Positions 1 to 64,000 of a stretch of DNA of 64,000 bases are shown in pieces (position 1 is the first letter of the stretch; each line of letters begins with the position of its first letter). Both the position numbers and the translations under genes were made by a program. The DNA lies in contig NZ_CP068023.1 of assembly GCF_016695175.1 (NCBI RefSeq), positions 298,501 to 362,500 of the forward strand, given 5' to 3'. Origin of the DNA: Pseudoalteromonas sp. GCY. Lineage in GTDB: Bacteria; Pseudomonadota; Gammaproteobacteria; Enterobacterales; Alteromonadaceae. Under the pieces are notes generated by a model, which ran no database searches, had not been told where the DNA came from, and worked only from the letters and a program-made list of their open reading frames with translations.

Positions 1-996
1 GCAGCGCAAGAGGGCTTTGTCGATTTTGATATGAATGACATAGACCGCTTATCTCGTAGCACACCGTTTTTGTGTAAAGTTGCTCCGGCAACACAACAAT
101 ATCACATTGAAGACGTTCACCGTGCTGGCGGCATTATGGCCATTCTCAACGAGCTGGCCAGAGGCAATAAATTGGACTTGTCGGTGGGACATGTTGCTGG
201 CGGAAATCTAGGTGAAGTTATCGCACGCTGGAATGCCGCAGACCGTGATAACGAACGGGCACAAACTTTCTATCGCGCGGGACCAGCTGGGATCCGCACG
301 ACCCAAGCTATGAGCCAAGAGTATCGCTGGGACGAGCTTGATTTAGACCGTGAAGGCGGCTGTATTCGCTCCATCGAGCATGCCTTTAGGCAAGATGGCG
401 GCCTTGCAGTATTGAAAGGTAACTTAGCGCCTGATGGTTGTATTGTGAAAAGTGCCGGGGTGGCCGATGAAATGCTGCGCTTTACGGGGCCCGCTGTAGT
501 ATTTGAATCTCAAGACGATGCCGTAGAGGGGATACTGGGTGGCCAAGTTAAGAAAGGTGATGTAGTGATCATTCGCTACGAAGGGCCTAAAGGTGGTCCG
601 GGTATGCAAGAAATGCTGTACCCAACTAGCTATCTTAAATCGATGGGGCTAGATAAAGACTGCGCTTTACTTACCGATGGTCGTTTTTCTGGCGGTACTT
701 CAGGACTTTCTATTGGCCATGCGTCTCCAGAGGCTGCCAGTGGTGGCAATTTGGCGCTGGTTGAAAACGGCGATGTTGTCGCTATCGACATCTATAACCG
801 CAGTATTGACGTTAAACTGGACGACACCGAGTTGGCGCTGCGCCATGAAAAGCAACTAGCTCGTGGCAAAGAAGCGTACAAACCAGTTAACAGAGAACGT
901 TATGTGAGTCCCGCGCTAAAAGCCTATGCACTGCTAGCAACGAGTGCAGACAAAGGCGCGGTACGTGACTTACAAAAACTAGAGGAGTTAGGCTAG
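1..996 (+). CDS. ilvD: Dihydroxy-acid dehydratase, 3' part (cut by window edge)
   Basis: The open frame runs from base 1 to the TAG at 994-996 and gives about 331 residues, the C-terminal half of an enzyme normally near 610 residues. IlvD converts 2,3-dihydroxy-acids to 2-keto acids in isoleucine and valine synthesis with an Fe-S cluster. The [13 protein letters not shown] stretch and the conserved [20 protein letters not shown] segment are typical of the IlvD/Edd family. ilvA follows after 2 bp, which fits the end of an ilv(GM)EDA operon. The upstream genes lie outside the window. Confidence 0.97.
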
Positions 997-998
997 CG

Positions 999-2540
999 AT
1001 GGTTTCCCAAGAGCTTGATTACTTTAGAGCCATAATTCAGGCGAATGTGGCACCGCTCGTTGAGGTAACGCAAGTGAATCAATTAGAGCAAATGTCAGCC
1101 CAGCTTGGTAATCAAATTTGGCTAAAAAGAGAAGACCAACAGCCGGTCTATTCTTTCAAATTGCGTGGGGCGTATAACAAGCTCCGTCAGTTGCCGAAAG
1201 GAGCGCGGGTGTATACCGCTTCTGCGGGTAATCATGCTCAAGGGGTTGCACTAAGTGCAACACATCTAGGTCAGCACGCCACCATTGTAATGCCTGTGAC
1301 TACGCCAGAGATCAAGGTCAACGCGGTTCGTAAGCTGGGTGGCGAAGTGATCTTACACGGCCATCATTTTGATGCGGCAAAGCAATACGCGCTAGATCTT
1401 TGTGCAGCGCAAAGTGGTGTTTTTGTCCCGCCATTTGATGATAAAGATGTGATCATCGGCCAAGGTACGGTGGCGCGAGAGTTAATTCAACAGCTTGATG
1501 AGCTAGACGTCGTATTTATTCCCGTAGGTGGTGGTGGTTTGCTTGCGGGAATGGCGGTGTATTTGAAGTCACTTCGCCCTGATATCCGTATTATTGGGGT
1601 AGAAGCTGAGGACAGCGCATGCCTTAAAGCCGCGCTTGAAGCTGGAAAACCCGTGGAGCTTGAACGAGTCGGTGGTTTTGCGGACGGCGTAGCGGTGAAG
1701 CTTATTGGCACAGAAACTTTTCGGTTAGCACAAAAGTTCTGTGATGAAGTAGTGACGGTTAATGCCGATGAAATTTGTGCGGCGGTTCAAGATATTTTTG
1801 TTGAGACGAGAGCAACTGCAGAGCCTTCTGGTGCTTTATCAACCGCGGGTTTGAAAAAATGGCTTACGCAAACGGGTGAAAAGGGGCTGAGTGTTGCGGC
1901 TATCTTGTCAGGCGCTAATTTAAACTTCGATCGGTTGAGATATATCGCCGAAAGAACGGCGCTAGGTGCTAAACATGAAGCATTGCTCGGGGTGACTATC
2001 CCTGAGGAAAAAGGCAGCTTTAAGCGTTTTTGTCACTCTCTTGGTGGCCGAGCGATCACTGAGTTTAACTATCGCTATGCCGGCTGTGGCGAAGCGCAAA
2101 TTTTTGTTGGTGTCGGGCTTAGAAATGGCCAACAAGAGTTAACTGAGTTAACCTCCTCGTTGCATCAAAATGGCTATCTGTTTGACGACTTATCAGATAA
2201 CGAACTGGCAAAGTTACATGTGAGATATATGGTGGGCGGCAAACCACCAAGCGTCATGAATGAACGTTTGCTGCGGTTTGAATTTCCTGAATATCCAGGC
2301 GCATTAGCGCGCTTTTTAGACATGCTCGGCTGTAATTGGAATATTACTTTATTTCATTATCGCAATCACGGTGCGGCACAAGGCAATGTGTTAGCCGCTT
2401 TTGAAGTTGAGCCCAGTGATTATGAGCGCTTTGATGAACATCTTGCAAAGTTAGCGTATCAGTTTCAAGAAGAAACAGATAACCCGTGTTTTACACGCTT
2501 TTTGCATGGCGAGCAGTTAGCAAAGCAAAAGGCTGGATAA
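999..2540 (+). CDS. ilvA: Threonine ammonia-lyase, biosynthetic
   Basis: 513 residues. A PLP-dependent fold II enzyme that deaminates threonine to 2-oxobutanoate, the committed step to isoleucine. The PLP lysine lies in SFKLRGAYNKL near residue 57, and a glycine-rich phosphate loop (VGGGGLLAG) lies near residue 177. The C-terminal 180 or so residues fit the tandem ACT-like regulatory domains of the long biosynthetic form, so isoleucine feedback is expected. The start is 2 bp after the ilvD stop, with a GAGGAG ribosome site inside the ilvD end, so the genes are probably translationally coupled. Confidence 0.97.
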   Translation: MVSQELDYFRAIIQANVAPLVEVTQVNQLEQMSAQLGNQIWLKREDQQPVYSFKLRGAYNKLRQLPKGARVYTASAGNHAQGVALSATHLGQHATIVMPVTTPEIKVNAVRKLGGEVILHGHHFDAAKQYALDLCAAQSGVFVPPFDDKDVIIGQGTVARELIQQLDELDVVFIPVGGGGLLAGMAVYLKSLRPDIRIIGVEAEDSACLKAALEAGKPVELERVGGFADGVAVKLIGTETFRLAQKFCDEVVTVNADEICAAVQDIFVETRATAEPSGALSTAGLKKWLTQTGEKGLSVAAILSGANLNFDRLRYIAERTALGAKHEALLGVTIPEEKGSFKRFCHSLGGRAITEFNYRYAGCGEAQIFVGVGLRNGQQELTELTSSLHQNGYLFDDLSDNELAKLHVRYMVGGKPPSVMNERLLRFEFPEYPGALARFLDMLGCNWNITLFHYRNHGAAQGNVLAAFEVEPSDYERFDEHLAKLAYQFQEETDNPCFTRFLHGEQLAKQKAG

Positions 2541-2597
2541 TAAGTACTGATTTAGGTACGCTGGTCATGAAAGTATCTAATTTTATCAGTGGATTAC

Positions 2598-3032
2598 ATG
2601 ATTAGAAAAAGAAAAAACAAGGACATCTTCATAACGTTGGTTACAAGGCTTGTATTACTTGCGGGCTTATATTTTGGTGCGAGCGCGCTTTGGCCAGATC
2701 TGATCGAACACACACTTTTCTTGCCAATTGCGTTTGCAATTACAGTGATATCGGTCGTACTCCAAGGTGATATCGGTACCAACAGACGCCCAGAGCAAAT
2801 GTTATTAAAAGAGGGCGAGAAGTTAATGCTCATCTACGGGGCAAATAAAATTATGATGCCAATAACGCAAGTTGAGTCTGTCGCTATTGATGATAATTAC
2901 CTTGGGATCATCGAGAAGAACAATGGTAATGGCTATGACATTATGTGCAAAGGCAGCCAAGAGCAGATCTATCATCACCTTAAGAACATACTAGGTACAC
3001 ATATAGAGAATTGCAACGTACAACTGCTTTGA
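2598..3032 (+). CDS. Small two-helix membrane protein, unknown function
   Basis: About 144 residues. I do not recognise a family. A basic N-terminus (IRKRKNKD) is followed by two hydrophobic segments (about residues 10-30 and 38-57), then a soluble C-terminal half of about 85 residues. The ATG at 2598 was chosen; an in-frame GTG at 2589 is possible and neither start has a good ribosome site. It stands alone between ilvA and an NMT1-domain gene, both on the same strand. Function is not inferable. Confidence 0.65.
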   Translation: MIRKRKNKDIFITLVTRLVLLAGLYFGASALWPDLIEHTLFLPIAFAITVISVVLQGDIGTNRRPEQMLLKEGEKLMLIYGANKIMMPITQVESVAIDDNYLGIIEKNNGNGYDIMCKGSQEQIYHHLKNILGTHIENCNVQLL

Positions 3033-3155
3033 ACCCTAGTCAGTTAAAGTAGTACTTTACTCACTGCCATATTCAATACTTACCCAATCTTAATGGCAGC
3101 TTGAGCACCTTAAACTATAGTTAGCTATTATTAGCTAAAAAAACGCAAGGATACG

Positions 3156-4208
3156 ATGTTTCATTACTATGCTGCGTTATTACTTCTCTTGTTTAGCATA
3201 CAAGTTGCCGCTCTTGAAAAAGTCACATTACAGTTAAAGTGGACGCATCAATTTCAGTTTGCTGGTTACTATATGGCAAAGGAAAAAGGGTTTTATCACA
3301 GGGAAGGGTTAGACGTTCATATTCTTCCTGCTGATCCCAATAATCCTAACGTTGATTTTCGCGTGTTATACGGGCAAGCACAGTTCGGTGTGTTTCACTC
3401 AGGTCTACTGAAACAAAGGCTCAACGGTAAACCCTTTGTGGCACTTGCTGCAATACTGCAGTCTTCTCCTTATTGTTGGGTGGTAAGAGCCGACAGCGAT
3501 ATTTATGTTCCCCGAGATTTTCAGGGGAAACGCCTCAGTCATTTAGGACACACAGAAAACGGTGAGTTGCTCATGATGTTGCAACGTGCCGGCGTCAATA
3601 CACAAAACATGCGCTTGTATTCAGGCAGTGAGCCACTGAAAGACTTTATCGCGGGTAAATTTGATGCGATGCAAGTTTATAGCACCAATGAGCCCTATGC
3701 ATTACAGCAAAGCGGTCTATCAATCCGTGAAATTTGCCCTAAGCAGTTTGGTTTAAACGTTTATGCTGATGTGCTCTTTACTACGGAAAGCGTACTAGAA
3801 AACCGTCCTGAGCTTGTTAAACGCTTTCGTCGTGCGAGCCTTAAAGGTTGGCGATACGCTATGTTACATCTAGAAGAAACCTTAGCGATAACTAAGCAGC
3901 AGTACGCTACCCAAAAATCCTTGGAACAGCTCGCATTTGAGGCAGAGAAGTTAAGGGAGTTCATAAAGGTGGCTAATATTCCAATTGGAACAATGTCGAC
4001 GGCAAAATGGCAATGGATAGCACAGCTATATCACTTAGATGTGAGTCAATTTCATGAACACAAAGCGCGCTTTATTTATTCAGAAGTGAAGAATGAACAA
4101 CCTAAGTTATCTTGGGTGTTGATTATTGCAGCGATTTTGACATTGGTTTGTATCCCTATGTATATCCACTTAATTTTTTCTCGTAAATATCATCAACAAT
4201 TACGCTAG
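3156..4208 (+). CDS. NMT1/THI5-like periplasmic binding domain protein with C-terminal membrane anchor
   Basis: 350 residues: signal peptide (1-19), then an NMT1/THI5-type solute-binding domain opening with VTLQLKWTHQFQFAGYYMAKEKGFY, then one hydrophobic helix near residues 322-343 and a short basic tail. The family binds thiamine-pyrimidine-like or other small ligands. The same domain is also the periplasmic input module of many GGDEF, EAL or histidine-kinase sensors. Here the frame stops just after the transmembrane helix, so there is an input domain and anchor but no cytoplasmic output. No ABC permease or ATPase gene is nearby, which argues against a plain transporter component. RBS AAGGA lies before the ATG. 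Confidence 0.8.
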   Translation: MFHYYAALLLLLFSIQVAALEKVTLQLKWTHQFQFAGYYMAKEKGFYHREGLDVHILPADPNNPNVDFRVLYGQAQFGVFHSGLLKQRLNGKPFVALAAILQSSPYCWVVRADSDIYVPRDFQGKRLSHLGHTENGELLMMLQRAGVNTQNMRLYSGSEPLKDFIAGKFDAMQVYSTNEPYALQQSGLSIREICPKQFGLNVYADVLFTTESVLENRPELVKRFRRASLKGWRYAMLHLEETLAITKQQYATQKSLEQLAFEAEKLREFIKVANIPIGTMSTAKWQWIAQLYHLDVSQFHEHKARFIYSEVKNEQPKLSWVLIIAAILTLVCIPMYIHLIFSRKYHQQLR

Positions 4209-4235
4209 AATAAGGGTATTGTTTCCCTGACAACC

Positions 4236-5432
4236 GTGGCCATTGTGGAACCGAGCAAACGCTTTCAACTTCTAGATAAATTATTATTCGATACCCGACA
4301 ATATTGGCAAGTCGTTGCTTTTGAGCATCTCACTATTCCTTGGCCACAACTGCAATCTGAATTATTGCGGTTAAGCGACGATGCAGTATCAACATTAGAC
4401 AGTGACACTGATGCCCTTTTTACTTTTTTTAGTCGCTATATTCCCGAACTTGAACAACTTACGGTCTTAAGTGCTTTACCGCAAAAAGTGGGCCACAGAG
4501 ATGAGTTACCATTTTGGCTGAGCAATGGTATAAAAGGACGTAAACTGGAGCAACTCCAAGACTTTGTTGCCGCAATAAACGAAACCAAAGCATCGGTACT
4601 AGAATGGTGCGCAGGTAAAGGCCATTTAGGTCGACTGCTTTCTTATCGTGGTGCGCCTGAAGTGAACAGTATTGAGCTTCAAGCGGATCTATGCCGACAA
4701 GGAGAGGAAAGCGCGAAGCGACAAAATCTAAACCTGCATTTTCATTGTGCCGACGTGTTGAAAGATGACACACATCGCCACTTTGTTGAAAATCGCCATG
4801 GCATTGCACTACATGCATGTGGCGAATTACATCGTGTATTTATGCACCAAGCGGTGGCGAATGGCATGAAAAAGCTATCGCTTTCTCCGTGTTGCTATCA
4901 CTTATTTACGCCACCTAATTATCAAGCCATGAGCGTTGAAGCACAGCAAAGTCAGCTCAATTTGTCTCATCACGATATGAAGCTAGCGCTGCAAGAGACA
5001 GTTACAGCGCCCGGGAGAGTGGCACAAGTACGTAAAAAAGAGGTGAGTTGGCGCTTAGGGTTTGATGCGCTGCGCAGAGAACTTACCGCAGATAAACATT
5101 ACGTGAGTGTGCCTTCGGTCAATAAGGCTATTTTTTCGGGGGCGTTTAGTGAATTCTGTTATTGGGCAGCTGAGCAGAAGCAGCTCGTTCTGCCTGATGG
5201 AATTGATTTTGACCGATATGAACGTATTGGGCGTGAACGAAAACAAGTAACGGACAGAATTGAGTTAGTACGACACGTGTTTCGTCGCGCGATTGAGATC
5301 TGGTTGGTCCTGGATAGGGTTTTATATCTGCAAGCAGCTGGGTATGATGTCACCCTTAGTACTTTTTGTGAAAAGTCACTCACCCCAAGGAATATTTTGA
5401 TACAGGCTGAACGTCAGTCGGAGAACCATTAA
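4236..5432 (+). CDS. SAM-dependent methyltransferase (Methyltransf_32-like)
   Basis: 398 residues from a GTG start (a second GTG at 4245 is possible). Motif I of a class I methyltransferase is visible as VLEWCAGKGHLGRLL near residue 120, with an acidic motif II (NSIELQADLC). A Cys-containing SLSPCCYH stretch follows. The architecture resembles the GSTCD/Methyltransf_32 group, whose substrate I cannot name; RNA or protein is possible. The stop overlaps the ATG of the carbonic anhydrase gene by one base (TAATG), so the two are probably cotranscribed and coupled. Confidence 0.75.
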   Translation: MAIVEPSKRFQLLDKLLFDTRQYWQVVAFEHLTIPWPQLQSELLRLSDDAVSTLDSDTDALFTFFSRYIPELEQLTVLSALPQKVGHRDELPFWLSNGIKGRKLEQLQDFVAAINETKASVLEWCAGKGHLGRLLSYRGAPEVNSIELQADLCRQGEESAKRQNLNLHFHCADVLKDDTHRHFVENRHGIALHACGELHRVFMHQAVANGMKKLSLSPCCYHLFTPPNYQAMSVEAQQSQLNLSHHDMKLALQETVTAPGRVAQVRKKEVSWRLGFDALRRELTADKHYVSVPSVNKAIFSGAFSEFCYWAAEQKQLVLPDGIDFDRYERIGRERKQVTDRIELVRHVFRRAIEIWLVLDRVLYLQAAGYDVTLSTFCEKSLTPRNILIQAERQSENH

Positions 5433-6100
5433 TGTGTAATACGAGCCCAAGTCCACTGAGTCACTTACTCGATAATAATAAACAGTGGGCAGATCGCACC
5501 AATGCCAGTGATCCTGAGTTTTTCAAAAAACTGTCGCAACAACAGAATCCAGATTATCTATGGATTGGCTGCTCTGACTCTCGTGTGCCTGCCAACGAGA
5601 TTGTTGACTTAATGCCCGGAGAGTTGTTTGTTCACCGCAATGTTGCCAATGTCGTGGTGCATACCGATCATAATTGTTTGTCGGTCATGCAGTATGCGGT
5701 TGAGGTGCTCAAAGTGGATCACATTATGGTGGTCGGTCACTACGGTTGTGGCGGAGTGCAAGCCGTACTCGATAACGCTAAGTTTGGTCTGATCGATAAC
5801 TGGCTGCGTCATGTCGCTGATGTGAAAGAGAAACACCAAGCGATTATTGAACAAGTGAGCAAAGAAAAGCAGTGTGCGGCGCTTTGTGAGCTAAATGTGG
5901 TTGAACAGGTGCGCAACGTGTGTCAGAGCAATATCGTTCAAGATGCTTGGCAGCGAGGTCAAGCTTTGACGGTACACGGATGGGTCTATGGCCTTGCTGA
6001 TGGTCTCTTGAATGAGGTGGTGAACGCCGTAGAAGATATGCAGCAACTGTCACTTTGCTATGAAAAATCTCTGCTTGGTGTGAATCAGCGCTATTGCTAG
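5432..6100 (+). CDS. can: Beta-class carbonic anhydrase
   Basis: 222 residues, the usual length for bacterial beta-carbonic anhydrases. It interconverts CO2 and bicarbonate in the cytoplasm. The zinc ligands are visible: Cys-Ser-Asp-Ser-Arg (CSDSR, near residue 47) and HYGCGG (His and Cys near residue 107). PNYLWIGCSDSRV-like and GELFVHRNVANVV context is typical. It overlaps the upstream methyltransferase gene by one base and is followed by a terminator hairpin. Confidence 0.96.
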   Translation: MCNTSPSPLSHLLDNNKQWADRTNASDPEFFKKLSQQQNPDYLWIGCSDSRVPANEIVDLMPGELFVHRNVANVVVHTDHNCLSVMQYAVEVLKVDHIMVVGHYGCGGVQAVLDNAKFGLIDNWLRHVADVKEKHQAIIEQVSKEKQCAALCELNVVEQVRNVCQSNIVQDAWQRGQALTVHGWVYGLADGLLNEVVNAVEDMQQLSLCYEKSLLGVNQRYC

Positions 6101-6121
6101 GTTTAACAGAGCTTAGAGATT

Positions 6122-6145
6122 GCGTGCGCCACAAGCGCACGCTTT
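6122..6145. terminator. Intrinsic terminator between can and ubiK
   Basis: An 8-bp GC-rich stem (GCGTGCGC at 6122-6129, GCGCACGC at 6135-6142) with loop CACAA, followed by TTTACT. It lies between two convergent genes and may serve both, although the T run is short. Confidence 0.7.
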
Positions 6146-6166
6146 ACTATCCGAAGCTTTGGTTGC

Positions 6167-6436
6167 TTATTCCTGCGAGTCGGATGCTTGGCTGGCAAGT
6201 TGTGCTTCTAACTGCGCTACTTTTTCTTCAAGTTCAACCAATTTTTCACGCGTGCGGATCAGCACTTTGCTTTGAATATCAAACTCTTCTCTGCTAACAA
6301 AATCCATTTCTGATAATTTGCTCTGGATCGCCTGTTTCGTTCTTGCTTCAAATGTTTCAGCAAGATTCTTTACGCCCTGTGGCATATTACTGGAAATTTG
6401 CTTAGCAATTTCTTCAATTTTGGCTGGATTAATCAT
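6167..6436 (-). CDS. ubiK: Ubiquinone biosynthesis accessory factor UbiK
   Basis: 89 residues. UbiK (formerly YqiC) is a small trimeric accessory factor that binds UbiJ and lipid and is needed for aerobic ubiquinone synthesis. The N-terminus INPAKIEEIAKQIS and the C-terminal heptad region (KLVELEEKVAQLEAQL, coiled coil) are characteristic of the family. The gene stands alone, convergent with can and divergent from rep. Confidence 0.93.
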   Translation of the reverse strand: MINPAKIEEIAKQISSNMPQGVKNLAETFEARTKQAIQSKLSEMDFVSREEFDIQSKVLIRTREKLVELEEKVAQLEAQLASQASDSQE

Positions 6437-6630
6437 CTTCTTACCTTAGCTTGCGAGTCAGTATACAAAGGCCATCTTACCTTATGCGCCGCAGACGGGA
6501 AAGGTTCGCTTCATAGTTTTACATGGATACGGTAAACTAGCGTGCTTAGTTTATAAGAATTCCTCAACCCCTCAGCACTGACAGTTGTTGCCAACATTGT
6601 GCCAAGCGAGAAGATAACCGGATTAGTTGC

Positions 6631-8646
6631 ATGAAGCTCAACCCAAAACAAGACGAAGCGGTAAAATATATCAGTGGTCCATGCCTTGTGTTGGCAGGGG
6701 CGGGCTCAGGTAAAACCCGGGTTATTACCAATAAAATTGCCTACCTAGTGCAGCAGTGTGAATACAAAGCAAAGAATATCGCTGCGGTCACCTTTACCAA
6801 CAAAGCGGCGAAAGAAATGCGTGAACGTGTGGCACAAACTTTGGGCAAGCAAGAAGCTAAGGGTTTGTGGGTGTCGACATTCCATACATTAGGGCTGGAA
6901 ATCATTAAAAAAGAGGTCAAGACCTTAGGGTATAAACCAGGCTTTTCCTTGTTTGATGATCAAGACACAAATCAGTTGTTAAGTGAACTCACTGAAAAAG
7001 AGCTTGAGCGTGATAAAGACTTACTCAACTTGCTGAAAATGCAGATTGGCAACTGGAAGAACGAGCTTATTTTGCCAGAGCGTGCTATTCGAGAAGCGCG
7101 AGAGCCACAAAAAGCGCTATTCGCTCAGCTTTATGCGCGTTATCAAACGCAGCTGCGTGCTTACAATGCGTTAGACTTTGATGATCTTATTATGATCCCA
7201 ACTTTGCTTTTGAATCAGTCGGTTGATGTGAGAGAGCGCTGGCAGCAACGATTCCGCTATTTGCTGGTGGATGAGTATCAAGATACCAATACCAGCCAGT
7301 ATCAGTTAGTGAAACTGCTAGTTGGTGAGCGCGCACGTTTTACGGTGGTTGGTGACGATGATCAGTCTATCTATTCATGGCGTGGCGCTAAACCGCAAAA
7401 CTTAGTGCTGCTGAGCAAAGACTTCCCGGGCCTAAGACTTATCAAGTTGGAGCAAAACTACCGTAGTGCAGGGCGGATCCTAAAGGCCGCGAATATTCTT
7501 ATCGCCAACAATCCCCATGAATTTGATAAACAACTGTTTAGTGAACTGGGGTATGGCGACCCGATCCGTGTGATAGCGACCCGTGACGAAGAACATGAAG
7601 CGGAGCGTGTGGTCGCGGAGATCATTTCACACAAGTTTATGAAACGTACCAGCTATCGCGACTACGCATTGCTTTATCGTGGAAATCACCAAGCTCGAGT
7701 GTTTGAAAAGGCACTCATGACCAACCGCATTCCATACAAAATTAGTGGCGGTATGTCGTTCTTTGCACGCAGTGAAATCAAAGACATCATGGCTTATTTA
7801 CGATTCTTAGTGAACCAAGATGATGACAACGCATTTTTACGTATCGTCAATACCCCACGACGCGAGATTGGCCCGGTGACATTAGAAAAGCTAGGTAGCT
7901 TTGCCAACGAACGCCATATCAGTCTATTTGCGGCGTGTTTTGAGGCAGAGCTCGCGGATCGCTTGGCGGGTCGTGGCTTAAATGCATTGATGGGATTTGC
8001 ACGCTGGGTGGTTGAGCTTTCCGACCGAGCAACCCGCGGAGATACCTTGGAAGCGGTAAAAGATATGATCCGTGAAATTAATTACGAAGCTTATCTTTAC
8101 GAGTCATCTCCCAGCGCTAAAGCGGCGGAAATGCGGATGAAAAACGTATCAGAACTATACCGTTGGATAAGTGATATGCTTACGGGAGATGCTGATAACC
8201 CCGCCATGACATTGCCAGAAGTGGTAAGTAAACTGACGTTAAGAGATATGCTTGAGCGCAATGAAGAGGAAGATGACTCAGATGCAGTACAGTTATTAAC
8301 GCTGCATGCCTCCAAAGGTCTTGAATATCCGCACGTATTTATGGTGGGGATGGAAGAAGGGTTACTACCCCATCAAACGAGTATCGACGAAGATAATGTC
8401 GAAGAGGAAAGGCGTTTGGCCTATGTTGGCATAACTCGAGCTCAGCAAACCTTAACATTGACTTATACCAAGAGTCGTCGTCAATTTGGCGAGCAGATCA
8501 CCCCAGAGCTGAGTCGCTTTGTACAAGAATTGCCGCAAGATGATTTACAAATTGAAGGGAAAAAGCCTGTGGCGACACAGGCAGAACGAATGGAAAAAGG
8601 AAAGTCTAACGTTGCGAATTTACGGGCAATGCTAAGACGGGACTGA
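6631..8646 (+). CDS. rep: ATP-dependent DNA helicase Rep
   Basis: 671 residues, the standard length for Rep. A superfamily 1A 3'-5' helicase that acts at replication forks and clears protein roadblocks. Walker A AGAGSGKT (near residue 23), Walker B VDEYQDTN, motif [16 protein letters not shown], and the late motifs [11 protein letters not shown] and [14 protein letters not shown] are all present. Length and motifs fit Rep rather than the longer UvrD. The 3' end overlaps the convergent GGDEF gene by 15 bp. Confidence 0.95.
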
Positions 8647-11202
8647 TTCGTTATCAAAACTCTGGATAAAGGCTACACGTTCATTGCCCTTATCCAGCAT
8701 TTGCTGTTTGCCAAAAAACAACTGCAAGCCATGCTTTTCCAGCAAGCTTCTAAAGTTTAAAATCGCAGGACCTCGGGCGATAACCTTAATATTCTTCACC
8801 TTAGTAACGGCTAAAATACCTTGTAATTGAACCTCATAACTTGTTTGCTGTAAGACGCGTTTACTAAACGTCGAGCTTAATAAGACATAGGTAAAGTCAA
8901 CTTGGCTAATTAGGGTTAGATCGCAGCGATCTTTACCAAAATTATTCAGCCCAATAGGGATCCCCATATCGGCCAAGGCTCTGAGATTTAATACTTGCTG
9001 ACTAGAAGCAAAGCGAATTTCGCTTTCTTCGAAGAGTAAACAAAGTGTTTTGTCTTGCCGCTTAAGCTGCTGCTTTAGCGCGTCAAAGTGTGCGCTTTCT
9101 AGTAACATTGCTGAACAACCAAATAGCATATCTTCATCGCGGCTAAGGGCTATTTCTTGCGCTTTGTTAAGTAGGTGCAATTCAATTTCAAGCAGTTGAG
9201 ATTTTTCTGCTGCAAACTTTTTCAGAATGTCAAAACTGGTGCTGCCTAACACTGGATGCTCGCCAAAGGCTTCCAAAAAGCCAATTGGCTGGGCGTTATC
9301 AGACCAGTTCACGATTTCCGTACAGCGGAAGTGGGTAGGGAGCTTATCTAAGTGATGCTGCTCTTGCTGCTTTTGAGCATTTGAGCTTGCGGTTAGCAAT
9401 GGATGATAAAATTCATAGCGACCACGGCCAGCGTTTTTAGCATAGTACATTGCCGCATCGGCATCTCTGATAATTTCATCGGTGTTACGGTATAGCTTAT
9501 TACTGTAGGTGATCCCTATGCTGGCACCGCTTTGCATGCATACTCCCTTCAAACAGAAAGGTTGCTGCATGACTTTGATAATACGCTTGGCGACATCTTC
9601 CGCTTGCTGACGATCGGTTAGGTGATCAAGTAAGATCACGAATTCATCACCAGCAAGTCGAGCTAATAAATCGTGTTCACGAATACACTCTAAGAATGAC
9701 TGTGCCACCCACACCAAAAACTGATCGCCAGCTTGGTGACCTAATTCATCATTAATGTCTTTAAATTTATCTAAATCAATAAAAAGAACGGCAAAGTTAT
9801 CTTCGGGATAACGATGATGTTTCTTCAGCGTCTTTTCAAGCTGAGTTAAAAACAAACTACGGTTTGGAAGACCCGTGAGTGAATCATGATGAGCATCATG
9901 ATAAAGCTGTTGCTCAATCTTTTTGCGCTCTTCCATCTGCATTTGCAGGTGTAAATTGGCTTGTTGTAGCTCTTTAGTTTTTTCCGCAACTCGATGTTCT
10001 AACTGCTGGTGACTGATCTTAAGCGCTTGGTTCGCTAGATGTGTTTGTAATACAGAGGCAATCTGATTAGATACAAAAGAGATCAGCTCAACATCATCAT
10101 AATTAAATTCGTGTTTGTGCTCATAAGCCTGACATGCGATCAGGCCGATGACGCCAGTAGCTGTTTTTAATGGTGCACCAAGCCAACTGGTTGCAGCAAG
10201 CTTGTGATTATAGCCTGCGGGGCGCTCTACTGTGCCCTCGAGTGCTAAGGCTTTGGCCCGGGTACTGTCTATTAACTGGCTTTGCTCAGTACGAATGACC
10301 AGCTCACTATACCCTTTTGCAAATGGACGAGGGTTATAACTGGTTTTTTCATCAACACTATACGGAAAGGTAAGCCAATTCGTCTCTTTATCGTAAAGCG
10401 CTATATAGAGGTTGTCGGCAAAAGTAATAGAGCGAATAATGTCGTGAACTTGTTGGTAAACATCGTCAATATCGGAGAACTGGGTTGCTAATTCAGAAAT
10501 CTTAAATAAGATTTGCTGTCTTTCTAGCGCGCGCTTGCGGTTTTCTATCTCTTTATTAAGTGCTTCATTACTTTGCATTAGTGCCCGCGTGCGAATTTTT
10601 ACTTCAGACTCTAGTAACTCACGCTTTTTAACGCGTTCAATCGCCGTGGCCAGATACAGAGACATTACTTCAAGCAATTCAACTTGATGATCGCTGTAGG
10701 ATTGCTCTGCTTCGTAGCTTTGCGATACCATAACGCCAATAATTGCGCCGTCGCGATAGATAGGTACACCCACCCAATGCTCCGCTTGACTGCCCATTAT
10801 CTTAAACTCGCCAGCATTGGCTCGCGATAGCATGTCATCTTTGGTGAGATAAACGGTTTCGCCGGTTTTAAATACAAAACCAGTCACACCATCTTTAAAG
10901 TGATGTGCTTCATGAAGTGGGACAGAAATACCGTCTTTCTCATCAACAAAATACGATAGTTCAAGCGCTTGAGTAAAGCGATTTTGCAGGACAACGTAAA
11001 AGCTTTTGCTAGGTAAATATTGAGATAGAATATTGTGGATTGCGGGATACAAGAGGGTAAGCTCAGCAACAGTGCTAGCCTGTTCTGATAACTGAATTAA
11101 TGTGTATTGAAGTTGAGACTTTCTTTTATACTTTTTGAGTAAAGACTCTAATCTGGCGGTTCGCCGAGATAGTCTCCTAACCTGCTGTTGTGGCTCTTCC
11201 AA
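8632..11202 (-). CDS. GAF-GAF-GGDEF protein with degenerate EAL domain
   Basis: 856 residues from a TTG start; no ATG lies upstream in frame before a stop. Domain order: coiled-coil start, GAF (about 50-190), coiled linker, GAF (about 250-390), coiled coil, GGDEF (about 435-590), EAL-like domain (about 630-850). The GGDEF signature reads LARLAGDEF, with Ala at the first position. An RxxD I-site (REHD) sits five residues before it, so cyclase activity with product inhibition is plausible. In the EAL-like part the EAL loop and metal ligands are not recognisable, so it is probably a binding or structural module. No membrane segments: a cytoplasmic c-di-GMP sensor. Confidence 0.88.
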
Positions 11203-11352
11203 TGACGAAACCAGTTCTTATTGTTGTTTAATTATTGAGCTTAATAGTTTCACTTTTAGCCGAGGCGGTCAAGTGTAAATTTCTCATTCCTGTTCGCTTT
11301 ATAAAGCGATATCAAGCCAGTGCTAATCACGGCTTTTATGGCACTATATTGA

Positions 11353-11379
11353 GACGAAAATGCAGCGATAAACGCTGCA
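11353..11379 (-). terminator. Intrinsic terminator after the cytochrome c5 gene
   Basis: Inverted repeat TGCAGCG/CGCTGCA (11361-11367 and 11373-11379) with loop ATAAA. On the minus strand it is followed by TTTTCG, and it lies 45 bp beyond the cytochrome stop. Confidence 0.6.
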
Positions 11380-11423
11380 CTGTCCAATAAGTCTTTCTAC
11401 CCTAAATAGAGAAGTTGAAATAC

Positions 11424-11816
11424 TTATTTGCTTGTCATGAAATCGATTGCTGCTGCAATCTCATCATCCGAGCAGTTCATACAAGTACCGCGAGGAGGCA
11501 TTGCGTTAAAACCGTTAATTGCGTGGTCTAATAATACGTCTGAACCTTTCGCTAGGCGAGGTGCCCAATCGTCAGCTGTTTTTGGTGCACCTAGTGCGCC
11601 TGTGCCGTGGCAAGCGAAACATGCCGCTTGATATACCTGCTCACCTGAACGAGGTCCTGATGGCTCTGCTTCTGCTGCACTTTCAGCGCCAGCTAAATAT
11701 ACTGAGCCGATAGGCTGAAGACGTTTTTTAATCGCTTCTTCAGTTAGAGAATTGTCGTATGGTTGCGCAACTGCGGCTGTTGATAGCAATAAAAGTGCTG
11801 CTGAAAGTTTTTTCAT
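11424..11816 (-). CDS. Cytochrome c5-type monohaem c cytochrome
   Basis: 130 residues with a signal peptide (cleavage expected after AVAQ near residue 18). One haem site, CFACHG (near residue 66), and the c5-type C-terminal MPPRGTCMNCSDDEIAAAI, which carries the axial Met and the extra Cys pair seen in cytochrome c5. It would be a periplasmic electron carrier to a terminal oxidase or reductase. Single-gene unit with its own terminator; ribosome site AAGGTAA precedes the ATG. Confidence 0.92.
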   Translation of the reverse strand: MKKLSAALLLLSTAAVAQPYDNSLTEEAIKKRLQPIGSVYLAGAESAAEAEPSGPRSGEQVYQAACFACHGTGALGAPKTADDWAPRLAKGSDVLLDHAINGFNAMPPRGTCMNCSDDEIAAAIDFMTSK

Positions 11817-12060
11817 TTACCTTGCTCACTTCGTTTGAACGTGTTCAATCACGATAATGGATGACGGAATTATTGGGATTATAACGTCACCTGTTCATTT
11901 ATAAAACGTAAACTTGAGTATAAATGGTTAAAACCATTAATTTATTGCGTTAGGGCAAGCTTTTTTGCCTAAATTTGCAATAACGTTAGGCCGAAATGTG
12001 AGTCGATCGGCCCTAACGCTTTCTTCTACTAATACGAGGAAAAGCCTGTATCGATCGCTT

Positions 12061-12711
12061 TTAGGCCATTTCGATTAACTTCGTCACCGCCTTTTCGATG
12101 CCTGTCGCGGCTTCAAGAATGGATGACGCCAGCATATATGCCGGTGTACTAATCACTTTTTCATTGTCATCAACGACGATCTCGGTCACTTCACAATCCA
12201 CGTGCTTTGCACCAAGCGTATTAACTGCCGCTGCGGTATCAACATCATTACCTATGGTCGCGAGTGTACCCGGTGTATGGATATGGGCAATGAGTGCTGG
12301 CGCAATGCATAAATAAGCGATAGGCTTTTGCTGGTGATTGAACTCACGACATACGCGCTTTACGCTTTCAAGAATCGTAGAGTCTGCGCCTTTAAAAGCA
12401 AAATCAGAAAGATTCTTTGCTACACCAAAACCTCCTGGTAATACCAAAGCATCGAATTCGTCAGCACTTAATGTTTCCAGATCTACAATTTCTCCGCGTG
12501 CAATGCGGGCGGCTTCAACAAGAACATTACGACGTTCATCTTGTTCTTCACCGGTGATGTGATTGATCACATGGAATTGATCAATATTAGGTGCAAAGCA
12601 CTGATAGCTTGCCCCTGCTTTTTCAAGATTGAGTAGTGTTAATACTGACTCGTGGATCTCGGCACCGTCGAATACTCCACAGCCACTTAAAATTACTGCT
12701 ACTTTTTTCAT
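12061..12711 (-). CDS. elbB: Isoprenoid biosynthesis glyoxalase ElbB
   Basis: 216 residues, class I glutamine-amidotransferase-like (DJ-1/PfpI superfamily). The nucleophile-elbow Cys is in YLCIAPALIA (near residue 133), and the N-terminal VILSGCGVFDGAEIHE is typical of ElbB. E. coli ElbB was linked to isoprenoid synthesis and has weak glyoxalase activity. An AGGGAGAA ribosome site precedes the ATG. A hairpin of CGTTAGG/CCTAACG type at about 11984-12024 lies downstream but lacks a clear T run. Confidence 0.93.
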   Translation of the reverse strand: MKKVAVILSGCGVFDGAEIHESVLTLLNLEKAGASYQCFAPNIDQFHVINHITGEEQDERRNVLVEAARIARGEIVDLETLSADEFDALVLPGGFGVAKNLSDFAFKGADSTILESVKRVCREFNHQQKPIAYLCIAPALIAHIHTPGTLATIGNDVDTAAAVNTLGAKHVDCEVTEIVVDDNEKVISTPAYMLASSILEAATGIEKAVTKLIEMA

Positions 12712-13143
12712 TCATTTCTCCCTTCAATGTCACATCATGCGCGCTATATGCATAAAAAGAATTATGCACGAATTAAAAAATTATAAAGGATCTTCTATGA
12801 TCTTTGATCAATTGTGTTAGTATACTCCTCCGCTTGAGAAAATCAGGCTATTTTTTACTCACCCAGTTTGTTAAGCGTGACTAAAAAAATTCTTTATCCA
12901 CAAAGCGGTAAAGATAATAACAATAAAAAAGGCACAAAAAACGCAAGTAAATCAAGGTTTTAATTCTCACTCTAACTTTTAAATCAAAGTTCAGGAGCGA
13001 TTTTTCGTGTTTGTCTACAAAGTTATCCACAGGTGCAGCACGATTTATCTAAATGATGAGATAACGCGAAACTCGTTTTATCTTGTGCCTTGTGGCATCC
13101 TTACATTCTACTCCACAAAAGACTAATTTAGGATCCAATATTT
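12712..13143. promoter_or_regulatory. polA upstream region with two DnaA boxes
   Basis: A 432-bp AT-rich gap between divergent elbB and polA with no gene. It holds two perfect DnaA boxes TTATCCACA in the same orientation (12894-12902 and 13023-13031) and three GATC sites within 21 bp (12789, 12799, 12806), beside A/T-rich tracts. polA transcription should start here, and elbB transcription starts on the other side. DnaA control of polA or local DnaA titration is an inference. Confidence 0.55.
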
Positions 13144-15900
13144 ATGTCTCAGATCCCTCAAAATCCGTTGATCTTGGTTGATGGTTCTTCCTATTTATTT
13201 CGTGCTTATCATGCGCCACCACATTTAACAAATTCAAAAGGTGAAGCAACTGGTGCGATCTACGGTGTGATCAATATGCTTAAGAGTTTGCTTAAGCAAT
13301 ATCAACCAAGTCATATGGTAGTAGTCTTTGACGCTAAAGGGCCCACTTTCCGCAACGAAATGTATAGCGAGTATAAAGCGCATCGCCCGCCTATGCCGGA
13401 TGATCTGAGAACGCAAATTGAGCCGATCCACGAAATAATTAAGGCAATGGGCTTGCCACTGGTAAGTATAAGTGGTGTCGAGGCCGATGACGTGATCGGT
13501 ACATTCTCTAAAATAGCGTCAGAGCAAAGTCGACATGTGCTAATCAGCACTGGTGATAAGGATATGGCGCAATTGGTCAATGAACATGTCACGTTGATCA
13601 ACACAATGACGAATACGATCTTAGACCCTGAAGGGGTAGTGGATAAGTTTGGTATTGGTCCTGACTTGATCATCGACTATCTCGCGTTAATGGGAGATAA
13701 GGTCGATAATATTCCGGGCGTACCTGGCGTTGGTGAAAAAACGGCATTGGCGATGCTACAGGGGTTAGGCTCTATCGATTCGCTCTACGAAAACTTAGAC
13801 AAAATTGCTGATTTAGGTTTTCGTGGCTCAAAAACCATGGCGAAAAAACTAGAGGAACACCAAGAGCAGCTAAAACTGTCGTATGAATTAGCCACCATTA
13901 AGCTGGATTGTGAAGTAGAGCAAGACTTAGAGCAATTTAAAATAGCTGAGATGGATAAAGATCGCTTAATCGAGCTATATGGTCAGTGTGAATTTAAGCG
14001 TTGGTTAGCTGAATTGCTGGATGGTCAGTCACAAGCTGACATCGTTGATGTGGAGGCTGAAGGGTCGGCACCTGCAGCGGCGCAGGTCGACACCCAATAC
14101 GAGACCATTTTGACAAAAGCACAGCTTGATGACTGGGTAACTAAGTTAAAAGCAGCCCAGCTCATCGCTTTTGATACTGAAACCACCAGTGTTAACTATA
14201 TGCAGGCGGATCTAGTTGGAATGAGCTTTGCGGTTGCACCGGGCGAAGCGGCTTACTTACCAATCAATCACGACTATGTGGGAGCACCTGAGCAGCTTTC
14301 TCAAGACATGGTGTTTGAGATCATGGCACCGCTACTTGCTGATCCTCAGATCAAAAAAGTGGGCCAAAATTTAAAATATGATCAAAGTGTGCTTGCCCGT
14401 GCCGGGCTTGAACTGCAAGGGATCGCTTTTGATACCATGTTGGAGTCTTACGTATTTAACAGCGTAGGAACTCGTCACGATATGGACTCCTTGGCGCTAA
14501 AATATTTAGGCCATAAAACCATTAGCTTTGAAGACATCGCAGGCAAAGGTAAGAACCAACTGACCTTTAACCAAATTGAGCTAGAAAAGGCGGCGCCTTA
14601 TGCAGCGGAAGACGCTGATATTACACTGAGATTGCATCAACACCTCTGGCCGTTAATTGAAAAAGAAAATCGCCTTAAGCAGGTATTTACAGAGATTGAA
14701 TTACCGCTGCTGAGCGTACTTTCTCGCATTGAACGCACTGGTGTGCACATCGATGGCGATATGCTAGCGAAGCAAAGTATCGAGATTGAAAAACGCTTAG
14801 GTGAGCTTGAACAACAAGCTTTTGAAATTGCAGGTGAGGAGTTCAACCTGAGTTCAACAAAGCAACTACAAGCGATATTGTTCGACAAACTTGAGCTACC
14901 AGTGATTAAGAAAACGCCAAAAGGCGCGCCTTCAACAGCCGAAGAAGTGCTACAAGAGTTGGCGCATGATTATCCACTGCCAAAACTTATTATTGAGCAC
15001 CGTGGCTTGGCTAAGCTGAAATCAACCTATACCGACAAATTACCAAAATTGGTTAATGCGGATACCGGTCGCGTGCACACTTCTTATCATCAAGCCGTTA
15101 CTGCAACGGGCCGTCTAAGCTCAAGCGATCCTAACTTGCAAAATATTCCGATCCGTAATGAAGCGGGACGTCGTATTCGTCAGGCATTTGTTGCCGACAA
15201 TAATAAAAAAATCGTCGCGGCGGATTACAGCCAAATCGAGCTTAGGATCATGGCACATTTGTCACAAGACAAAGGGTTGTTGAGTGCCTTTGCTGAAGGT
15301 AAAGATGTACACAGTGCAACAGCGTCTGAAGTGTTTTCCGTGCCGCTTGAGGAAGTGACTTCTGATATGCGCCGAAAAGCCAAAGCGGTTAACTTTGGTC
15401 TGATCTATGGCATGAGTGCGTTTGGTCTGTCACGTCAGTTAGATATTCCAATAAATGAAGCGCAACATTATATGGATATGTACTTTGAACGCTTCCCAGG
15501 TGTATTAGAGTATATGGAGCGCACGCGTGAAGAGGCTGCTGATAAAGGGTATGTAGAAACCTTATTCGGTCGCCGCTTGTATCTACCGGATATCAATGCG
15601 CGTAATGGCGCTCGCAGAAAAGCAGCAGAACGTGCAGCCATCAACGCACCGATGCAGGGCACTGCGGCGGATATCATCAAAAAGGCGATGATTAAAGTGG
15701 ATGAATGGCTACAAAGCTGTGATAGCAATGATATCCAATTGCTCATGCAAGTGCACGATGAATTAGTGTTTGAAGTACACAGTGATAAAGTTGCCGAATA
15801 CAGTGAAAAAATCTGTGAGTTGATGAGCGCTGCGGCAGTACTTGATGTACCGTTATTAGTTGAAGCTGACAGTGGTGATAACTGGGAACAAGCACACTAG
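13144..15900 (+). CDS. polA: DNA polymerase I
   Basis: 918 residues, full length. The 5'-3' exonuclease domain (about 1-290) begins [16 protein letters not shown] and contains the helix-hairpin-helix [13 protein letters not shown]. The 3'-5' proofreading domain (about 325-520) keeps the FDTETTS metal ligands. The polymerase domain has motif [15 protein letters not shown], the O-helix [14 protein letters not shown], and motif [11 protein letters not shown]. It performs Okazaki fragment processing and repair synthesis. engB follows further downstream, as in E. coli and Vibrio. Confidence 0.98.
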
Positions 15901-15919
15901 TCGATATTAAAATCTACCC

Positions 15920-15941
15920 GAGTTGCACACTAGTGCAACTC
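15920..15941 (+). terminator. Stem-loop after polA
   Basis: Perfect 9-bp inverted repeat GAGTTGCAC/GTGCAACTC with loop ACTA, starting 20 bp after the polA stop. The following CATTCATTCTTG has only a weak T tract, so it may be a 3'-end stabiliser rather than an efficient terminator. Confidence 0.5.
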
Positions 15942-16099
15942 CATTCATTCTTGTTTGCAAGTATACACTAGCAGCATAGCGTCTTAATTTTGTAGCTTCT
16001 GTTAATCCCTAGTAACAAAAAACAAATTAACGTTGAAAGTTTATCAAATTGGCTCAAGTTTTGCCTTTTGGTGTTTATTTCTGGACGTCTATTTGTTAG

Positions 16100-16230
16100 A
16101 GTTCGCGCCGTCCTCATCCTGTAGGACATCCTGTTGATGATGTATCTCTCGAAAGAGGATACAGTGTATTGATAGCTTCTCCCCAGATTGCTATAGCGGC
16201 TCGTAATTTTTACGGGCCGTCTTTTTCTTC
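16100..16230 (+). ncRNA. Candidate structured small RNA downstream of polA
   Basis: This gap between polA and the YceI gene has no ORF with coding character. It shows four consecutive stem-loops: GTCCT/AGGAC (16110-16114, 16123-16127); GTATCTCT/AGAGGATAC with tetraloop CGAA (16142-16162); ATAGC/GCTAT (16172-16194), whose loop holds TCTCCCC; and a 10-bp GC-rich terminator stem (16197-16206, 16210-16219) followed by TCTTTTTCTT. The C-rich loop is complementary to Shine-Dalgarno sequences. The position matches that of spf (Spot 42) in E. coli, but the sequence does not resemble Spot 42. The 5' end is a guess. I see nothing further in 16236-16504 except the next promoter region. Confidence 0.55.
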
Positions 16231-16504
16231 TCTTCTCAAAGATGATACCAATTGATGTAATTCCCCAATCAATGTGCAGGTGAAACCCCTATTATCTTCG
16301 TTAAAAATTTTTTGTTTAGGATAACTAAATCGCAAAATTTTTGCTTGGCTACTAAAGCTATTTTCCCGCTGTAAAATGATTACAATGAGCGTAAAAGTAT
16401 TCCAACATAACGACGAGTTTATGATTAAAGGTTTATTTAATTTGCACTGCGTTTTACACTGAGCGCTCAAATGCAATTCACTCTCATTTAATAAGGAAGT
16501 CGTC

Positions 16505-17074
16505 ATGCTAAAGTACCTTCTTTTAGGTAGTGCACTTATTTCTTCTCAGGCGTTCGCTGCTTGGCAATTTAATCAACAACAAAGCGATGTTAGTTTTGTG
16601 TCTGTGAAACAGACTAGCGTTGCAGAAGTACATCATTTTAAAACGATAGATAGTACATTATCTGCTAAAGGCGAGCTTGAAGTTAATATTGATCTGGCCA
16701 GCGTTGAAACGATGATCCCGATCCGTAATGAACGCATGCAAAAGATGCTGTTCAATGTAGCGCAACACCCAAAGGCTAAAGTCAACGCTGATGTTTCTGA
16801 AGTGCTTGCTAAACTCAAAGCAGGTACACAAAAAATCAATGATGTAACAGCAACATTGACACTGCATGGTCAGATCCAAAAGATCAGCCTAGACTTATTG
16901 ATAACGAAAAGTGCTAATGGCTTGGTGGTTACACCGGTACATGCATTTATTCTCGATTCTAAGCAGTTTGGGTTAGATAAAGGGATTGAAGCGCTACGAG
17001 AAATCGCGGGTCTGAAGACTATCGCGACTAGCGTGCCTGTTAGCTTCAACTTGGTTTTTGATGAACAAAATTGA
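16505..17074 (+). CDS. YceI family periplasmic protein
   Basis: 189 residues with a signal peptide (LLLGSALISSQAFA, cleavage near residue 18). The rest is a YceI-like lipocalin-type beta-barrel: AWQFNQQQSDVSFVSVKQ, then VETMIPIRNERMQKMLF and HPKAKVNAD. Family members bind polyisoprenoid lipids; some are base-induced. Ribosome site AAGGAAG is 6-7 bp before the ATG. The 3' end overlaps the DUF1285 gene, so the pair is probably one operon. Confidence 0.9.
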   Translation: MLKYLLLGSALISSQAFAAWQFNQQQSDVSFVSVKQTSVAEVHHFKTIDSTLSAKGELEVNIDLASVETMIPIRNERMQKMLFNVAQHPKAKVNADVSEVLAKLKAGTQKINDVTATLTLHGQIQKISLDLLITKSANGLVVTPVHAFILDSKQFGLDKGIEALREIAGLKTIATSVPVSFNLVFDEQN

Positions 17075-17591
17075 TGCGTTAATCAAACAGTATGTTACGA
17101 CTCATGCGCCGACCGAAAATTGGTCGGCGCCGTCGTGCGGTTTTTCTGACATCAAAATTGCGGCGGATGGCCGTTGGTTTCATCAAGGGCGTGAAATTAA
17201 ACGGCAATCGCTTGTTGCCTTGTTTGCTAGTGTTTTAACCTTTGATGGTCAACAGTATTGGTTAAAAACCCCAGCAGAAAGTTGTGAGATAGAGGTGCTT
17301 GCTCATCCTTTTATTATCGAGCAATGGCGTTACTGTGATGAAGCATCGGCTTTGGAGTTATCACCTTGTATTATCGCGATAGATAATTTAGGCCGTGAAT
17401 GGCCCATTTGTGATGTGTTTCCATTAGCCCTTGAGCATGTTAATGGGGGAGATATTCCATTTCTCACACTCAATTATGGTTTAACCGCTAGAATTTCACG
17501 AAATGTCTATTATCAGTGGGCTGAACTGCTCGAGGAAGATGAAAAAGGCTTTTATCTGAAGTCGGCAAAGACGCGCTTTTATCTTAGCTAA
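17061..17591 (+). CDS. DUF1285 domain protein
   Basis: 176 residues from the ATG at 17061; a TTG sits directly before it. It overlaps the YceI gene by 14 bp. ISDIKIAADGRWFHQGREIKR-type N-terminus, then FASVLTFDGQQYWLKTPAE, then a PLALEHVNGGDIPFL segment are the DUF1285 pattern. The fold has been described as PH-like in the family, but the function is unknown. No signal peptide. The 3' end faces engB, with only an imperfect stem TAAGCGC/GCGCTTA at 17589-17613 between them. Confidence 0.8.
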   Translation: MNKIDALIKQYVTTHAPTENWSAPSCGFSDIKIAADGRWFHQGREIKRQSLVALFASVLTFDGQQYWLKTPAESCEIEVLAHPFIIEQWRYCDEASALELSPCIIAIDNLGREWPICDVFPLALEHVNGGDIPFLTLNYGLTARISRNVYYQWAELLEEDEKGFYLKSAKTRFYLS

Positions 17592-17615
17592 GCGCGCCTT
17601 ACGTTAGCGCTTAGG

Positions 17616-18254
17616 TTACTCGCTCGCTTCTTCTTGAACTTCTTTCACAAATGGACCTAAGTACCAATCGTCCAGTTTCCACGCCAATTCGTTTAACCCG
17701 ATGCCTTTCAAAGAAGAAAACGCGTGAACGGTGATATCACCGTCTATTTCAGCTAGCGCACGGCGTACTTGTAGTACTTCTGCTTTGCGCTTACCTTGTT
17801 TTAGCTTATCGGCTTTAGTCAACAACGCCAATACTGGTATATTGCTGCCAGTCGCCCAGTTGATGAGATCCATATCGAGATCTTTAAGAGGGTGACGAAT
17901 ATCCATTAATACCACAATCCCTTTAAGACATTTTCGGCGTTGTAAATATTCACCTAATGCCTTTTGCCATTTCTTCTTCATCTCTAACGGGACTTTTGCA
18001 AAGCCATAGCCAGGTAAATCAATCAAACGCTGATCTTCACCTAGAGAAAAAGTATTAATAAGCTGAGTCCGGCCAGGTGTTTTACTGGTGCGCGCCAGTT
18101 TTTGGTCTGTAAGCGTATTGAGCGCGCTCGACTTACCAGCGTTAGAACGACCCGCAAAAGCAACTTCAATTCCAGTGTCTGGTGGCAGTTTACTGATATC
18201 TGGGGCACTTGTGATAAATTGTGCCTGATTGTATTTAACGCGAGATTTTAGCAC
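17616..18254 (-). CDS. engB: Ribosome biogenesis GTPase EngB (YihA/YsxC)
   Basis: 212 residues, TRAFAC GTPase. G1 AGRSNAGKS (near residue 32), G3 [10 protein letters not shown] and G4 [10 protein letters not shown] are present. Family members assist late 50S subunit assembly. The gene sits near polA, as in E. coli and Vibrio, although a small RNA and the YceI/DUF1285 pair lie between them here. Confidence 0.96.
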
Positions 18255-18708
18255 GCTGACTCCTAACTGATTAAACTTTCGCGGATGGAATTGCGTATTT
18301 TATAACAGTATGACGGAAACCAAAAGCATTGTGAGGTTTGTTCTAAACGACGCTTTTGTCGCTAATTGGTCGAAGCGTCCGTCCCAATATTAATTAATCT
18401 AGGTCAAGTCCCTATAAATTATAAGCTTAATATGGGCAGAAAACGTGCCAGAGAAAGTAATATCGTGTAGAATGTAGAAATTGCAATGTCAATCTAAAGT
18501 GTATACCTATCAGTAGTCACTACTGAGCAAGGCGTATTTAGATGGATCGGTGCTGTTTGGCGTTATATTTGCTAAGTTTGCATGTATGATTCATCTGATT
18601 AACATAACAACCTAATTAGTACTGATTGGTATTATTTGCCCGAGCAATGAAGAGAGCGACTTTGTTCGCGAGGGTACAAATTACAGGGTCGGAAACAGAG
18701 AATTTACC
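18255..18708. promoter_or_regulatory. Divergent engB / cytochrome c4 control region with FNR-like box
   Basis: A 454-bp gap without a gene. TTAATCTAGGTCAA at 18394-18407 matches the FNR/Anr/EtrA consensus TTGATNNNNATCAA with two mismatches. A perfect inverted repeat TCAGTAG-TCA-CTACTGA lies at 18510-18526. Redox control of the cytochrome gene would make sense, but the box is about 300 bp from its ATG, so this is tentative. Confidence 0.35.
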
Positions 18709-19341
18709 ATGAAAAAAATAGCATTAACTTTAACAATGTTGCTTGGTACGTTGTCAGCAAGCAACGCATCGGCATTCGATGGTGACGCGGAAGCAGGTAA
18801 AGCAAAGTCTGCAACGTGTGCAGCATGTCACGGTCCAGATGGCAATGCCCCTGTGACTATGTATCCTAAAATCGCAGGTCAGCATGCAGATTATATCTAT
18901 AAGCAGCTACAAGAGTTTAAGCTAGGTATGACGTCTGGTGGTAAAGAAGGGCGTATGGATCCTGTGATGAGTGGTATGGCTATGCCGCTGTCAGATCAAG
19001 ATATGAAAGATTTAGCCGCATATTTCTCTTCTTTATCTATGTCTGCTGGTTCAACGCCGGAAGATGTTGTTGCTGTAGGTCAGAAGCTATATAAAGCCGG
19101 TGATGCTGAGCGTGGTATTCCAGCTTGCGCTGCGTGTCACGGTCCTCGTGGTAACGGTACTTCTTTAGCTAAGTTCCCTAAAGTGTCATTCCAGCACCCT
19201 GAGTACATCAAATCACAGCTTGAGAAGTTCCGTGATGGCACTCGTAACAACGACATGAATGGTATGATGCGTGATATTGCGCAGAAGCTTACAGACAAAG
19301 ACATCGAAGTATTATCTAAGTACTTAGGTGGTCTACACTAA
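18709..19341 (+). CDS. Di-haem cytochrome c4
   Basis: 210 residues with a signal peptide (cleavage expected after ASNASA near residue 22). Two haem motifs, each CAACHG, near residues 36 and 138, define two homologous cytochrome c domains, each with a downstream axial Met (SGMAMPLSD; GMMRDI). Cytochrome c4 is a periplasmic electron donor to cbb3- or caa3-type oxidases. Monocistronic, followed by a good terminator. Confidence 0.95.
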   Translation: MKKIALTLTMLLGTLSASNASAFDGDAEAGKAKSATCAACHGPDGNAPVTMYPKIAGQHADYIYKQLQEFKLGMTSGGKEGRMDPVMSGMAMPLSDQDMKDLAAYFSSLSMSAGSTPEDVVAVGQKLYKAGDAERGIPACAACHGPRGNGTSLAKFPKVSFQHPEYIKSQLEKFRDGTRNNDMNGMMRDIAQKLTDKDIEVLSKYLGGLH

Positions 19342-19394
19342 AGTCGTATAGTGAGTTTACCTCTCTCAGTGTAAACTCTTACTATTGAAAAAAG

Positions 19395-19417
19395 GGCAGC
19401 ATAGGCTGCCTTTTTTT
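19395..19417 (+). terminator. Intrinsic terminator of cytochrome c4
   Basis: GGCAGC/GCTGCC stem (19395-19400, 19405-19410), loop ATAG, followed by seven T. Confidence 0.85.
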
Positions 19418-19428
19418 GTTGTTGAGGT

Positions 19429-19446
19429 TGTGAGATATATCTCACT
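19429..19446 (+). promoter_or_regulatory. UvrY/GacA-type binding palindrome upstream of the CsrB-like RNA
   Basis: TGTGAGATATATCTCACT contains a perfect 16-bp palindrome (GTGAGATATATCTCAC, 19430-19445). It resembles the inverted repeat bound by UvrY/SirA/GacA upstream of csrB-type genes. It lies about 150 bp before the start of the GGA-rich RNA, a distance like that of the E. coli site. Further half-site-like TGTAAG sequences follow at about 19452 and 19531. Confidence 0.6.
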
Positions 19447-19589
19447 TTTAATGTAAGATATTTGCTCGTTCAATATGTGAGTTTTAGCTTATTTTTAAGT
19501 TCTTGTTCAGTGTAAGTTTATGTAATTCATCTTTTTTCTGTTTAATTAAAAAAATTAAGGTAAGAAATTTGTTATTAAACAGTTGTAAC

Positions 19590-19917
19590 TCAAGCTCAGG
19601 AGCGTAGATTATTCGTTGTCGCCAAGCAATACAAAAAAAGGGACAATTCGATACGGAAGCGTAGGTGGCAAAGTTATGTATCTAGTTGGATACGAAGGAC
19701 TATCAAGAAAGCGTCAGGAAGACCGAGAATAAGAAAATCACGGAAGTCTCATAATAAAAACAATATGGAAAGTGTCATGGAAGTCTAAAATAAAAACAAT
19801 ACGGACGACAATAAAATAAAAAGAATAACAATAAGACTTAAAAGTCGAAGGGAGAAGTGTCCAGTTGTGACGCTCAGATTAGTAGGCGGTAGAGAGTGAT
19901 CTCTGCCGCCTTTTTAT
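19590..19917 (+). ncRNA. CsrB-family regulatory RNA (candidate)
   Basis: No ORF here, but eleven GGA motifs occur between 19599 and 19853 (at 19599, 19641, 19655, 19688, 19697, 19717, 19742, 19767, 19779, 19803, 19851). Many have the CsrA-binding look (CAGGAGCG, ACGGAAGC, GTCAGGAAGAC, TACGGAC), separated by A-rich linkers. It ends in a strong terminator: an 11-bp stem GGCGGTAGAGA/TCTCTGCCGCC (19885-19910), loop GTGA, then TTTTT. CsrB-type RNAs sequester the translational regulator CsrA. The UvrY/GacA-type palindrome upstream supports the call. The 5' end is approximate. Confidence 0.82.
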
Positions 19918-19977
19918 TTGGTTGCCTCTATTATACCTGATACAATAGCCGCCTTATTAAGCAATCACTGTTGACCA

Positions 19978-20631
19978 TTGCAAGATTCAACTCTATTCAG
20001 TTGTGGCCTGTGCCAAGGTAATCAGCTTGAAGCCTACCATCAAGACAAGTATCGACTGTACTGGCAATGTCAAACCTGCCAGTTGGTGATGGTTGATCCC
20101 AAGTCGAGATTAACACCAGCTCAAGAAAAGGCCATTTATGATAGCCATGAAAACGATCTGGCCGATGAAGGCTATCGTCGCTTTCTAGCACGAGTGGCGG
20201 ATCCACTGTTGGCACGTTTGGTGATACCAAGCCAAGGCTTAGATTTTGGCTGTGGGCCTGGGCCGCTGCTTGCGAAAATGCTTGAAGAAGCTGGGCATCA
20301 AGTTGCTTTGTTTGACCTGTACTATGCTAATGATGCCAGTGTACTTACTCGTCAGTACGACTTTATCGTCAGTACAGAAGTGGTGGAACATTTAGCAGAA
20401 CCTGCAAAAGTATTAATGCAATTGTTAGCATGCTTAAAAGTGGGAAAGCCGCTGGCATTGATGACCAAGCTCGTCATTGATAAAGCACGCTTTGCGAATT
20501 GGCACTATAAAAATGACCTAACGCATATTTCATTTTTTAGCCGGGAAAGCTTTGCGTATTTTGCCGCGCAGCAGGATTGTGAATTAGAATTTATTGGGAA
20601 TGATGTCATCATTCTCACCAAGCGTAGTTAA
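19978..20631 (+). CDS. Class I SAM-dependent methyltransferase with N-terminal zinc-ribbon-like Cys pairs
   Basis: 217 residues from a TTG; the only in-frame start between the preceding stop and the conserved Cys. The N-terminus has two Cys-x2-Cys pairs (CGLC near residue 9 and CQTC near residue 32) that could bind zinc. A Methyltransf_11/23-type core follows: LDFGCGPGPLLAKMLEEAG (motif I) and FIVSTEVVEHLAEP (motif IV). Similar proteins are usually annotated as class I methyltransferases of unknown substrate. It lies just after the CsrB-like RNA terminator. Confidence 0.8.
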   Translation: MQDSTLFSCGLCQGNQLEAYHQDKYRLYWQCQTCQLVMVDPKSRLTPAQEKAIYDSHENDLADEGYRRFLARVADPLLARLVIPSQGLDFGCGPGPLLAKMLEEAGHQVALFDLYYANDASVLTRQYDFIVSTEVVEHLAEPAKVLMQLLACLKVGKPLALMTKLVIDKARFANWHYKNDLTHISFFSRESFAYFAAQQDCELEFIGNDVIILTKRS

Positions 20632-20655
20632 CGCGAGAATTTTGGATAACCAATT

Positions 20656-21243
20656 ATGACCAGAAAGAAAAAGACACGTAAAGTTGCAGCCAATGGAACA
20701 CCAAGGCTGAGTAAAGAAAAGCTCCAAGCATTACGTGCACTCAAAGAGCAGCGTAGCAAAAAAACCAAGGGTAAAAAGCCGGGTTCTAGAAATGCACCAG
20801 AGATCCTAGTGAAAGAGCAATCAAACACGACGACCAATAAAGATCCGCGTGTTGGTAGCAAAAAGCCCATTTCTTTGGTCGCAGAGCCACAGCCGACTAA
20901 GTCGAATACACAGCCAGAGATGAAGCGCCATCTGCAGCCGCAAGTTAAGTTAACTACAGCGGTAGAGACGTTAACTCCAGAGCAAGAGCTTGAGCAGTTA
21001 GAAAATGACGAACGCTTGATGGCGCTACTTGAACGCCATGAACGCGGTGAACTGCTAACAGGTAAAGATGCGAAATACTTCAATCGCGGCATTGCGCGTC
21101 ATCAGGAGCTATGTGAGATCTTAGGAATTGATGATGAGTTTGAAGAAGGCGATATGCTAGAAGATGATCCAATGGATCAGTTTATGAGTAATGATCTAGC
21201 AAATGAATGGTTAGATGACGACTTTGAGGAAGATGATAAGTAA
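20656..21243 (+). CDS. yihI: Der GTPase-activating protein YihI
   Basis: 195 residues. The N-terminus is very basic and low-complexity (MTRKKKTRKVAAN, then KKTKGKKPGSRN). The C-terminal part is acidic, with the conserved LEQLENDERLMALLERHERGE and NRGIARHQELCEILGI. YihI stimulates the GTPase Der (EngA) and modulates 50S assembly. The stop overlaps the next ATG by one base (TAATG), so the two genes are coupled. Confidence 0.92.
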   Translation: MTRKKKTRKVAANGTPRLSKEKLQALRALKEQRSKKTKGKKPGSRNAPEILVKEQSNTTTNKDPRVGSKKPISLVAEPQPTKSNTQPEMKRHLQPQVKLTTAVETLTPEQELEQLENDERLMALLERHERGELLTGKDAKYFNRGIARHQELCEILGIDDEFEEGDMLEDDPMDQFMSNDLANEWLDDDFEEDDK

Positions 21244-21758
21244 TGAATACTGCATGGATCATCGCAATCATTATTGGTGCCCTGATTATTGCTGGACTGG
21301 CGTTTTATGCTGGTAAATTACTATGGCAACTGAAGGTGCAAAAAGAGCAGATTGCCAAACATCGCGAGCAAAAGGCTGCTGAGCTTGAAAAGTCACGACA
21401 GCAGCGCAATGGAAAAATTGCGGATAGCGTTAACTTGATCGCGCGTGCGATGAAGGAAAAACAATGTGAATATTCTGAAGGGTGTTTACGAGTTTGGGTA
21501 CTCATCTCGCAATATAGCTTTGACGAGGAAGTTGACTTACAACAAAGTTATCCTGGTGTTTATCAGATGTATGATGAAGTCAAAGAAATGCCAACTCATG
21601 ACGCGCGTAAGAAGTATTCTAAAAAAGAGATCTTCAAAATGGATAGCCAGCGTTGGCGTGCTGAAGAGCGCCTAGAAGCGGAGATCTTACAGGACTGTGA
21701 AAAGCTGATAGCGCGCTTTAAAGCGGCTGCTGGCAGTGAAAATGTTGTGTTTCAGTAA
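21243..21758 (+). CDS. DUF2489 membrane-anchored protein
   Basis: 171 residues: one N-terminal transmembrane helix (AWIIAIIIGALIIAGLAFYAG, residues 4-24), a coiled region (LKVQKEQIAKHREQKAAELEKSRQQ), then the conserved DUF2489 domain with EYSEGCLRVWVLI. The function is unknown. In Vibrio and relatives this gene sits between yihI and hemN. Here no hemN follows; a terminator and a convergent phosphopantetheinyl transferase come next. Confidence 0.85.
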   Translation: MNTAWIIAIIIGALIIAGLAFYAGKLLWQLKVQKEQIAKHREQKAAELEKSRQQRNGKIADSVNLIARAMKEKQCEYSEGCLRVWVLISQYSFDEEVDLQQSYPGVYQMYDEVKEMPTHDARKKYSKKEIFKMDSQRWRAEERLEAEILQDCEKLIARFKAAAGSENVVFQ

Positions 21759-21807
21759 GCTGACTTTTGAAAATGGGTAAGTGAATCTTTATCCAAACTT
21801 CAGATTA

Positions 21808-21830
21808 AACGCCCCTAGTGGGCGTTTTTA
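21808..21830 (+). terminator. Intrinsic terminator after the yihI-DUF2489 operon
   Basis: AACGCCC/GGGCGTT stem (21808-21814, 21820-21826), loop CTAGT, then TTTTA. Confidence 0.8.
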
Positions 21831-21914
21831 GCTCTAAATGAGAAATTTTTAACGACGCTAATATGGTATTTCACCCTTCAAGTTGAGTTAGTATTAAGTC
21901 AAATAGATATGATT

Positions 21915-22601
21915 TTACTGTGCGATGTATTCACACTCGGTCAGCACTAAGGCGTCTTTGCATTGGTAATATACTTCCACTTGTTGTCCTTCGCCTAAAT
22001 CCTTGTGTAGTGTTTCCATCAAAGTGAAAATAAGTTTTTTATCATCAAACTGAGTCAGCTTGACGGCATCAAAGCCAAAGAACTTTTGCACCGTGCTATA
22101 AAGTGCCTTAAATATGCTTTCTTTGGCCGAGAAAATAACAGTCAATGGGCAGTGCACTTGCTCGCCGAACAGTGTAAAAATTTCAGCTTCTTCAGGATGT
22201 AGAATTTGTCGTTGCAGTTCGACTTCCTGCTTCGGTTTCATATCTCTTTCGATATCAATGCCTAAGCCTTTCACGGCGATATCATTTGTAGCAATCGCAG
22301 CCGCGATCCCTCGAGTATGTGTGATACTGGCAACAATATTAGCAGGCCAGATAGGCGCCCGATCGGAGCCATTAAGCAGTGTAAAGTCACCTTGTCCAAA
22401 TTGCGCTAGGCAAGTCTTGGCACATATTCGTCCCGCTAAAAACTCGGCTCGCCTTTTCGCTACCGCTTTATCAAGTGAAGCGGGTAGGAGTATATTTTGC
22501 TGTTCAAAGGAAAGCGCGTCAAAGCTGTCAGGATCAAACTGAATGCAATGAAAATGGTGTGAGAGATAGGGGGTAAATAGGTGACTCTGAGTGCTTTGCA
22601 A
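21915..22601 (-). CDS. 4'-phosphopantetheinyl transferase (EntD/Sfp type)
   Basis: 228 residues from a TTG start preceded by GGGAG. It transfers phosphopantetheine from CoA to carrier-protein domains of NRPS, PKS or fatty-acid-like synthases. The two Mg-binding signatures are visible: KGLGIDIERDMKP (near residue 109) and FSAKESIFKALY (near residue 157). The upstream RRAEFLAGRICAKTCL segment is typical of the EntD family. No NRPS or PKS gene is in the window, so it probably acts in trans. Confidence 0.92.
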   Translation of the reverse strand: MQSTQSHLFTPYLSHHFHCIQFDPDSFDALSFEQQNILLPASLDKAVAKRRAEFLAGRICAKTCLAQFGQGDFTLLNGSDRAPIWPANIVASITHTRGIAAAIATNDIAVKGLGIDIERDMKPKQEVELQRQILHPEEAEIFTLFGEQVHCPLTVIFSAKESIFKALYSTVQKFFGFDAVKLTQFDDKKLIFTLMETLHKDLGEGQQVEVYYQCKDALVLTECEYIAQ

Positions 22602-22722
22602 AGCTGACTCCCGTTATTCGTATCCATTATTACAAGGCTGATATTGCGCCTCTAATTCGCTTTGGACGCTTAGTGTGCATGAGCTAAGCGTCCATAGCAA
22701 GATATGAACGAGAGATTGAAAG

Positions 22723-23289
22723 TTATTTTAACTTACTTGCAACTGACACCAGTTGCAGAGCGAGGCTTGATACTTTTTCGGCAAGTTCTGGGTCTTTAAT
22801 TTTACCTTGGTCATCAAATACATTGAATGCGCTAGGTACAGCCAATTGGTCTGCGAGTACTAAACTGCCAATGCCAGATAACACATCGCGGACATGGTTT
22901 AGGCCGCGTAATCCACCTAAGCCGCCTGGTGAGGCTGCATAGAGTGCCACTACTTTGTTTCTAAATGCTGGCACTGCACCTTGTTCTGTTCTAGACGCCC
23001 AGTCTATTGCGTTTTTGAGCACTGCAGTGAAGGAGCCATTGTATTCTGGGCTTGCCAATAGAATACCATCGGCATCGCGCAGCTTGTCTTTTAAAAGTTG
23101 AGCACCTTTTGGTGTGCCTTGCGCTTCAAGATCTTCATCGAACATTGGAATATCTAAATCTTGTAACTTGATCACTTCTACTTCTGCGCCACTTTCTAGT
23201 GCAAAGTTTGCCGCGGCTTGGATGAGTAATTGGTTGTAGCTGTCTTTTCTTAAACTGCCTGCTAGTGCGATAATTTTTGCTGTAGTCAT
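22723..23289 (-). CDS. NADPH-dependent FMN reductase family protein
   Basis: 188 residues, flavodoxin-like fold. The FMN-phosphate loop is GSLRKDSYNQLL (near residue 11), and SPEYNGSFTAVLKNAIDWASR is the classical second flavin-binding motif of the ChrR/SsuE/ArsH superfamily. Likely a quinone or azo-type reductase with FMN cofactor; the substrate is unknown. It is divergent from a LysR regulator, which suggests control by it. Confidence 0.9.
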   Translation of the reverse strand: MTTAKIIALAGSLRKDSYNQLLIQAAANFALESGAEVEVIKLQDLDIPMFDEDLEAQGTPKGAQLLKDKLRDADGILLASPEYNGSFTAVLKNAIDWASRTEQGAVPAFRNKVVALYAASPGGLGGLRGLNHVRDVLSGIGSLVLADQLAVPSAFNVFDDQGKIKDPELAEKVSSLALQLVSVASKLK

Positions 23290-23371
23290 CTTGCTGATAC
23301 CTTATTTTGTTTCGTTAAAGTGATAGTAGCAAAATTTTACTTGCACAAAACCGAAATAAACGCAAAGCTTG

Positions 23372-23387
23372 TGTGCATATATGCACA
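23372..23387. promoter_or_regulatory. Perfect palindrome in the divergent FMN reductase / LysR interval
   Basis: TGTGCATATATGCACA is a perfect 16-bp palindrome, 10 bp upstream of the LysR ATG and 83 bp from the reductase ATG. LysR-type regulators bind T-N11-A palindromes in divergent intervals, so autoregulation and control of the reductase are plausible. Confidence 0.5.
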
Positions 23388-23396
23388 GAGGCGGTT

Positions 23397-24284
23397 ATGG
23401 ATAAATTCACAGATTGGCAGGATCTAAAGGTCGCTTATACGGTTGCCAAGCTTGGCACCTTATCAGCGGCGGCTGAGCATTTAGAGATCCATCATAGTAC
23501 GGTACTGAGGCGAATAAATAGCTTAGAAGAAGCATTGGGAACGCGGTTATTTCACCGTCATGCCCGAGGTTACCAGGTAACACAGGCAGGAGAAAAGTTA
23601 CTAACTACGGCGAGCCAAATAGACGAGCGCTTGATGGAGTTGAGTACTTCTATTGTTGCCTCGGACTGTCAGCTTAGGGGTAAGTTATTGGTGACAACGG
23701 TCAGTGGCTTTATGGATATGCTGTCGGAGCCTTGTTTGACTTTTCAGCAATTACACCCACAGGTACAACTTGAAGTCATTCTCGACCAAAAGCGTTTACG
23801 CTTAGATCACGGACAGGCGCATGTCGCGGTGAGGGCAGGACCAAAGCCCGATGAGCCCGACTACATAGTTCAGCATCTAAATACTTTAGAAGCTGGCTTG
23901 TATGCCTCTTCAAGCTATATCAAGCGTATGGGGATCCCCAAAACACTTGAAGCGTTACAGGCGCATTACTTTGTCTCTGGTGTGGCCGGATTTAATGCAA
24001 GAGTGCCATATTTCGCTTGGGTAGATGAACATATCCCTGAGACACAAGTGACGCTTAGAGTATCTGAAACGTCAGACGCATCGCGTGCCATTGTTAATGG
24101 TTTAGGTATTGGTGGGCTACAGCATGATGTAGCGAAACGTTATCCAGATTTACAGCCGGTGTTGCGTGATGAGTTAAAATGGTTGAGCCAAGTTTGGCTA
24201 GTGACACATGTACTGGTTCACCGAACGGCCAAAGTACAGGCATTATGTGACGTGTTAAAGCGCCATTTTGCTAACCTGAACTGA
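23397..24284 (+). CDS. LysR family transcriptional regulator
   Basis: 295 residues from the ATG at 23397, which has a GAGG ribosome site; an in-frame GTG at 23373 lies inside the palindromic operator candidate and is less likely. N-terminal winged helix (about 4-63): LGTLSAAAEHLEIHHSTVLRR then LEEALGTRLFHRHARGYQVT. C-terminal LysR effector-binding domain. Divergent transcription from the FMN reductase gene makes that gene the likely target. The effector is unknown. Confidence 0.92.
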   Translation: MDKFTDWQDLKVAYTVAKLGTLSAAAEHLEIHHSTVLRRINSLEEALGTRLFHRHARGYQVTQAGEKLLTTASQIDERLMELSTSIVASDCQLRGKLLVTTVSGFMDMLSEPCLTFQQLHPQVQLEVILDQKRLRLDHGQAHVAVRAGPKPDEPDYIVQHLNTLEAGLYASSSYIKRMGIPKTLEALQAHYFVSGVAGFNARVPYFAWVDEHIPETQVTLRVSETSDASRAIVNGLGIGGLQHDVAKRYPDLQPVLRDELKWLSQVWLVTHVLVHRTAKVQALCDVLKRHFANLN

Positions 24285-24307
24285 GGTTATGAGAATTACG
24301 GCTGGCG

Positions 24308-24694
24308 TTATTTTTCCAGCTTTTTGCAGCTCACTTTACTGAGCACGACATAAGTATCCTTTTTCGGATAGTAAAGCACACACAGGGTATCGCGAAGCTG
24401 CAAGATGAAACTCTCATAAGCGAGATTATGGGCGCCTAAAATTGGACTGCCATTGCCATCTAGGCTTTGGCCATGCTCAAGCAGTAGTGTTGGACTACGT
24501 TGAAAAACGGTGCTTGCGAGAGTTGGTGGTACGCCGCCTTTGAGTTTTACTATAGCTTGCTTGAGTTGTGATAACACTTCGGGCGAAGAAGCCGAGAGTA
24601 CAGCCTCATTAACCGAAGTTGATGCAGGCACGCTATTGCACGCTTGCATCAATAAAGCCAAAGCGATGATTTTCACCGCTTTTAGCAGCGCCAT
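24308..24694 (-). CDS. Small lipoprotein, unknown function
   Basis: 128 residues. The lipobox LMQAC (Cys near residue 19) after a hydrophobic stretch indicates a lipoprotein. The rest has no family I recognise; two C-terminal Cys (TLCVLYY and SKVSCKK) could form a disulfide. Its ATG overlaps the stop of the upstream S41 peptidase gene by one base, so it is coexpressed with that peptidase and may act with it at the envelope. Confidence 0.7.
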   Translation of the reverse strand: MALLKAVKIIALALLMQACNSVPASTSVNEAVLSASSPEVLSQLKQAIVKLKGGVPPTLASTVFQRSPTLLLEHGQSLDGNGSPILGAHNLAYESFILQLRDTLCVLYYPKKDTYVVLSKVSCKKLEK

Positions 24695-26286
24695 TATTGC
24701 GGCTCCTTAGGCTTCATTAAAATTGCATTTTCCCGCATTGGATAGACTGGGAGCGTAACCGCATGCTCCTTATTTTGATACTGTGGCTGAGCGGTAGGTG
24801 CAAATTGCGCTACATTTGGGCAACGACCGGTATCTATATGCGTCAGTGCTGCGGCGAAAAGATCTTCCTCTTGATTGCCAAGCGGTGCTGAGAAGTCATC
24901 TGCGACAATACAACCTGGTACTTGTGCGCTTAGACCAATTTCACCGCTGCTTGATGCTCCTGAAGGGGTAAAGCCATCAGCATAAGCATCAAAGCCCTTC
25001 GCATTTTCTGAACCAAACTGAATGGTATAGTAAACCGTGCCGCAGTTTTGCGCGGGCACAAAGCCATAGGGCTTACCTCGAGTGGTACCACCGATCAAAA
25101 AGACTTCAACATCAATGCCACGCAGGCCATTAATTACATTTTCACTGGCAGAGGCCGTGCCTCGTGTTGAGAGGATATAAACTCTAGGTAAGGTTACTGT
25201 GGGCAAAGTGGTTGATGTAAACTTGTTTTCAGCCCAGTTTATTGCTCTAGACTCAAATTCTGTTCGTTCTTCTTCAGCAGTACGCTTGTCATTTAAGGTG
25301 CTATAAGTGAAGGTTTTATTTAGGCTGCCGTCGCCCACAACCATATAACCTAGTTGCGCTGCCATAATGACGCGACCACCACCGTTGTAACGCATGTCGA
25401 GTACTAAGTCGTCTATTTGTTGTGTTTTAAATAGATTAAAGGCTTCAATTAATCCTTCTTGCGCTGTTGGAATAAATTGATTGAACTGCACATACCCAAC
25501 CAGCTTGCCGCCATAGTTAATGACTTTAGCGTTTTGCACCGGTGAGGTTTCAATATCGACTGAAGTCAGGGTAACGGATTTTTCGTTGCCTGATTTATCT
25601 TCAAATACAAAGTTATGTGGCTCGCTTTGCTCTGGTGATAGGCCTGCATTTAGCGCAGCAGTATTATCACTTGAAATAAAGTCGACGCCATCTATCGAGA
25701 GGATCTTATCTCCACGTACAATCCCAGCATTCGCGGCTGGTGAATTGGGCTCTACTGCGGCGACAGTAAAATTACGTGGTGGTGATGTGGATATGGCCGC
25801 CCAACGAATGCCATAACCGGTTGCAACGCCCGACTGCGCTTCTTTTTGGAAGCTCTCATAAGATTCGTAGAAATGAAATTGATCTTTGGCATTGCCTGAC
25901 GCCGTCGTTTGGTTTGTTTTTAATTGCTCGAAGTAATCAATAACGGTATCGAATTGTGTTGGGTCGTTATCTAGTACTTCGTCGTACCAAAGGTAGGTTT
26001 CGTTCGTAAAAGAGCGGAGCCACATTTTTTCATGCATCGCCGTACCAACCTTATCAGGATAAGGTTGGTTGTTGTTATATTTGTCAGTACCCGTTCTTGG
26101 GGAGGCGCAATAGTTAATAAACTGACTTGATGCAGGATACTGATTAAACCTCCAAGTTGGCGGCTCGGTTTGTCCCGTGTTATTACCAGGGTTATCGGTG
26201 CCTAATGAATCGCTGCCACCGCCACCACAAGCGGCTAATAACAAGCTCATTGCTGTTGATGCGAAAACTAGAGTAATACGTTGCAT
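24694..26286 (-). CDS. S41 family peptidase lipoprotein
   Basis: 530 residues from the ATG at 26286; a GTG nine bases earlier is in frame, and AGGAAC precedes. Lipobox LLAAC at about residue 20, followed by a glycine-serine linker, places it on the envelope. A PDZ domain (about 180-245; VAAVEPNSPAANAGIVRGDKI) precedes the tail-protease-like S41 core: LVLDMRYNGGG, the serine in STRGTASASENVINGL, and the lysine in GTTRGKPYGF. Catalytic residues look intact. Coupled to the small lipoprotein gene downstream. Confidence 0.9.
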   Translation of the reverse strand: MQRITLVFASTAMSLLLAACGGGGSDSLGTDNPGNNTGQTEPPTWRFNQYPASSQFINYCASPRTGTDKYNNNQPYPDKVGTAMHEKMWLRSFTNETYLWYDEVLDNDPTQFDTVIDYFEQLKTNQTTASGNAKDQFHFYESYESFQKEAQSGVATGYGIRWAAISTSPPRNFTVAAVEPNSPAANAGIVRGDKILSIDGVDFISSDNTAALNAGLSPEQSEPHNFVFEDKSGNEKSVTLTSVDIETSPVQNAKVINYGGKLVGYVQFNQFIPTAQEGLIEAFNLFKTQQIDDLVLDMRYNGGGRVIMAAQLGYMVVGDGSLNKTFTYSTLNDKRTAEEERTEFESRAINWAENKFTSTTLPTVTLPRVYILSTRGTASASENVINGLRGIDVEVFLIGGTTRGKPYGFVPAQNCGTVYYTIQFGSENAKGFDAYADGFTPSGASSSGEIGLSAQVPGCIVADDFSAPLGNQEEDLFAAALTHIDTGRCPNVAQFAPTAQPQYQNKEHAVTLPVYPMRENAILMKPKEPQ

Positions 26287-26349
26287 CGTATTCACGTTCC
26301 TGTTTTAGTTGTATGACTAAAAACTAGCACCGCTTGGATTATCTCGCAA

Positions 26350-26970
26350 TCACTGTTTCTGCCAAGCCGTGAATAATTTCCGCTGCTGTGAGGAGATTTT
26401 TAGCCCGTAGGTTTTTTCCATGTAAAAATACGCATCAGCGATGCGTTTTCTTGCATACTCTGGTGGTTCAATTCGGCGTAATTTAAAGTCTATCTTGACC
26501 GGACACGCGCCATAGTTTGCTTCAGTACTTGGTAACATGCCAAAACGAAAATTAGACCGATCCCCATTGATTTCACCAATCGCTGGAGCAAGATTGTGAA
26601 TATCTGCTTCCATCCTCCTAAATTGCTCACTGACTTTACGGCAGTGCTTTCTGCCCCCATCTTGCCAGCACTGCAACTGATGTCCAAATTCCCACGCGGG
26701 CACGATGTGCTCCCACTCAATGCGGTGAGCACGGGCGTTTTCTTTGCCATTGCGAGTGTAAGGTAACCTCGGGGTATAACCACAACTTGCGGGATCTGGG
26801 ACCAGCTTTTTGCCTTGCTTTTTGATATTACAATTACAATAAAGCGTGCGGGTATTGTCAGTAACTTGTTGTGATAAATGTTTCTTTGCTTTTGAGAAAG
26901 ACGTGAACTCTTGAGCGTTAGCTGTTACTACAAATAAGCTAAGCGCTAAGATATAGCAATATCGTGACAT
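26350..26970 (-). CDS. endA: Secreted endonuclease I
   Basis: 206 residues with a signal peptide (cleavage expected after TANA near residue 19). Periplasmic or extracellular EndA/Dns-type nuclease that cuts DNA non-specifically. RIEWEHIVPAWEFGH (catalytic beta-beta-alpha metal His) and the GEINGDRSNFRFG metal-ligand segment are diagnostic, and ANYGACPVKIDF follows. Single gene, RBS GAGAGG before the ATG. Confidence 0.94.
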   Translation of the reverse strand: MSRYCYILALSLFVVTANAQEFTSFSKAKKHLSQQVTDNTRTLYCNCNIKKQGKKLVPDPASCGYTPRLPYTRNGKENARAHRIEWEHIVPAWEFGHQLQCWQDGGRKHCRKVSEQFRRMEADIHNLAPAIGEINGDRSNFRFGMLPSTEANYGACPVKIDFKLRRIEPPEYARKRIADAYFYMEKTYGLKISSQQRKLFTAWQKQ

Positions 26971-27055
26971 AACCTCTCACCAAATGGTGGAATACAGGAA
27001 ATGTCACTATATCAAAAAAATCATCAATACCAACAAGAGTATACGGTAAGCCCCT

Positions 27056-27766
27056 TTATTTATGCAGTGCCGGGCGACGTTTTCGCCAAGGTGGAGATTG
27101 CAATAATAACAATATCCCTGTTAGACAAAAGAGCACACTCGTAGCAGCGAAGGAAATGAGCAAGGGATTATTAAAATCCTCACGTTCGTCGTAATCCATA
27201 ATGTGTAACATCCAAAAAAAATCAAAGATGCGCCACAACGTGCTACGAACCGTCACAACTTCACCGCTGGTTGCGCTTAGGTACAGCGTGGTGGAGAGGA
27301 TATCGTTATATTCGACTCGCCAAACATCTTCCTTGTAACCTGCTTCTCTGGGGGCTGTGGCAAGTCGTTCAATATGGCTCACATCCGCTGCAATTAATAA
27401 GTGTTGGTTGGCCTGTTGTATTATTTGCTGTTGATTTGGAGTGGTAAAAGGTGCGCCTGTTATCCCGTTGAAAATGAGCTGCTCATCTTGGTTGAGTTTG
27501 ATGATGGGAGTATCGAGAAAATGGCCGAACTGGATTTGACGCACTTGCACTGTGTTTTGTACTAACTGATTGAGATCAGCTTGGTACGCTGCGGTGGGAA
27601 AGGGGTTGTCTAAGCTTCTATGCGCTAAGTGTTTACCGTGGATCTTTGCCAATGGGATCGCGCTCATGACCAGCCCACCCAATAGCCAAGCAAAGATCTG
27701 TAAAAACAGTAAATAGCCAAGGTACTTGTGGAGTTTACGTGCGGGTTTTAGCAGTTTTTTAATCAT
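27056..27766 (-). CDS. PepSY-associated membrane protein
   Basis: 236 residues. An N-terminal helix (YLGYLLFLQIFAWLLGGLVMS, about 17-37) and a C-terminal helix (about 208-228) flank a periplasmic segment with PepSY-like strands. ARKLHKYLGYLLFLQ and WRIFDFFWMLHIMDY match the PepSY_TM family, often linked to iron or redox handling. An in-frame GTG precedes the chosen ATG. Not obviously in an operon. Confidence 0.8.
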   Translation of the reverse strand: MIKKLLKPARKLHKYLGYLLFLQIFAWLLGGLVMSAIPLAKIHGKHLAHRSLDNPFPTAAYQADLNQLVQNTVQVRQIQFGHFLDTPIIKLNQDEQLIFNGITGAPFTTPNQQQIIQQANQHLLIAADVSHIERLATAPREAGYKEDVWRVEYNDILSTTLYLSATSGEVVTVRSTLWRIFDFFWMLHIMDYDEREDFNNPLLISFAATSVLFCLTGILLLLQSPPWRKRRPALHK

Positions 27767-27921
27767 CACAATATGTTATTCTAGTTGTTCGTGAGTATGA
27801 TAACTATAACGCACGGTGCTTAGAATGTGACAAATTGTCGCATTGTCCAATAGGTAATGCCCTTATCATACTGATAAATAAGTCATTACTAGATTTAGCT
27901 TTACAAGGTAGCTTTTAATAC

Positions 27922-28302
27922 ATGTCTGAAATTCAATTTTTAAATGTCGATTTGGAACTGGAGTCAAAGCAAGATATCAGTGCGTTAGTTTCGGATTTAA
28001 AGAAAAATGCTATCGTGCTGCATTACGATCAAGACGACTATCGTCAATTGGCTCGCATCGAAGCAAATACCAATGAATTAACCCCTGATAAAGCGATTAA
28101 CCAACTGTGTGAGTTAATTGAGTCTTGCTCTAAAGCGGCACTTAAGCAATGGCTAGGTTGTACGAAGCGAACTTTTGACATTGGCTTTAACTCAGGCAAG
28201 TCACCCAAGTGCTTTTCGCAAGCACTACAGGCAGATACATTGCTTAGGATCTCTGCAATAGGTGCTGGAATAGAAATTACTATCTACCCAATAGAAGAAT
28301 AA
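27922..28302 (+). CDS. Hypothetical protein, about 126 residues
   Basis: I do not recognise a family. The protein is soluble, without signal peptide or membrane segment. It ends DTLLRISAIGAGIEITIYPIEE, which looks like a small alpha/beta fold closing with a beta strand. An AAGGTAG ribosome site lies 14 bp before the ATG. It stands alone between a divergent PepSY gene and the DUF3103 gene. Confidence 0.65.
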   Translation: MSEIQFLNVDLELESKQDISALVSDLKKNAIVLHYDQDDYRQLARIEANTNELTPDKAINQLCELIESCSKAALKQWLGCTKRTFDIGFNSGKSPKCFSQALQADTLLRISAIGAGIEITIYPIEE

Positions 28303-28420
28303 AAACTCTAAAAGCTAGATTAAATTGTTTTATATGTTAACATTGTTAACTTATTGATAATTTGTTTTTGTTGTTTTATCTTGTTTATTCCACAACACGG
28401 ATTATTTCTAGGAACGCAAG

Positions 28421-29590
28421 ATGAAACAACATGTAACCCTCTCTACCCTAATGATAGCCATGCTCGGCGGAATGTCTTTCGCAAGTTCTGCGGCAGACAA
28501 GGCTAACCTTAATACCTACAGTTCACTTAAGCAGCTTGATAAATTTAACGCTGCACCAGTTCAAGTTGCTGATATAAAGAAGCAAATTGCGAAAAAATTA
28601 GCGCTATCACTTAATCACGTAGGTCCCCAAGTTCAAACTCAACTTAGCCAGTATCGGGATGCAGTTTCACTGGAGCAGCTACAAGTTCAGGGGGCGACTA
28701 AGCAGCTCATGACAGAAGCGAGCCAGTATACTCGTTCATTAAAAGGCTTGACTGACTATAGCTCTAATCTATATCAGCTGCGTATTGCTTCTAGCGAAAT
28801 GCTAACAAAGTGGCAACAAGGTGAAGCGCCATTAATTGCTTTTGCGCCTAAAGGTGATGATAAGCACTGGCAATATGTAGAGGCCTTTGATGAGCACGGC
28901 CAATTGCATTTGCTTGACGCACACACAATGCCAGAGCGACCCGTGCTGATCGTTGAACTGGATAGCAATAAGGTAAAACAAGAAGGCATTCAGGTAATGA
29001 AGCAAGTGTTTGCCAAGCAAGGCCTAGCAATGCCATCAACAGCAGTGCAGAGCAACGATGAGGCAGAGCCGATTTCAACCAGTGTATTGAAGAAAATCAG
29101 ACTAAATGACGATGAAGAGCCTTGGGTATCTGGGGCTGCGGAAGTTTACGGCATTGTAACTGGCGTCAACCCATCCCGAGATGAACCCGTCCTAGATATC
29201 GTGGATATGCCATATTTGGATCACGATGGTACGGACTATACGCCTAACCAAATTATCATTCACTGGGAGCGATATCGTTGGCAAGCGGCAGATCTACTGC
29301 TGATGGAGCAAGACGACAATACTAACTATCAAGACTTAGCAACAACACTTTTGGATATTGTGACGCAAGTGATGCGCGCTATTCCTGATCCCAATGTTCA
29401 AGGTTATGCGATTATCCCGCAACTGACCAATCAATTGATCAAAGCAATGCCAAGCCATTGGTTTACTAACGATGATGACTATGTTGATGTATTTTACACC
29501 TTGTTTGAAGGACAAACTTACAACGGGCATATGGGCGCAAGTGGTAATGCGAAAGTGACGATTGAGCCACTTACAATTAACCCTCGCTAA
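28421..29590 (+). CDS. DUF3103 secreted protein
   Basis: 389 residues with a signal peptide (MLGGMSFASSAA, cleavage near residue 25). A helical N-terminal half is followed by the conserved block LKKIRLNDDEEPWVSGAAEVYGIVTGV, which I associate with DUF3103, a family of secreted proteins of Vibrio and Pseudoalteromonas with unknown function. The acidic C-terminal half has several Asp-rich turns (EQDDNTNYQD, FTNDDDYVDVFY) that could bind calcium. It is followed by a strong bidirectional terminator. Confidence 0.75.
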   Translation: MKQHVTLSTLMIAMLGGMSFASSAADKANLNTYSSLKQLDKFNAAPVQVADIKKQIAKKLALSLNHVGPQVQTQLSQYRDAVSLEQLQVQGATKQLMTEASQYTRSLKGLTDYSSNLYQLRIASSEMLTKWQQGEAPLIAFAPKGDDKHWQYVEAFDEHGQLHLLDAHTMPERPVLIVELDSNKVKQEGIQVMKQVFAKQGLAMPSTAVQSNDEAEPISTSVLKKIRLNDDEEPWVSGAAEVYGIVTGVNPSRDEPVLDIVDMPYLDHDGTDYTPNQIIIHWERYRWQAADLLLMEQDDNTNYQDLATTLLDIVTQVMRAIPDPNVQGYAIIPQLTNQLIKAMPSHWFTNDDDYVDVFYTLFEGQTYNGHMGASGNAKVTIEPLTINPR

Positions 29591-29620
29591 ATATTAGCCA
29601 AAGTGATGTTATTGAAAAAA

Positions 29621-29641
29621 GGCCAGTAACTGGCCTTTTTT
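29621..29641. terminator. Bidirectional intrinsic terminator
   Basis: GGCCAG-TAA-CTGGCC stem (29621-29626, 29630-29635) flanked by six A on the left and six T on the right. It serves the DUF3103 gene and the convergent nuclease gene. Confidence 0.9.
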
Positions 29642-29649
29642 ATTTATAG

Positions 29650-31260
29650 TTACCAAATTGCTTCGACGAACTCTGGATGGTCTACAAATGGATTTCGGTT
29701 ACCCTGAAATTCGTAAGCCGCTTGGTTGCGCGCTTGCTCTAGGGCATCGACAGGATCTTCGTTATGCCATCTTTTTAGCATGTTGATGACCCAAGTTTCG
29801 AAGACTTGCTGTTGGGTGCCATTGAGTACCGCATTGCTGTAGCTGGTATTATTTTGCCAATTTGCAATCACATCTTGATAACGCGTTGCCATATAGAAGT
29901 AGGCACGAGCAAAATCTCCTTTGAAACTATCAATAGGCTCAAATACGCTACCGCTGTAGTTGATACCAGATGCTGAACCTAAGCGACTACCATTACTTGA
30001 GGTATAAGAAGCGCTCCCTACTTCACCAAATGGATAGTTACTGCGCTTAGAATTTACATAACCATCGGAAGCAAAAATATGATGGATATCTGAATTCATC
30101 GGTTCTACTTGGCCACCAAACCAAGATTTAGGGAAGGAGTGTTCTCGGTTATAGCAATCGCCCTCGCCGCTGTAACTGCCGCATTGTGATCCGGTAGAGA
30201 CATAAGTAACACTATCATTTGCCGTTGGCTTTTCAGAGTAGCGATCTAAGATACTGTTATCTTTTTCAAAATAGCGGTCGCGCTCGTTCTGATCGATAAA
30301 GCTCCAAATAGCAGAATATCCTTGTGATTGGTGGTTACGAATAATCTGGTGTAACTCTGTTTTCAGTGCATAACCGCTCAGTCCAGCAGCAGAGGCATAG
30401 TAACCATCGCCTGAAGGGGGAGGTGTAGTTGTGCCAAGCGTAAAGGTATGATCTTGACGATTGCTGAACTGGCCGCCGGAAGCGAGCGTTGTCCCAGCGT
30501 GCGTTAAGGTATACTGGCCATTACCATTGGTGCAACAAATTCCGTCGCCATAGCTGTCTAAAATCGTAAAGGTATAACTACCGTCGTTAAGGCATAAGTT
30601 TTCATTTATCGATTGATTATTGCTATAGCCACTACCACTAGCAACGGTTGTGTTTGCTGTATTAGTGATCTGCCAGCTTGTTTCGCTACCATAATTATCG
30701 GTCATCAAAGCGAGAGTGACACTATTATTTTGACAGCTCTGAGGCGGCTCTGGTGTGGTAGAAGTTGGACCAAAGCCGTCAACGTAGACAGTTTCATTAC
30801 CGTCAAAACCACTGCCATCGTAAAAACGTAAGCCAACATTAATCGCAGTGGTTGCAGTTGCGGTATAGGTATAGCTAAGTTGTTGCCACTGCCCGACATT
30901 GAACTGATCTGAATAACCATGATAGCCGTCCACCACTAATCGTGCTTTGACACCACCTTCCGTGTGATAGACCCAAGTGCTAAATTGATAGCTTTTACCC
31001 GCTTCAACGTTTACTTGCTGTTGTAAGTCTGTGCTACTTTGTGTTGCAGTAGTTACCTGCACCGCTGCTGCAAGATTACCGTCTTTTATTGGTGTCGTAA
31101 CCGAGCTAAGTGTGATGCCCGAGTCTATCGTCGTCCATCCACTAGGGACTTGACCGCTCCAGCTCTCGAAACTGCCATTTGTCACCTGTGCGGTAGCGTT
31201 AATACTCAGTAAAGCGCAGCATGATCCGAAGAGCAGACCTTTATATTTCCCGTGTTTCAT
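29650..31260 (-). CDS. Multidomain secreted EndA-type nuclease
   Basis: 536 residues from the ATG at 31260, which has GAGAGT upstream; another ATG lies 12 bases earlier. Order: signal peptide (to about 24), a CBM_4_9-like beta-sandwich (about 25-165; NGSFESWSGQVPSGW and VYVDGFG), a second beta domain with GDGICCTNGNGQYTLT (about 180-275), a proline linker, then an endonuclease I domain (about 290-536). The nuclease domain has YNREHSFPKSWFGG and SDGYVNSKRSNYPFGE. Probably extracellular DNA degradation. It is a paralogue of the short EndA about 3 kb away. Confidence 0.9.
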   Translation of the reverse strand: MKHGKYKGLLFGSCCALLSINATAQVTNGSFESWSGQVPSGWTTIDSGITLSSVTTPIKDGNLAAAVQVTTATQSSTDLQQQVNVEAGKSYQFSTWVYHTEGGVKARLVVDGYHGYSDQFNVGQWQQLSYTYTATATTAINVGLRFYDGSGFDGNETVYVDGFGPTSTTPEPPQSCQNNSVTLALMTDNYGSETSWQITNTANTTVASGSGYSNNQSINENLCLNDGSYTFTILDSYGDGICCTNGNGQYTLTHAGTTLASGGQFSNRQDHTFTLGTTTPPPSGDGYYASAAGLSGYALKTELHQIIRNHQSQGYSAIWSFIDQNERDRYFEKDNSILDRYSEKPTANDSVTYVSTGSQCGSYSGEGDCYNREHSFPKSWFGGQVEPMNSDIHHIFASDGYVNSKRSNYPFGEVGSASYTSSNGSRLGSASGINYSGSVFEPIDSFKGDFARAYFYMATRYQDVIANWQNNTSYSNAVLNGTQQQVFETWVINMLKRWHNEDPVDALEQARNQAAYEFQGNRNPFVDHPEFVEAIW

Positions 31261-31556
31261 TATTACTCTCATTATTTTGATTATCTATATTATAGTTTGT
31301 CTGTATATGACAGTTTGATTTTGCATCAAAACTGTTACGGCAATGTTAAACTTTTTGGCGGTTAAATATCGAACTTCTTTTAATCTGTTTTCTTTGGACT
31401 TTTCTATCTTCAATAACTAAAAGGAATATAAAAGCAGATTCTATTCTTTTTGATCTCTCAATTTGCCACGTATGCTTCACGCTAATAAAAGTAGGCTACG
31501 CTGCGTGCGAGCCAGTTATGCAATGAGCAAGCAAAACCTTTTGGGTACGGGGATCC

Positions 31557-33377
31557 ATGATGTTGTTAAGTCAACTTAATGCTGCAGCAAGTCCGCTGAC
31601 ACATGAACAACTGCAAAAACTACAAGGCTTAGTTGGAGAGTTAAATCCAATCCAACAGGCGTGGGTGAGTGGCTATTTAGCTGCAACCGCAAATTCAGCT
31701 GCATTATCAGGTATTGCTGGACAAGCAACAGCGGGCGCTGACGAGTCTGCACCTTTGACTATTTTATTTGGCTCACAAACCGGTAACGCAAAAGGGGTTG
31801 CAAACCAAATTAAAGCTCAGGCTGAAGCGCGTGGCTTGACGACTAAGTTGGTCAATATGGCTGACTACAAACCGGCTAACCTGAAGAAAGAGAAGTTCTT
31901 AGTGATTGCTGTCTCTACTTACGGAGAGGGTGAGCCACCAGAAGATGCAGAAGCATTGCATGAATTTTTAGCTGGTAAGAAGGCGCCTAAACTTGAAGGT
32001 GTAAAGCAAGCTGTAATTGGCCTTGGTGATTCAAGTTATGAATTCTTCTGCCAAACAGCTAAGGATTTTGAAGCGCGCTTGGCAGCCCTTGGCGCTGAAG
32101 TTGTTGTGCCGCGAGCTGACTTAGATGTGGATTATGAAGCTGAAGCCGAGGCGTGGATAGCACAGGCGCTAGATGCGTTGGAGCCCGCGCTTAAAGCTCA
32201 GCAGCAAGCGGGTGGTGGTAACGTTATCAGCATGCCATTTGGTGCTCCTCAGGCTGCAGCAAGTCAATATACAAAGCAAAACCCCTTCGCGGCCGAGCTT
32301 AGTGTGGTACAAAAGATCACTGGCAGAAACTCAAGCAAAGATGTGCGTCACATTGAAATTTCGCTTGAAGGTTCTGATATCACTTATCAGCCGGGTGATT
32401 CACTTGGCGTGTATTTCTTAAATGACCCACAAGAAGTGGCGGCGGTGATCGATGTCTTAAAACTCGACAAAGCACAAACCGTAAAAATAGGTGAACTCAC
32501 CGTTTCATTAGAAACGGCGTTGATTGAACATCTTGAGCTAACACAGTCGTATCCTGGCTTTGTTGAAAAGTATGCGATTGCGACTGGGAATGAGGAACTA
32601 AGCGCACTTGCAAACGATAAATCGGCATTGCGTGCTTATATTGAAGAACGCCAAATCTTCGATGTGATTAAGCAAAACCCTGCCAACATTGAGGCGCAAG
32701 CGCTAGTTGATTGCTGTCGCAAATTACAAGCACGCTTGTACTCTATTGCGTCAAGCCAAGCAGAGGTAGAAGAAGAGGTGCATTTAACCGTAGGTTTAGT
32801 TGAATTTGATACCTTTGGTGAAAAGCATTTTGGCGGCTGCTCAGGTTATTTAGCGAATCGTGCTGAAGAAGGCACGAAAGTGAAAGTATTCAGTGAGCAC
32901 AACGATAACTTTAGATTACCTGTCGACAATGCCACACCTGTGATCATGGTTGGCCCAGGTACAGGTATCGCACCGTTCAGAGCCTTTTTGCAAGAGCGTG
33001 AGGCGCGTGACGCTGAGGGTGAAAACTGGCTGTTCTTTGGTAATCCACACTTTACAGAAGATTTCCTTTATCAAGTAGAAATTCAAAATTACGTAAAGTC
33101 GGGTTTATTAACACATGTAGATTTGGCATTTAGCCGTGATCAGGCAGAAAAGATTTACGTGCAAGATAGACTGCGCGAGAAGGGCGAAGCTGTATTTGCA
33201 TGGCTTGAAAAGGGCGCCCATTTTTATGTCTGTGGTGACGCTAGCAGAATGGCCAAAGATGTACACCAAGCACTTATCGACATCATTAAAACCCATGGAG
33301 GGAAAGATGATGAACAAGCTGAGCAATATCTTAAAGCATTGCGTAGCGCAAACCGTTATCAGAAAGACGTTTACTAA
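31557..33377 (+). CDS. cysJ: Sulfite reductase (NADPH) flavoprotein alpha-component
   Basis: 606 residues. N-terminal flavodoxin domain ([17 protein letters not shown] near residue 72), FAD-binding region with [10 protein letters not shown], and a ferredoxin-reductase-type NADPH domain with [17 protein letters not shown], ending in the typical RYQKDVY. It passes electrons from NADPH to CysI for the six-electron reduction of sulfite to sulfide. First gene of cysJIH; 44 bp separates it from cysI. The 284 bp upstream should hold the promoter, but I did not recognise a CysB site. Confidence 0.97.
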
Positions 33378-33421
33378 CGCGTCTTGTTATACCGTCAGCC
33401 AATTTTAATGTAGGAAAGACA

Positions 33422-35143
33422 ATGAGCAACTCTGAAATCAAACCGAATAGTAAGCTCGATGCAAACGCAAAGTTTTCTGATAATGAGCGTTTGAAGTCAC
33501 AAAGTGCCCACTTACGCGGCACAATTTCAACGGATCTGACCGATCAACTAACCGGCGGCTTTACTGCGGATAACTTCCAATTGATCCGTTTCCACGGTAT
33601 GTATCAGCAAGACGACCGCGATATCCGCCCAGAGCGCACTAAGCAACGCCTTGAGCCACTGCATAACGTGATGCTTCGTGCTCGTATGCCTGGTGGTATC
33701 ATTAAACCACATCAGTGGTTGGCTATTGACGAGTTTGCAGCGGATAAAACCATGTATGGCAGCATTCGTCTGACAACGCGTCAAACTTTCCAGTTCCACG
33801 GTGTACTGAAGCCAAACATCAAAGGGATGCATCAGCTGCTGAATAGCGTAGGTATCGATTCTATTGCGACGGCGGGGGATGTAAACCGCAATGTGTTATG
33901 TACAACTAACCCGGTCGAGTCTGAGTTACACCAAGAAGCGTACGAGTGGGCGGCTAAAATTTCAGAGCACTTGCTACCAAAAACTAAAGCTTACGCTGAG
34001 ATCTGGCTGAATGGTGAAAAAACCGAGACAACGGCAGAGCCGATTTTGGGTGATACGTATTTACCACGTAAGTTCAAAACCACAGTTACTATTCCCCCAA
34101 ACAATGAAGTCGATGTGCATGCCAATGACCTCAACTTTGTTGCTATCGCAGATGAGGGCAAGCTAGTTGGCTTTAATGTGCTTGTGGGCGGTGGTTTGGC
34201 GATGACCCATGGTGACGTTAATACCTATCCACGTAAAGCAGATGACCTTGGCTTTATTCCGCTTGAGCATACACTTGCCGTTGCTGAGCATGTGGTTTCT
34301 GTGCAACGTGACTGGGGTAACCGAGTAAACCGTAAAAATGCAAAAACTAAATATACGCTAGATACATTTGGTACTGAGGCGTTTAAAGCGGAAGTTGAAA
34401 ACCGTGCCGGTATGACGTTTGAGCCAAGCCGTCCTTATGAATTCACTCACCGTGGCGACCGCTTTGGTTGGGTTGAAGGTATTGATGGTAAGCATCACTT
34501 AACGGTGTTTATCGAAAATGGCCGTATTTTAGATTTCCCAGATAAACCACTTAAAACAGGTTGTCGCAAAATTGCAGAAATCCACAAAGGGGATTTCCGC
34601 ATGACTGCAAACCAAAACTTAATTATTGCTGGAGTTGCAGCTGAGGATAAAGCGCAAATTGAACAAATTGCCCGCGAGCATGGTTTGATAGATAGCAAGC
34701 ATTCAGAGCAGCGCAAAAACTCGATGGCGTGTGTATCGCTACCGACGTGTCCACTTGCGATGGCTGAGGCGGAGCGCTATTTACCTGAGCTTGTGACAAA
34801 GGTAGAAGGGTTGCTCGCTAAGCATGAGGTTGCTGAAGAGAATATTATCCTTCGTGTAGTTGGCTGCCCTAACGGCTGTGGTCGAGCGATGCTAGCCGAA
34901 GTTGGATTTGTGGGTAAAGGACCTGGTAAATACAATATGTATTTAGGTGGTAACCGTGCTGGTACTCGCATTCCTAAGCTGTACTTGGAGAATGTCGGCG
35001 AAGACGTATTCCTGCCAGCGCTAGATGAGTTGATTGGTCAGTGGGTTAGTGAGCGCAACGAAGATGAATGTTTTGGTGACTATGTCATCCGCAAAGAAAT
35101 CGTTGCGGAAGTAAAAGTGTCAAAAACTGATTTCCACGCTTGA
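33422..35143 (+). CDS. cysI: Sulfite reductase (NADPH) haemoprotein beta-component
   Basis: 573 residues. The four Cys ligands of the siroheme-linked 4Fe-4S cluster are in [15 protein letters not shown] (near 440) and [13 protein letters not shown] (near 480). The N-terminal part has the siroheme-binding [12 protein letters not shown]. It reduces sulfite to sulfide with electrons from CysJ. Ribosome site AGGAAAG before the ATG. The siroheme cofactor is made by CysG, encoded near the right end of this window. Confidence 0.98.
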
Positions 35144-35151
35144 TTTAGAAC

Positions 35152-35168
35152 GGGCAGCTACGCTGCCC
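35152..35168 (+). promoter_or_regulatory. Hairpin in the cysI-cysH intergenic region
   Basis: Perfect 7-bp inverted repeat GGGCAGC-TAC-GCTGCCC in the 38-bp cysI-cysH gap, ending 13 bp before the cysH ATG. There is no T tract, so it is not a normal terminator. It may affect mRNA stability or cysH translation. Confidence 0.4.
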
Positions 35169-35181
35169 ATTGGATGAGAAA

Positions 35182-35922
35182 ATGAGTGATTTTAAGCAAA
35201 TATTGACTCTGGACAGCGCAACTCAGCAGATGCTACTCGCGGATGCTAATGCCCTACTGAGTGATAAAACTGCCGAGCAGAGAGTGGCTTGGGCACTGGA
35301 AAACTTACCGGATACTCACTTTTTGTCTTCTAGTTTCGGTATTCAAGCTGCGGTTATGTTACACCTTTTGACTCAGCAGCAGCCTGATATCCCCGTGGTA
35401 CTTACCGATACGGGCTATTTGTTTCCTGAGACGTATCAATTTATAGAGTCACTGTCAGAGCGTTTGGCGCTCAATCTTAAGATATATCGTGCTAAGCAGA
35501 GTCCTGCTTGGCAAGAGGCAGTGTATGGTAAGTTATGGGAGCAAGGCGAAGAAGGTATTAAAAAATATAATACGCTGAACAAAGTTGAGCCGATGACTCA
35601 AGCGTTACGCGAACTTAGCGCAGGCACTTGGTTCAGTGGCTTACGTCGCCAACAGTCTTCAACGCGTGCGGATAAGCCAATCGTTGAGCTCAGTCGCGGC
35701 ACTGTCAAGTTTTACCCTATTATTGACTGGCATAATCGTGACGTGTATCAATATCTTACAAAGTTTGATTTGCCTTATCACCCGCTCTGGGAACAAGGCT
35801 ATGTTTCTATGGGGGATGTTCATACCACCCGTAAGCTTGAACCTGGCATGACAGAGGAAGAAACACGCTTCTTCGGTCTAAATCGTGAGTGTGGGTTGCA
35901 TATTGATGGTGATGGTATTTAG
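35182..35922 (+). CDS. cysH: Phosphoadenylyl-sulfate (PAPS) reductase
   Basis: 246 residues from the ATG at 35182; a TTG four codons earlier is in frame. It reduces PAPS to sulfite and PAP with thioredoxin. [17 protein letters not shown] is the PP-loop-like start, [14 protein letters not shown] follows, and the C-terminal [11 protein letters not shown] carries the catalytic Cys. Only that Cys is obvious, so it is of the PAPS, not the APS (Fe-S), type. This fits the presence of cysC in the window. Third gene of cysJIH. Confidence 0.96.
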
Positions 35923-36032
35923 ATCCGCAATGTTCATTTAGTAGGTTTGAGTGTGGCTGGTTTTTTGACTTGGAAATTCCCAGCGATCGGTCATACTTAG
36001 TCTATTATTTGTTCAAGGTCTTGGAGGTGGCT

Positions 36033-36794
36033 TTGATCTACTTTCCAAAGACGATGTTACTATTGCTACTTAGTTGTACCTTGTCTTTTGCTGGCCACGC
36101 TAAAACAGCGGAAGAAAGCAAAACGTTTATCAACTTTGCAGTACAGTATTATCCTCCCTTTATAATCGAACATGCCCAAGAGCAGGGTGTGCTTATTGAT
36201 ATTTTCGAGCTGTTTGCAGCACAGTATCATTACCAACCAAATTACCCAGTGTATCCAGAAAAGCGTTCGTCTGTAGAGATCGAGCGAGGGAATGTTGATG
36301 TGCGGATGGAGTCTGAACATTGGTATCGTGGCACGATGCAAATGTGTTGGAGTGAGCCAATTTACACAATTGAAGATGTATTTGTTACACACAAGCAGGC
36401 TGAACAATTTGATGTAAATGGCTTAAATGAACATCTATTTTTAGGTCGATTTGGCTATACCTATCCTCAGTTAGAGCCGTATTTTGACAGTAATTTGCTG
36501 CAGCGCAAAGACTACTACTCAGAATTTGATATCTTGTCCGTGCTTGCAGGCGGAAGTGACAAAAGTCTCGCTTTTTCTATTGTTGGCGAACCAACACTGC
36601 GTTGGTTACAGCTGAAATATCCAGTATTAAAAAGTACGATCAGCGTGCGCGGCGTTTCTGATGTGGCGCCGTTACAATTGCAGTTTGGTCGCACTCAAAG
36701 AGCGAAAAAATTGTGTGATGACTTCAATCACTTTTATGCTGACTTTAAAAAAACGGAGCAATTTAAGCAGATACTGTTAAAGTATGGGCTCTAA
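36033..36794 (+). CDS. Periplasmic substrate-binding protein, SBP_bac_3-like
   Basis: 253 residues from the TTG at 36033, chosen because GGAGG lies 5 bp upstream; the ATG at 36054 is an alternative that would still begin the signal peptide (MLLLLLSCTLSFAGHAKT). The mature part resembles family 3 amino-acid-type binding proteins: FINFAVQYYPPFIIEHAQEQGVLIDIFELFAAQ, later LQFGRTQRAKKLCDDFN. No permease gene is adjacent, so it may be an orphan sensor-like binding protein, a class common in Pseudoalteromonas. It is close to the following DUF4124 gene. Confidence 0.8.
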   Translation: MIYFPKTMLLLLLSCTLSFAGHAKTAEESKTFINFAVQYYPPFIIEHAQEQGVLIDIFELFAAQYHYQPNYPVYPEKRSSVEIERGNVDVRMESEHWYRGTMQMCWSEPIYTIEDVFVTHKQAEQFDVNGLNEHLFLGRFGYTYPQLEPYFDSNLLQRKDYYSEFDILSVLAGGSDKSLAFSIVGEPTLRWLQLKYPVLKSTISVRGVSDVAPLQLQFGRTQRAKKLCDDFNHFYADFKKTEQFKQILLKYGL

Positions 36795-36807
36795 GGAAAG
36801 TCAGAGT

Positions 36808-37347
36808 ATGAAGATGAAAGCCGCAAGTTACTTGATGATTATGATAATGCTGGTGGCGTTAGCCAGTTTATTTGTATTGAAGCGCCCTGATGGAAAGCCG
36901 TGGTTAAATGTAAATTCGTTGACCAACAAGGTTGAGCAGCAGGTAACAGCATTAACGTATCAAGGTGTGACGGCGCTTGATAAAGTGAAAACCCACACGA
37001 AGGAGCTTGTAAGTGATGACACTCAACAGCCTGCACCTGGGGTACAAGTGTATCGTTGGCGCGACGCTAAAGGACAATGGCATTACTCAGATAAACCCAA
37101 TCCAAATGGCGAGTCGCAGCACTATCAATTAGATGAACGCAAAATTACCGTGATAGCAGCCGAAGACACAAGCATTCTGAATAAACAGCCAGAGCAAGCC
37201 GTAAGTAAAGAAGCAGCTTCGGCATTACCAACGGCATTAAATCCAAAAGCGGTAAAACAGGTGATGGAAGATGCGAAAAACATCCCACAGCTGATGGATG
37301 ATAGAACGAAGCAGCTTGAAAAGGCGCTGGAGGAAAATCAGCGCTAA
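36808..37347 (+). CDS. DUF4124 domain membrane protein
   Basis: 179 residues from the ATG at 36808, which has AAGGA upstream; an earlier in-frame ATG at 36784 would overlap the preceding gene. One N-terminal transmembrane helix (YLMIMIMLVALASLFVL), a linker, then a DUF4124 segment QVYRWRDAKGQWHYSDKPN (about 78-105), a small envelope-associated domain of unknown function. The C-terminus is helical and charged. The 3' end overlaps the convergent oxidoreductase gene by 4 bp. Confidence 0.8.
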   Translation: MKMKAASYLMIMIMLVALASLFVLKRPDGKPWLNVNSLTNKVEQQVTALTYQGVTALDKVKTHTKELVSDDTQQPAPGVQVYRWRDAKGQWHYSDKPNPNGESQHYQLDERKITVIAAEDTSILNKQPEQAVSKEAASALPTALNPKAVKQVMEDAKNIPQLMDDRTKQLEKALEENQR

Positions 37348-38429
37348 AGTCGTTGTTCAATATATTCTGCAATGGCGAGACTTGCGGTCAGTCCCGGTGA
37401 CTCAATCGCCATTAAGTTAACAAAGCCTGATATTCCATGGGTTGCCTCGAACTGAATTACAAAGTCGCTTTGCTTTTCTTTGCTTAATTTGGGTCTTATC
37501 CCAGTGTAATCCGCTGTGAGCCTATTCTCATCTAGAGTCGGCCAGTATCGCTTTATTGCGGCGACAAAGCGCGCTTTTTGGGAGTCATCAAACTGATAAT
37601 CAATGTTTTCAATATAGTCGGTATCAGGGCCAAACTTGAGTTGTCCAGCTAAATCTAATGTCGCGTGTACGCCTAATCCATGCGCGTTAGGTAGAGGGTA
37701 GATGAGCTGTTGAAAAGGATGCTTACCTTGATAGCGATAGTAACGGCCACGACAATAATAGGCGATGGCTTTGTCGCTATCACCGGTAATTTTATTGAGC
37801 ACATCGGGTGCGTTCAGCCCTGCGCTGTTTATCAGCTGGCTACAGCCCATTTCGAACTGCTCGCCATCGCAGCGCATCGCAACAATAAAATCACTGCCTA
37901 ATTGCTGTGCGTGCATAAACTCACTTTGCGTTGCAACAATCCCCCCATTACTTTCAATCTCAGCGATGAGTGACAGCATAAATTGGTGGCTGTCTAAAAT
38001 ACCGGTGGAGGGAGAGAATAGTGCGCTATGTATTTTCAAATAGCTGAGCTGTTGCTCGATGGTCTTGGGTGAAGCAAAGTCAATATCCGTGACAGAGTTA
38101 GCATGGGCACGCGTCTTAATTTGTTCTAGGCTTTGCGCTTCCTCTTCGTTTGTCGCAACAATGAATTTGCCGAGTCGCTGAAAGGGAATGTTTAGCTGCT
38201 CACAGTGTGTGTAAAGGAGAGCTTTTCCTCGAACGCATAGCTGGTGCTTTAAACTACCATAAGGGTAGTAAATACCCGCATGGATCACTTCACTATTACG
38301 GCTACTTGTATGCTCACCAACACGAGATTCTTTATCGATAACAATAACGCTGCGGCTCTGGCTGAGTTTTGCTGCTATCGCTAAGCCTACAACGCCAGCG
38401 CCAATAATTAGGGTGTCGACCTTTTCCAC
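37344..38429 (-). CDS. FAD-dependent oxidoreductase (DAO family, LhgO-like)
   Basis: 361 residues. Rossmann FAD motif LIIGAGVVGLAIAAKLSQ at the N-terminus, then SSRNSEVIHAGIYYPYGSLK, which is characteristic of L-2-hydroxyglutarate oxidase and relatives. The C-terminal GISGFVNLMAIESPGLTASLAIAEYI is typical of DAO enzymes. Probably oxidises an L-2-hydroxy acid and feeds quinone, but the substrate is not certain. Confidence 0.88.
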   Translation of the reverse strand: MEKVDTLIIGAGVVGLAIAAKLSQSRSVIVIDKESRVGEHTSSRNSEVIHAGIYYPYGSLKHQLCVRGKALLYTHCEQLNIPFQRLGKFIVATNEEEAQSLEQIKTRAHANSVTDIDFASPKTIEQQLSYLKIHSALFSPSTGILDSHQFMLSLIAEIESNGGIVATQSEFMHAQQLGSDFIVAMRCDGEQFEMGCSQLINSAGLNAPDVLNKITGDSDKAIAYYCRGRYYRYQGKHPFQQLIYPLPNAHGLGVHATLDLAGQLKFGPDTDYIENIDYQFDDSQKARFVAAIKRYWPTLDENRLTADYTGIRPKLSKEKQSDFVIQFEATHGISGFVNLMAIESPGLTASLAIAEYIEQRL

Positions 38430-38502
38430 AAACTCTGAGTACCTTCATAAACGTAGACGCTCAGGGTGCAGTAAAACCAAGCAAATATCAAGCTAGTATA
38501 GG

Positions 38503-38721
38503 CTAATCTCGGTGCTCTCGACGCATTAGCAAAATGGTCAGATATATTTTAGTCGGTAAAGAACAAATGAGACCGAGCGCGACACAGCTCGCACCAATTA
38601 TAAAACCGCTCGGACCAAGATCATTCAACCAGTCGCTCGTTAACATGGTGTGGCCCGTGAAAATTAAAATCAATCCTGCCACAATGAGCATATGCAGAGG
38701 CCAAAGCTTTTGAGTTGACAC
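38503..38721 (-). CDS. Small two-helix membrane protein, unknown function
   Basis: 72 residues from a GTG preceded by GAGGTGG at good spacing. Two hydrophobic helices (about 8-27 and 39-65), ending in a charged tail (MRREHRD). No family recognised. The good ribosome site and the membrane pattern support a real gene. Confidence 0.65.
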   Translation of the reverse strand: MSTQKLWPLHMLIVAGLILIFTGHTMLTSDWLNDLGPSGFIIGASCVALGLICSLPTKIYLTILLMRREHRD

Positions 38722-38798
38722 AGTACCACCTCACTATTCTTTGTGTTGCAATAATAATGAGGTGGGTTTGCGTTTTTGTAGTTGTGATAGATCAAGTT

Positions 38799-39236
38799 TT
38801 AGCGTGATACTACGGCGGCGGTCATTCTGGAAATGCAGCACAGTTCATTGCGACTGTTAGTGATGCGGATCTCCCATACAGATGAACGTTTACCGAGATG
38901 TACAGGCTTAGCAATGGCTGTGAGTATGCCTGTTCTTGATGCTTTTAAATGATTCGCATTGATCTCTTGCCCAACACAGTAGAATTGTTCGGTATCTACA
39001 ACAAAGTTTGCTGCGTAACTTGCAACGGTTTCCGCTAAAGCAACGTTTGCGCCGCCATGAACCATACCCATGGGATTATGATGCTCAGGAATGGCAGGCA
39101 TAGTCGCAACCAAGTAGTCGTCACCCACCTCGCTGATTTCTATTCCTAACGTTTTCATGAGTGTGCCTTTACCTGTCATGCCGTCTTCCAGTTTTTTGCA
39201 TAACTCTACACTTACGGGTTTGAACCAGATTGCCAT
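38799..39236 (-). CDS. PaaI/YdiI-type hotdog thioesterase
   Basis: 145 residues, hotdog fold. The GMVHGGANVALAETVASYAAN segment (near residue 60) is the PaaI-family active-site region, with the HGG loop and catalytic Glu. EINANHLKASRTGILTAIAKPVHLGKR is the second conserved strand region. It probably hydrolyses acyl- or aryl-CoA thioesters. The gene is monocistronic, with AGAGAG before the ATG. Confidence 0.9.
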   Translation of the reverse strand: MAIWFKPVSVELCKKLEDGMTGKGTLMKTLGIEISEVGDDYLVATMPAIPEHHNPMGMVHGGANVALAETVASYAANFVVDTEQFYCVGQEINANHLKASRTGILTAIAKPVHLGKRSSVWEIRITNSRNELCCISRMTAAVVSR

Positions 39237-39332
39237 ACTTGTCTCTCTTTTGAATACATATGCTTACATTTTTTTACTATGGCGGTTTTTTTTCACAGTT
39301 ACAATCGTTGCCTTTATATGGAGGGGGAAAGT

Positions 39333-40094
39333 ATGAAGGCATTATCGCTGATAGGACTGTTATTTTATTCAGGCTTCAGTATAGCCAACTCTCACGAAGT
39401 AAGTGTTGGCTTCGGAGAGTTTTTGGAGATTGAGGATGGATTCTTAGGTGTTCAGTATCGACACTATCTTACTGAGTTAAAGAATGATGGCACACCCTAT
39501 GGTTTACAGGGATACCTGCAAAAGAGTAATAACTTCTCTGTAGGTGGTTTTAAAAATGATGATTGGCATCTTTATCAAGCTGATGCTGAATTCTTTATTG
39601 GGCGCGATTGGCGAGTTGCTGTTGATGTAACCCAATTTAGAGATGACTCTGCACTTTTTACTGCGACGCGAGATACGATAGCGCTGGTACAAGTGGGACG
39701 TTTTGTTAGTGAGAATATGCAGCTTGGCGTTACGCTCGTCGGTGAGCGCTCAGAATTTGACAACTACACAATGGATGAACGAGATACAGAAATGGCAATA
39801 GCGCCATTTTTTCGTTATACAGAGATTGATAACGGTGTTGGATGGGATGTAAAAATGCAAAAAGTCGCAGCCGATATCGATTTTTGGCAGATCCATGCGG
39901 GCTATTATTTGGCTAAGGACTGGCAGGTGTCTGTATCAGCTCGATTACGTGAAGATGATTTTGATCAATCGGTAGTGGAATTACAGACCGATTATTGGTT
40001 TAGTTCACAATCGGCGCTGAAGTTTGGAATTGGCAGTGCGCTTGATGATGGTGGCATCAATACAATTACGCTGATTTACACTCGCAGGTTTTAA
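39333..40094 (+). CDS. Probable outer-membrane beta-barrel protein, unknown family
   Basis: 253 residues from the ATG at 39333, which is preceded by GGAGGGGGAAAG; upstream in-frame codons are ignored. Signal peptide (LIGLLFYSGFSIANS). The mature part alternates polar and hydrophobic residues in strands with aromatic ends (DVKMQKVAADIDFWQIHAGYYLA), and the last residue is Phe (YTRRF), as in outer-membrane barrel proteins. I do not recognise a named family. A terminator follows. Confidence 0.7.
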   Translation: MKALSLIGLLFYSGFSIANSHEVSVGFGEFLEIEDGFLGVQYRHYLTELKNDGTPYGLQGYLQKSNNFSVGGFKNDDWHLYQADAEFFIGRDWRVAVDVTQFRDDSALFTATRDTIALVQVGRFVSENMQLGVTLVGERSEFDNYTMDERDTEMAIAPFFRYTEIDNGVGWDVKMQKVAADIDFWQIHAGYYLAKDWQVSVSARLREDDFDQSVVELQTDYWFSSQSALKFGIGSALDDGGINTITLIYTRRF

Positions 40095-40098
40095 AAAA

Positions 40099-40118
40099 GA
40101 CGGCCGGTGCCGTCTTTT
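40099..40118. terminator. Intrinsic terminator between the barrel gene and acnA
   Basis: GACGGC-CGGT-GCCGTC stem (40099-40104, 40109-40114) flanked by six A and four T. It can serve both convergent genes. Confidence 0.85.
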
Positions 40119-40143
40119 CCATTAAAGTATTGCCAAAAGAGGC

Positions 40144-42879
40144 TTATAGCATTTGTCTTAAGACGTACTGTAAAATCCCGCCATGTTGGTAGTACTCCCA
40201 CTCTTTGGGTGTATCGATCCGAATATCCGCCGAAAACTTAATTTCTTTGCCATCCGCATTTGTTGCCGTGACTATCACTTCGGTTGATGTGTCGTATATC
40301 CCTTCAATTTCAAACTCTTCTTCGCCAGTTAACCCCAGCTCTTCGTGGCCATCATCCGGTTTAAATTGCAGCGGTAAAACCCCCATACCAATAAGGTTAG
40401 AACGGTGAATACGCTCGTAGCTTTTAGCAAGTACGGCTTTAATCCCAAGTAGTAAAGACCCTTTAGCAGCCCAGTCTCGTGATGAACCCGTGCCGTACTC
40501 ACTGCCCGCGAGTACAACGAGTGGCGTATTACGCTGCTGATATTGCTCTGCCGCATCGAAAATACTCATAAGTTCGCCCTCAGGTAATAGGCGAGTAATA
40601 CCACCTTCGGTACCCGGAGCCAATTGATTGCGTAAACGTACGTTTGCAAACGTACCTCGCATCATGACTTCGTGATTACCACGACGCGAACCATAAGAGT
40701 TAAAATCAGCTTGCTTCACTCCTTGTGCTTGTAAATACTCCCCAGCTGGTGCCGAAGCTTTAATATTACCTGCTGGAGAAATGTGGTCAGTCGTCACTGA
40801 GTCGCCCAGTTTAGCGAGACAGCGTGCGCCTTTGATACTTGGGATCCCTGGCGGCTCTTTACTCATATCATCAAAGAAAGGGGCTTTTCGAATATAAGTA
40901 GAGCTATCTTGCCAATCATAGCGTTCACTCTGATTTACCGCGATTTGTTGCCAATGTTGGTCGCCTTGGTAAACGTCAGCGTAGTTCTTCGCAAACATGG
41001 CTTGAGTCACTGTCTGAGACACAAGTTCACTGACTTCAGAAACAGATGGCCAAATGTCTTTTAAGAACACATCCTGGCCATCATCGGTTTGGCACAATGG
41101 CTCATTATAGACATCGATATCAGTGCGACCTGCAAGTGCATACGCAACGACAAGTGGCGGCGAGGCGAGGAAGTTCATTTTTACATCTTGGTGGATCCGT
41201 CCCTCAAAGTTGCGGTTTCCTGATAAAATGGAACTGACAACCAGCTGATGTTTAACGATGGCTTCGTTAATTTCTTTTAGTAATGGACCTGAGTTGCCGA
41301 TACAAGTCGTACAGCCATAGCCCACTAAATTAAAGCCTAGCTCAGCAAGTGGTTCCAATAGGTCGGCTTGTTTTAGGTAATCGGTAACCACTTTTGAGCC
41401 AGGAGCCAATGAGGTTTTCACCCATGGTTTGGATTTTAGGCCGAGCGCTTTTGCCTTTTGTGCAACGAGGCCTGCGGCGAGAATAACGCTAGGATTTGAG
41501 GTGTTTGTACAGCTCGTGATCGCTGCAATAACACACGCACCGTCGACTAATTCAAATTCTTGCCCTTTTAATTTTACCTTAGCTACACCAAGCGTTGCGG
41601 GCTCATCTTGGTCGACCCGAGAAGTTCCGCCTTCACCAACGGTGCGAGCTTCGTCTGGATCCGATACGGCATTCTTTTCACTGCGCTCATGTTGGAACTC
41701 GCCCAAGTGGGCTTGAATTGTTTTACCCGCATCATTAAGAGGGATTCTATCTTGTGGGCGTTTTGGGCCAGCAAGGCTCGGAACCACTGTCGCTAAGTCT
41801 AGTGTAAGTACATTTGTATAGAGTGGTTCATCACCAGGCTCACGCCACATGCCTTGATGCTTGGCATAACCTTCAATCAATGCAATTTTTTCTTCATCGC
41901 GATTGGTCAGTCGCAAGTACTCCAAGGTTTCGTTATCAATGGGGAAAATACCGCAGGTTGCGCCGTATTCAGGCGCCATGTTCGCAATGGTTGCACGATC
42001 GGCAAGTGGTAAATCAGCTAAGCCATCGCCAAAGAATTCGACAAATTTACCCACCACGCCGTGTTCACGTAGTATTTGTGTGACTGTGAGTACCAGATCG
42101 GTTGCGGTTGTGCCTTCAGGCAGCTGTCCTTCGAGTTTAAAGCCAACAACTTGAGGAATGAGTAGTGAAATTGGTTGACCAAGCATGGCCGCTTCGGCTT
42201 CGATACCGCCTACACCCCAACCTAAAATACCAAGGCCGTTGATCATTGTTGTATGAGAGTCGGTACCAACTAACGTATCAGGGTAGGCGAATGGCATACC
42301 GTCGATTTCTTTTTCGAATACGACACGTGCTAAATACTCTAGGTTAACTTGGTGCACGATCCCGGTTGCGGGTGGCACCACTTTTAGATTGTCAAACGCG
42401 CCTTGCCCCCAGCGCAAAAATTCATAGCGCTCTTTGTTGCGTTGGTACTCTAACTTGGCATTAAGATCAAAGGCACCATCGTGGCCATACTCATCAACTT
42501 GCACTGAATGGTCTATGACCATTTCAGCAGGTGATAAGGGGTTGATTTTGTTTGGATCGCCCCCAAGTTTTGCCATGGCATCACGCATCGCTGCAAGGTC
42601 CACGATAGCTGGCACACCCGTGAAATCTTGCATTACGACGCGCGCGGGCGTAAAAGCAACTTCTTTACTGGGTTTATCTTCCGGCTTCCAGTTGAGTAAG
42701 GCATCGATGTCTTGTGCAGTCACGTTTTTGCCATCTTCATGGCGCAGTAAGTTTTCTAATAAAATCTTAAGCGAAAACGGTAATCTTCTTGCCCTATCGC
42801 TTAAAGCTGGAAGTGAGTGAATATGGACCTGACGCTCGCCGACGGTAAGCTGAGTCAGGGTGTTATATGAATTATTCAT
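40144..42879 (-). CDS. acnA: Aconitate hydratase AcnA
   Basis: 911 residues from the ATG at 42879, chosen for its strong AAGGAAAGGG site; the frame stays open for another 22 codons upstream. It isomerises citrate and isocitrate. The three Cys ligands of the 4Fe-4S cluster are in AAITSCTNTSNPSV and GYGCTTCIGNSGPL, and the C-terminal swivel domain has GSEYGTGSSRDWAAKG. AcnA/IRP1-type rather than AcnB. Monocistronic. Confidence 0.97.
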   Translation of the reverse strand: MNNSYNTLTQLTVGERQVHIHSLPALSDRARRLPFSLKILLENLLRHEDGKNVTAQDIDALLNWKPEDKPSKEVAFTPARVVMQDFTGVPAIVDLAAMRDAMAKLGGDPNKINPLSPAEMVIDHSVQVDEYGHDGAFDLNAKLEYQRNKERYEFLRWGQGAFDNLKVVPPATGIVHQVNLEYLARVVFEKEIDGMPFAYPDTLVGTDSHTTMINGLGILGWGVGGIEAEAAMLGQPISLLIPQVVGFKLEGQLPEGTTATDLVLTVTQILREHGVVGKFVEFFGDGLADLPLADRATIANMAPEYGATCGIFPIDNETLEYLRLTNRDEEKIALIEGYAKHQGMWREPGDEPLYTNVLTLDLATVVPSLAGPKRPQDRIPLNDAGKTIQAHLGEFQHERSEKNAVSDPDEARTVGEGGTSRVDQDEPATLGVAKVKLKGQEFELVDGACVIAAITSCTNTSNPSVILAAGLVAQKAKALGLKSKPWVKTSLAPGSKVVTDYLKQADLLEPLAELGFNLVGYGCTTCIGNSGPLLKEINEAIVKHQLVVSSILSGNRNFEGRIHQDVKMNFLASPPLVVAYALAGRTDIDVYNEPLCQTDDGQDVFLKDIWPSVSEVSELVSQTVTQAMFAKNYADVYQGDQHWQQIAVNQSERYDWQDSSTYIRKAPFFDDMSKEPPGIPSIKGARCLAKLGDSVTTDHISPAGNIKASAPAGEYLQAQGVKQADFNSYGSRRGNHEVMMRGTFANVRLRNQLAPGTEGGITRLLPEGELMSIFDAAEQYQQRNTPLVVLAGSEYGTGSSRDWAAKGSLLLGIKAVLAKSYERIHRSNLIGMGVLPLQFKPDDGHEELGLTGEEEFEIEGIYDTSTEVIVTATNADGKEIKFSADIRIDTPKEWEYYQHGGILQYVLRQML

Positions 42880-43148
42880 GCTTGACCCTTTCCTTATACC
42901 AACTGCACTTAAGATTTGCTCTATATAAAAGGGAAAGTAGAGCATCCAATTAAATGAATTGGTTTTGTTCTAAAAACGCAAAACAAGGTGCATAGAATGT
43001 ACCAGTTTCAGATTTGCCACTTTTTTGTACCACTATAGTCCTAGTGTTGATTGGACACTTTTTCAAGGGGGAGGTGCACTTTAGCGAGGCATCGGTGCAC
43101 TAAAAAGGTGAGCATTTTTGTAATTAAATACGTCACAGTGTGGGATTG

Positions 43149-43517
43149 CTAGCCAAAGGAAATGGGTTTTCGGCCTGTATTTTTGTCCACTTGTGTGTAA
43201 GATTTTCCTGACTTTTGTCGTTTTTTCTTACTAGGTGTTGGTGCCGTTTCGGCGCGTGGAGTGGCAACCGCGCGCGGTTGCGGCGTTGCATCAGGTGCTA
43301 AGGTTAAATGAAATTCATCACCATCAAAATGCAGAATATCGCCTGAATAAATCTTTTTACGTTTTTGCGTACATATTTCATCATTGACTGCTACATAACC
43401 ATCAGTGATCAATAGCTTAGCATGTCCGCCAGTTTCTGCTAAGTCCAGCACTTTCAGAAGGTTACACAATTCTATCGGCTCTTCTTCGAGCTCAATTTCA
43501 ATAAACCCATCTTGCAT
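43149..43517 (-). CDS. S4-domain RNA-binding protein (YbcJ-like) with basic tail
   Basis: 122 residues. The N-terminal 70 match the YbcJ-type S4 domain: IELCNLLKVLDLAETGGHAKLLITDGYVAVNDE. The C-terminal 45 residues are a basic, low-complexity tail with a KKKRQKSGKSY cluster that E. coli YbcJ (about 70 residues) lacks. Probably an RNA-binding protein with a disordered extension; target unknown. Confidence 0.88.
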   Translation of the reverse strand: MQDGFIEIELEEEPIELCNLLKVLDLAETGGHAKLLITDGYVAVNDEICTQKRKKIYSGDILHFDGDEFHLTLAPDATPQPRAVATPRAETAPTPSKKKRQKSGKSYTQVDKNTGRKPISFG

Positions 43518-43715
43518 TTTAATAACCTCAACATGCCGTATTTACCTAACACAGCCAGTGTCTTATTGCCTTATACGACAGTATATAAAATTACTGCGGT
43601 GAATGACGAAACTTTTTCGTTAAATCCGGGGTCTTTAACATTACTGAAGCATTTGGTGTGTATCTTGCATGCCGACCACGCGATTTGTTTTTATCAGTAT
43701 TTTATGGAGGCAACG

Positions 43716-43985
43716 ATGGGTATTCGCACAGCATTAAGAAAAGAGCTTATGAACGTAGATAAGACTGATTTAATGACCGCGGATGATGTACGTCACTATG
43801 TCAATGAGTCTCTCACGCAAGCCAAGGATAAGCTTTCTGTCATCTCTCGATTTAATGAGCATCATAGTCAGGTGCAAGCAGGGCTGCCAAGTCAGGAGCA
43901 GCATCTACGTCATCAACAGCATCGATTGTTTAAAGATATTCTCTACCCAAAAGCTTCTGTTGAAAATTGGTTGTCTAGATGTTAA
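43716..43985 (+). CDS. Hypothetical helical protein
   Basis: 89 residues from the ATG at 43716, which has GGAGG 5 bp upstream; the frame stays open further upstream but that part has no coding character. Almost entirely predicted helix, rich in His and Gln (LPSQEQHLRHQQHRLFKD). No signal peptide and no recognised family. It lies between the S4 gene and the lipoprotein gene. Confidence 0.6.
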   Translation: MGIRTALRKELMNVDKTDLMTADDVRHYVNESLTQAKDKLSVISRFNEHHSQVQAGLPSQEQHLRHQQHRLFKDILYPKASVENWLSRC

Positions 43986-44063
43986 TTTGAAGTATTAATA
44001 AGACTGAGGTCGAAGTGTACTTCCCAGATTAGGTGCATTTCAAACCGAGGCGTAACACCAAGG

Positions 44064-44732
44064 ATGACGATGCAACGTATTTTCGCAATTGCTACTTTAT
44101 TATTGAGTGGCTGTAGCACCCAAACTTTACATATCTTTGAATCCGGTCTCGATGAAGGTACTAGAGCTAACTTAGTTCAAGCGTTAGAAAAGCGAGATAT
44201 TCATTATCGTTTTACCGAGCTTCCCGTACCGCTACAATATGAGAGCGCACAATTAAATATTCCACCGATGACTTCAGGCGACAAGTGGCTTAGGGATATC
44301 GAATATGTGGTGAAAAAGATTGGTTTTGATACGCTGACAATTTCAGAATTTAATATGGAAGGACACCGTTATACACCGAATAACGCGGGGTTGTATCTGG
44401 TGCAAAACAGAGCTGCTCAAGCATTGCCAGATCTATTGTTTGCCCACCAATGTAAAGATGATTCTATCCAATTGCAGCTGAAACCCAATGGTCATTGGCA
44501 GCAGGTTGGCACTGAGTATCGGGGGCGTTGGATCTATAAAAGTAATTCTCTTACGCTCACGTGGCATGAGAAATCCGAGCAGCACCCCTACCAGCAAGTG
44601 TATGCCGAGCGCGAACATACAGTGCAGACATTACAGGGGCCCAAGCCTGCAAAAACATTTACCCGCCAGCAGCTTTTCGATGGACCAGTGCCTGTATTTA
44701 ACTGTGACTTACAAGTGATCTTTGCTGAGTGA
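44064..44732 (+). CDS. Lipoprotein, unknown family
   Basis: 222 residues with lipobox LLSGC (Cys near residue 17). The mature part has an N-terminal alpha/beta region (LHIFESGLDEGTRANLVQALEKRDI) and a C-terminal beta-rich region. I do not recognise the family. The last 24 bp overlap the end of a truncated substrate-binding gene on the other strand. The last 71 bp are duplicated at 51748-51818, which shows that this gene was originally the tail-to-tail neighbour of the intact copy at 51.8 kb. Confidence 0.75.
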   Translation: MTMQRIFAIATLLLSGCSTQTLHIFESGLDEGTRANLVQALEKRDIHYRFTELPVPLQYESAQLNIPPMTSGDKWLRDIEYVVKKIGFDTLTISEFNMEGHRYTPNNAGLYLVQNRAAQALPDLLFAHQCKDDSIQLQLKPNGHWQQVGTEYRGRWIYKSNSLTLTWHEKSEQHPYQQVYAEREHTVQTLQGPKPAKTFTRQQLFDGPVPVFNCDLQVIFAE

Positions 44733-45174
44733 GTTGATAACTCGCTGGGCTCGTGACACTTGCTGCAGGCCGAGTTTCACCTGTTTCGTGGCGGGAACAA
44801 ATGGAGTAGGAGCCGTTTTCGAGCTCTGAATCACAGGATATTCATGAAGCAAATTAGCATACATGGACTGAGTACTCGGTTTCAGCAAGAAATCAATAAA
44901 TAACTCGGCATTGTGTGCATTGGGTGAGTGCCTTGCTATCGCAACCGTGGTGGTAGAAATAGGTGTTTTTCCCGAGTGCATTTTCAGAAAGTGGATCTCT
45001 AGCTGTTCGGCAAGTGCCTTATCGCGCTTATTTTCGGAGTGCTGCATCATGCTCCAATAATAGTGATTCGCCAGCGCAAATTCACATTGACCTTGTGCAA
45101 GCGCTCGCAGTTGATCTCTATCTCCTCCCACAGGGCGTTTTGCTAAATCCGAAAAGTGCTCAGGCAACGGTGTA
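44662..45174. repeat. Left copy of a long direct duplication
   Basis: 513 bp nearly identical to 51748-52395. The match begins at CCCGCCAGCAGCTTTT and ends at GGTGTA. Relative to the right copy, this one lacks 135 bp in frame, exactly between two CTAA repeats (52229 and 52364 in the right copy). Only scattered substitutions separate the copies, so the duplication is recent or recombinational. Confidence 0.9.
44709..45174 (-). pseudogene. Truncated copy of the iron-type substrate-binding protein gene
   Basis: The C-terminal part of the protein encoded intact at 51795-52802. The reading frame stays open but has lost its signal peptide and N-terminal half. It also carries an in-frame loss of 45 residues (EHFSDL joined directly to AKRPVGG). 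The frame runs out past the duplication boundary to 45200 with an unrelated start. Not expected to be functional. Confidence 0.9.
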
Positions 45175-45305
45175 TCGTGAGTTAAAATGAAACTAAACAT
45201 TCAGGGGGGTTAATGCTTTCAGAGCGCTCACACTTATGCTACTAGCAGGCGTAAAGTAGCTCTCTGAGCGCTTTGAATATGTGCGCTTATTGCTCAGTAT
45301 CGATT

Positions 45306-46512
45306 CAGGACGAGATCGTACTTTAAATTGACGAATATTGGTGTTTTATGATCTGATTGCGCATCGCAATTTTTTAAGTCGTTACAATGAGCATCATCAC
45401 ACATTTAGAGTGGATTGAAGATCCTAGAACTGATGTCAACATCAAACACAATCTTGTCGACGTCTTGTTTTTAACTTTGAGTGCCGTGCTTAGTGGCGCC
45501 GACGGATGGAAGTCAATTCAAGAGTTCGGTGAGTTGCAACTGGATTGGCTAAGACAGCATCGTCCTTTTGAACATGGCATACCCAAACGTCACTGCATTG
45601 CGAACATAATCAAAGCTTTAAATACAGATGATTTGCTTAAGGCTCTGCTAGATTGGATTAATTCTCGTCGTGAAGAAGCTCAAAAGCCACACATTGCGAT
45701 TGATGGTAAAGTGCTTCGAGGTTGTTGGAAAGACAATGTGTACAATGCGCTAAATGTGGTTAGTGCATTTGATGTTGATAATGGCCTAGCCTTGTATCAA
45801 CAAGCTGCGAAAAATAAAGGCCAAGAAGGTCAAATTACCCGTGATATCATTGACATATTAGCGTGTAAAGGTTGCATTGTGACGCTTGATGCTCTGCATT
45901 GCCAAACGAAAACGTTGGAGACGATTGTAAAGAATAAGGGCGACTTTATTATCCAAGTCAAAGCCAATCAGCGTAGTTTACACAATGCTATCGCTGAGCA
46001 CTTTAAAACTCACTATGACAGCATGGGCTCACACGAAGAAGCACAAAGCAATGGTAATGCTCATGGCCGAGGTGAAAGTCGTCTAGTTATGCAGCTACCG
46101 ATTAAATTACCACAGAAACTCAAAGAGAAATGGCCTCATGTCAAAACGGTGATTGAGGTTGCAAGAGGTCGTAAATTAGGCGACAAAACCAGTTATACCT
46201 CCCACTTCTATGTCAGTTCATTGGCGGTAGAGCCAGAGTTAGTGGCAAAAGTAATACGCGAACATTGGCACATAGAGAATCGACTTCACTGGGTCTTAGA
46301 TGTTGTTTTCAAAGAAGATAAATTAAAGGTAGCAGACCCTGACGGGGCGGCACACATCGCTTTGTTCAACAGGGTATGCTTAAACATAATCAGGCAACAT
46401 CAAGGTAAGAAAGACAGTTTAGCAGCGAAACGAAGAGGAGCAGCTTGGAACGGTGATTTTAGGACGGAGTTACTCTTTGGTTAATCTATAAGCAAAGTGG
46501 AATCCCACCCTG
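45306..46512 (+). mobile_element. ISAs1-family insertion sequence, copy 1
   Basis: 1207 bp. Left end CAGGACGAGATCGTACTTTA (45306) and right end, read inward on the minus strand, CAGGGTGGGATTCCACTTTG (46512) agree at 13 of 20 positions and resemble the ends of the second ISAs1 element. There is no target duplication: the left flank ends AGTATCGATT and the right flank begins ACCCCTTGCG. One side has therefore been rearranged since insertion. Confidence 0.75.
45387..46484 (+). CDS. ISAs1-family transposase
   Basis: 365 residues, DDE transposase of the ISAs1 / H-repeat-associated family. HNLVDVLFLTLSAVLSGADGWKSI at the N-terminus, IAIDGKVLRG (first catalytic Asp), CIVTLDALHCQ and HWHIENRLHWVLDVVFKED (C-terminal Glu/Asp region) are diagnostic. 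Full length and apparently intact. It is clearly different in sequence from the second ISAs1 transposase at 49.5 kb. Confidence 0.93.
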   Translation: MSIITHLEWIEDPRTDVNIKHNLVDVLFLTLSAVLSGADGWKSIQEFGELQLDWLRQHRPFEHGIPKRHCIANIIKALNTDDLLKALLDWINSRREEAQKPHIAIDGKVLRGCWKDNVYNALNVVSAFDVDNGLALYQQAAKNKGQEGQITRDIIDILACKGCIVTLDALHCQTKTLETIVKNKGDFIIQVKANQRSLHNAIAEHFKTHYDSMGSHEEAQSNGNAHGRGESRLVMQLPIKLPQKLKEKWPHVKTVIEVARGRKLGDKTSYTSHFYVSSLAVEPELVAKVIREHWHIENRLHWVLDVVFKEDKLKVADPDGAAHIALFNRVCLNIIRQHQGKKDSLAAKRRGAAWNGDFRTELLFG

Positions 46513-46578
46513 ACCCCTTGCGAGAACGTGAAAGGTTAAGGGTAAATGTAAAAATGGCTAACTACTTGGAAGCTCTGA

Positions 46579-46746
46579 AGTGTAGTTATAATCATTATTA
46601 ATGACGGATTCTATCATTTTGGAACTTATGGCTTGGCTTTGATTGCTTCTAAGAAAAACAGTGGCTACACTAAAGAAGAGCAGGATATATTGCGTAAGAT
46701 AACTGATTTGATAATTCTAAAATCAGATTGGAAAAAGTTTATTTAA
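46579..46746 (+). pseudogene. C-terminal gene fragment of unknown family
   Basis: An open stretch of 55 codons without a start, ending in TAA. It reads YHFGTYGLALIASKKNSGYT, then KEEQDILRKITDLIILKSDW. The composition looks like real protein, cut on the left near the right end of the first ISAs1 element and ending 20 bp before the IS5-like element. Family not recognised. Confidence 0.4.
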
Positions 46747-46766
46747 GTTTTTTGGGATGATAAATA

Positions 46767-48278
46767 GTCGGCCCTAAATATTGACGTTTTGATGCTCAGA
46801 CTGGCTGAACCATATCAGTAATCAGTCCAGACTGAGTATTCTCTTTATCGACAGTTCTGTTATTGCACTGCGCTTTTTACCGCTAATAGCTGATATAAAA
46901 TCCAGGCATAAAAAAGCCGCAGTTGGGCTAGAACTTTACGGCAGTTTTGGCCTACACCCGCAAGCACCGCATTCAGTTTGTCACCGAGCTTTCCTTTTAA
47001 GCAGTTAAGCCCTAAGTGACCGTCTTGTTTCATGTGCCCGATGATTGGCTCTATGGCATTGCGTCGCTTGAGCTTCTTTTTAATGCTCGGTGTCACACCG
47101 CGCTTTTGCCCTGCAATATACACATCATAACGTTCTGCAAAATGCCCGCGATAACCTCTATCTACAAAACAGCTGTATGGCCTTTTATCTGTGACGTTTT
47201 CTACTATTCTCAACGTTTCCCATAACGTGTCACCATCGTAGGGGTTACCGTGCATTGCATGAGCGCAGACCACAAACTGCTCTTTCAATGTTGTCGCGAC
47301 ACTCACTTTGACACCAAACTCATACGGGTTCGCGCTTTTTCCCTTGGAGATACATTCAACATCGGGTTCATGTAGGCTATAGAGTTTGTTTTTACTCGCT
47401 TTTTCTTGCTTTAACAGCCGCTCGGCCTGTTCTAGGGCATGGATAAACGCCTGGCTTGGCTGCTCAGTGATTTTTCTCAAGATGTCTTTCATCACCCGTC
47501 TGAGATAGTTTTTCTGTTTTTTTAATGTTTTCTTGATGCGTTTAAATTGCTTGGCATGGGCATAGCGCGCTACTTTTTGCGCGGTCTTAGGGCCAACTCG
47601 TTCATAACTTTGTCTAAGTCGAATACCGGCTTGCTTAGCGAAACCAACCAGTTTATCACGGCATTTTTCTAGTAGTTTACTGTCTGTTGGATGGGCGATA
47701 TTTTTCTCCATGACAGGTGCTGTCTACGACTACTTCTCGCAAGCTTGATGGTATTACTTTTAAGGCCCGCATCTACCGTGAGTGACAGCATTAACTCAAC
47801 CCCATCTTCGCCAATTCGCTTACGAAAGCGTGTCATTGAACTTGGGCAGCAAGGCGGTTCATGCGTAAAAAATTGCATGCCACAAAAATATTGCCAATAC
47901 GGGTTTTCGCACCACATGGCTACCGTATTTTCGTCAGACAATTTGTGAATTTGTTTCAGGTATTCGAGGCCCGCAAGTAAACGGATAGGCTTGGCGCCAG
48001 CGCCTTTATCGCCATAATGCTGTTTAAATTCAACCTCTAGGCGCTGCCAATCAATGAGTTTTGCTAGCTTCACTAGCTCATGACGGGGTGAAACAATATC
48101 AATAAGCTCGATTTGAAACTGGTGCTTTTGTGGTGTTTGCGCGGTTGGTTTTGGTTTCATTTTTACACTCAAATTGCAATGTTTTGGTTGTGTGATTCAA
48201 AAGAGCTGCAATTAGAGGGTAGTAAGATCGTTTAGATCTTCAAGTAATTCAATAAATTAAATTGGTTTCAGGGGCGAC
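46767..48278 (-). mobile_element. IS5-like insertion sequence with 6-bp target repeat
   Basis: 1512 bp. The ends are GTCGGCCCTAAA (46767) and, on the minus strand inward from 48278, GTCGCCCCTGAA (10 of 12 identical). TAAATA occurs directly outside both ends (46761-46766 and 48279-48284), consistent with a target-site duplication. The transposase inside is frameshifted, so the copy is probably dead. Confidence 0.8.
46860..48172 (-). pseudogene. IS5-family transposase, frameshifted
   Basis: Two overlapping frames together make one DDE transposase of about 435 residues. The N-terminal frame (48172 to 47669) has the DUF772-type LVKLAKLIDWQRLEVEF and ENPYWQYFCGMQFFTHEPPC. The C-terminal frame (47711 to 46860) has EKNIAHPTDSKLLEKCRDKL, SCFVDRGYRGHFAE and RRNAIEPIIGHMKQDG. 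The segment between, with catalytic VVVDST, is readable only in the third frame. Single extra bases near 47741 and near 47714 explain this. A programmed -1 slip at an A5 run would join the frames but would skip the VVVD segment. Confidence 0.85.
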
Positions 48279-48326
48279 TAAATAAGGTAGGGATGTTGCC
48301 TTAGCTAAGACCTTATTTCAGATAAT

Positions 48327-48579
48327 AAGTGCGACACTCATGGGATCGCGTAGAAGAGGAAGCTCGAAACAGCCAGAGCAAACGGCCACACCCCATTCGA
48401 CTATGTGATGTATTGCTTAAACAAATTAGCCCAGCTACAGTGCGATATCGACAGTTTACTGCCCTGGCATGTTAGCCTCTAGGTGTAGTTCGCTGCACGC
48501 TTACTGAGTTTTAAGCAGCCAGCTGTGGTATTCAAAGAAATGACGCAGGCTGCTTAATTTTGGAAAGAGTGTCGCACTT
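48327..48579. repeat. 253-bp segment bounded by 13-bp perfect inverted repeats
   Basis: AAGTGCGACACTC (48327-48339) and GAGTGTCGCACTT (48567-48579) are exact inverted repeats. They enclose an IS66 remnant and a further perfect 10-bp inverted repeat TTAAGCAGCC/GGCTGCTTAA (48511-48520, 48548-48557). They may be ends of a degenerate or miniature transposable element. No target duplication is obvious. Confidence 0.55.
48354..48504 (+). pseudogene. 3' end of an IS66-family element
   Basis: The frame 48354-48482 reads KLETARANGHTPFDYVMYCL and ends DSLLPWHVSL. This is the conserved C-terminus of IS66 transposases (ETAKANG...LLPW). Just downstream, GTGTAGTTCGCTGCACGCTTAC ends at 48504; its reverse complement begins GTAAGCG, as IS66 terminal repeats do. 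Everything upstream of codon 354 of this frame is missing. Confidence 0.75.
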
Positions 48580-48619
48580 CAGAGTTGAATTCGGGAATAA
48601 CTTAATACCAGAATCGTAA

Positions 48620-48988
48620 TTATATGTTAGCGTTGGATGTGTGTATCTGATTTATTTTCCATCCTTCATTAATCTTTATCCAAATTTCGGAAAAGAATAT
48701 TCGACGTATTGTAGAGTCTTTTGATCTAATCTCTCCAAGCCCTGTAATGATGCATGTATCCCCTAACTCTAGGATATCTAGGCTAACATCTGACGCATAT
48801 ACACTGCTTTTGAACCACCGACCGTCAGAAACTCTTTTATTTATAGTAGAGTATCTGGCATCTCTACATTCTATACCTAATTCATTTACAGCTTTAAATG
48901 AAGGCATTTCTATATCCTTTAATATTTCAACATCTCCTCTAAGAAAGGAATTATGCCAATTACTTCTAATTTCACTTAGTTGTTTCAT
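48620..48988 (-). CDS. SnoaL/DUF4440-like small protein
   Basis: 122 residues from the ATG at 48988. IRSNWHNSFLRGDVEILKDI, YSTINKRVSDGRWFKSSVYASDVSLDIL and EIWIKINEGWKINQIHTS match the NTF2-like SnoaL/DUF4440 pattern. Family members are enzymes or binding proteins; no specific role can be given. The start overlaps the end of the broken JmjC-type gene by 17 bp, so they once formed a coupled pair. The region is AT-rich compared with its chromosomal flanks, consistent with transfer. Confidence 0.7.
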   Translation of the reverse strand: MKQLSEIRSNWHNSFLRGDVEILKDIEMPSFKAVNELGIECRDARYSTINKRVSDGRWFKSSVYASDVSLDILELGDTCIITGLGEIRSKDSTIRRIFFSEIWIKINEGWKINQIHTSNANI

Positions 48989-49367
48989 AGTTTCGTCCAA
49001 ATTTAGATTTATTTTTTGATATCTCTTCTGTAATTCGTGAAGCTGATAGAGCTTCGGCTAAAATAGAGAGAACTTTTTTAATATTCGAATCATTATTTAA
49101 ACTGGTAATAGGCTCTCTTAATTCAGGATACATATGCATGTTATCACTCATTTCTTTTATTAGTTCGTAGATCTTTTTAATGTTTATAGAAAATGATATT
49201 AATATTGAAGGTGACTTGGCTGTTTCTACATTATGCCAGAATCAATTTGGTATATAAATAAACTCGCCCTCACTGATGGTTTTTTCCAATAATGGTTTTC
49301 CCGATGGTTTATTAAAAAGAAAACTCTTCTGATGCTTTGTTGGTTTTTGCACAGTAGGTTCGTATAC

Positions 49368-50586
49368 CACGGCGGGATCACACTTTGTAAAAAGGCTTTA
49401 ACACTCGGTCTTTTTCTGATCTAATAACGCCCACATTATCACTATCTACTTGTTAATTATGTCGTTATTTAGCCACCTTGAACTTGTTGAAGATAAGCGT
49501 TCTTCTATCAATCAACATCATGATCTTACTGATGTTTTGTTTCTTATCATCTCGGCGGTTTTATCTGGTTGTGAAGGCTGGAAAGATATCGAGGTGTTCG
49601 GGCACAGTAAACTGCCTTGGCTCAGGCAGTTCAGAGCATTTAAGCACGGTATTCCAATGCGACATAGCATTGCACGTATTCTTAAAACAGTAGAAACTGA
49701 CTCTCTGGTTTTGGCCTTGTTCAGTTGGGTCAACGAACAGCGCTCTCAGTCTGGTAAGCCAATCATTGCGTTTGATGGTAAAACTCTGCGCGGTGCCAGT
49801 AAAAAGCGTGAGGATAACTTACATTTGGTGTCTGCTTTTGATTGCGAGTCTGGTTTAACTTTGTATCAGCGAACGGTAGAAAATAAGTCCAATGAGATAC
49901 CGGCAGTTAGGGCCTTATTAGATGTGCTCGATATTTCAGATTCTATCGTCACACTAGACGCACTACATTGTCAGAAAGCGACACTTTCAGCATTGATTTC
50001 AAGAGGGGCTGACTATCTGGTTCAGGTCAAAGCAAATCAGAAAACACTCTATAAAGCAGTCACTTCATGTTTTGAAACAGCCTTTGAAGAAGAAAAGAAT
50101 TTGCCTGAAGATGTACAAGTCAGCAATGGTCATGGACGTCAGGAAACACGCATCACTTATGTTCTGAAGGCCGACAATCTGCCTGAAGAGATAAGAGAAA
50201 AATGGCCTGGGCTTACTTCGCTGATCGCGGTTGAAAGACACAAAAAATCCGAGTCGATAACAAAAATAGACACGCACTTTTATGTCACTTCAGTTGAGCC
50301 TGATGCACAGATGTTACAAAAAGCTATCCGCCACCATTGGCACATCGAGAACCAGCAGCATTGGGTACTGGATGTGGTGTTTAAGGAAGATGCTTGCCAG
50401 ATCAGTGAGCCGATTTCGGCGGAAAACATGGCGCTGTTCAGACGGGTCGTTCGCAACTTGGTAAAACAGCACACAGGTCGTAAAGATTCGATACGTGGTA
50501 AGTGCGTTCGGGCCAGTTTTGACGATGAATTCAGGGCAGAGCTTATCTTCGGTTAATGGTCGTTAACGAAGTATGCTCTCACCCTG
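49368..50586 (+). mobile_element. ISAs1-family insertion sequence, copy 2, with 10-bp target duplication
   Basis: 1219 bp. Left end CACGGCGGGATCACACTTTG (49368); right end, inward on the minus strand from 50586, CAGGGTGAGAGCATACTTCG; 13 or so of 20 positions agree. GTTCGTATAC occurs directly on both sides (49358-49367 and 50587-50596), a 10-bp target duplication as expected for ISAs1. The element sits inside the JmjC-type gene in the opposite orientation. Confidence 0.92.
49459..50556 (+). CDS. ISAs1-family transposase
   Basis: 365 residues from the ATG at 49459 (MSLFSHLELVEDKRS); a TTG three codons earlier is in frame. HHDLTDVLFLIISAVLSGCEGWKDI, IIAFDGKTLRGASKK, SIVTLDALHCQKATL and HWHIENQQHWVLDVVFKEDA are the family landmarks, including the catalytic acidic residues. 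Intact frame with proper element ends and target duplication, so this copy could be active or was until recently. Confidence 0.94.
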   Translation: MSLFSHLELVEDKRSSINQHHDLTDVLFLIISAVLSGCEGWKDIEVFGHSKLPWLRQFRAFKHGIPMRHSIARILKTVETDSLVLALFSWVNEQRSQSGKPIIAFDGKTLRGASKKREDNLHLVSAFDCESGLTLYQRTVENKSNEIPAVRALLDVLDISDSIVTLDALHCQKATLSALISRGADYLVQVKANQKTLYKAVTSCFETAFEEEKNLPEDVQVSNGHGRQETRITYVLKADNLPEEIREKWPGLTSLIAVERHKKSESITKIDTHFYVTSVEPDAQMLQKAIRHHWHIENQQHWVLDVVFKEDACQISEPISAENMALFRRVVRNLVKQHTGRKDSIRGKCVRASFDDEFRAELIFG

Positions 50587-51248
50587 GTTCGTATACGACC
50601 CAGTTTTTTCACCCAATACCTGATAAGCAATACCGTCTATACTGTCGAAGTGAAGGCCAAAGCTTGGGTTTTTGTCAGTAGAATAATAGAGGTTGGCATT
50701 GACTTTTTCAAAAAAAACACTCTCTATTTTCTTACACAAGTCAAAGATTTCCGGGAAAAAATGTTGACATCGATCTATTATCATCGTATTCCCGTCGTCC
50801 AATAATCTATTAATCATACGTATATTTAGTTGTGGAACGACGCCATTATGACCCTGAATTTTGTAATCTACGAAGCCTTTGAACCCTTTTGATAAGGGTA
50901 CTCCTTCACCACAGAACCTTATTCTTGGGTAATCTAATAAATCACTTTCGAGCAAACGAAATAGCCTAGAACTTATAGTGCTTTTTAGTTCACATCCTAT
51001 AACCTCTCCGAAATGGATAGAATCACGACTTTTTGAAATTGAGGAATTCGAGGCCGCGTATGCTGCGCCGAGGAGCACTCAGGAACTCACGCGCTTGATA
51101 ACAGATATTCGGTCAAATACATTGCTAACATCATGAAAGCGGTGAGTTGTTTCATGTAACGGCAAGGTCTTCAATTACGGAGTGCCATGCATCGATGATA
51201 TACAATGTCTCGGACGTCTTGCTTTGCAGGAGCCTCTCGGCGAAAGGA

Positions 51249-51566
51249 CTGAATCACAAATGGGTAATGGGCATTACCTGTGTCCGTGTTCAAAAGTAGT
51301 GGCTATATTTCGCGATTGTAATGGACTTGTATACCCGAAAAAATCATAGGCTTGAGCCTGGGGGTTACATGACCGTTCAACCTATACAGATGGTCATAAG
51401 TGCAAGGGGAGTAAAGTCAGAGGTACTCATTCATCCAGGCTTTGGCACGTAATATCGTTCAAATCACTAGGTGGCGAAGGTGTTCCCCAATAAATGCTGA
51501 ACTTCATATAACAAAATATAGTAACATAAGAGGAGCGCCAACTGGCCATGTTCACTCGCGACCAAC
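51249..51566 (+). pseudogene. Degenerate IS3-family transposase (OrfB) remnant
   Basis: Translated through stops, this stretch reads LNHKWVMGITCVRVQK, WLYFAIVMDLYTRKN, then MTVQPIQMV and RGVKSEVLIHPGFGT. This follows the integrase core of IS3 OrfB proteins (NQKWVTDITY, WLYLAVVMDLYSRKI, LQMA, GVIVHSDRGSQY). At least four in-frame stops or shifts show that it is dead. The remaining 51079-51248 and 51567-51747 hold no gene I can support; the first part may be further 5' OrfB debris. Confidence 0.7.
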
Positions 51567-51747
51567 GTTCCGAGGTACACGCTTCATAATAAGATAAGGC
51601 TTAATCTTTGCAGATAAAGTCAGACTAGAATATTGATGCTGTTTGGCTATCGATACACAGAGGCCTCTCAGTCATAAATCGAAAAGGGGCAGAAACTTGT
51701 TAGCTGAGGCATGATCTGGCCACAATCGCAGAGTACCAAAATGGTTT

Positions 51748-52395
51748 CCCGCCAGCAGCTTTTTGATGGACCAGTGCCAGTATTTAACTGTGACTTACAA
51801 GTGATCTTTGCTGAGTGAGTTAATAACTTGCTGGGCTCGTGACACTTGTTGCAGGCCGAGCTTCACCTGTTTCGTGGCGGGGACAAACGGAGTAGGAGCC
51901 GTTTTCGAGCTCTGAATCACAGGATATTCATGAAGCAAATTAGCATACATGGACTGAGTACTCGGTTTCAGCAAGAAATCAATAAATAACTCGGCATTGT
52001 GTGCATTGGGTGAGTGCCTTGCTATCGCAACCGTGGTGGTAGAAATAGGTGTTTTTCCCGAGTGCATTTTCAGAAAGTGGATCTCTAGCTGTTCGGCAAG
52101 TGCCTTATCGCGCTTATTTTCGGAGTGCTGCATCATGCTCCAATAATAGTGATTCGCCAGCGCAAATTCACATTGACCTTGTGCAAGCGCTCGCAGTTGA
52201 TCTCTATCTCCTCCCACAGGGCGTTTTGCTAATAGCGTATTAGCTTGGTTGAGCCACGAGGAGTCATTGTTATTTGAAGAAGCATAGAGGCTCGATGCTA
52301 ACGTCAAGTTATAACTATGAGACCACTGGCGAATGCAAAACTTACCCTGGTAAAGCGTTTTATCTAAATCCGAAAAGTGCTCGGGCAAGGGTGTA
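51748..52395. repeat. Right copy of the long direct duplication
   Basis: 648 bp matching 44662-45174, with 135 bp more that the left copy has lost. Its first 70 bp are the 3' end of the lipoprotein gene (stop at 51814-51816) without the rest of that gene; the sequence left of 51748 is unrelated. The remainder is the 3' two-thirds of the intact substrate-binding gene. Confidence 0.9.
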
Positions 52396-52802
52396 GAAAC
52401 GCCTTTTTTACGGAATAATGCGCGTGTTCTTATCGAAACACTGATCCACCGCTTATCATCATCCTTGAGTTCATGATTTACTGCTTGCCAATTTGTGATC
52501 TTGTCGATAGGGCGCAGTAGTGTTTTGTAATCATGCAACTGAATTAGATCGGAGGTGAGCAACACATCGGCCTTTGAGTCGGCGCCATCGCTTTTGAGAC
52601 GCTCAAGCAGTTGTGCTGATTTACCATTTACTAGGTTTACGGTGATCCCAGTCTCTTTTTCAAATGCCTGGAGGACAGGTTGAATTAATTCATATTTTCT
52701 AAATGAATAGACGTTTACTTGCGAGGTGTGGGGCTGCTTCGCAACCGCTTGACCAAAATGTACCCAAAAGAGCAAAAAAAGGAAAAGTTTACTTTTATTC
52801 AT
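51795..52802 (-). CDS. Periplasmic iron(III)-type substrate-binding protein (FbpA/FutA family)
   Basis: 335 residues with a signal peptide (cleavage near HFGQAVAK, residue 22). QVNVYSFRKYELIQPVLQAFEKETGITVNLVNGKSAQLLERL is the family opening, split here for length at the first motif. Later it has KADVLLTSDLIQL, QGQCEFALANHYYWSMM (Tyr-rich metal site) and SPNAHNAELFIDFLLKP. Family members bind Fe3+ for ABC import. No FbpB/FbpC-type genes are in the window. The intact copy; a truncated duplicate lies at 44.7 kb. Divergent from the GGDEF-EAL gene with 45 bp between. Confidence 0.9.
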   Translation of the reverse strand: MNKSKLFLFLLFWVHFGQAVAKQPHTSQVNVYSFRKYELIQPVLQAFEKETGITVNLVNGKSAQLLERLKSDGADSKADVLLTSDLIQLHDYKTLLRPIDKITNWQAVNHELKDDDKRWISVSIRTRALFRKKGVSTPLPEHFSDLDKTLYQGKFCIRQWSHSYNLTLASSLYASSNNNDSSWLNQANTLLAKRPVGGDRDQLRALAQGQCEFALANHYYWSMMQHSENKRDKALAEQLEIHFLKMHSGKTPISTTTVAIARHSPNAHNAELFIDFLLKPSTQSMYANLLHEYPVIQSSKTAPTPFVPATKQVKLGLQQVSRAQQVINSLSKDHL

Positions 52803-52847
52803 TGCAAATAAGAATTATTATCGAATGGGTGTAGCATACAATGTTCG

Positions 52848-55589
52848 ATGAAGATGTCCAGAATTAAACGACGCGTTTTTACAAATGCCATTCTCCAGAG
52901 TACTCAACAGGTTTTTAAGCGAAGGCTTCCTGTGTTGGGGTTCATCTTGTTGTTCGCCTGTTTGATATATGTTGGTTTGATAGCGAATGTTTACTACCAA
53001 AACCAATCAGAAAGCAAAAGCGCCCAGGAGTTGACGCGGTTAGAGTACTTACTGGATAGTAAGTTGCAACACGTTGCCCACCTACTGTATTCGATAGACG
53101 CCTACCTCAACACTCATCAAGATGCAGACTTTTATAAGATAGCGCAATCACAGCTTACCACGGCGAATTTAGGGTTGAGTATGGAAACATACGCAGTGGT
53201 TTCACCTGAACAATTCTCCATATTAGAGAAAGTGCAGCGTGAAAGAGGGTATTTTGACTTTAAAGTTAGAGGCAATCTAGATAAACAGGCTAACCAATGG
53301 CTGGTGGTTACCCGTGCCGCACCTGTGTCTGAAGTTGGTCAGACCGTCGGGCAGGCGGAGGTACTTGAGAGAGATATTTTTGCAGAGCGGGATGAGAATG
53401 ACTTAACGACCTATGTCTGGCCAAATAGGCAAAAACTCAGTGTATTGATTGAGCAACCGGGTTTTGGAGAGTTTAAAACGCTACTGGGATTAAGTTTTGA
53501 GTTACCTTTTTTATTGGATTCACTATTTGGCCAACTATATCAGCAGCGCAAGCAACACTTATTGGTCTCTTCAAAAAAAGAAATTATTTATAGCTCCGAT
53601 TGGCAGAAGCGCTTCGACCTTCAGAGTTTAACGCCAAGTGCGGTACACACCATTAATTTTTATGGTTTGCCCATTACTATGCAGTTGTATGATGAGGCGT
53701 GTTTACATCCAAGTTGGTTAAATAACCATAGCGTGCTTATTGTACTCTTTTTAAGTATTTTGGCCGCCTGTATTTTATTGGTGTGGCTCCAGCTAAGGCA
53801 ACTGAAAAACCGCAATGACACCGTCAATAATTTAGTTGTTGAAAGAACTAAAAGCTTAGAGGTGTCTAATCACAGGTTACAAGTCGAATCTAATAAGCGG
53901 TTAGGGGCTTTGCAGCAACAGGTTGCTGCAGAGCGTAAGTATAAAAGTTTATTCGTTAATAGTCATGAAGGTTTATTTGTACTAAATCGCCGGGGCTACA
54001 TCATTGACTCCAACCCCGCTTTCAATGCGTTACTTTTTGGTGGGCGTATTCCTTCGCCAAATACAGACTTTAGTGCACTTATGCAAGACTCTGAGTGTCA
54101 TGAGCAGTGGAACCAGATTGTTGCCACTAAGCAAGCTCACCAAGAAATGGAGTGGTTAGCAAAAGCAGAATCGGGAGAGCATATCTGGCTTAGACATTCT
54201 GGGCATTGGTTGCATCAACCGGATAGTTGCCTGTATGAGGGGAGAGTGACGGACATTACTCAGGCTAAACTGTTCCAAGAACAATTGCGATATAAAGCGC
54301 AACATGACAGCTTGACCGATCTGCTAAACCGTCAGAGCTTTGTGTCTTTGGTTGATAAGCTCCGTGAGCGTAAACGCGCCAAGTTTACTTTGCTATATAT
54401 TGACTTAGACCGCTTTAAGCTAATAAACGATACCTTAGGCCATCAAGCCGGCGATAAGCTGCTTATCGAATTTGCAACAAGAATGCGTATGCTGCTTAGT
54501 AGCTATGCCGATGTTGCCCGGCTTGGCGGTGATGAATTCGCCGTCCTTATTTACGACGAGCATCTACATGAACCAATCGAGGGTGTGCTTGAAGATATTC
54601 TTGCGCGGATCCGAGCGCCATTTCTGTACCAGGGTAACAGTCATTGTGTAAGTGGTAGCGTTGGTGTACGTCACTTTACCGTTCCGTGTTTACATTGCGA
54701 TGCTGAGAAACTACTGCATGATGCCGATATTGCAATGTATGAGGCAAAGAAGCGAGGCAAGAACACTTATCATATATTCACTAATGCAATCGCTTGCGAA
54801 GCAGGTCGAAAGATCCAGATTGAGCAAGCGCTACAGGCAATAGTCATGTCTCGCGAACTAAGCTTGAATTTGCAACCCGTTTATTGTCAAAAAGGGCAGA
54901 ACCTAAAAGGGTTCGAAGCACTACTACGCTGGAATAGTCCAACGCTCGGAGAAGTAAGTCCCGCGGAATTTATTCCCATAGCAGAACAATGCGCGAAGAT
55001 TTCAGAGCTTGGTCGCTGGGTATTTGATCAGGCGCTCAATTTTATCAATGCCGTAGGAGACAGCACCCTCTTTGTCGCGGTTAATGTTTCTCCGTTGCAA
55101 CTCCAGTCGCAGGAATTTATCGATTGGCTAGTGTCTCGTTGTGAGGATGAAAATGTTGCGATGAAACAAATTAAGCTTGAGTTGACGGAGTCTGCAATGA
55201 TGGCAGAGGAAAACATGCTTATTGGGCCGCTTGAGCAACTTCATCAAGCGGGATTTGGCATCTATATTGATGACTTCGGCACAGGTTATAGCAGCCTTGC
55301 TCGGCTCAATCATCTTCCTGTGGATGGCATTAAAATTGATAGAGCTTTTATGTCCGGCATTGAACAGGGCGGTAAGGCAACGCAACTCATTGAAGCGATT
55401 TGCGCGATTGCGCACAGCTTTAACCTTGTAGTGACAGCCGAGGGCATTGAAACGGCAGCGCAGCTGGATACGTTATCAAGGCTTTATTGTCATCAAACGC
55501 AAGGCTATTTTATGTCGAAGCCACTTGTTGTGGCTGAAGCCAAACGCCTCGTTTTGCCGCACAAAAAAGTACATCAGTTATTTGCCTAG
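52848..55589 (+). CDS. Membrane-bound GGDEF-EAL c-di-GMP protein with PAS domain
   Basis: 913 residues. Transmembrane helix 1 (about 29-49), a periplasmic CHASE-like domain (about 50-290), transmembrane helix 2 (about 293-316), coiled coil, PAS (about 365-475), GGDEF (about 480-640) and EAL (about 655-905). GGDEF is RLGGDEFAVLI without an RxxD I-site (SYAD at that position). The EAL domain keeps FEALLRW, IKLELTES, IYIDDFGTGYSSL, VDGIKIDRAFM and VTAEGIET, so phosphodiesterase activity is likely. The periplasmic domain probably senses an external ligand. It may be functionally linked to the divergent iron-type binding protein. Confidence 0.93.
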   Translation: MKMSRIKRRVFTNAILQSTQQVFKRRLPVLGFILLFACLIYVGLIANVYYQNQSESKSAQELTRLEYLLDSKLQHVAHLLYSIDAYLNTHQDADFYKIAQSQLTTANLGLSMETYAVVSPEQFSILEKVQRERGYFDFKVRGNLDKQANQWLVVTRAAPVSEVGQTVGQAEVLERDIFAERDENDLTTYVWPNRQKLSVLIEQPGFGEFKTLLGLSFELPFLLDSLFGQLYQQRKQHLLVSSKKEIIYSSDWQKRFDLQSLTPSAVHTINFYGLPITMQLYDEACLHPSWLNNHSVLIVLFLSILAACILLVWLQLRQLKNRNDTVNNLVVERTKSLEVSNHRLQVESNKRLGALQQQVAAERKYKSLFVNSHEGLFVLNRRGYIIDSNPAFNALLFGGRIPSPNTDFSALMQDSECHEQWNQIVATKQAHQEMEWLAKAESGEHIWLRHSGHWLHQPDSCLYEGRVTDITQAKLFQEQLRYKAQHDSLTDLLNRQSFVSLVDKLRERKRAKFTLLYIDLDRFKLINDTLGHQAGDKLLIEFATRMRMLLSSYADVARLGGDEFAVLIYDEHLHEPIEGVLEDILARIRAPFLYQGNSHCVSGSVGVRHFTVPCLHCDAEKLLHDADIAMYEAKKRGKNTYHIFTNAIACEAGRKIQIEQALQAIVMSRELSLNLQPVYCQKGQNLKGFEALLRWNSPTLGEVSPAEFIPIAEQCAKISELGRWVFDQALNFINAVGDSTLFVAVNVSPLQLQSQEFIDWLVSRCEDENVAMKQIKLELTESAMMAEENMLIGPLEQLHQAGFGIYIDDFGTGYSSLARLNHLPVDGIKIDRAFMSGIEQGGKATQLIEAICAIAHSFNLVVTAEGIETAAQLDTLSRLYCHQTQGYFMSKPLVVAEAKRLVLPHKKVHQLFA

Positions 55590-55730
55590 TTAAAAAAATA
55601 ACCAGAGGTTTGGATAACAAAGTGACATCTTATTAGGTGATAGAAATAATGGCTGAAAAAGTAAAAATACCTATTGACCTTAACATGGGTTGAGGTTTTA
55701 ACCTGCCTCCATCAACTTTAGGAGTCAGTC

Positions 55731-56561
55731 ATGGAATTAGAAGCGAATATTAATCAATATCTTAGCAGCTTATCGTTACAGCACTTTGCTGGGGTTGAGC
55801 TGATCACCGAGTTACAACAAAAACACCTCTCTCGCTACGCCTTCTCAAGTATTAATGCCATGTATGGTGAGCGTCTGTTGCTTGACCCGTTACCACTATT
55901 TAGCCGTTTAGTGACCAACAAACAAGGAGGCTACTGCTTTGAGCATAACAAGGTGGCATTTATAGCACTGCAACAGCTTGGGTTTACAGTAAGGCCGGTT
56001 CTTGCGAGAGTAATGCTAAATGGTAGCCTCTCCAATCCTCGTTCTCATCGGATGACATTGCTTAACTTGGACGGCGAGCAGTATTTGGTTGATGTGGGGT
56101 TTGGAGTGAAGTCTCCTCGTGTACCGATTAACATCAATCAGGCCTTAACTATCCAAGGCCGGCAGACTTATCAGGTACAAAAAACAGCAGACACAGTCAA
56201 AGTGACTTTGTTAGAGGAGGGAGAAGCACCGCTCACTTTATATCATGTCGACCTTGCTGAAGTGTTCGAATCCGATTGTGAAGTGGCACACTTTTATTCT
56301 CACCAACATCCTGATGCGGCGTTTGTGAATAACTTAGTGGTCTCTCGCATTACAGATTGCCACCGTTATTTACTGCGTAATCAGAGTTATTTCGAATGGC
56401 ACGAATGCGATGGCAGTGTTACTGAAACTAAAGTGGAGAGCTTTGCTCAGCTGGAGCAGTTAGTAAAAGAGACATTTTTGCTTGAAACGCCAAGAGCGGT
56501 TTTAAAAAGCGTACACGATAAAGTCCTAACTCGTGCCGCAAATAAACCAGTCGAACGTTAA
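55731..56561 (+). CDS. nat: Arylamine N-acetyltransferase
   Basis: 276 residues, normal for the NAT family. Transfers acetyl from acetyl-CoA to arylamines and hydrazines. The catalytic triad is visible: Cys in GGYCFEHN (near residue 68), His in SHRMTLL (near 106) and Asp in LVDVGFG (near 121). Ribosome site AGGAG before the ATG. A strong terminator stem surrounds its stop codon. Confidence 0.95.
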   Translation: MELEANINQYLSSLSLQHFAGVELITELQQKHLSRYAFSSINAMYGERLLLDPLPLFSRLVTNKQGGYCFEHNKVAFIALQQLGFTVRPVLARVMLNGSLSNPRSHRMTLLNLDGEQYLVDVGFGVKSPRVPININQALTIQGRQTYQVQKTADTVKVTLLEEGEAPLTLYHVDLAEVFESDCEVAHFYSHQHPDAAFVNNLVVSRITDCHRYLLRNQSYFEWHECDGSVTETKVESFAQLEQLVKETFLLETPRAVLKSVHDKVLTRAANKPVER

Positions 56562-56576
56562 TTCGACTGGTTTTAT
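56545..56576 (+). terminator. Intrinsic terminator of nat
   Basis: 11-bp stem AACCAGTCGAA/TTCGACTGGTT (56545-56555, 56562-56572), loop CGTTAA, followed by TTATG. The nat stop codon (56559-56561) lies in the loop. Confidence 0.75.
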
Positions 56577-56609
56577 GTGAATTAGTTTACGGTATTACCA
56601 CCTTCTAGC

Positions 56610-57380
56610 TTAATCTTCCAACCTAGAAACCACAAAATAGGGGTTAAGATACTCGGCTTTTTGATTGTAGCGCAGAGGCTCGCCATTCACTTGGCTGACC
56701 TTTGCCCCAGCGATACTCGCCACTGCGTGTCCGGCTCCGGTATCCCACTCTGAAGTTGGGCCAAGGCGAGGGTAAACATCGGCTTTACTTTCTGCCACTA
56801 AGCATAACTTAAGTGAACTGCCTTTAGGTACCATGTCGACTTGCTCGAAGCGGGTAAGGTACTCCGCTAAATCTGGTGAAGGGTGTGAGCGCGAGCCAAC
56901 TACTTTGATTAAACCTTGATTGGGCTTGGTGGTGACTTTTAGTTCTATGCGAGCTTCACCCGTTTGCTTGAACGCGCCAATACTTTTTTCTGCAAGGTAG
57001 CTTTCATTAAGTGCTGGAGCATGAACAACACCAAGAATGGGTTCACCGTTATTGATAAGTGCAATATTTACCGTAAATTCGCCATTTTTCTTGATGAATT
57101 CCTTGGTGCCATCAATGGGGTCAACCAGCCAATATTCTTGCCATTGTTGGCGCTCTTGCCAATCTATTCCCGCGCTTTCCTCGCTTAATATCGGCATTTC
57201 GGGAGTGAGGGTTTTAAGGCCTGCAACAATAATTTTATGTGCAGCGAGATCTGCCTCAGTGACGGGACTTTCATCTTCTTTATATTCAACATTAAAGTCC
57301 TTGGCATAAATCTCCATAATCGCTTCACCAGCGCGAATACTCAGATTTAATACTTCTTCCAGCAGATCCGTATGATTCAT
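56610..57380 (-). CDS. cysQ: 3'(2'),5'-bisphosphate nucleotidase CysQ
   Basis: 256 residues, inositol-monophosphatase fold. LVDPIDGTKEFIKKNGEFTVNIALI and WDTGAGHAV are the Li-sensitive phosphatase motifs. It hydrolyses PAP, the by-product of PAPS reductase, and so relieves product inhibition. Last gene of the leftward sulfate-activation operon, 3 bp after cysC. Confidence 0.95.
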   Translation of the reverse strand: MNHTDLLEEVLNLSIRAGEAIMEIYAKDFNVEYKEDESPVTEADLAAHKIIVAGLKTLTPEMPILSEESAGIDWQERQQWQEYWLVDPIDGTKEFIKKNGEFTVNIALINNGEPILGVVHAPALNESYLAEKSIGAFKQTGEARIELKVTTKPNQGLIKVVGSRSHPSPDLAEYLTRFEQVDMVPKGSSLKLCLVAESKADVYPRLGPTSEWDTGAGHAVASIAGAKVSQVNGEPLRYNQKAEYLNPYFVVSRLED

Positions 57381-57383
57381 GAC

Positions 57384-57980
57384 TTACCCTATTAAATTCT
57401 TTGACAGTAGATAGTGTATTAGCTGCTGGACAGATTCTTCCAGCGACTGCTCGGAAGTATTTAAACATATTTCTGGGCTAATTGGGGGCTCATACGCCGA
57501 ATCAATACCAGTAAAATGTTTTATTTCTCCAGCACGCGCTTTTTTATACAAACCTTTAGGGTCTCGTTGCTCGCAAACTGCAAGCGGCGTATCTAGATAT
57601 ACTTCAATAAACTCGCCGCTTGCGACTAAATTACGCACCATGTCTCGTTCTGCTTGAAAAGGAGAGATAAAAGCAGTGAGTACCATTAGCCCCGCATCGA
57701 CCATGAGTTTGCTGAGTTCACCCACTCGACGAATGTTTTCGACGCGGTCTTCATCGCTGAACCCTAAGTCTTTACACAGTCCATGCCTGACATTATCCCC
57801 ATCAAGGAGGTAGGTATGTATGCCTTTTGCTTGCAGTGCATGCTCAAGTGCATTGGCCACGGTGCTTTTACCTGAGCCTGAAAAGCCTGTAAACCAAAGC
57901 ACGCAAGGCTTATGACCTTTTAATTCGCTACGTTTTGTTTTATCTACGGCATAGTTATGCCAAACAATATTTTCGTCCAT
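57384..57980 (-). CDS. cysC: Adenylylsulfate kinase
   Basis: 198 residues. P-loop [15 protein letters not shown] (near residue 34), then [19 protein letters not shown] and [28 protein letters not shown], typical of APS kinases. It phosphorylates APS to PAPS. It is separate from CysN, not fused. It lies between the SLC13 permease (11 bp) and cysQ (3 bp). Confidence 0.97.
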
Positions 57981-57991
57981 ACTTTGCTCTA

Positions 57992-59713
57992 TTAAAATGG
58001 AAAGACAAATGGAATAACAGTCAGTACCGTCGCTGAATAAATCAACGACAAGGGCAGTCCCATGGTGACGTAATCACGAATTCGATAGTTGCCTGCGCTA
58101 TACACCATGAGGTTAGTTTGATAGCCAAAAGGTGAGATAAAGCTCGCGGATGCGCCAAAGGCTACCGCCATTACAAATGGCAGTGGATTTACATCAAAAC
58201 CACTTGCCAGCGCATAAGCCACTGGGAATGAAAGTGCTGCCGCGGCATTGTTAGTGATGAGCTCGGTAAATATCACAGTCATCACAAAAATGGCGATAAA
58301 TGCGCCGTAAGGACCAAAATCCCCTAACAACCACAATAAGCTCGAGGAAATCTCTGCTGCCAGTCCGGTTTCAATCATTAACTTAGCCAGTCCTATCGCA
58401 CTGCCAACAATAGCGACAAGCTCAATAGGAAAGCGACGTTTCATCTCAGGGACTTTGATTGTACCAAGCACTACAAGTGCGGCGAGTAACACAATTAACC
58501 CTTTTACCAGCGGCACAACCCCAAAGATGCTAAGGCCAACTACTGTCGCAAAACTCGCAAGTACCGTGTTGGACTTATTGCGAGATAGATGTGTTTGTAA
58601 ATCTAGGCCCGAGATATACACAAATTCGCGTTTGAGATTGGGGAGTGCATAAAAATCGCTGCTTGGGGCTAGTATTAAAGAGTCGCCCGCTTGTAATTCG
58701 ACCTGACCTATCCCACCTTGCAGGCGATCATGACCACGACGTATCGCAATAATAGCGGCATGAAACTGCTCTCTAAAGCGGATCTCTTTAATGGTTTTTC
58801 CAAGAAAGCGCGAAGACTGACTGACGACCACTTCCACCAAGTGCTCAACGTCTTTCTCGTGTTTATCATGGACTATCTTTAATCCATCGAAACGCTGTAA
58901 CAGTGGCACTGAGTTGATGTCGCCCACAAATAGCAGAACATCACCAGCAAGAATTTCTTGTTGTGGCGTTACGGCGCAGATCCGTCGTTCACCGCGAATG
59001 ATTTCAGCAAGAAATAAGTCTTTGAGGTCGCGTAGGCCGTTTTCTTCAACCGTGCGACCAACTAGCTTGGAGCTTGGCTCAACTTTTCCTTCTAAATAGA
59101 ACGGCACGACCTCATCATTATTTTTGCCGTTGTCGGGCAAATATTTGAGCATAATCGTGATGGTCAATAAACCAACACTCAGGACGGCGAGACCAACTAA
59201 GGTAAAGTCAAAAAAGCCCAGCGGCGCCATCCCTGCTTCTACGGCAAAGCCATTAACAATAAGATTGGTAGAAGTACCTATCAACGTTAACGTACCACCT
59301 AAAATAGCGGTATAAGAAAGCGGTAATAGCAGTTTAGAAGGCGCATGTGTTTTGCTCTCTTTAACGGTCGTGATCAGCGAAGCAACCACCGCCGTGTTAT
59401 TGGTAAAAGAAGACAAAAAGGCAGTGGATAAGCCCAGTTTAATTACGGCTTTTGCGAGACTACCTTGTGCCATTGAGTGGGCGAGTTTTTTGACTAAGGT
59501 TGTTTTTTCAATCGCAATGGAAACTAGGATAAGTAGCACCAGCGTGATTAAAGACGGGTTCGCATAATTCACCAACATCGATTCAAGATCGATGAGGCCA
59601 GTCAAATAACTGGTGGCGATTGCGCCTGTGAATAGCCATGCAGCGTTAATGCGTGTGGCAAAAAGACACACGACTAACGCTAGCATAATGCCTGTTAAAA
59701 TGACTTGTTCCAT
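57992..59713 (-). CDS. SLC13-family permease with two RCK_C domains, probable sulfate transporter
   Basis: 573 residues, DASS/SLC13-type ion symporter. N-terminal membrane half with [15 protein letters not shown] (a GTSTN hairpin motif), two soluble TrkA-C/RCK_C domains in the middle (about 205-290 and 290-370; [26 protein letters not shown]), and a C-terminal membrane half with [20 protein letters not shown]. Its place between cysN and cysC suggests Na+- or H+-driven sulfate uptake, a substitute for the CysPTWA ABC system, which is not in the window. Substrate is inferred from context. Confidence 0.88.
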
Positions 59714-59749
59714 AATGACGTCATACCTCGACTAACAGGCTAAATTGCA

Positions 59750-61165
59750 TTATTTTAACTTCGAAATATCAAGCGCTTGCCAATGAGGGAAGTGCTTGCG
59801 AACTAATGCATTAAACTCAATCTCAAATTCACTAAACTGACTTGAGGACGTTGCTGTTGCTGCTTGAACCGTTTCCACCATACCCGCACCTATGGTTAGG
59901 TTAGATAGGCGATCAATTAAGATAAATGAGCCAGTTTCACGATTATTTAAATACTCATCCGCAACGACATTTTCCGTAAGCTCGATGGTCACGATAGCAA
60001 TTTCATTTAGTGACAATGAATCGGCTTGGCCGTGCTCAAGTGTATTTACATCGATTGTGTGCTCGATATTTTTCACGATTGCCGCAGTTTTCTTGCTACC
60101 CAATTTAAGGTTATAACTTTTACCCAGCTGGAGTGGTGTTTCGTGCATCCATACCAGCTTAGCAGTGATCTGATTCGTCACCTGAGCAGTAGACTCTGCA
60201 GGCACAATCACATCGCCACGACTCACATCGACTTCATCTGCTAGGGTGATAGTGAATGCTTGTCCGGTTTCCACTTGGGTTAGATTGCCATCAAAAGTCA
60301 CGAGTTCTTTAATGGTTGAAGTCTTACCTGATGGCAATACTTTAACCGCTTGGCCAACGCTTAAACTACCAGAGGTTAATGTGCCTTGGAAACCGCGAAA
60401 GTCTAGGTTAGGACGCACCACATATTGCACCGGGAAACGCGCTTCAAAACCATGGTTAGGCTCTGCTGCAGGAGAATCCTCCAGCAGTTCCAGCAATGGT
60501 TTGTCTTGATAATAAGGTGTTTTTTCTGAGCGGTTTACAACATTGTCACCTTTAAGTGCTGACATTGGCACAAAGCGAATATCTTGTACATTCAGTTGCT
60601 CAGCAAACTTCAAGTAGTCGGCCTTTATGCGCTCAAATACGGCCTCATCAAAGTCGACAATATCCATCTTGTTTATCGCGACAACGAACTGTTTGATACC
60701 CAGTGAATCACAGATAAAGCTATGGCGTTTAGTCTGAACTTGAACACCATAACGGGCATCGACAAGGATAATAGCCAAATCACTGGTCGAAGCTCCCGTA
60801 ACCATATTTCGTGTGTATTGCTCGTGTCCCGGCGTATCGGCAATAATAAATTTACGCTTCGCTGTCGAGAAATAGCGGTAAGCCACATCAATGGTAATAC
60901 CTTGCTCACGCTCCGCTTGTAAGCCATCAACAAGTAACGCTAAATCAAGATCTTCACCCGCATTGCCGACTTTTTCATTGTCTTTGTGTAGCGCAGCTAA
61001 TTGGTCTTCATAGATTTGATGACTATCGTGTAGCAAACGGCCGATCAGCGTTGATTTACCATCATCTACGCTGCCGCAGGTCATCATACGCAACAAGCTC
61101 TTGTCTTGCTGACGCGCTAAGTAGGTTTCTATGCCTAATTCTTTCACTTCATTTGCTGTTGACAT
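59750..61165 (-). CDS. cysN: Sulfate adenylyltransferase subunit 1 (GTPase)
   Basis: 471 residues. EF-Tu-like GTPase: G1 [15 protein letters not shown] (near residue 32), G3 [10 protein letters not shown]4 NKMDIVDF, plus beta-barrel domains 2 and 3. GTP hydrolysis drives APS formation by CysD. The ATG overlaps the cysD stop by one base, so the two subunits are coupled. No C-terminal kinase fusion (that is cysC). Confidence 0.97.
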
Positions 61166-62064
61166 TAGAAATACCCCTCGCGCTTTTTCTTCTCCATTGA
61201 TCCTGATGAATCATGATCAATCACTCGTCCTTCACGTTCTGACGACGTAGATAACAACATTTCTTCGATAATTCCAGTGAGCGTATCGGCTTCTGATTCA
61301 ACTGCACCCGTTAGTGGGTAACAGCCAAGCGTTCTGAAGCGTACAGATTTCATTTCAGGCACTTCACCTTCAGCAAGTGGCATACGGTCATCATCGACCA
61401 TAATTAACGTTCCGTTACGCTCGACAACCGGTCTTGGCTTCGAGAGGTAGAGCGGCACTATCTCAATACCTTCTTGGTAGATATATTGCCAAATATCGAG
61501 CTCTGTCCAGTTTGATAACGGGAAAACTCGAATGCTTTCGCCAGGGTTCACTTGGCCGTTATACGTATTCCATAACTCCGGACGTTGGTTTTTAGGATCC
61601 CAGCGATGGTGCTTATCTCTAAATGAATAAACCCGTTCTTTCGCGCGAGATTTTTCTTCATCACGGCGCGCACCACCAAAGGCCGCATCAAAGCCATATT
61701 GATCTAACGCTTGCTTAAGGCCTTGTGTTTTCATGATATCGGTATGCTTAGATGAACCATGAACAAATGGACTTATGTTCATCTCTAGTCCTTCTGGATT
61801 TTTGTGCACAAGCAGTTCAAATCCATACTCTTTTGCTAATCTATCGCGAAACTCGATCATTTCTCTAAATTTCCAATTGGTATCAACGTGGAGTAGAGGA
61901 AACGGGATCTTCGCAGGGTAGAAAGCCTTACGAGCAAGGTGAAGCAGTACCGACGAGTCTTTACCAATCGAGTACAGCATTACCGGGTTTTCAAACTCTG
62001 CGGCAACCTCTCGGATGATCTTTATGCTCTCAGCTTCGAGTTGCTGGAGATGGGTTAAAGCCAT
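61165..62064 (-). CDS. cysD: Sulfate adenylyltransferase subunit 2
   Basis: 299 residues. PAPS-reductase-fold ATP pyrophosphatase: [19 protein letters not shown] is the PP-loop (near residue 31), and [21 protein letters not shown] follows. It adenylates sulfate to APS together with CysN. 42 bp separates it from cysG upstream. Confidence 0.98.
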
Positions 62065-62106
62065 GATTAATGTCCTACTTATAAATTTAACTATCTTGTA
62101 CTTTAA

Positions 62107-63528
62107 TTACGCGACTTGCGTAATAGGTTGAGCGAAGCTACTGATTTGATTATTCTTATTAAACCAAGCTAATTGCTCATGTAATGCTGCCACTTCACCA
62201 ATAATCAATAGTGCTGGCGACTGAATATCATGCGCAGTAATAGTCTGTGCAAGTTGATCTAATTGTGTTCTTACGACACGCTGAGATTTGCGCGTGCCAT
62301 TCTCAACAATTGCTACAGGTGTATTCGGCGAGCGCCCATGAGTGAGTAATTGCGCCTGAATATGCGGCGATTTAATCACTCCCATGTATACAGCAAGCGT
62401 TTGATTCGCCTTAGCTAAGCCTTCCCAGTCGAGTTCTTGTCCATCTGGCTTGCAATGCCCAGTAACGAATTGAATAGCTTGAGCATGATCTCTATGAGTT
62501 AATGGAATACCAGCGTATGCGCTGCATCCTGCTGCTGCAGTAATGCCAGGAACAATTTGATATTTCACGTTATTTTCGGCCAATACTTGTACTTCTTCGC
62601 CACCGCGACCGTAAATAAATGGGTCGCCGCCTTTTATCCTACAAACCTTTTTACCTTGTTTGGCTAAATCAACCAAAATCTCATTGGTGTGTTCTTGTTT
62701 AACACTATGATTACCGGCTTTTTTGCCCACGCAGATTAAATCAGCGTCACGACGTACAAGATCCATGATTTCGTCAGATACCAGATAATCATACACTACC
62801 ACATCGGCTTGTTGCATTAGTTGTAATGCCTTAAGCGTCAGTAGCTCAGGGTCGCCTGGACCTGCACCGACTACATAAACCTCGCCTTCAGGTGAAGGAG
62901 TGCTTTCTAGCATGGCTTCAAGTTGAATTTGTGCATTTTCATTGTTACCAGCTTGTACTTCACTTACCACATTTGAATCAAAGACGGATTCCCAAAACTG
63001 ACGGCGGTCAGCAAAGTGTTTAAAACGTGCTTTCACTTTATGTCTGAATTGACCAACAAGCGTTGCCAGCGGACCAATATGCTGTGGAATAAGGGTTTCT
63101 AACTTCTCTCGTAATCGTCTTGCAAGGACGGGCGCAGTTCCAGCACTAGATATGGCAATCGTTATAGGGTTTCTATCCACGATTGAAGGAAAAATAAAAT
63201 TACACTTTGGTTGGTCGTCGACTACGTTAACGAAAAGGTTACGCGCTTCAGCAAGCTCTGCCACCTCTGCATTTACTGCTTCAATATCCGTTGCCGCAAC
63301 GACTAACATGGCATTGTATAGGTCTGATACGTCAAATGGCTTATGTCGAAGTGCAACGCTTGAATCTGCTGCTAGTGATAAAAGCTCAGCGCAAAACTCA
63401 GGTGAAACCAAAGTGACTGCTGCATTGGCTTTTAAAAAGGCGCGGCACTTTCTCAGCGCAACCTCACCACCACCTACAATCAATACAGGTTTATTTTCTA
63501 GTTTGGTAAAAATTGGCAAGTATTGCAC
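62107..63528 (-). CDS. cysG: Siroheme synthase CysG (trifunctional)
   Basis: 473 residues. The N-terminal NAD-dependent precorrin-2 dehydrogenase/ferrochelatase part begins with LPIFTKLENKPVLIVGGGEVALRKC and has FIFPSIVDRNP. The C-terminal uroporphyrinogen-III C-methyltransferase (from about 215) has YVVGAGPGDPELLTLKAL and GGDPFIYGRGGEE. It makes siroheme for CysI. First gene of the leftward cysG-D-N-SLC13-C-Q operon. A repeat with FNR-like boxes lies just upstream. Confidence 0.97.
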   Translation of the reverse strand: MQYLPIFTKLENKPVLIVGGGEVALRKCRAFLKANAAVTLVSPEFCAELLSLAADSSVALRHKPFDVSDLYNAMLVVAATDIEAVNAEVAELAEARNLFVNVVDDQPKCNFIFPSIVDRNPITIAISSAGTAPVLARRLREKLETLIPQHIGPLATLVGQFRHKVKARFKHFADRRQFWESVFDSNVVSEVQAGNNENAQIQLEAMLESTPSPEGEVYVVGAGPGDPELLTLKALQLMQQADVVVYDYLVSDEIMDLVRRDADLICVGKKAGNHSVKQEHTNEILVDLAKQGKKVCRIKGGDPFIYGRGGEEVQVLAENNVKYQIVPGITAAAGCSAYAGIPLTHRDHAQAIQFVTGHCKPDGQELDWEGLAKANQTLAVYMGVIKSPHIQAQLLTHGRSPNTPVAIVENGTRKSQRVVRTQLDQLAQTITAHDIQSPALLIIGEVAALHEQLAWFNKNNQISSFAQPITQVA

Positions 63529-63555
63529 GATAACCTCTGCTAAACATCACGACGG

Positions 63556-63597
63556 TTGATATCAATATTGATTGATATCAATATTGATTGATATCAG
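63556..63597. promoter_or_regulatory. 16-bp tandem repeat with FNR/Anr-like boxes upstream of cysG
   Basis: The unit TTGATATCAATATTGA occurs twice in tandem (63556-63571, 63572-63587), followed by a partial third (TTGATATCA). Across the junctions it forms TTGATTGATATCAA (63568-63581), an exact match to TTGATNNNNATCAA, and TTGATTGATATCAG (63584-63597), one mismatch. The units also contain the palindromes TTGATATCAA and CAATATTG. It lies 28 bp from the cysG ATG and about 300 bp from deoC. In the rest of this 365-bp gap I see only AT-rich sequence. Confidence 0.5.
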
Positions 63598-63893
63598 TAA
63601 TAGAGCGCAGCATATAGAGTTGCAAATGTGGGAAAAAATAATTTAAACCGCCCCCATATAACCAAAAGTTATAAAGAAGGCGGGTAAATATCAGTTTCTT
63701 TTTATTTCATGGGGTTAACTTAAGTTTTTGCTGTGATTTGACGATTATAGTGTTTGGTTATGAGATATTCATTTAATGAACAATAGTAAAAACCGTATCC
63801 GACAGGTAATTGTATGCGGACATTTGTCCTATTGTTGGTCCTGCTGTATGCATTTAACTAGGCTTATTACATAGAGTGAAAAGGAACACGGTA

Positions 63894-64000
63894 ATGACTT
63901 TACAATCTGATGCTCGGTTGTCGCTGAGTTTAATGGATTTGACCTCTTTGAAAGAGGACGATACGCCGGCAAGTATTCTCGCGTTATTGAATAGCATTAA
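63894..64000 (+). CDS. deoC: Deoxyribose-phosphate aldolase, 5' end (cut by window edge)
   Basis: 35 codons before the window ends, with AAGGA 8 bp before the ATG. LSLSLMDLTSLKEDDTPASI closely follows the E. coli DeoC N-terminus (ALKLMDLTTLNDDDT). DeoC cleaves deoxyribose 5-phosphate to glyceraldehyde 3-phosphate and acetaldehyde in deoxynucleoside catabolism. It is probably the first gene of a deo operon running off the right edge. Confidence 0.8.
   Translation, partial: MTLQSDARLSLSLMDLTSLKEDDTPASILALLNSI

Follow-up and report, generated by a model that had tools for sequence, protein, structure and literature searches.

A probable csrC orthologue with AAN-repeat linkers beside yihI in Pseudoalteromonas

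Introduction

In the 64,000-nucleotide stretch of Pseudoalteromonas sp. GCY DNA analysed here (the window), the plus strand between a cytochrome c4 gene and a methyltransferase gene very likely carries the gene for a Csr-type sponge RNA some 300 nt long, extending from 19617 to about 19916, which would be the orthologue of enterobacterial csrC, act under BarA/UvrY control and titrate CsrA. The first-pass annotation had proposed that a CsrA-sponge RNA is encoded at this place and has a UvrY-type site of its own, and the conserved GGA motifs, the upstream boxes and the synteny uphold this proposal as a prediction from the DNA. It had also assigned the gene to the csrB type and considered its position possibly lineage specific, and both points are revised below. 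The placement as csrC is new, and so is the (AAN)n pattern of the linkers between the GGA sites, which makes a double CsrA/Hfq decoy possible; the function as a Csr sponge is already known.

The explanation draws on anatomy, conservation, covariation, synteny and partner genes from the present analysis, and on the CsrA binding reported for Pf3, a Csr RNA of the same genus (PMC11882849). Upon BarA/UvrY signalling, phosphorylated UvrY would bind TGTRAG boxes arranged in tandem near -180, -157 and -133 and thereby drive transcription from the predicted promoter at 19583-19610. The resulting RNA would present about eight to ten GGA sites that titrate CsrA dimers, leading to the release of CsrA-repressed mRNAs.

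Anatomy of the predicted RNA gene

The features of the locus are listed in Table 1. No open reading frame of at least 60 amino acids overlaps 19342-19977, in line with the ORF-free stretch of 330 bp described by the first-pass annotation, and the strong terminator that it had described is found as a stem followed by a T run. The upstream neighbour encodes a cytochrome c4 with 100% identity to its P. flavipulchra counterpart. A sigma-70 scan did not pick up the promoter at 19583-19610; a promoter-like block, AGTTGTAAC, followed by GTARATTA and then TGTCGC, is nevertheless near-invariant in the 30 sequences shown, and this places the predicted 5' end of the RNA near 19617, so that the RNA does not include the GGA at 19599. 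The pairing of TGTCGC in helix 1 supports this placement. Farther upstream, between polA and engB (15900-17616), the window carries two small genes where several other loci carry Spot 42, and no Spot 42 match was obtained in the window at the Rfam threshold.

Table 1. Features of the predicted RNA gene and its flanks, in window coordinates (box centres relative to the predicted start)
Feature	Position	Strand	Model or family	Remarks
engB/yihA	17616..18254	-	TIGR03598	Syntenic anchor common to E. coli csrC
Cytochrome c4 gene	18709..19341	+	Pfam PF00034/PF13442	Upstream neighbour, outside the RNA gene
Terminator-like hairpin and T run closing the c4 unit	19395..19418	+		Palindromic stem listed for the minus strand; T run read on the plus strand
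UvrY-type box 1, TGTGAGATATATCTCACT	19429..19446	+		Centre -179.5; only in part of the genus
UvrY-type box 2	19452..19469	+		Centre -156.5; csrC-type in many species (TGTRAGACATTGACCAT); diverged in the window
UvrY-type box 3, TGTGAGTTTTAGCTTATT	19476..19493	+		Centre -132.5
Predicted promoter, TTGTAA, 16 nt, TAGATT	19583..19610	+		Conserved across the genus (alignment only)
Predicted sRNA (putative csrC orthologue, probable Pf3 homologue)	19617..~19916	+		About 300 nt
Ten GGA of the predicted sRNA	19641, 19655, 19688, 19697, 19717, 19742, 19767, 19779, 19803, 19851	+
Helix 1, 5' strand, TGTCGC	19617..19622	+		Pairs with 19665-19670
Long-range helix 2, 5' strand	19710..19715	+		Pairs with 19869-19874
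(AAN)4 linker	19753..19764	+
(AAN)4 linker	19789..19800	+
(AAN)7 linker	19815..19835	+
Intrinsic terminator stem, then T run	19884..19911	+		Helix 6 of the consensus fold; five pairs changed on both sides
yihI	20656..21243	+	PF04220, NF003560	Syntenic anchor common to E. coli csrC

Conservation of the GGA motifs and of the RNA fold

Eleven GGA motifs at 19599-19853 make up the densest 318-nt stretch of the window on either strand, and this density was reached in 6 of 6369 steps of a window scan on the plus strand and in 0 of 6369 on the minus strand. Plain shuffles of 19600-19917 gave 7.3 GGA, and 330 of 2000 were as high as the ten observed; for dinucleotide shuffles the figures were 6.2 and 49 of 2000. 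Because this stretch is rich in A and G, the count alone is weak evidence for a sponge. ANGGA is clearly enriched in the same interval (8 versus 2.4; 1 of 2000 shuffles). Conservation provides a stronger test than the count. The alignment used for it comprised 63 sequences, i.e., 62 named loci and the window, with one locus at a contig end (L037) left out. GGA was the best-kept triplet among those with at least four copies (0.82; the next reached 0.70), and eight of the window motifs are kept in 48 to 63 of the 63 sequences. The less-kept ones are at 19697 (32 of 63), 19688 (11 of 63) and 19599 (5 of 63), the last of which sits between the predicted -35 and -10 elements. The eleven motifs counted by the first-pass annotation are therefore all present, while the predicted RNA itself holds ten, eight of them widely conserved.

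The RNA region was matched in all 36 Pseudoalteromonas genomes, the own genome included, among 60 genomes searched. Outside the genus, one of 24 genomes gave a match, which was short and confined to the terminator. In P. denitrificans (L085), the RNA that follows c4 has only 3 GGA and aligns poorly, and yihI lies about 300 nt farther off than in many relatives; this RNA gene may be disrupted or diverged. The element AAGTCGAAGGGAGAAGTGTC at 19842-19861 is 99% conserved in the 63 sequences, and GGGAGAAGTGTC recurs in three loci of other genera (L169, L170 and L172).

A consensus fold was derived from a reduced alignment of 29 sequences, from which 33 of the 63 had been left out as near-identical (95% rule), together with the divergent, GGA-poor P. 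denitrificans sequence. It consists of a 5' helix, a long-range helix, two small hairpins and a terminator with an outer extension. In this fold 97.9% of cells are paired and 8 pairs are changed on both sides, and 0 of 500 shuffles reached either value, a generous control as the structure was derived from the very alignment on which it was tested. The number of pair types was reached by 2 of 500 shuffles, and sliding the partners reduced pairing to 37-49%. Helix 1 is paired in 97.1% of cells, with two pairs changed on both sides; the long-range helix 2 is paired in 93.7%, with no pair changed on both sides.

Upstream boxes and their putative regulators

The perfect palindrome noted by the first-pass annotation, GTGAGATATATCTCAC at 19430-19445, is present within box 1, but not throughout the genus; the csrC-type box lying 24 bp farther downstream is the more frequent one. 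The palindrome occurs exactly twice in the 5.47-Mb genome (reversed control, 0 times), and its second copy stands before another GGA-rich RNA. Judged by letters and place, the boxes centred at -179.5 and -156.5 are candidate UvrY/GacA-type sites far upstream of the predicted promoter. The UvrY box has been reported as TGTGAGAGATCTCTTACA for E. coli csrB, TGTGAGACATTGCCGATA for E. coli csrC and TGTGAGACATTGACCATT for Salmonella csrC, with a half-site, TGTAAG, located 16 bp farther upstream than the csrC box (PMC4682653). In 39 of the 63 Pseudoalteromonas sequences, a site with 14-17 of the 18 Salmonella csrC box letters is found, in every case exactly at -156.5, and the csrC box of E. coli K-12 has its centre at -159.5 relative to the annotated start. 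Shuffled upstream regions gave a mean best match of 10.2-10.7, and the highest of 50 shuffles per sequence was 11-15; weaker box matches thus overlap with chance, and the weight lies on the constancy of the place. Among the remaining 24 sequences, which include the window, no match to the Salmonella csrC box reaches 14 of 18, and the best ones overlap the shuffle range (maximum 11-15). In most of these, again including the window, box 2 has drifted and the box at -179.5/-180 is the good site, which as a rule is closer to the csrB box. Box 1 of the window matches the E. coli csrB box at 14 of 18 letters and the Salmonella csrC box at 12 of 18.

A looser search for the UvrY 18-mer with at most one mismatch stayed at chance level across the genome (32 sites versus 30 for the control). 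Among the 15 of these 32 sites that were examined as loci (L111-L125), only the present gene (L119) and L112 had at least 11 GGA or TCC per 300 nt. At L112 this GGA/TCC-rich stretch begins some 800 nt ahead of the site and resembles tRNA genes by eye. Within the remaining 17 sites, only the one at C2:3204504 was read. The genome encodes CsrA (one gene), UvrY (68% identical), BarA (39%, nearly full length) and Hfq, and from the boxes and these partner genes we infer that UvrY controls the RNA in Pseudoalteromonas.

Chromosomal position and assignment to csrC

In E. coli K-12 the gene order is polA, spf, yihA (minus), csrC (plus) and yihI (plus). The window shows polA, two small genes (YceI-like and DUF1285), engB/yihA (minus), c4 (plus), the RNA (plus), the methyltransferase gene (plus) and yihI (plus). 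Both RNAs thus share neighbours and orientation, repeated GGA motifs and a 3' terminator, and in much of Pseudoalteromonas also a UvrY box of similar letters and distance. They differ in the intervening c4 and, in the window, methyltransferase genes, in the number of GGA (14 in E. coli csrC, 10 in the window RNA) and in the AAN runs described below (0 versus 45 nt). Across 80 named c4 loci, engB was found upstream on the opposite strand in every case, and yihI downstream in 78, the two exceptions being a contig end and L088.

For a wider view, a class-wide yihI survey was uninformative (2 of 229; the sampling was too broad) and was replaced by an order-wide one, in which yihI was found in 152 of 197 genomes. 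From these 152 genomes, 57 were hand-picked across families and genera, a non-random set covering 17 families. engB was present in 42 of the 57 stretches, invariably on the strand opposite to yihI, and at least 9 GGA per 300 nt preceded yihI in 21 of the 57 (TCC control, 1 of 57). Such a GGA-rich interval occurs in 9 of the 17 families, that of the window included. Four families (f2, f9, f11 and f12) have an interval of 108-469 nt with 0-2 GGA, and individual members of f18, f21 and f25 have no dense GGA interval either; loss or absence of the RNA at this place is common. Contrary to the suggestion, the position is not lineage specific, as the same place is GGA-rich in nine families, in E. coli (csrC) and in V. 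gelatinilyticus; the methyltransferase neighbour, on the other hand, is variable (47 of the 80 named c4 loci).

In four loci (L163, L166, L167 and L168), 12-13 GGA per 300 nt adjoin yihI, with no c4 or engB found in the 5 kb upstream, and the link between the RNA and yihI may hence be tighter than that with c4. These RNAs may correspond to Aln1 of Alteromonas. Aln1a-c of Alteromonas macleodii are reported as Csr-type RNAs and as the highest expressed genes of their data set (PMC5864184); they resemble the window RNA as Csr-type RNAs of another marine gammaproteobacterium and differ in that the three lie within one 404-bp interval.

The first-pass annotation had named the Rfam CsrB and RsmX-Z models as a check, and no Rfam model matched the window at the gathering threshold, a result that formally goes against a Csr RNA. 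At this threshold, however, 18 of the 20 GGA-rich loci scanned at the same place gave no Csr RNA either, and csrC was recognised only in the E. coli locus and in one of family f18, for which reason we take the absent match as a gap in the models. The CsrB model (RF00018) did not match the own genome, with a positive E. coli control. At low threshold, CsrC (RF00084) reached 19.7 of 61 bits with an E-value of 9e-4 over 631 bases, and CrcZ (RF01675) 19.1 of 95 bits with E-values of 0.0056 and 0.21. The best low-threshold E-value, better than that of CsrC, belonged to mir-962 (3.9e-4) and was plainly spurious, corresponding to the terminator hairpin. Elsewhere, the V. gelatinilyticus RNA scored 60.2 bits with the CsrB model (threshold 71) and L213 27.4 bits, while the 3' end of L177 scored 21.6 bits with CsrC. 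The CsrB family and the Vibrio CsrB/C/D RNAs have the predicted function and the GGA architecture in common with the window RNA.

A non-iterated profile of the 29 Pseudoalteromonas sequences matched 26 of 77 other loci, with E-values from 1.7e-10 to 0.013 and a best reversed decoy at 0.87. All 26 matches had the expected strand and fell into the interval from c4 (or the upstream end) to yihI, and they covered Psychrosphaera, Alishewanella, Arsukibacterium, one Rheinheimera, and other genera of the own family and of families f6 and f15. Iteration added marginal Vibrionaceae-like matches (L202, 0.00085). Against E. coli csrC, the iterated DNA profile found the terminator only, on both strands (E 0.0013-0.025), and no bridge beyond it; the csrC identity consequently rests on position and UvrY box.

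A csrB-type copy could also have landed independently between engB and yihI, in which case the RNA would be csrC by place only. Csr sRNA copies do move, as has been reported (PMC6262261). Box 1 of the window is nearer to the csrB box of E. coli and recurs identically at the second GGA-rich RNA of the genome, and the V. gelatinilyticus RNA and L213 score with the CsrB model. We nonetheless consider such a relocation unlikely. Place and orientation recur in E. coli, Vibrio, Alishewanella, Rheinheimera, Psychrosphaera and other families, and sequence similarity connects the alteromonad RNAs. In addition, box 2 is csrC-type in 39 of 63 sequences, near the place of the E. coli csrC box, and E. coli csrB sits elsewhere, between yqcC and syd. 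The RNA is therefore best read as csrC rather than, as first annotated, csrB, by its position and by the UvrY box type common in the genus. Csr RNAs are hard to trace by sequence, and position combined with the UvrY box offers a route for following csrC from E. coli via Vibrio to the alteromonads, although Rfam misses most RNAs at the csrC place.

Relation to the known Csr RNAs of Pseudoalteromonas

P. fuliginea is reported to have three Csr RNAs, Pf1-Pf3 (PMC9927453, PMC11882849). Pf3 of strain BSW20308 has 9 GGA and promoter activity, binds CsrA in vitro and, when tested in E. coli, increases glycogen; it is described as the most widespread of the three (470 of 672 genomes), and a de novo origin has been proposed for two of the Csr RNAs of the genus (PMC11882849). 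The window RNA is very probably the orthologue of Pf3. Both come from the same genus and have AAT/TAA-rich stretches, and relatives of the window RNA with 9 GGA (such as L049 and L057) and AAT-rich linkers fit Pf3. The authors also remarked on zebrafish matches of Pf3 with AAT-rich repeats (PMC11882849), which the AAN linkers would explain as simple AAT-type repeats. For P. fuliginea, Pf deletions and a CsrA RIP-seq already exist. The available extracts of that paper contain no Hfq-binding data for Pf3.

AAN linkers and a possible link to Hfq

The A-rich linkers listed by the first-pass annotation are present, and that description was incomplete: they are (AAN)n arrays, in which two A are nearly invariant in the alignment while the third base drifts. 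In runs of at least four AAN, the third base is T 233 times, A 163, C 116 and G 18 times. Plain A-richness was rejected as the cause of this period, since 0 of 20,000 column permutations within four linkers reached the observed phase contrast. Runs of at least four AAN amount to 45 nt in the window RNA (shuffles, 2.5) and to between 30 and 78 nt across the 29 sequences, and no other, non-overlapping 304-nt stretch of the window exceeds 15 nt. The mean unpaired probability is 0.86 for the AAN runs, 0.64 for GGA and 0.45 for the rest.

The period of three, together with the same-strand genes on both sides, could suggest that there is no separate RNA gene at all and that the stretch is the c4 3' untranslated region, a leader belonging to the methyltransferase operon or a short coding gene whose AAN codons specify Lys and Asn. 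This is most improbable. A coding origin of the linkers was rejected, as the AAN runs fall into different frames within most individual sequences and also from one sequence to another; stop-free stretches on the plus strand reach at most 26-63 codons. Furthermore, c4 has its own terminator-like hairpin, the promoter-like block and the terminator bound the RNA as a unit, and in the four loci where no c4 or engB was found in the 5 kb upstream (L163, L166-L168) the RNA stays by yihI.

AAN runs were absent from E. coli CsrB and CsrC, from the second GGA-rich RNA of the own genome and from the V. gelatinilyticus RNA, and likewise from 13 of 13 loci of Alishewanella, Rheinheimera, Arsukibacterium and one further MAG (L097-L101, L103-L110); some occur in Psychrosphaera and several genera of the own family. 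The same counting rule picks AACAACAAGAAG in the E. coli rpoS leader, which we take to be a known Hfq site. CrcZ, the Hfq decoy of Pseudomonas, shares repeated A-rich triplets with the window RNA and is not known to be built on GGA sites.

It is reported that the distal face of Hfq takes AA(R)N triplets as its ligand, that CrcZ carries several A-rich motifs and serves as a decoy for Hfq, and that Hfq apparently stabilises RsmY, which is a Csr-type RNA (PMC8395346). By analogy, Hfq contact would be the likeliest meaning of the linkers, either for stability, as in RsmY, or as a second decoy function. If the linkers do so, a single RNA would couple CsrA and Hfq, the two principal post-transcriptional regulators in these cells. 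More tentatively, this csrC may be a two-protein decoy that also captures Hfq, with the GGA sites holding CsrA dimers and the AAN linkers threading over the distal face of the Hfq hexamer. One UvrY-driven transcript would then release CsrA-repressed mRNAs and shift the free Hfq pool simultaneously. Among the matches listed from the open-licence PMC literature, as far as its extracts go, we found neither AAN linkers in a Csr RNA nor the name csrC for a Pseudoalteromonas RNA.

A stronger version, in which the RNA is primarily a CrcZ-like Hfq decoy whose linkers bind the distal face and whose GGA sites are secondary, could call upon the conserved AAN phase, the high exposure of the runs and the weak CrcZ match at Rfam. 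Some genomes of the own family also keep AAN runs with few GGA in the RNA at the csrC place (48 nt of AAN and 5 GGA in L161, 27 nt and 3 in L164, 27 nt and 4 in L165). Against this stand GGA as the best-kept triplet in Pseudoalteromonas and the CsrA binding of the probable orthologue Pf3 (PMC11882849); CrcZ moreover differs in place, between cbrB and pcnB, and in its regulator, being dependent on CbrB/RpoN (PMC8395346). We regard a primary Hfq decoy as very unlikely and retain the CsrA sponge as the main function.

In four loci from other genera of the own family (L161, L164, L165 and L172), the RNA after c4 has only 3-6 GGA along with 27-48 nt of AAN runs. A pattern search, which likewise overlooks the csrC box of E. 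coli, showed no UvrY box between c4 and these RNAs. They may no longer be under Csr control; if the two-protein decoy holds, the dwindled GGA with retained AAN in some genera of the own family would represent a CsrA sponge turning into an Hfq sponge.

A second GGA-rich RNA in the same genome

A second Csr-like RNA lies outside the window, at G000:C2:3204505 to about 3205300 (L222 2005-2800), between the genes for a solute-binding protein and a DTW-domain protein. It starts with the same palindrome, followed by 29 GGA in about 570 nt and a terminator-like hairpin, and is unusually long for the Csr family. Rfam gave no match to it even at an E-value of 0.5. In 20 of 41 genomes searched it was matched, mostly at its 3' end only, and it may be Pf1 or Pf2.
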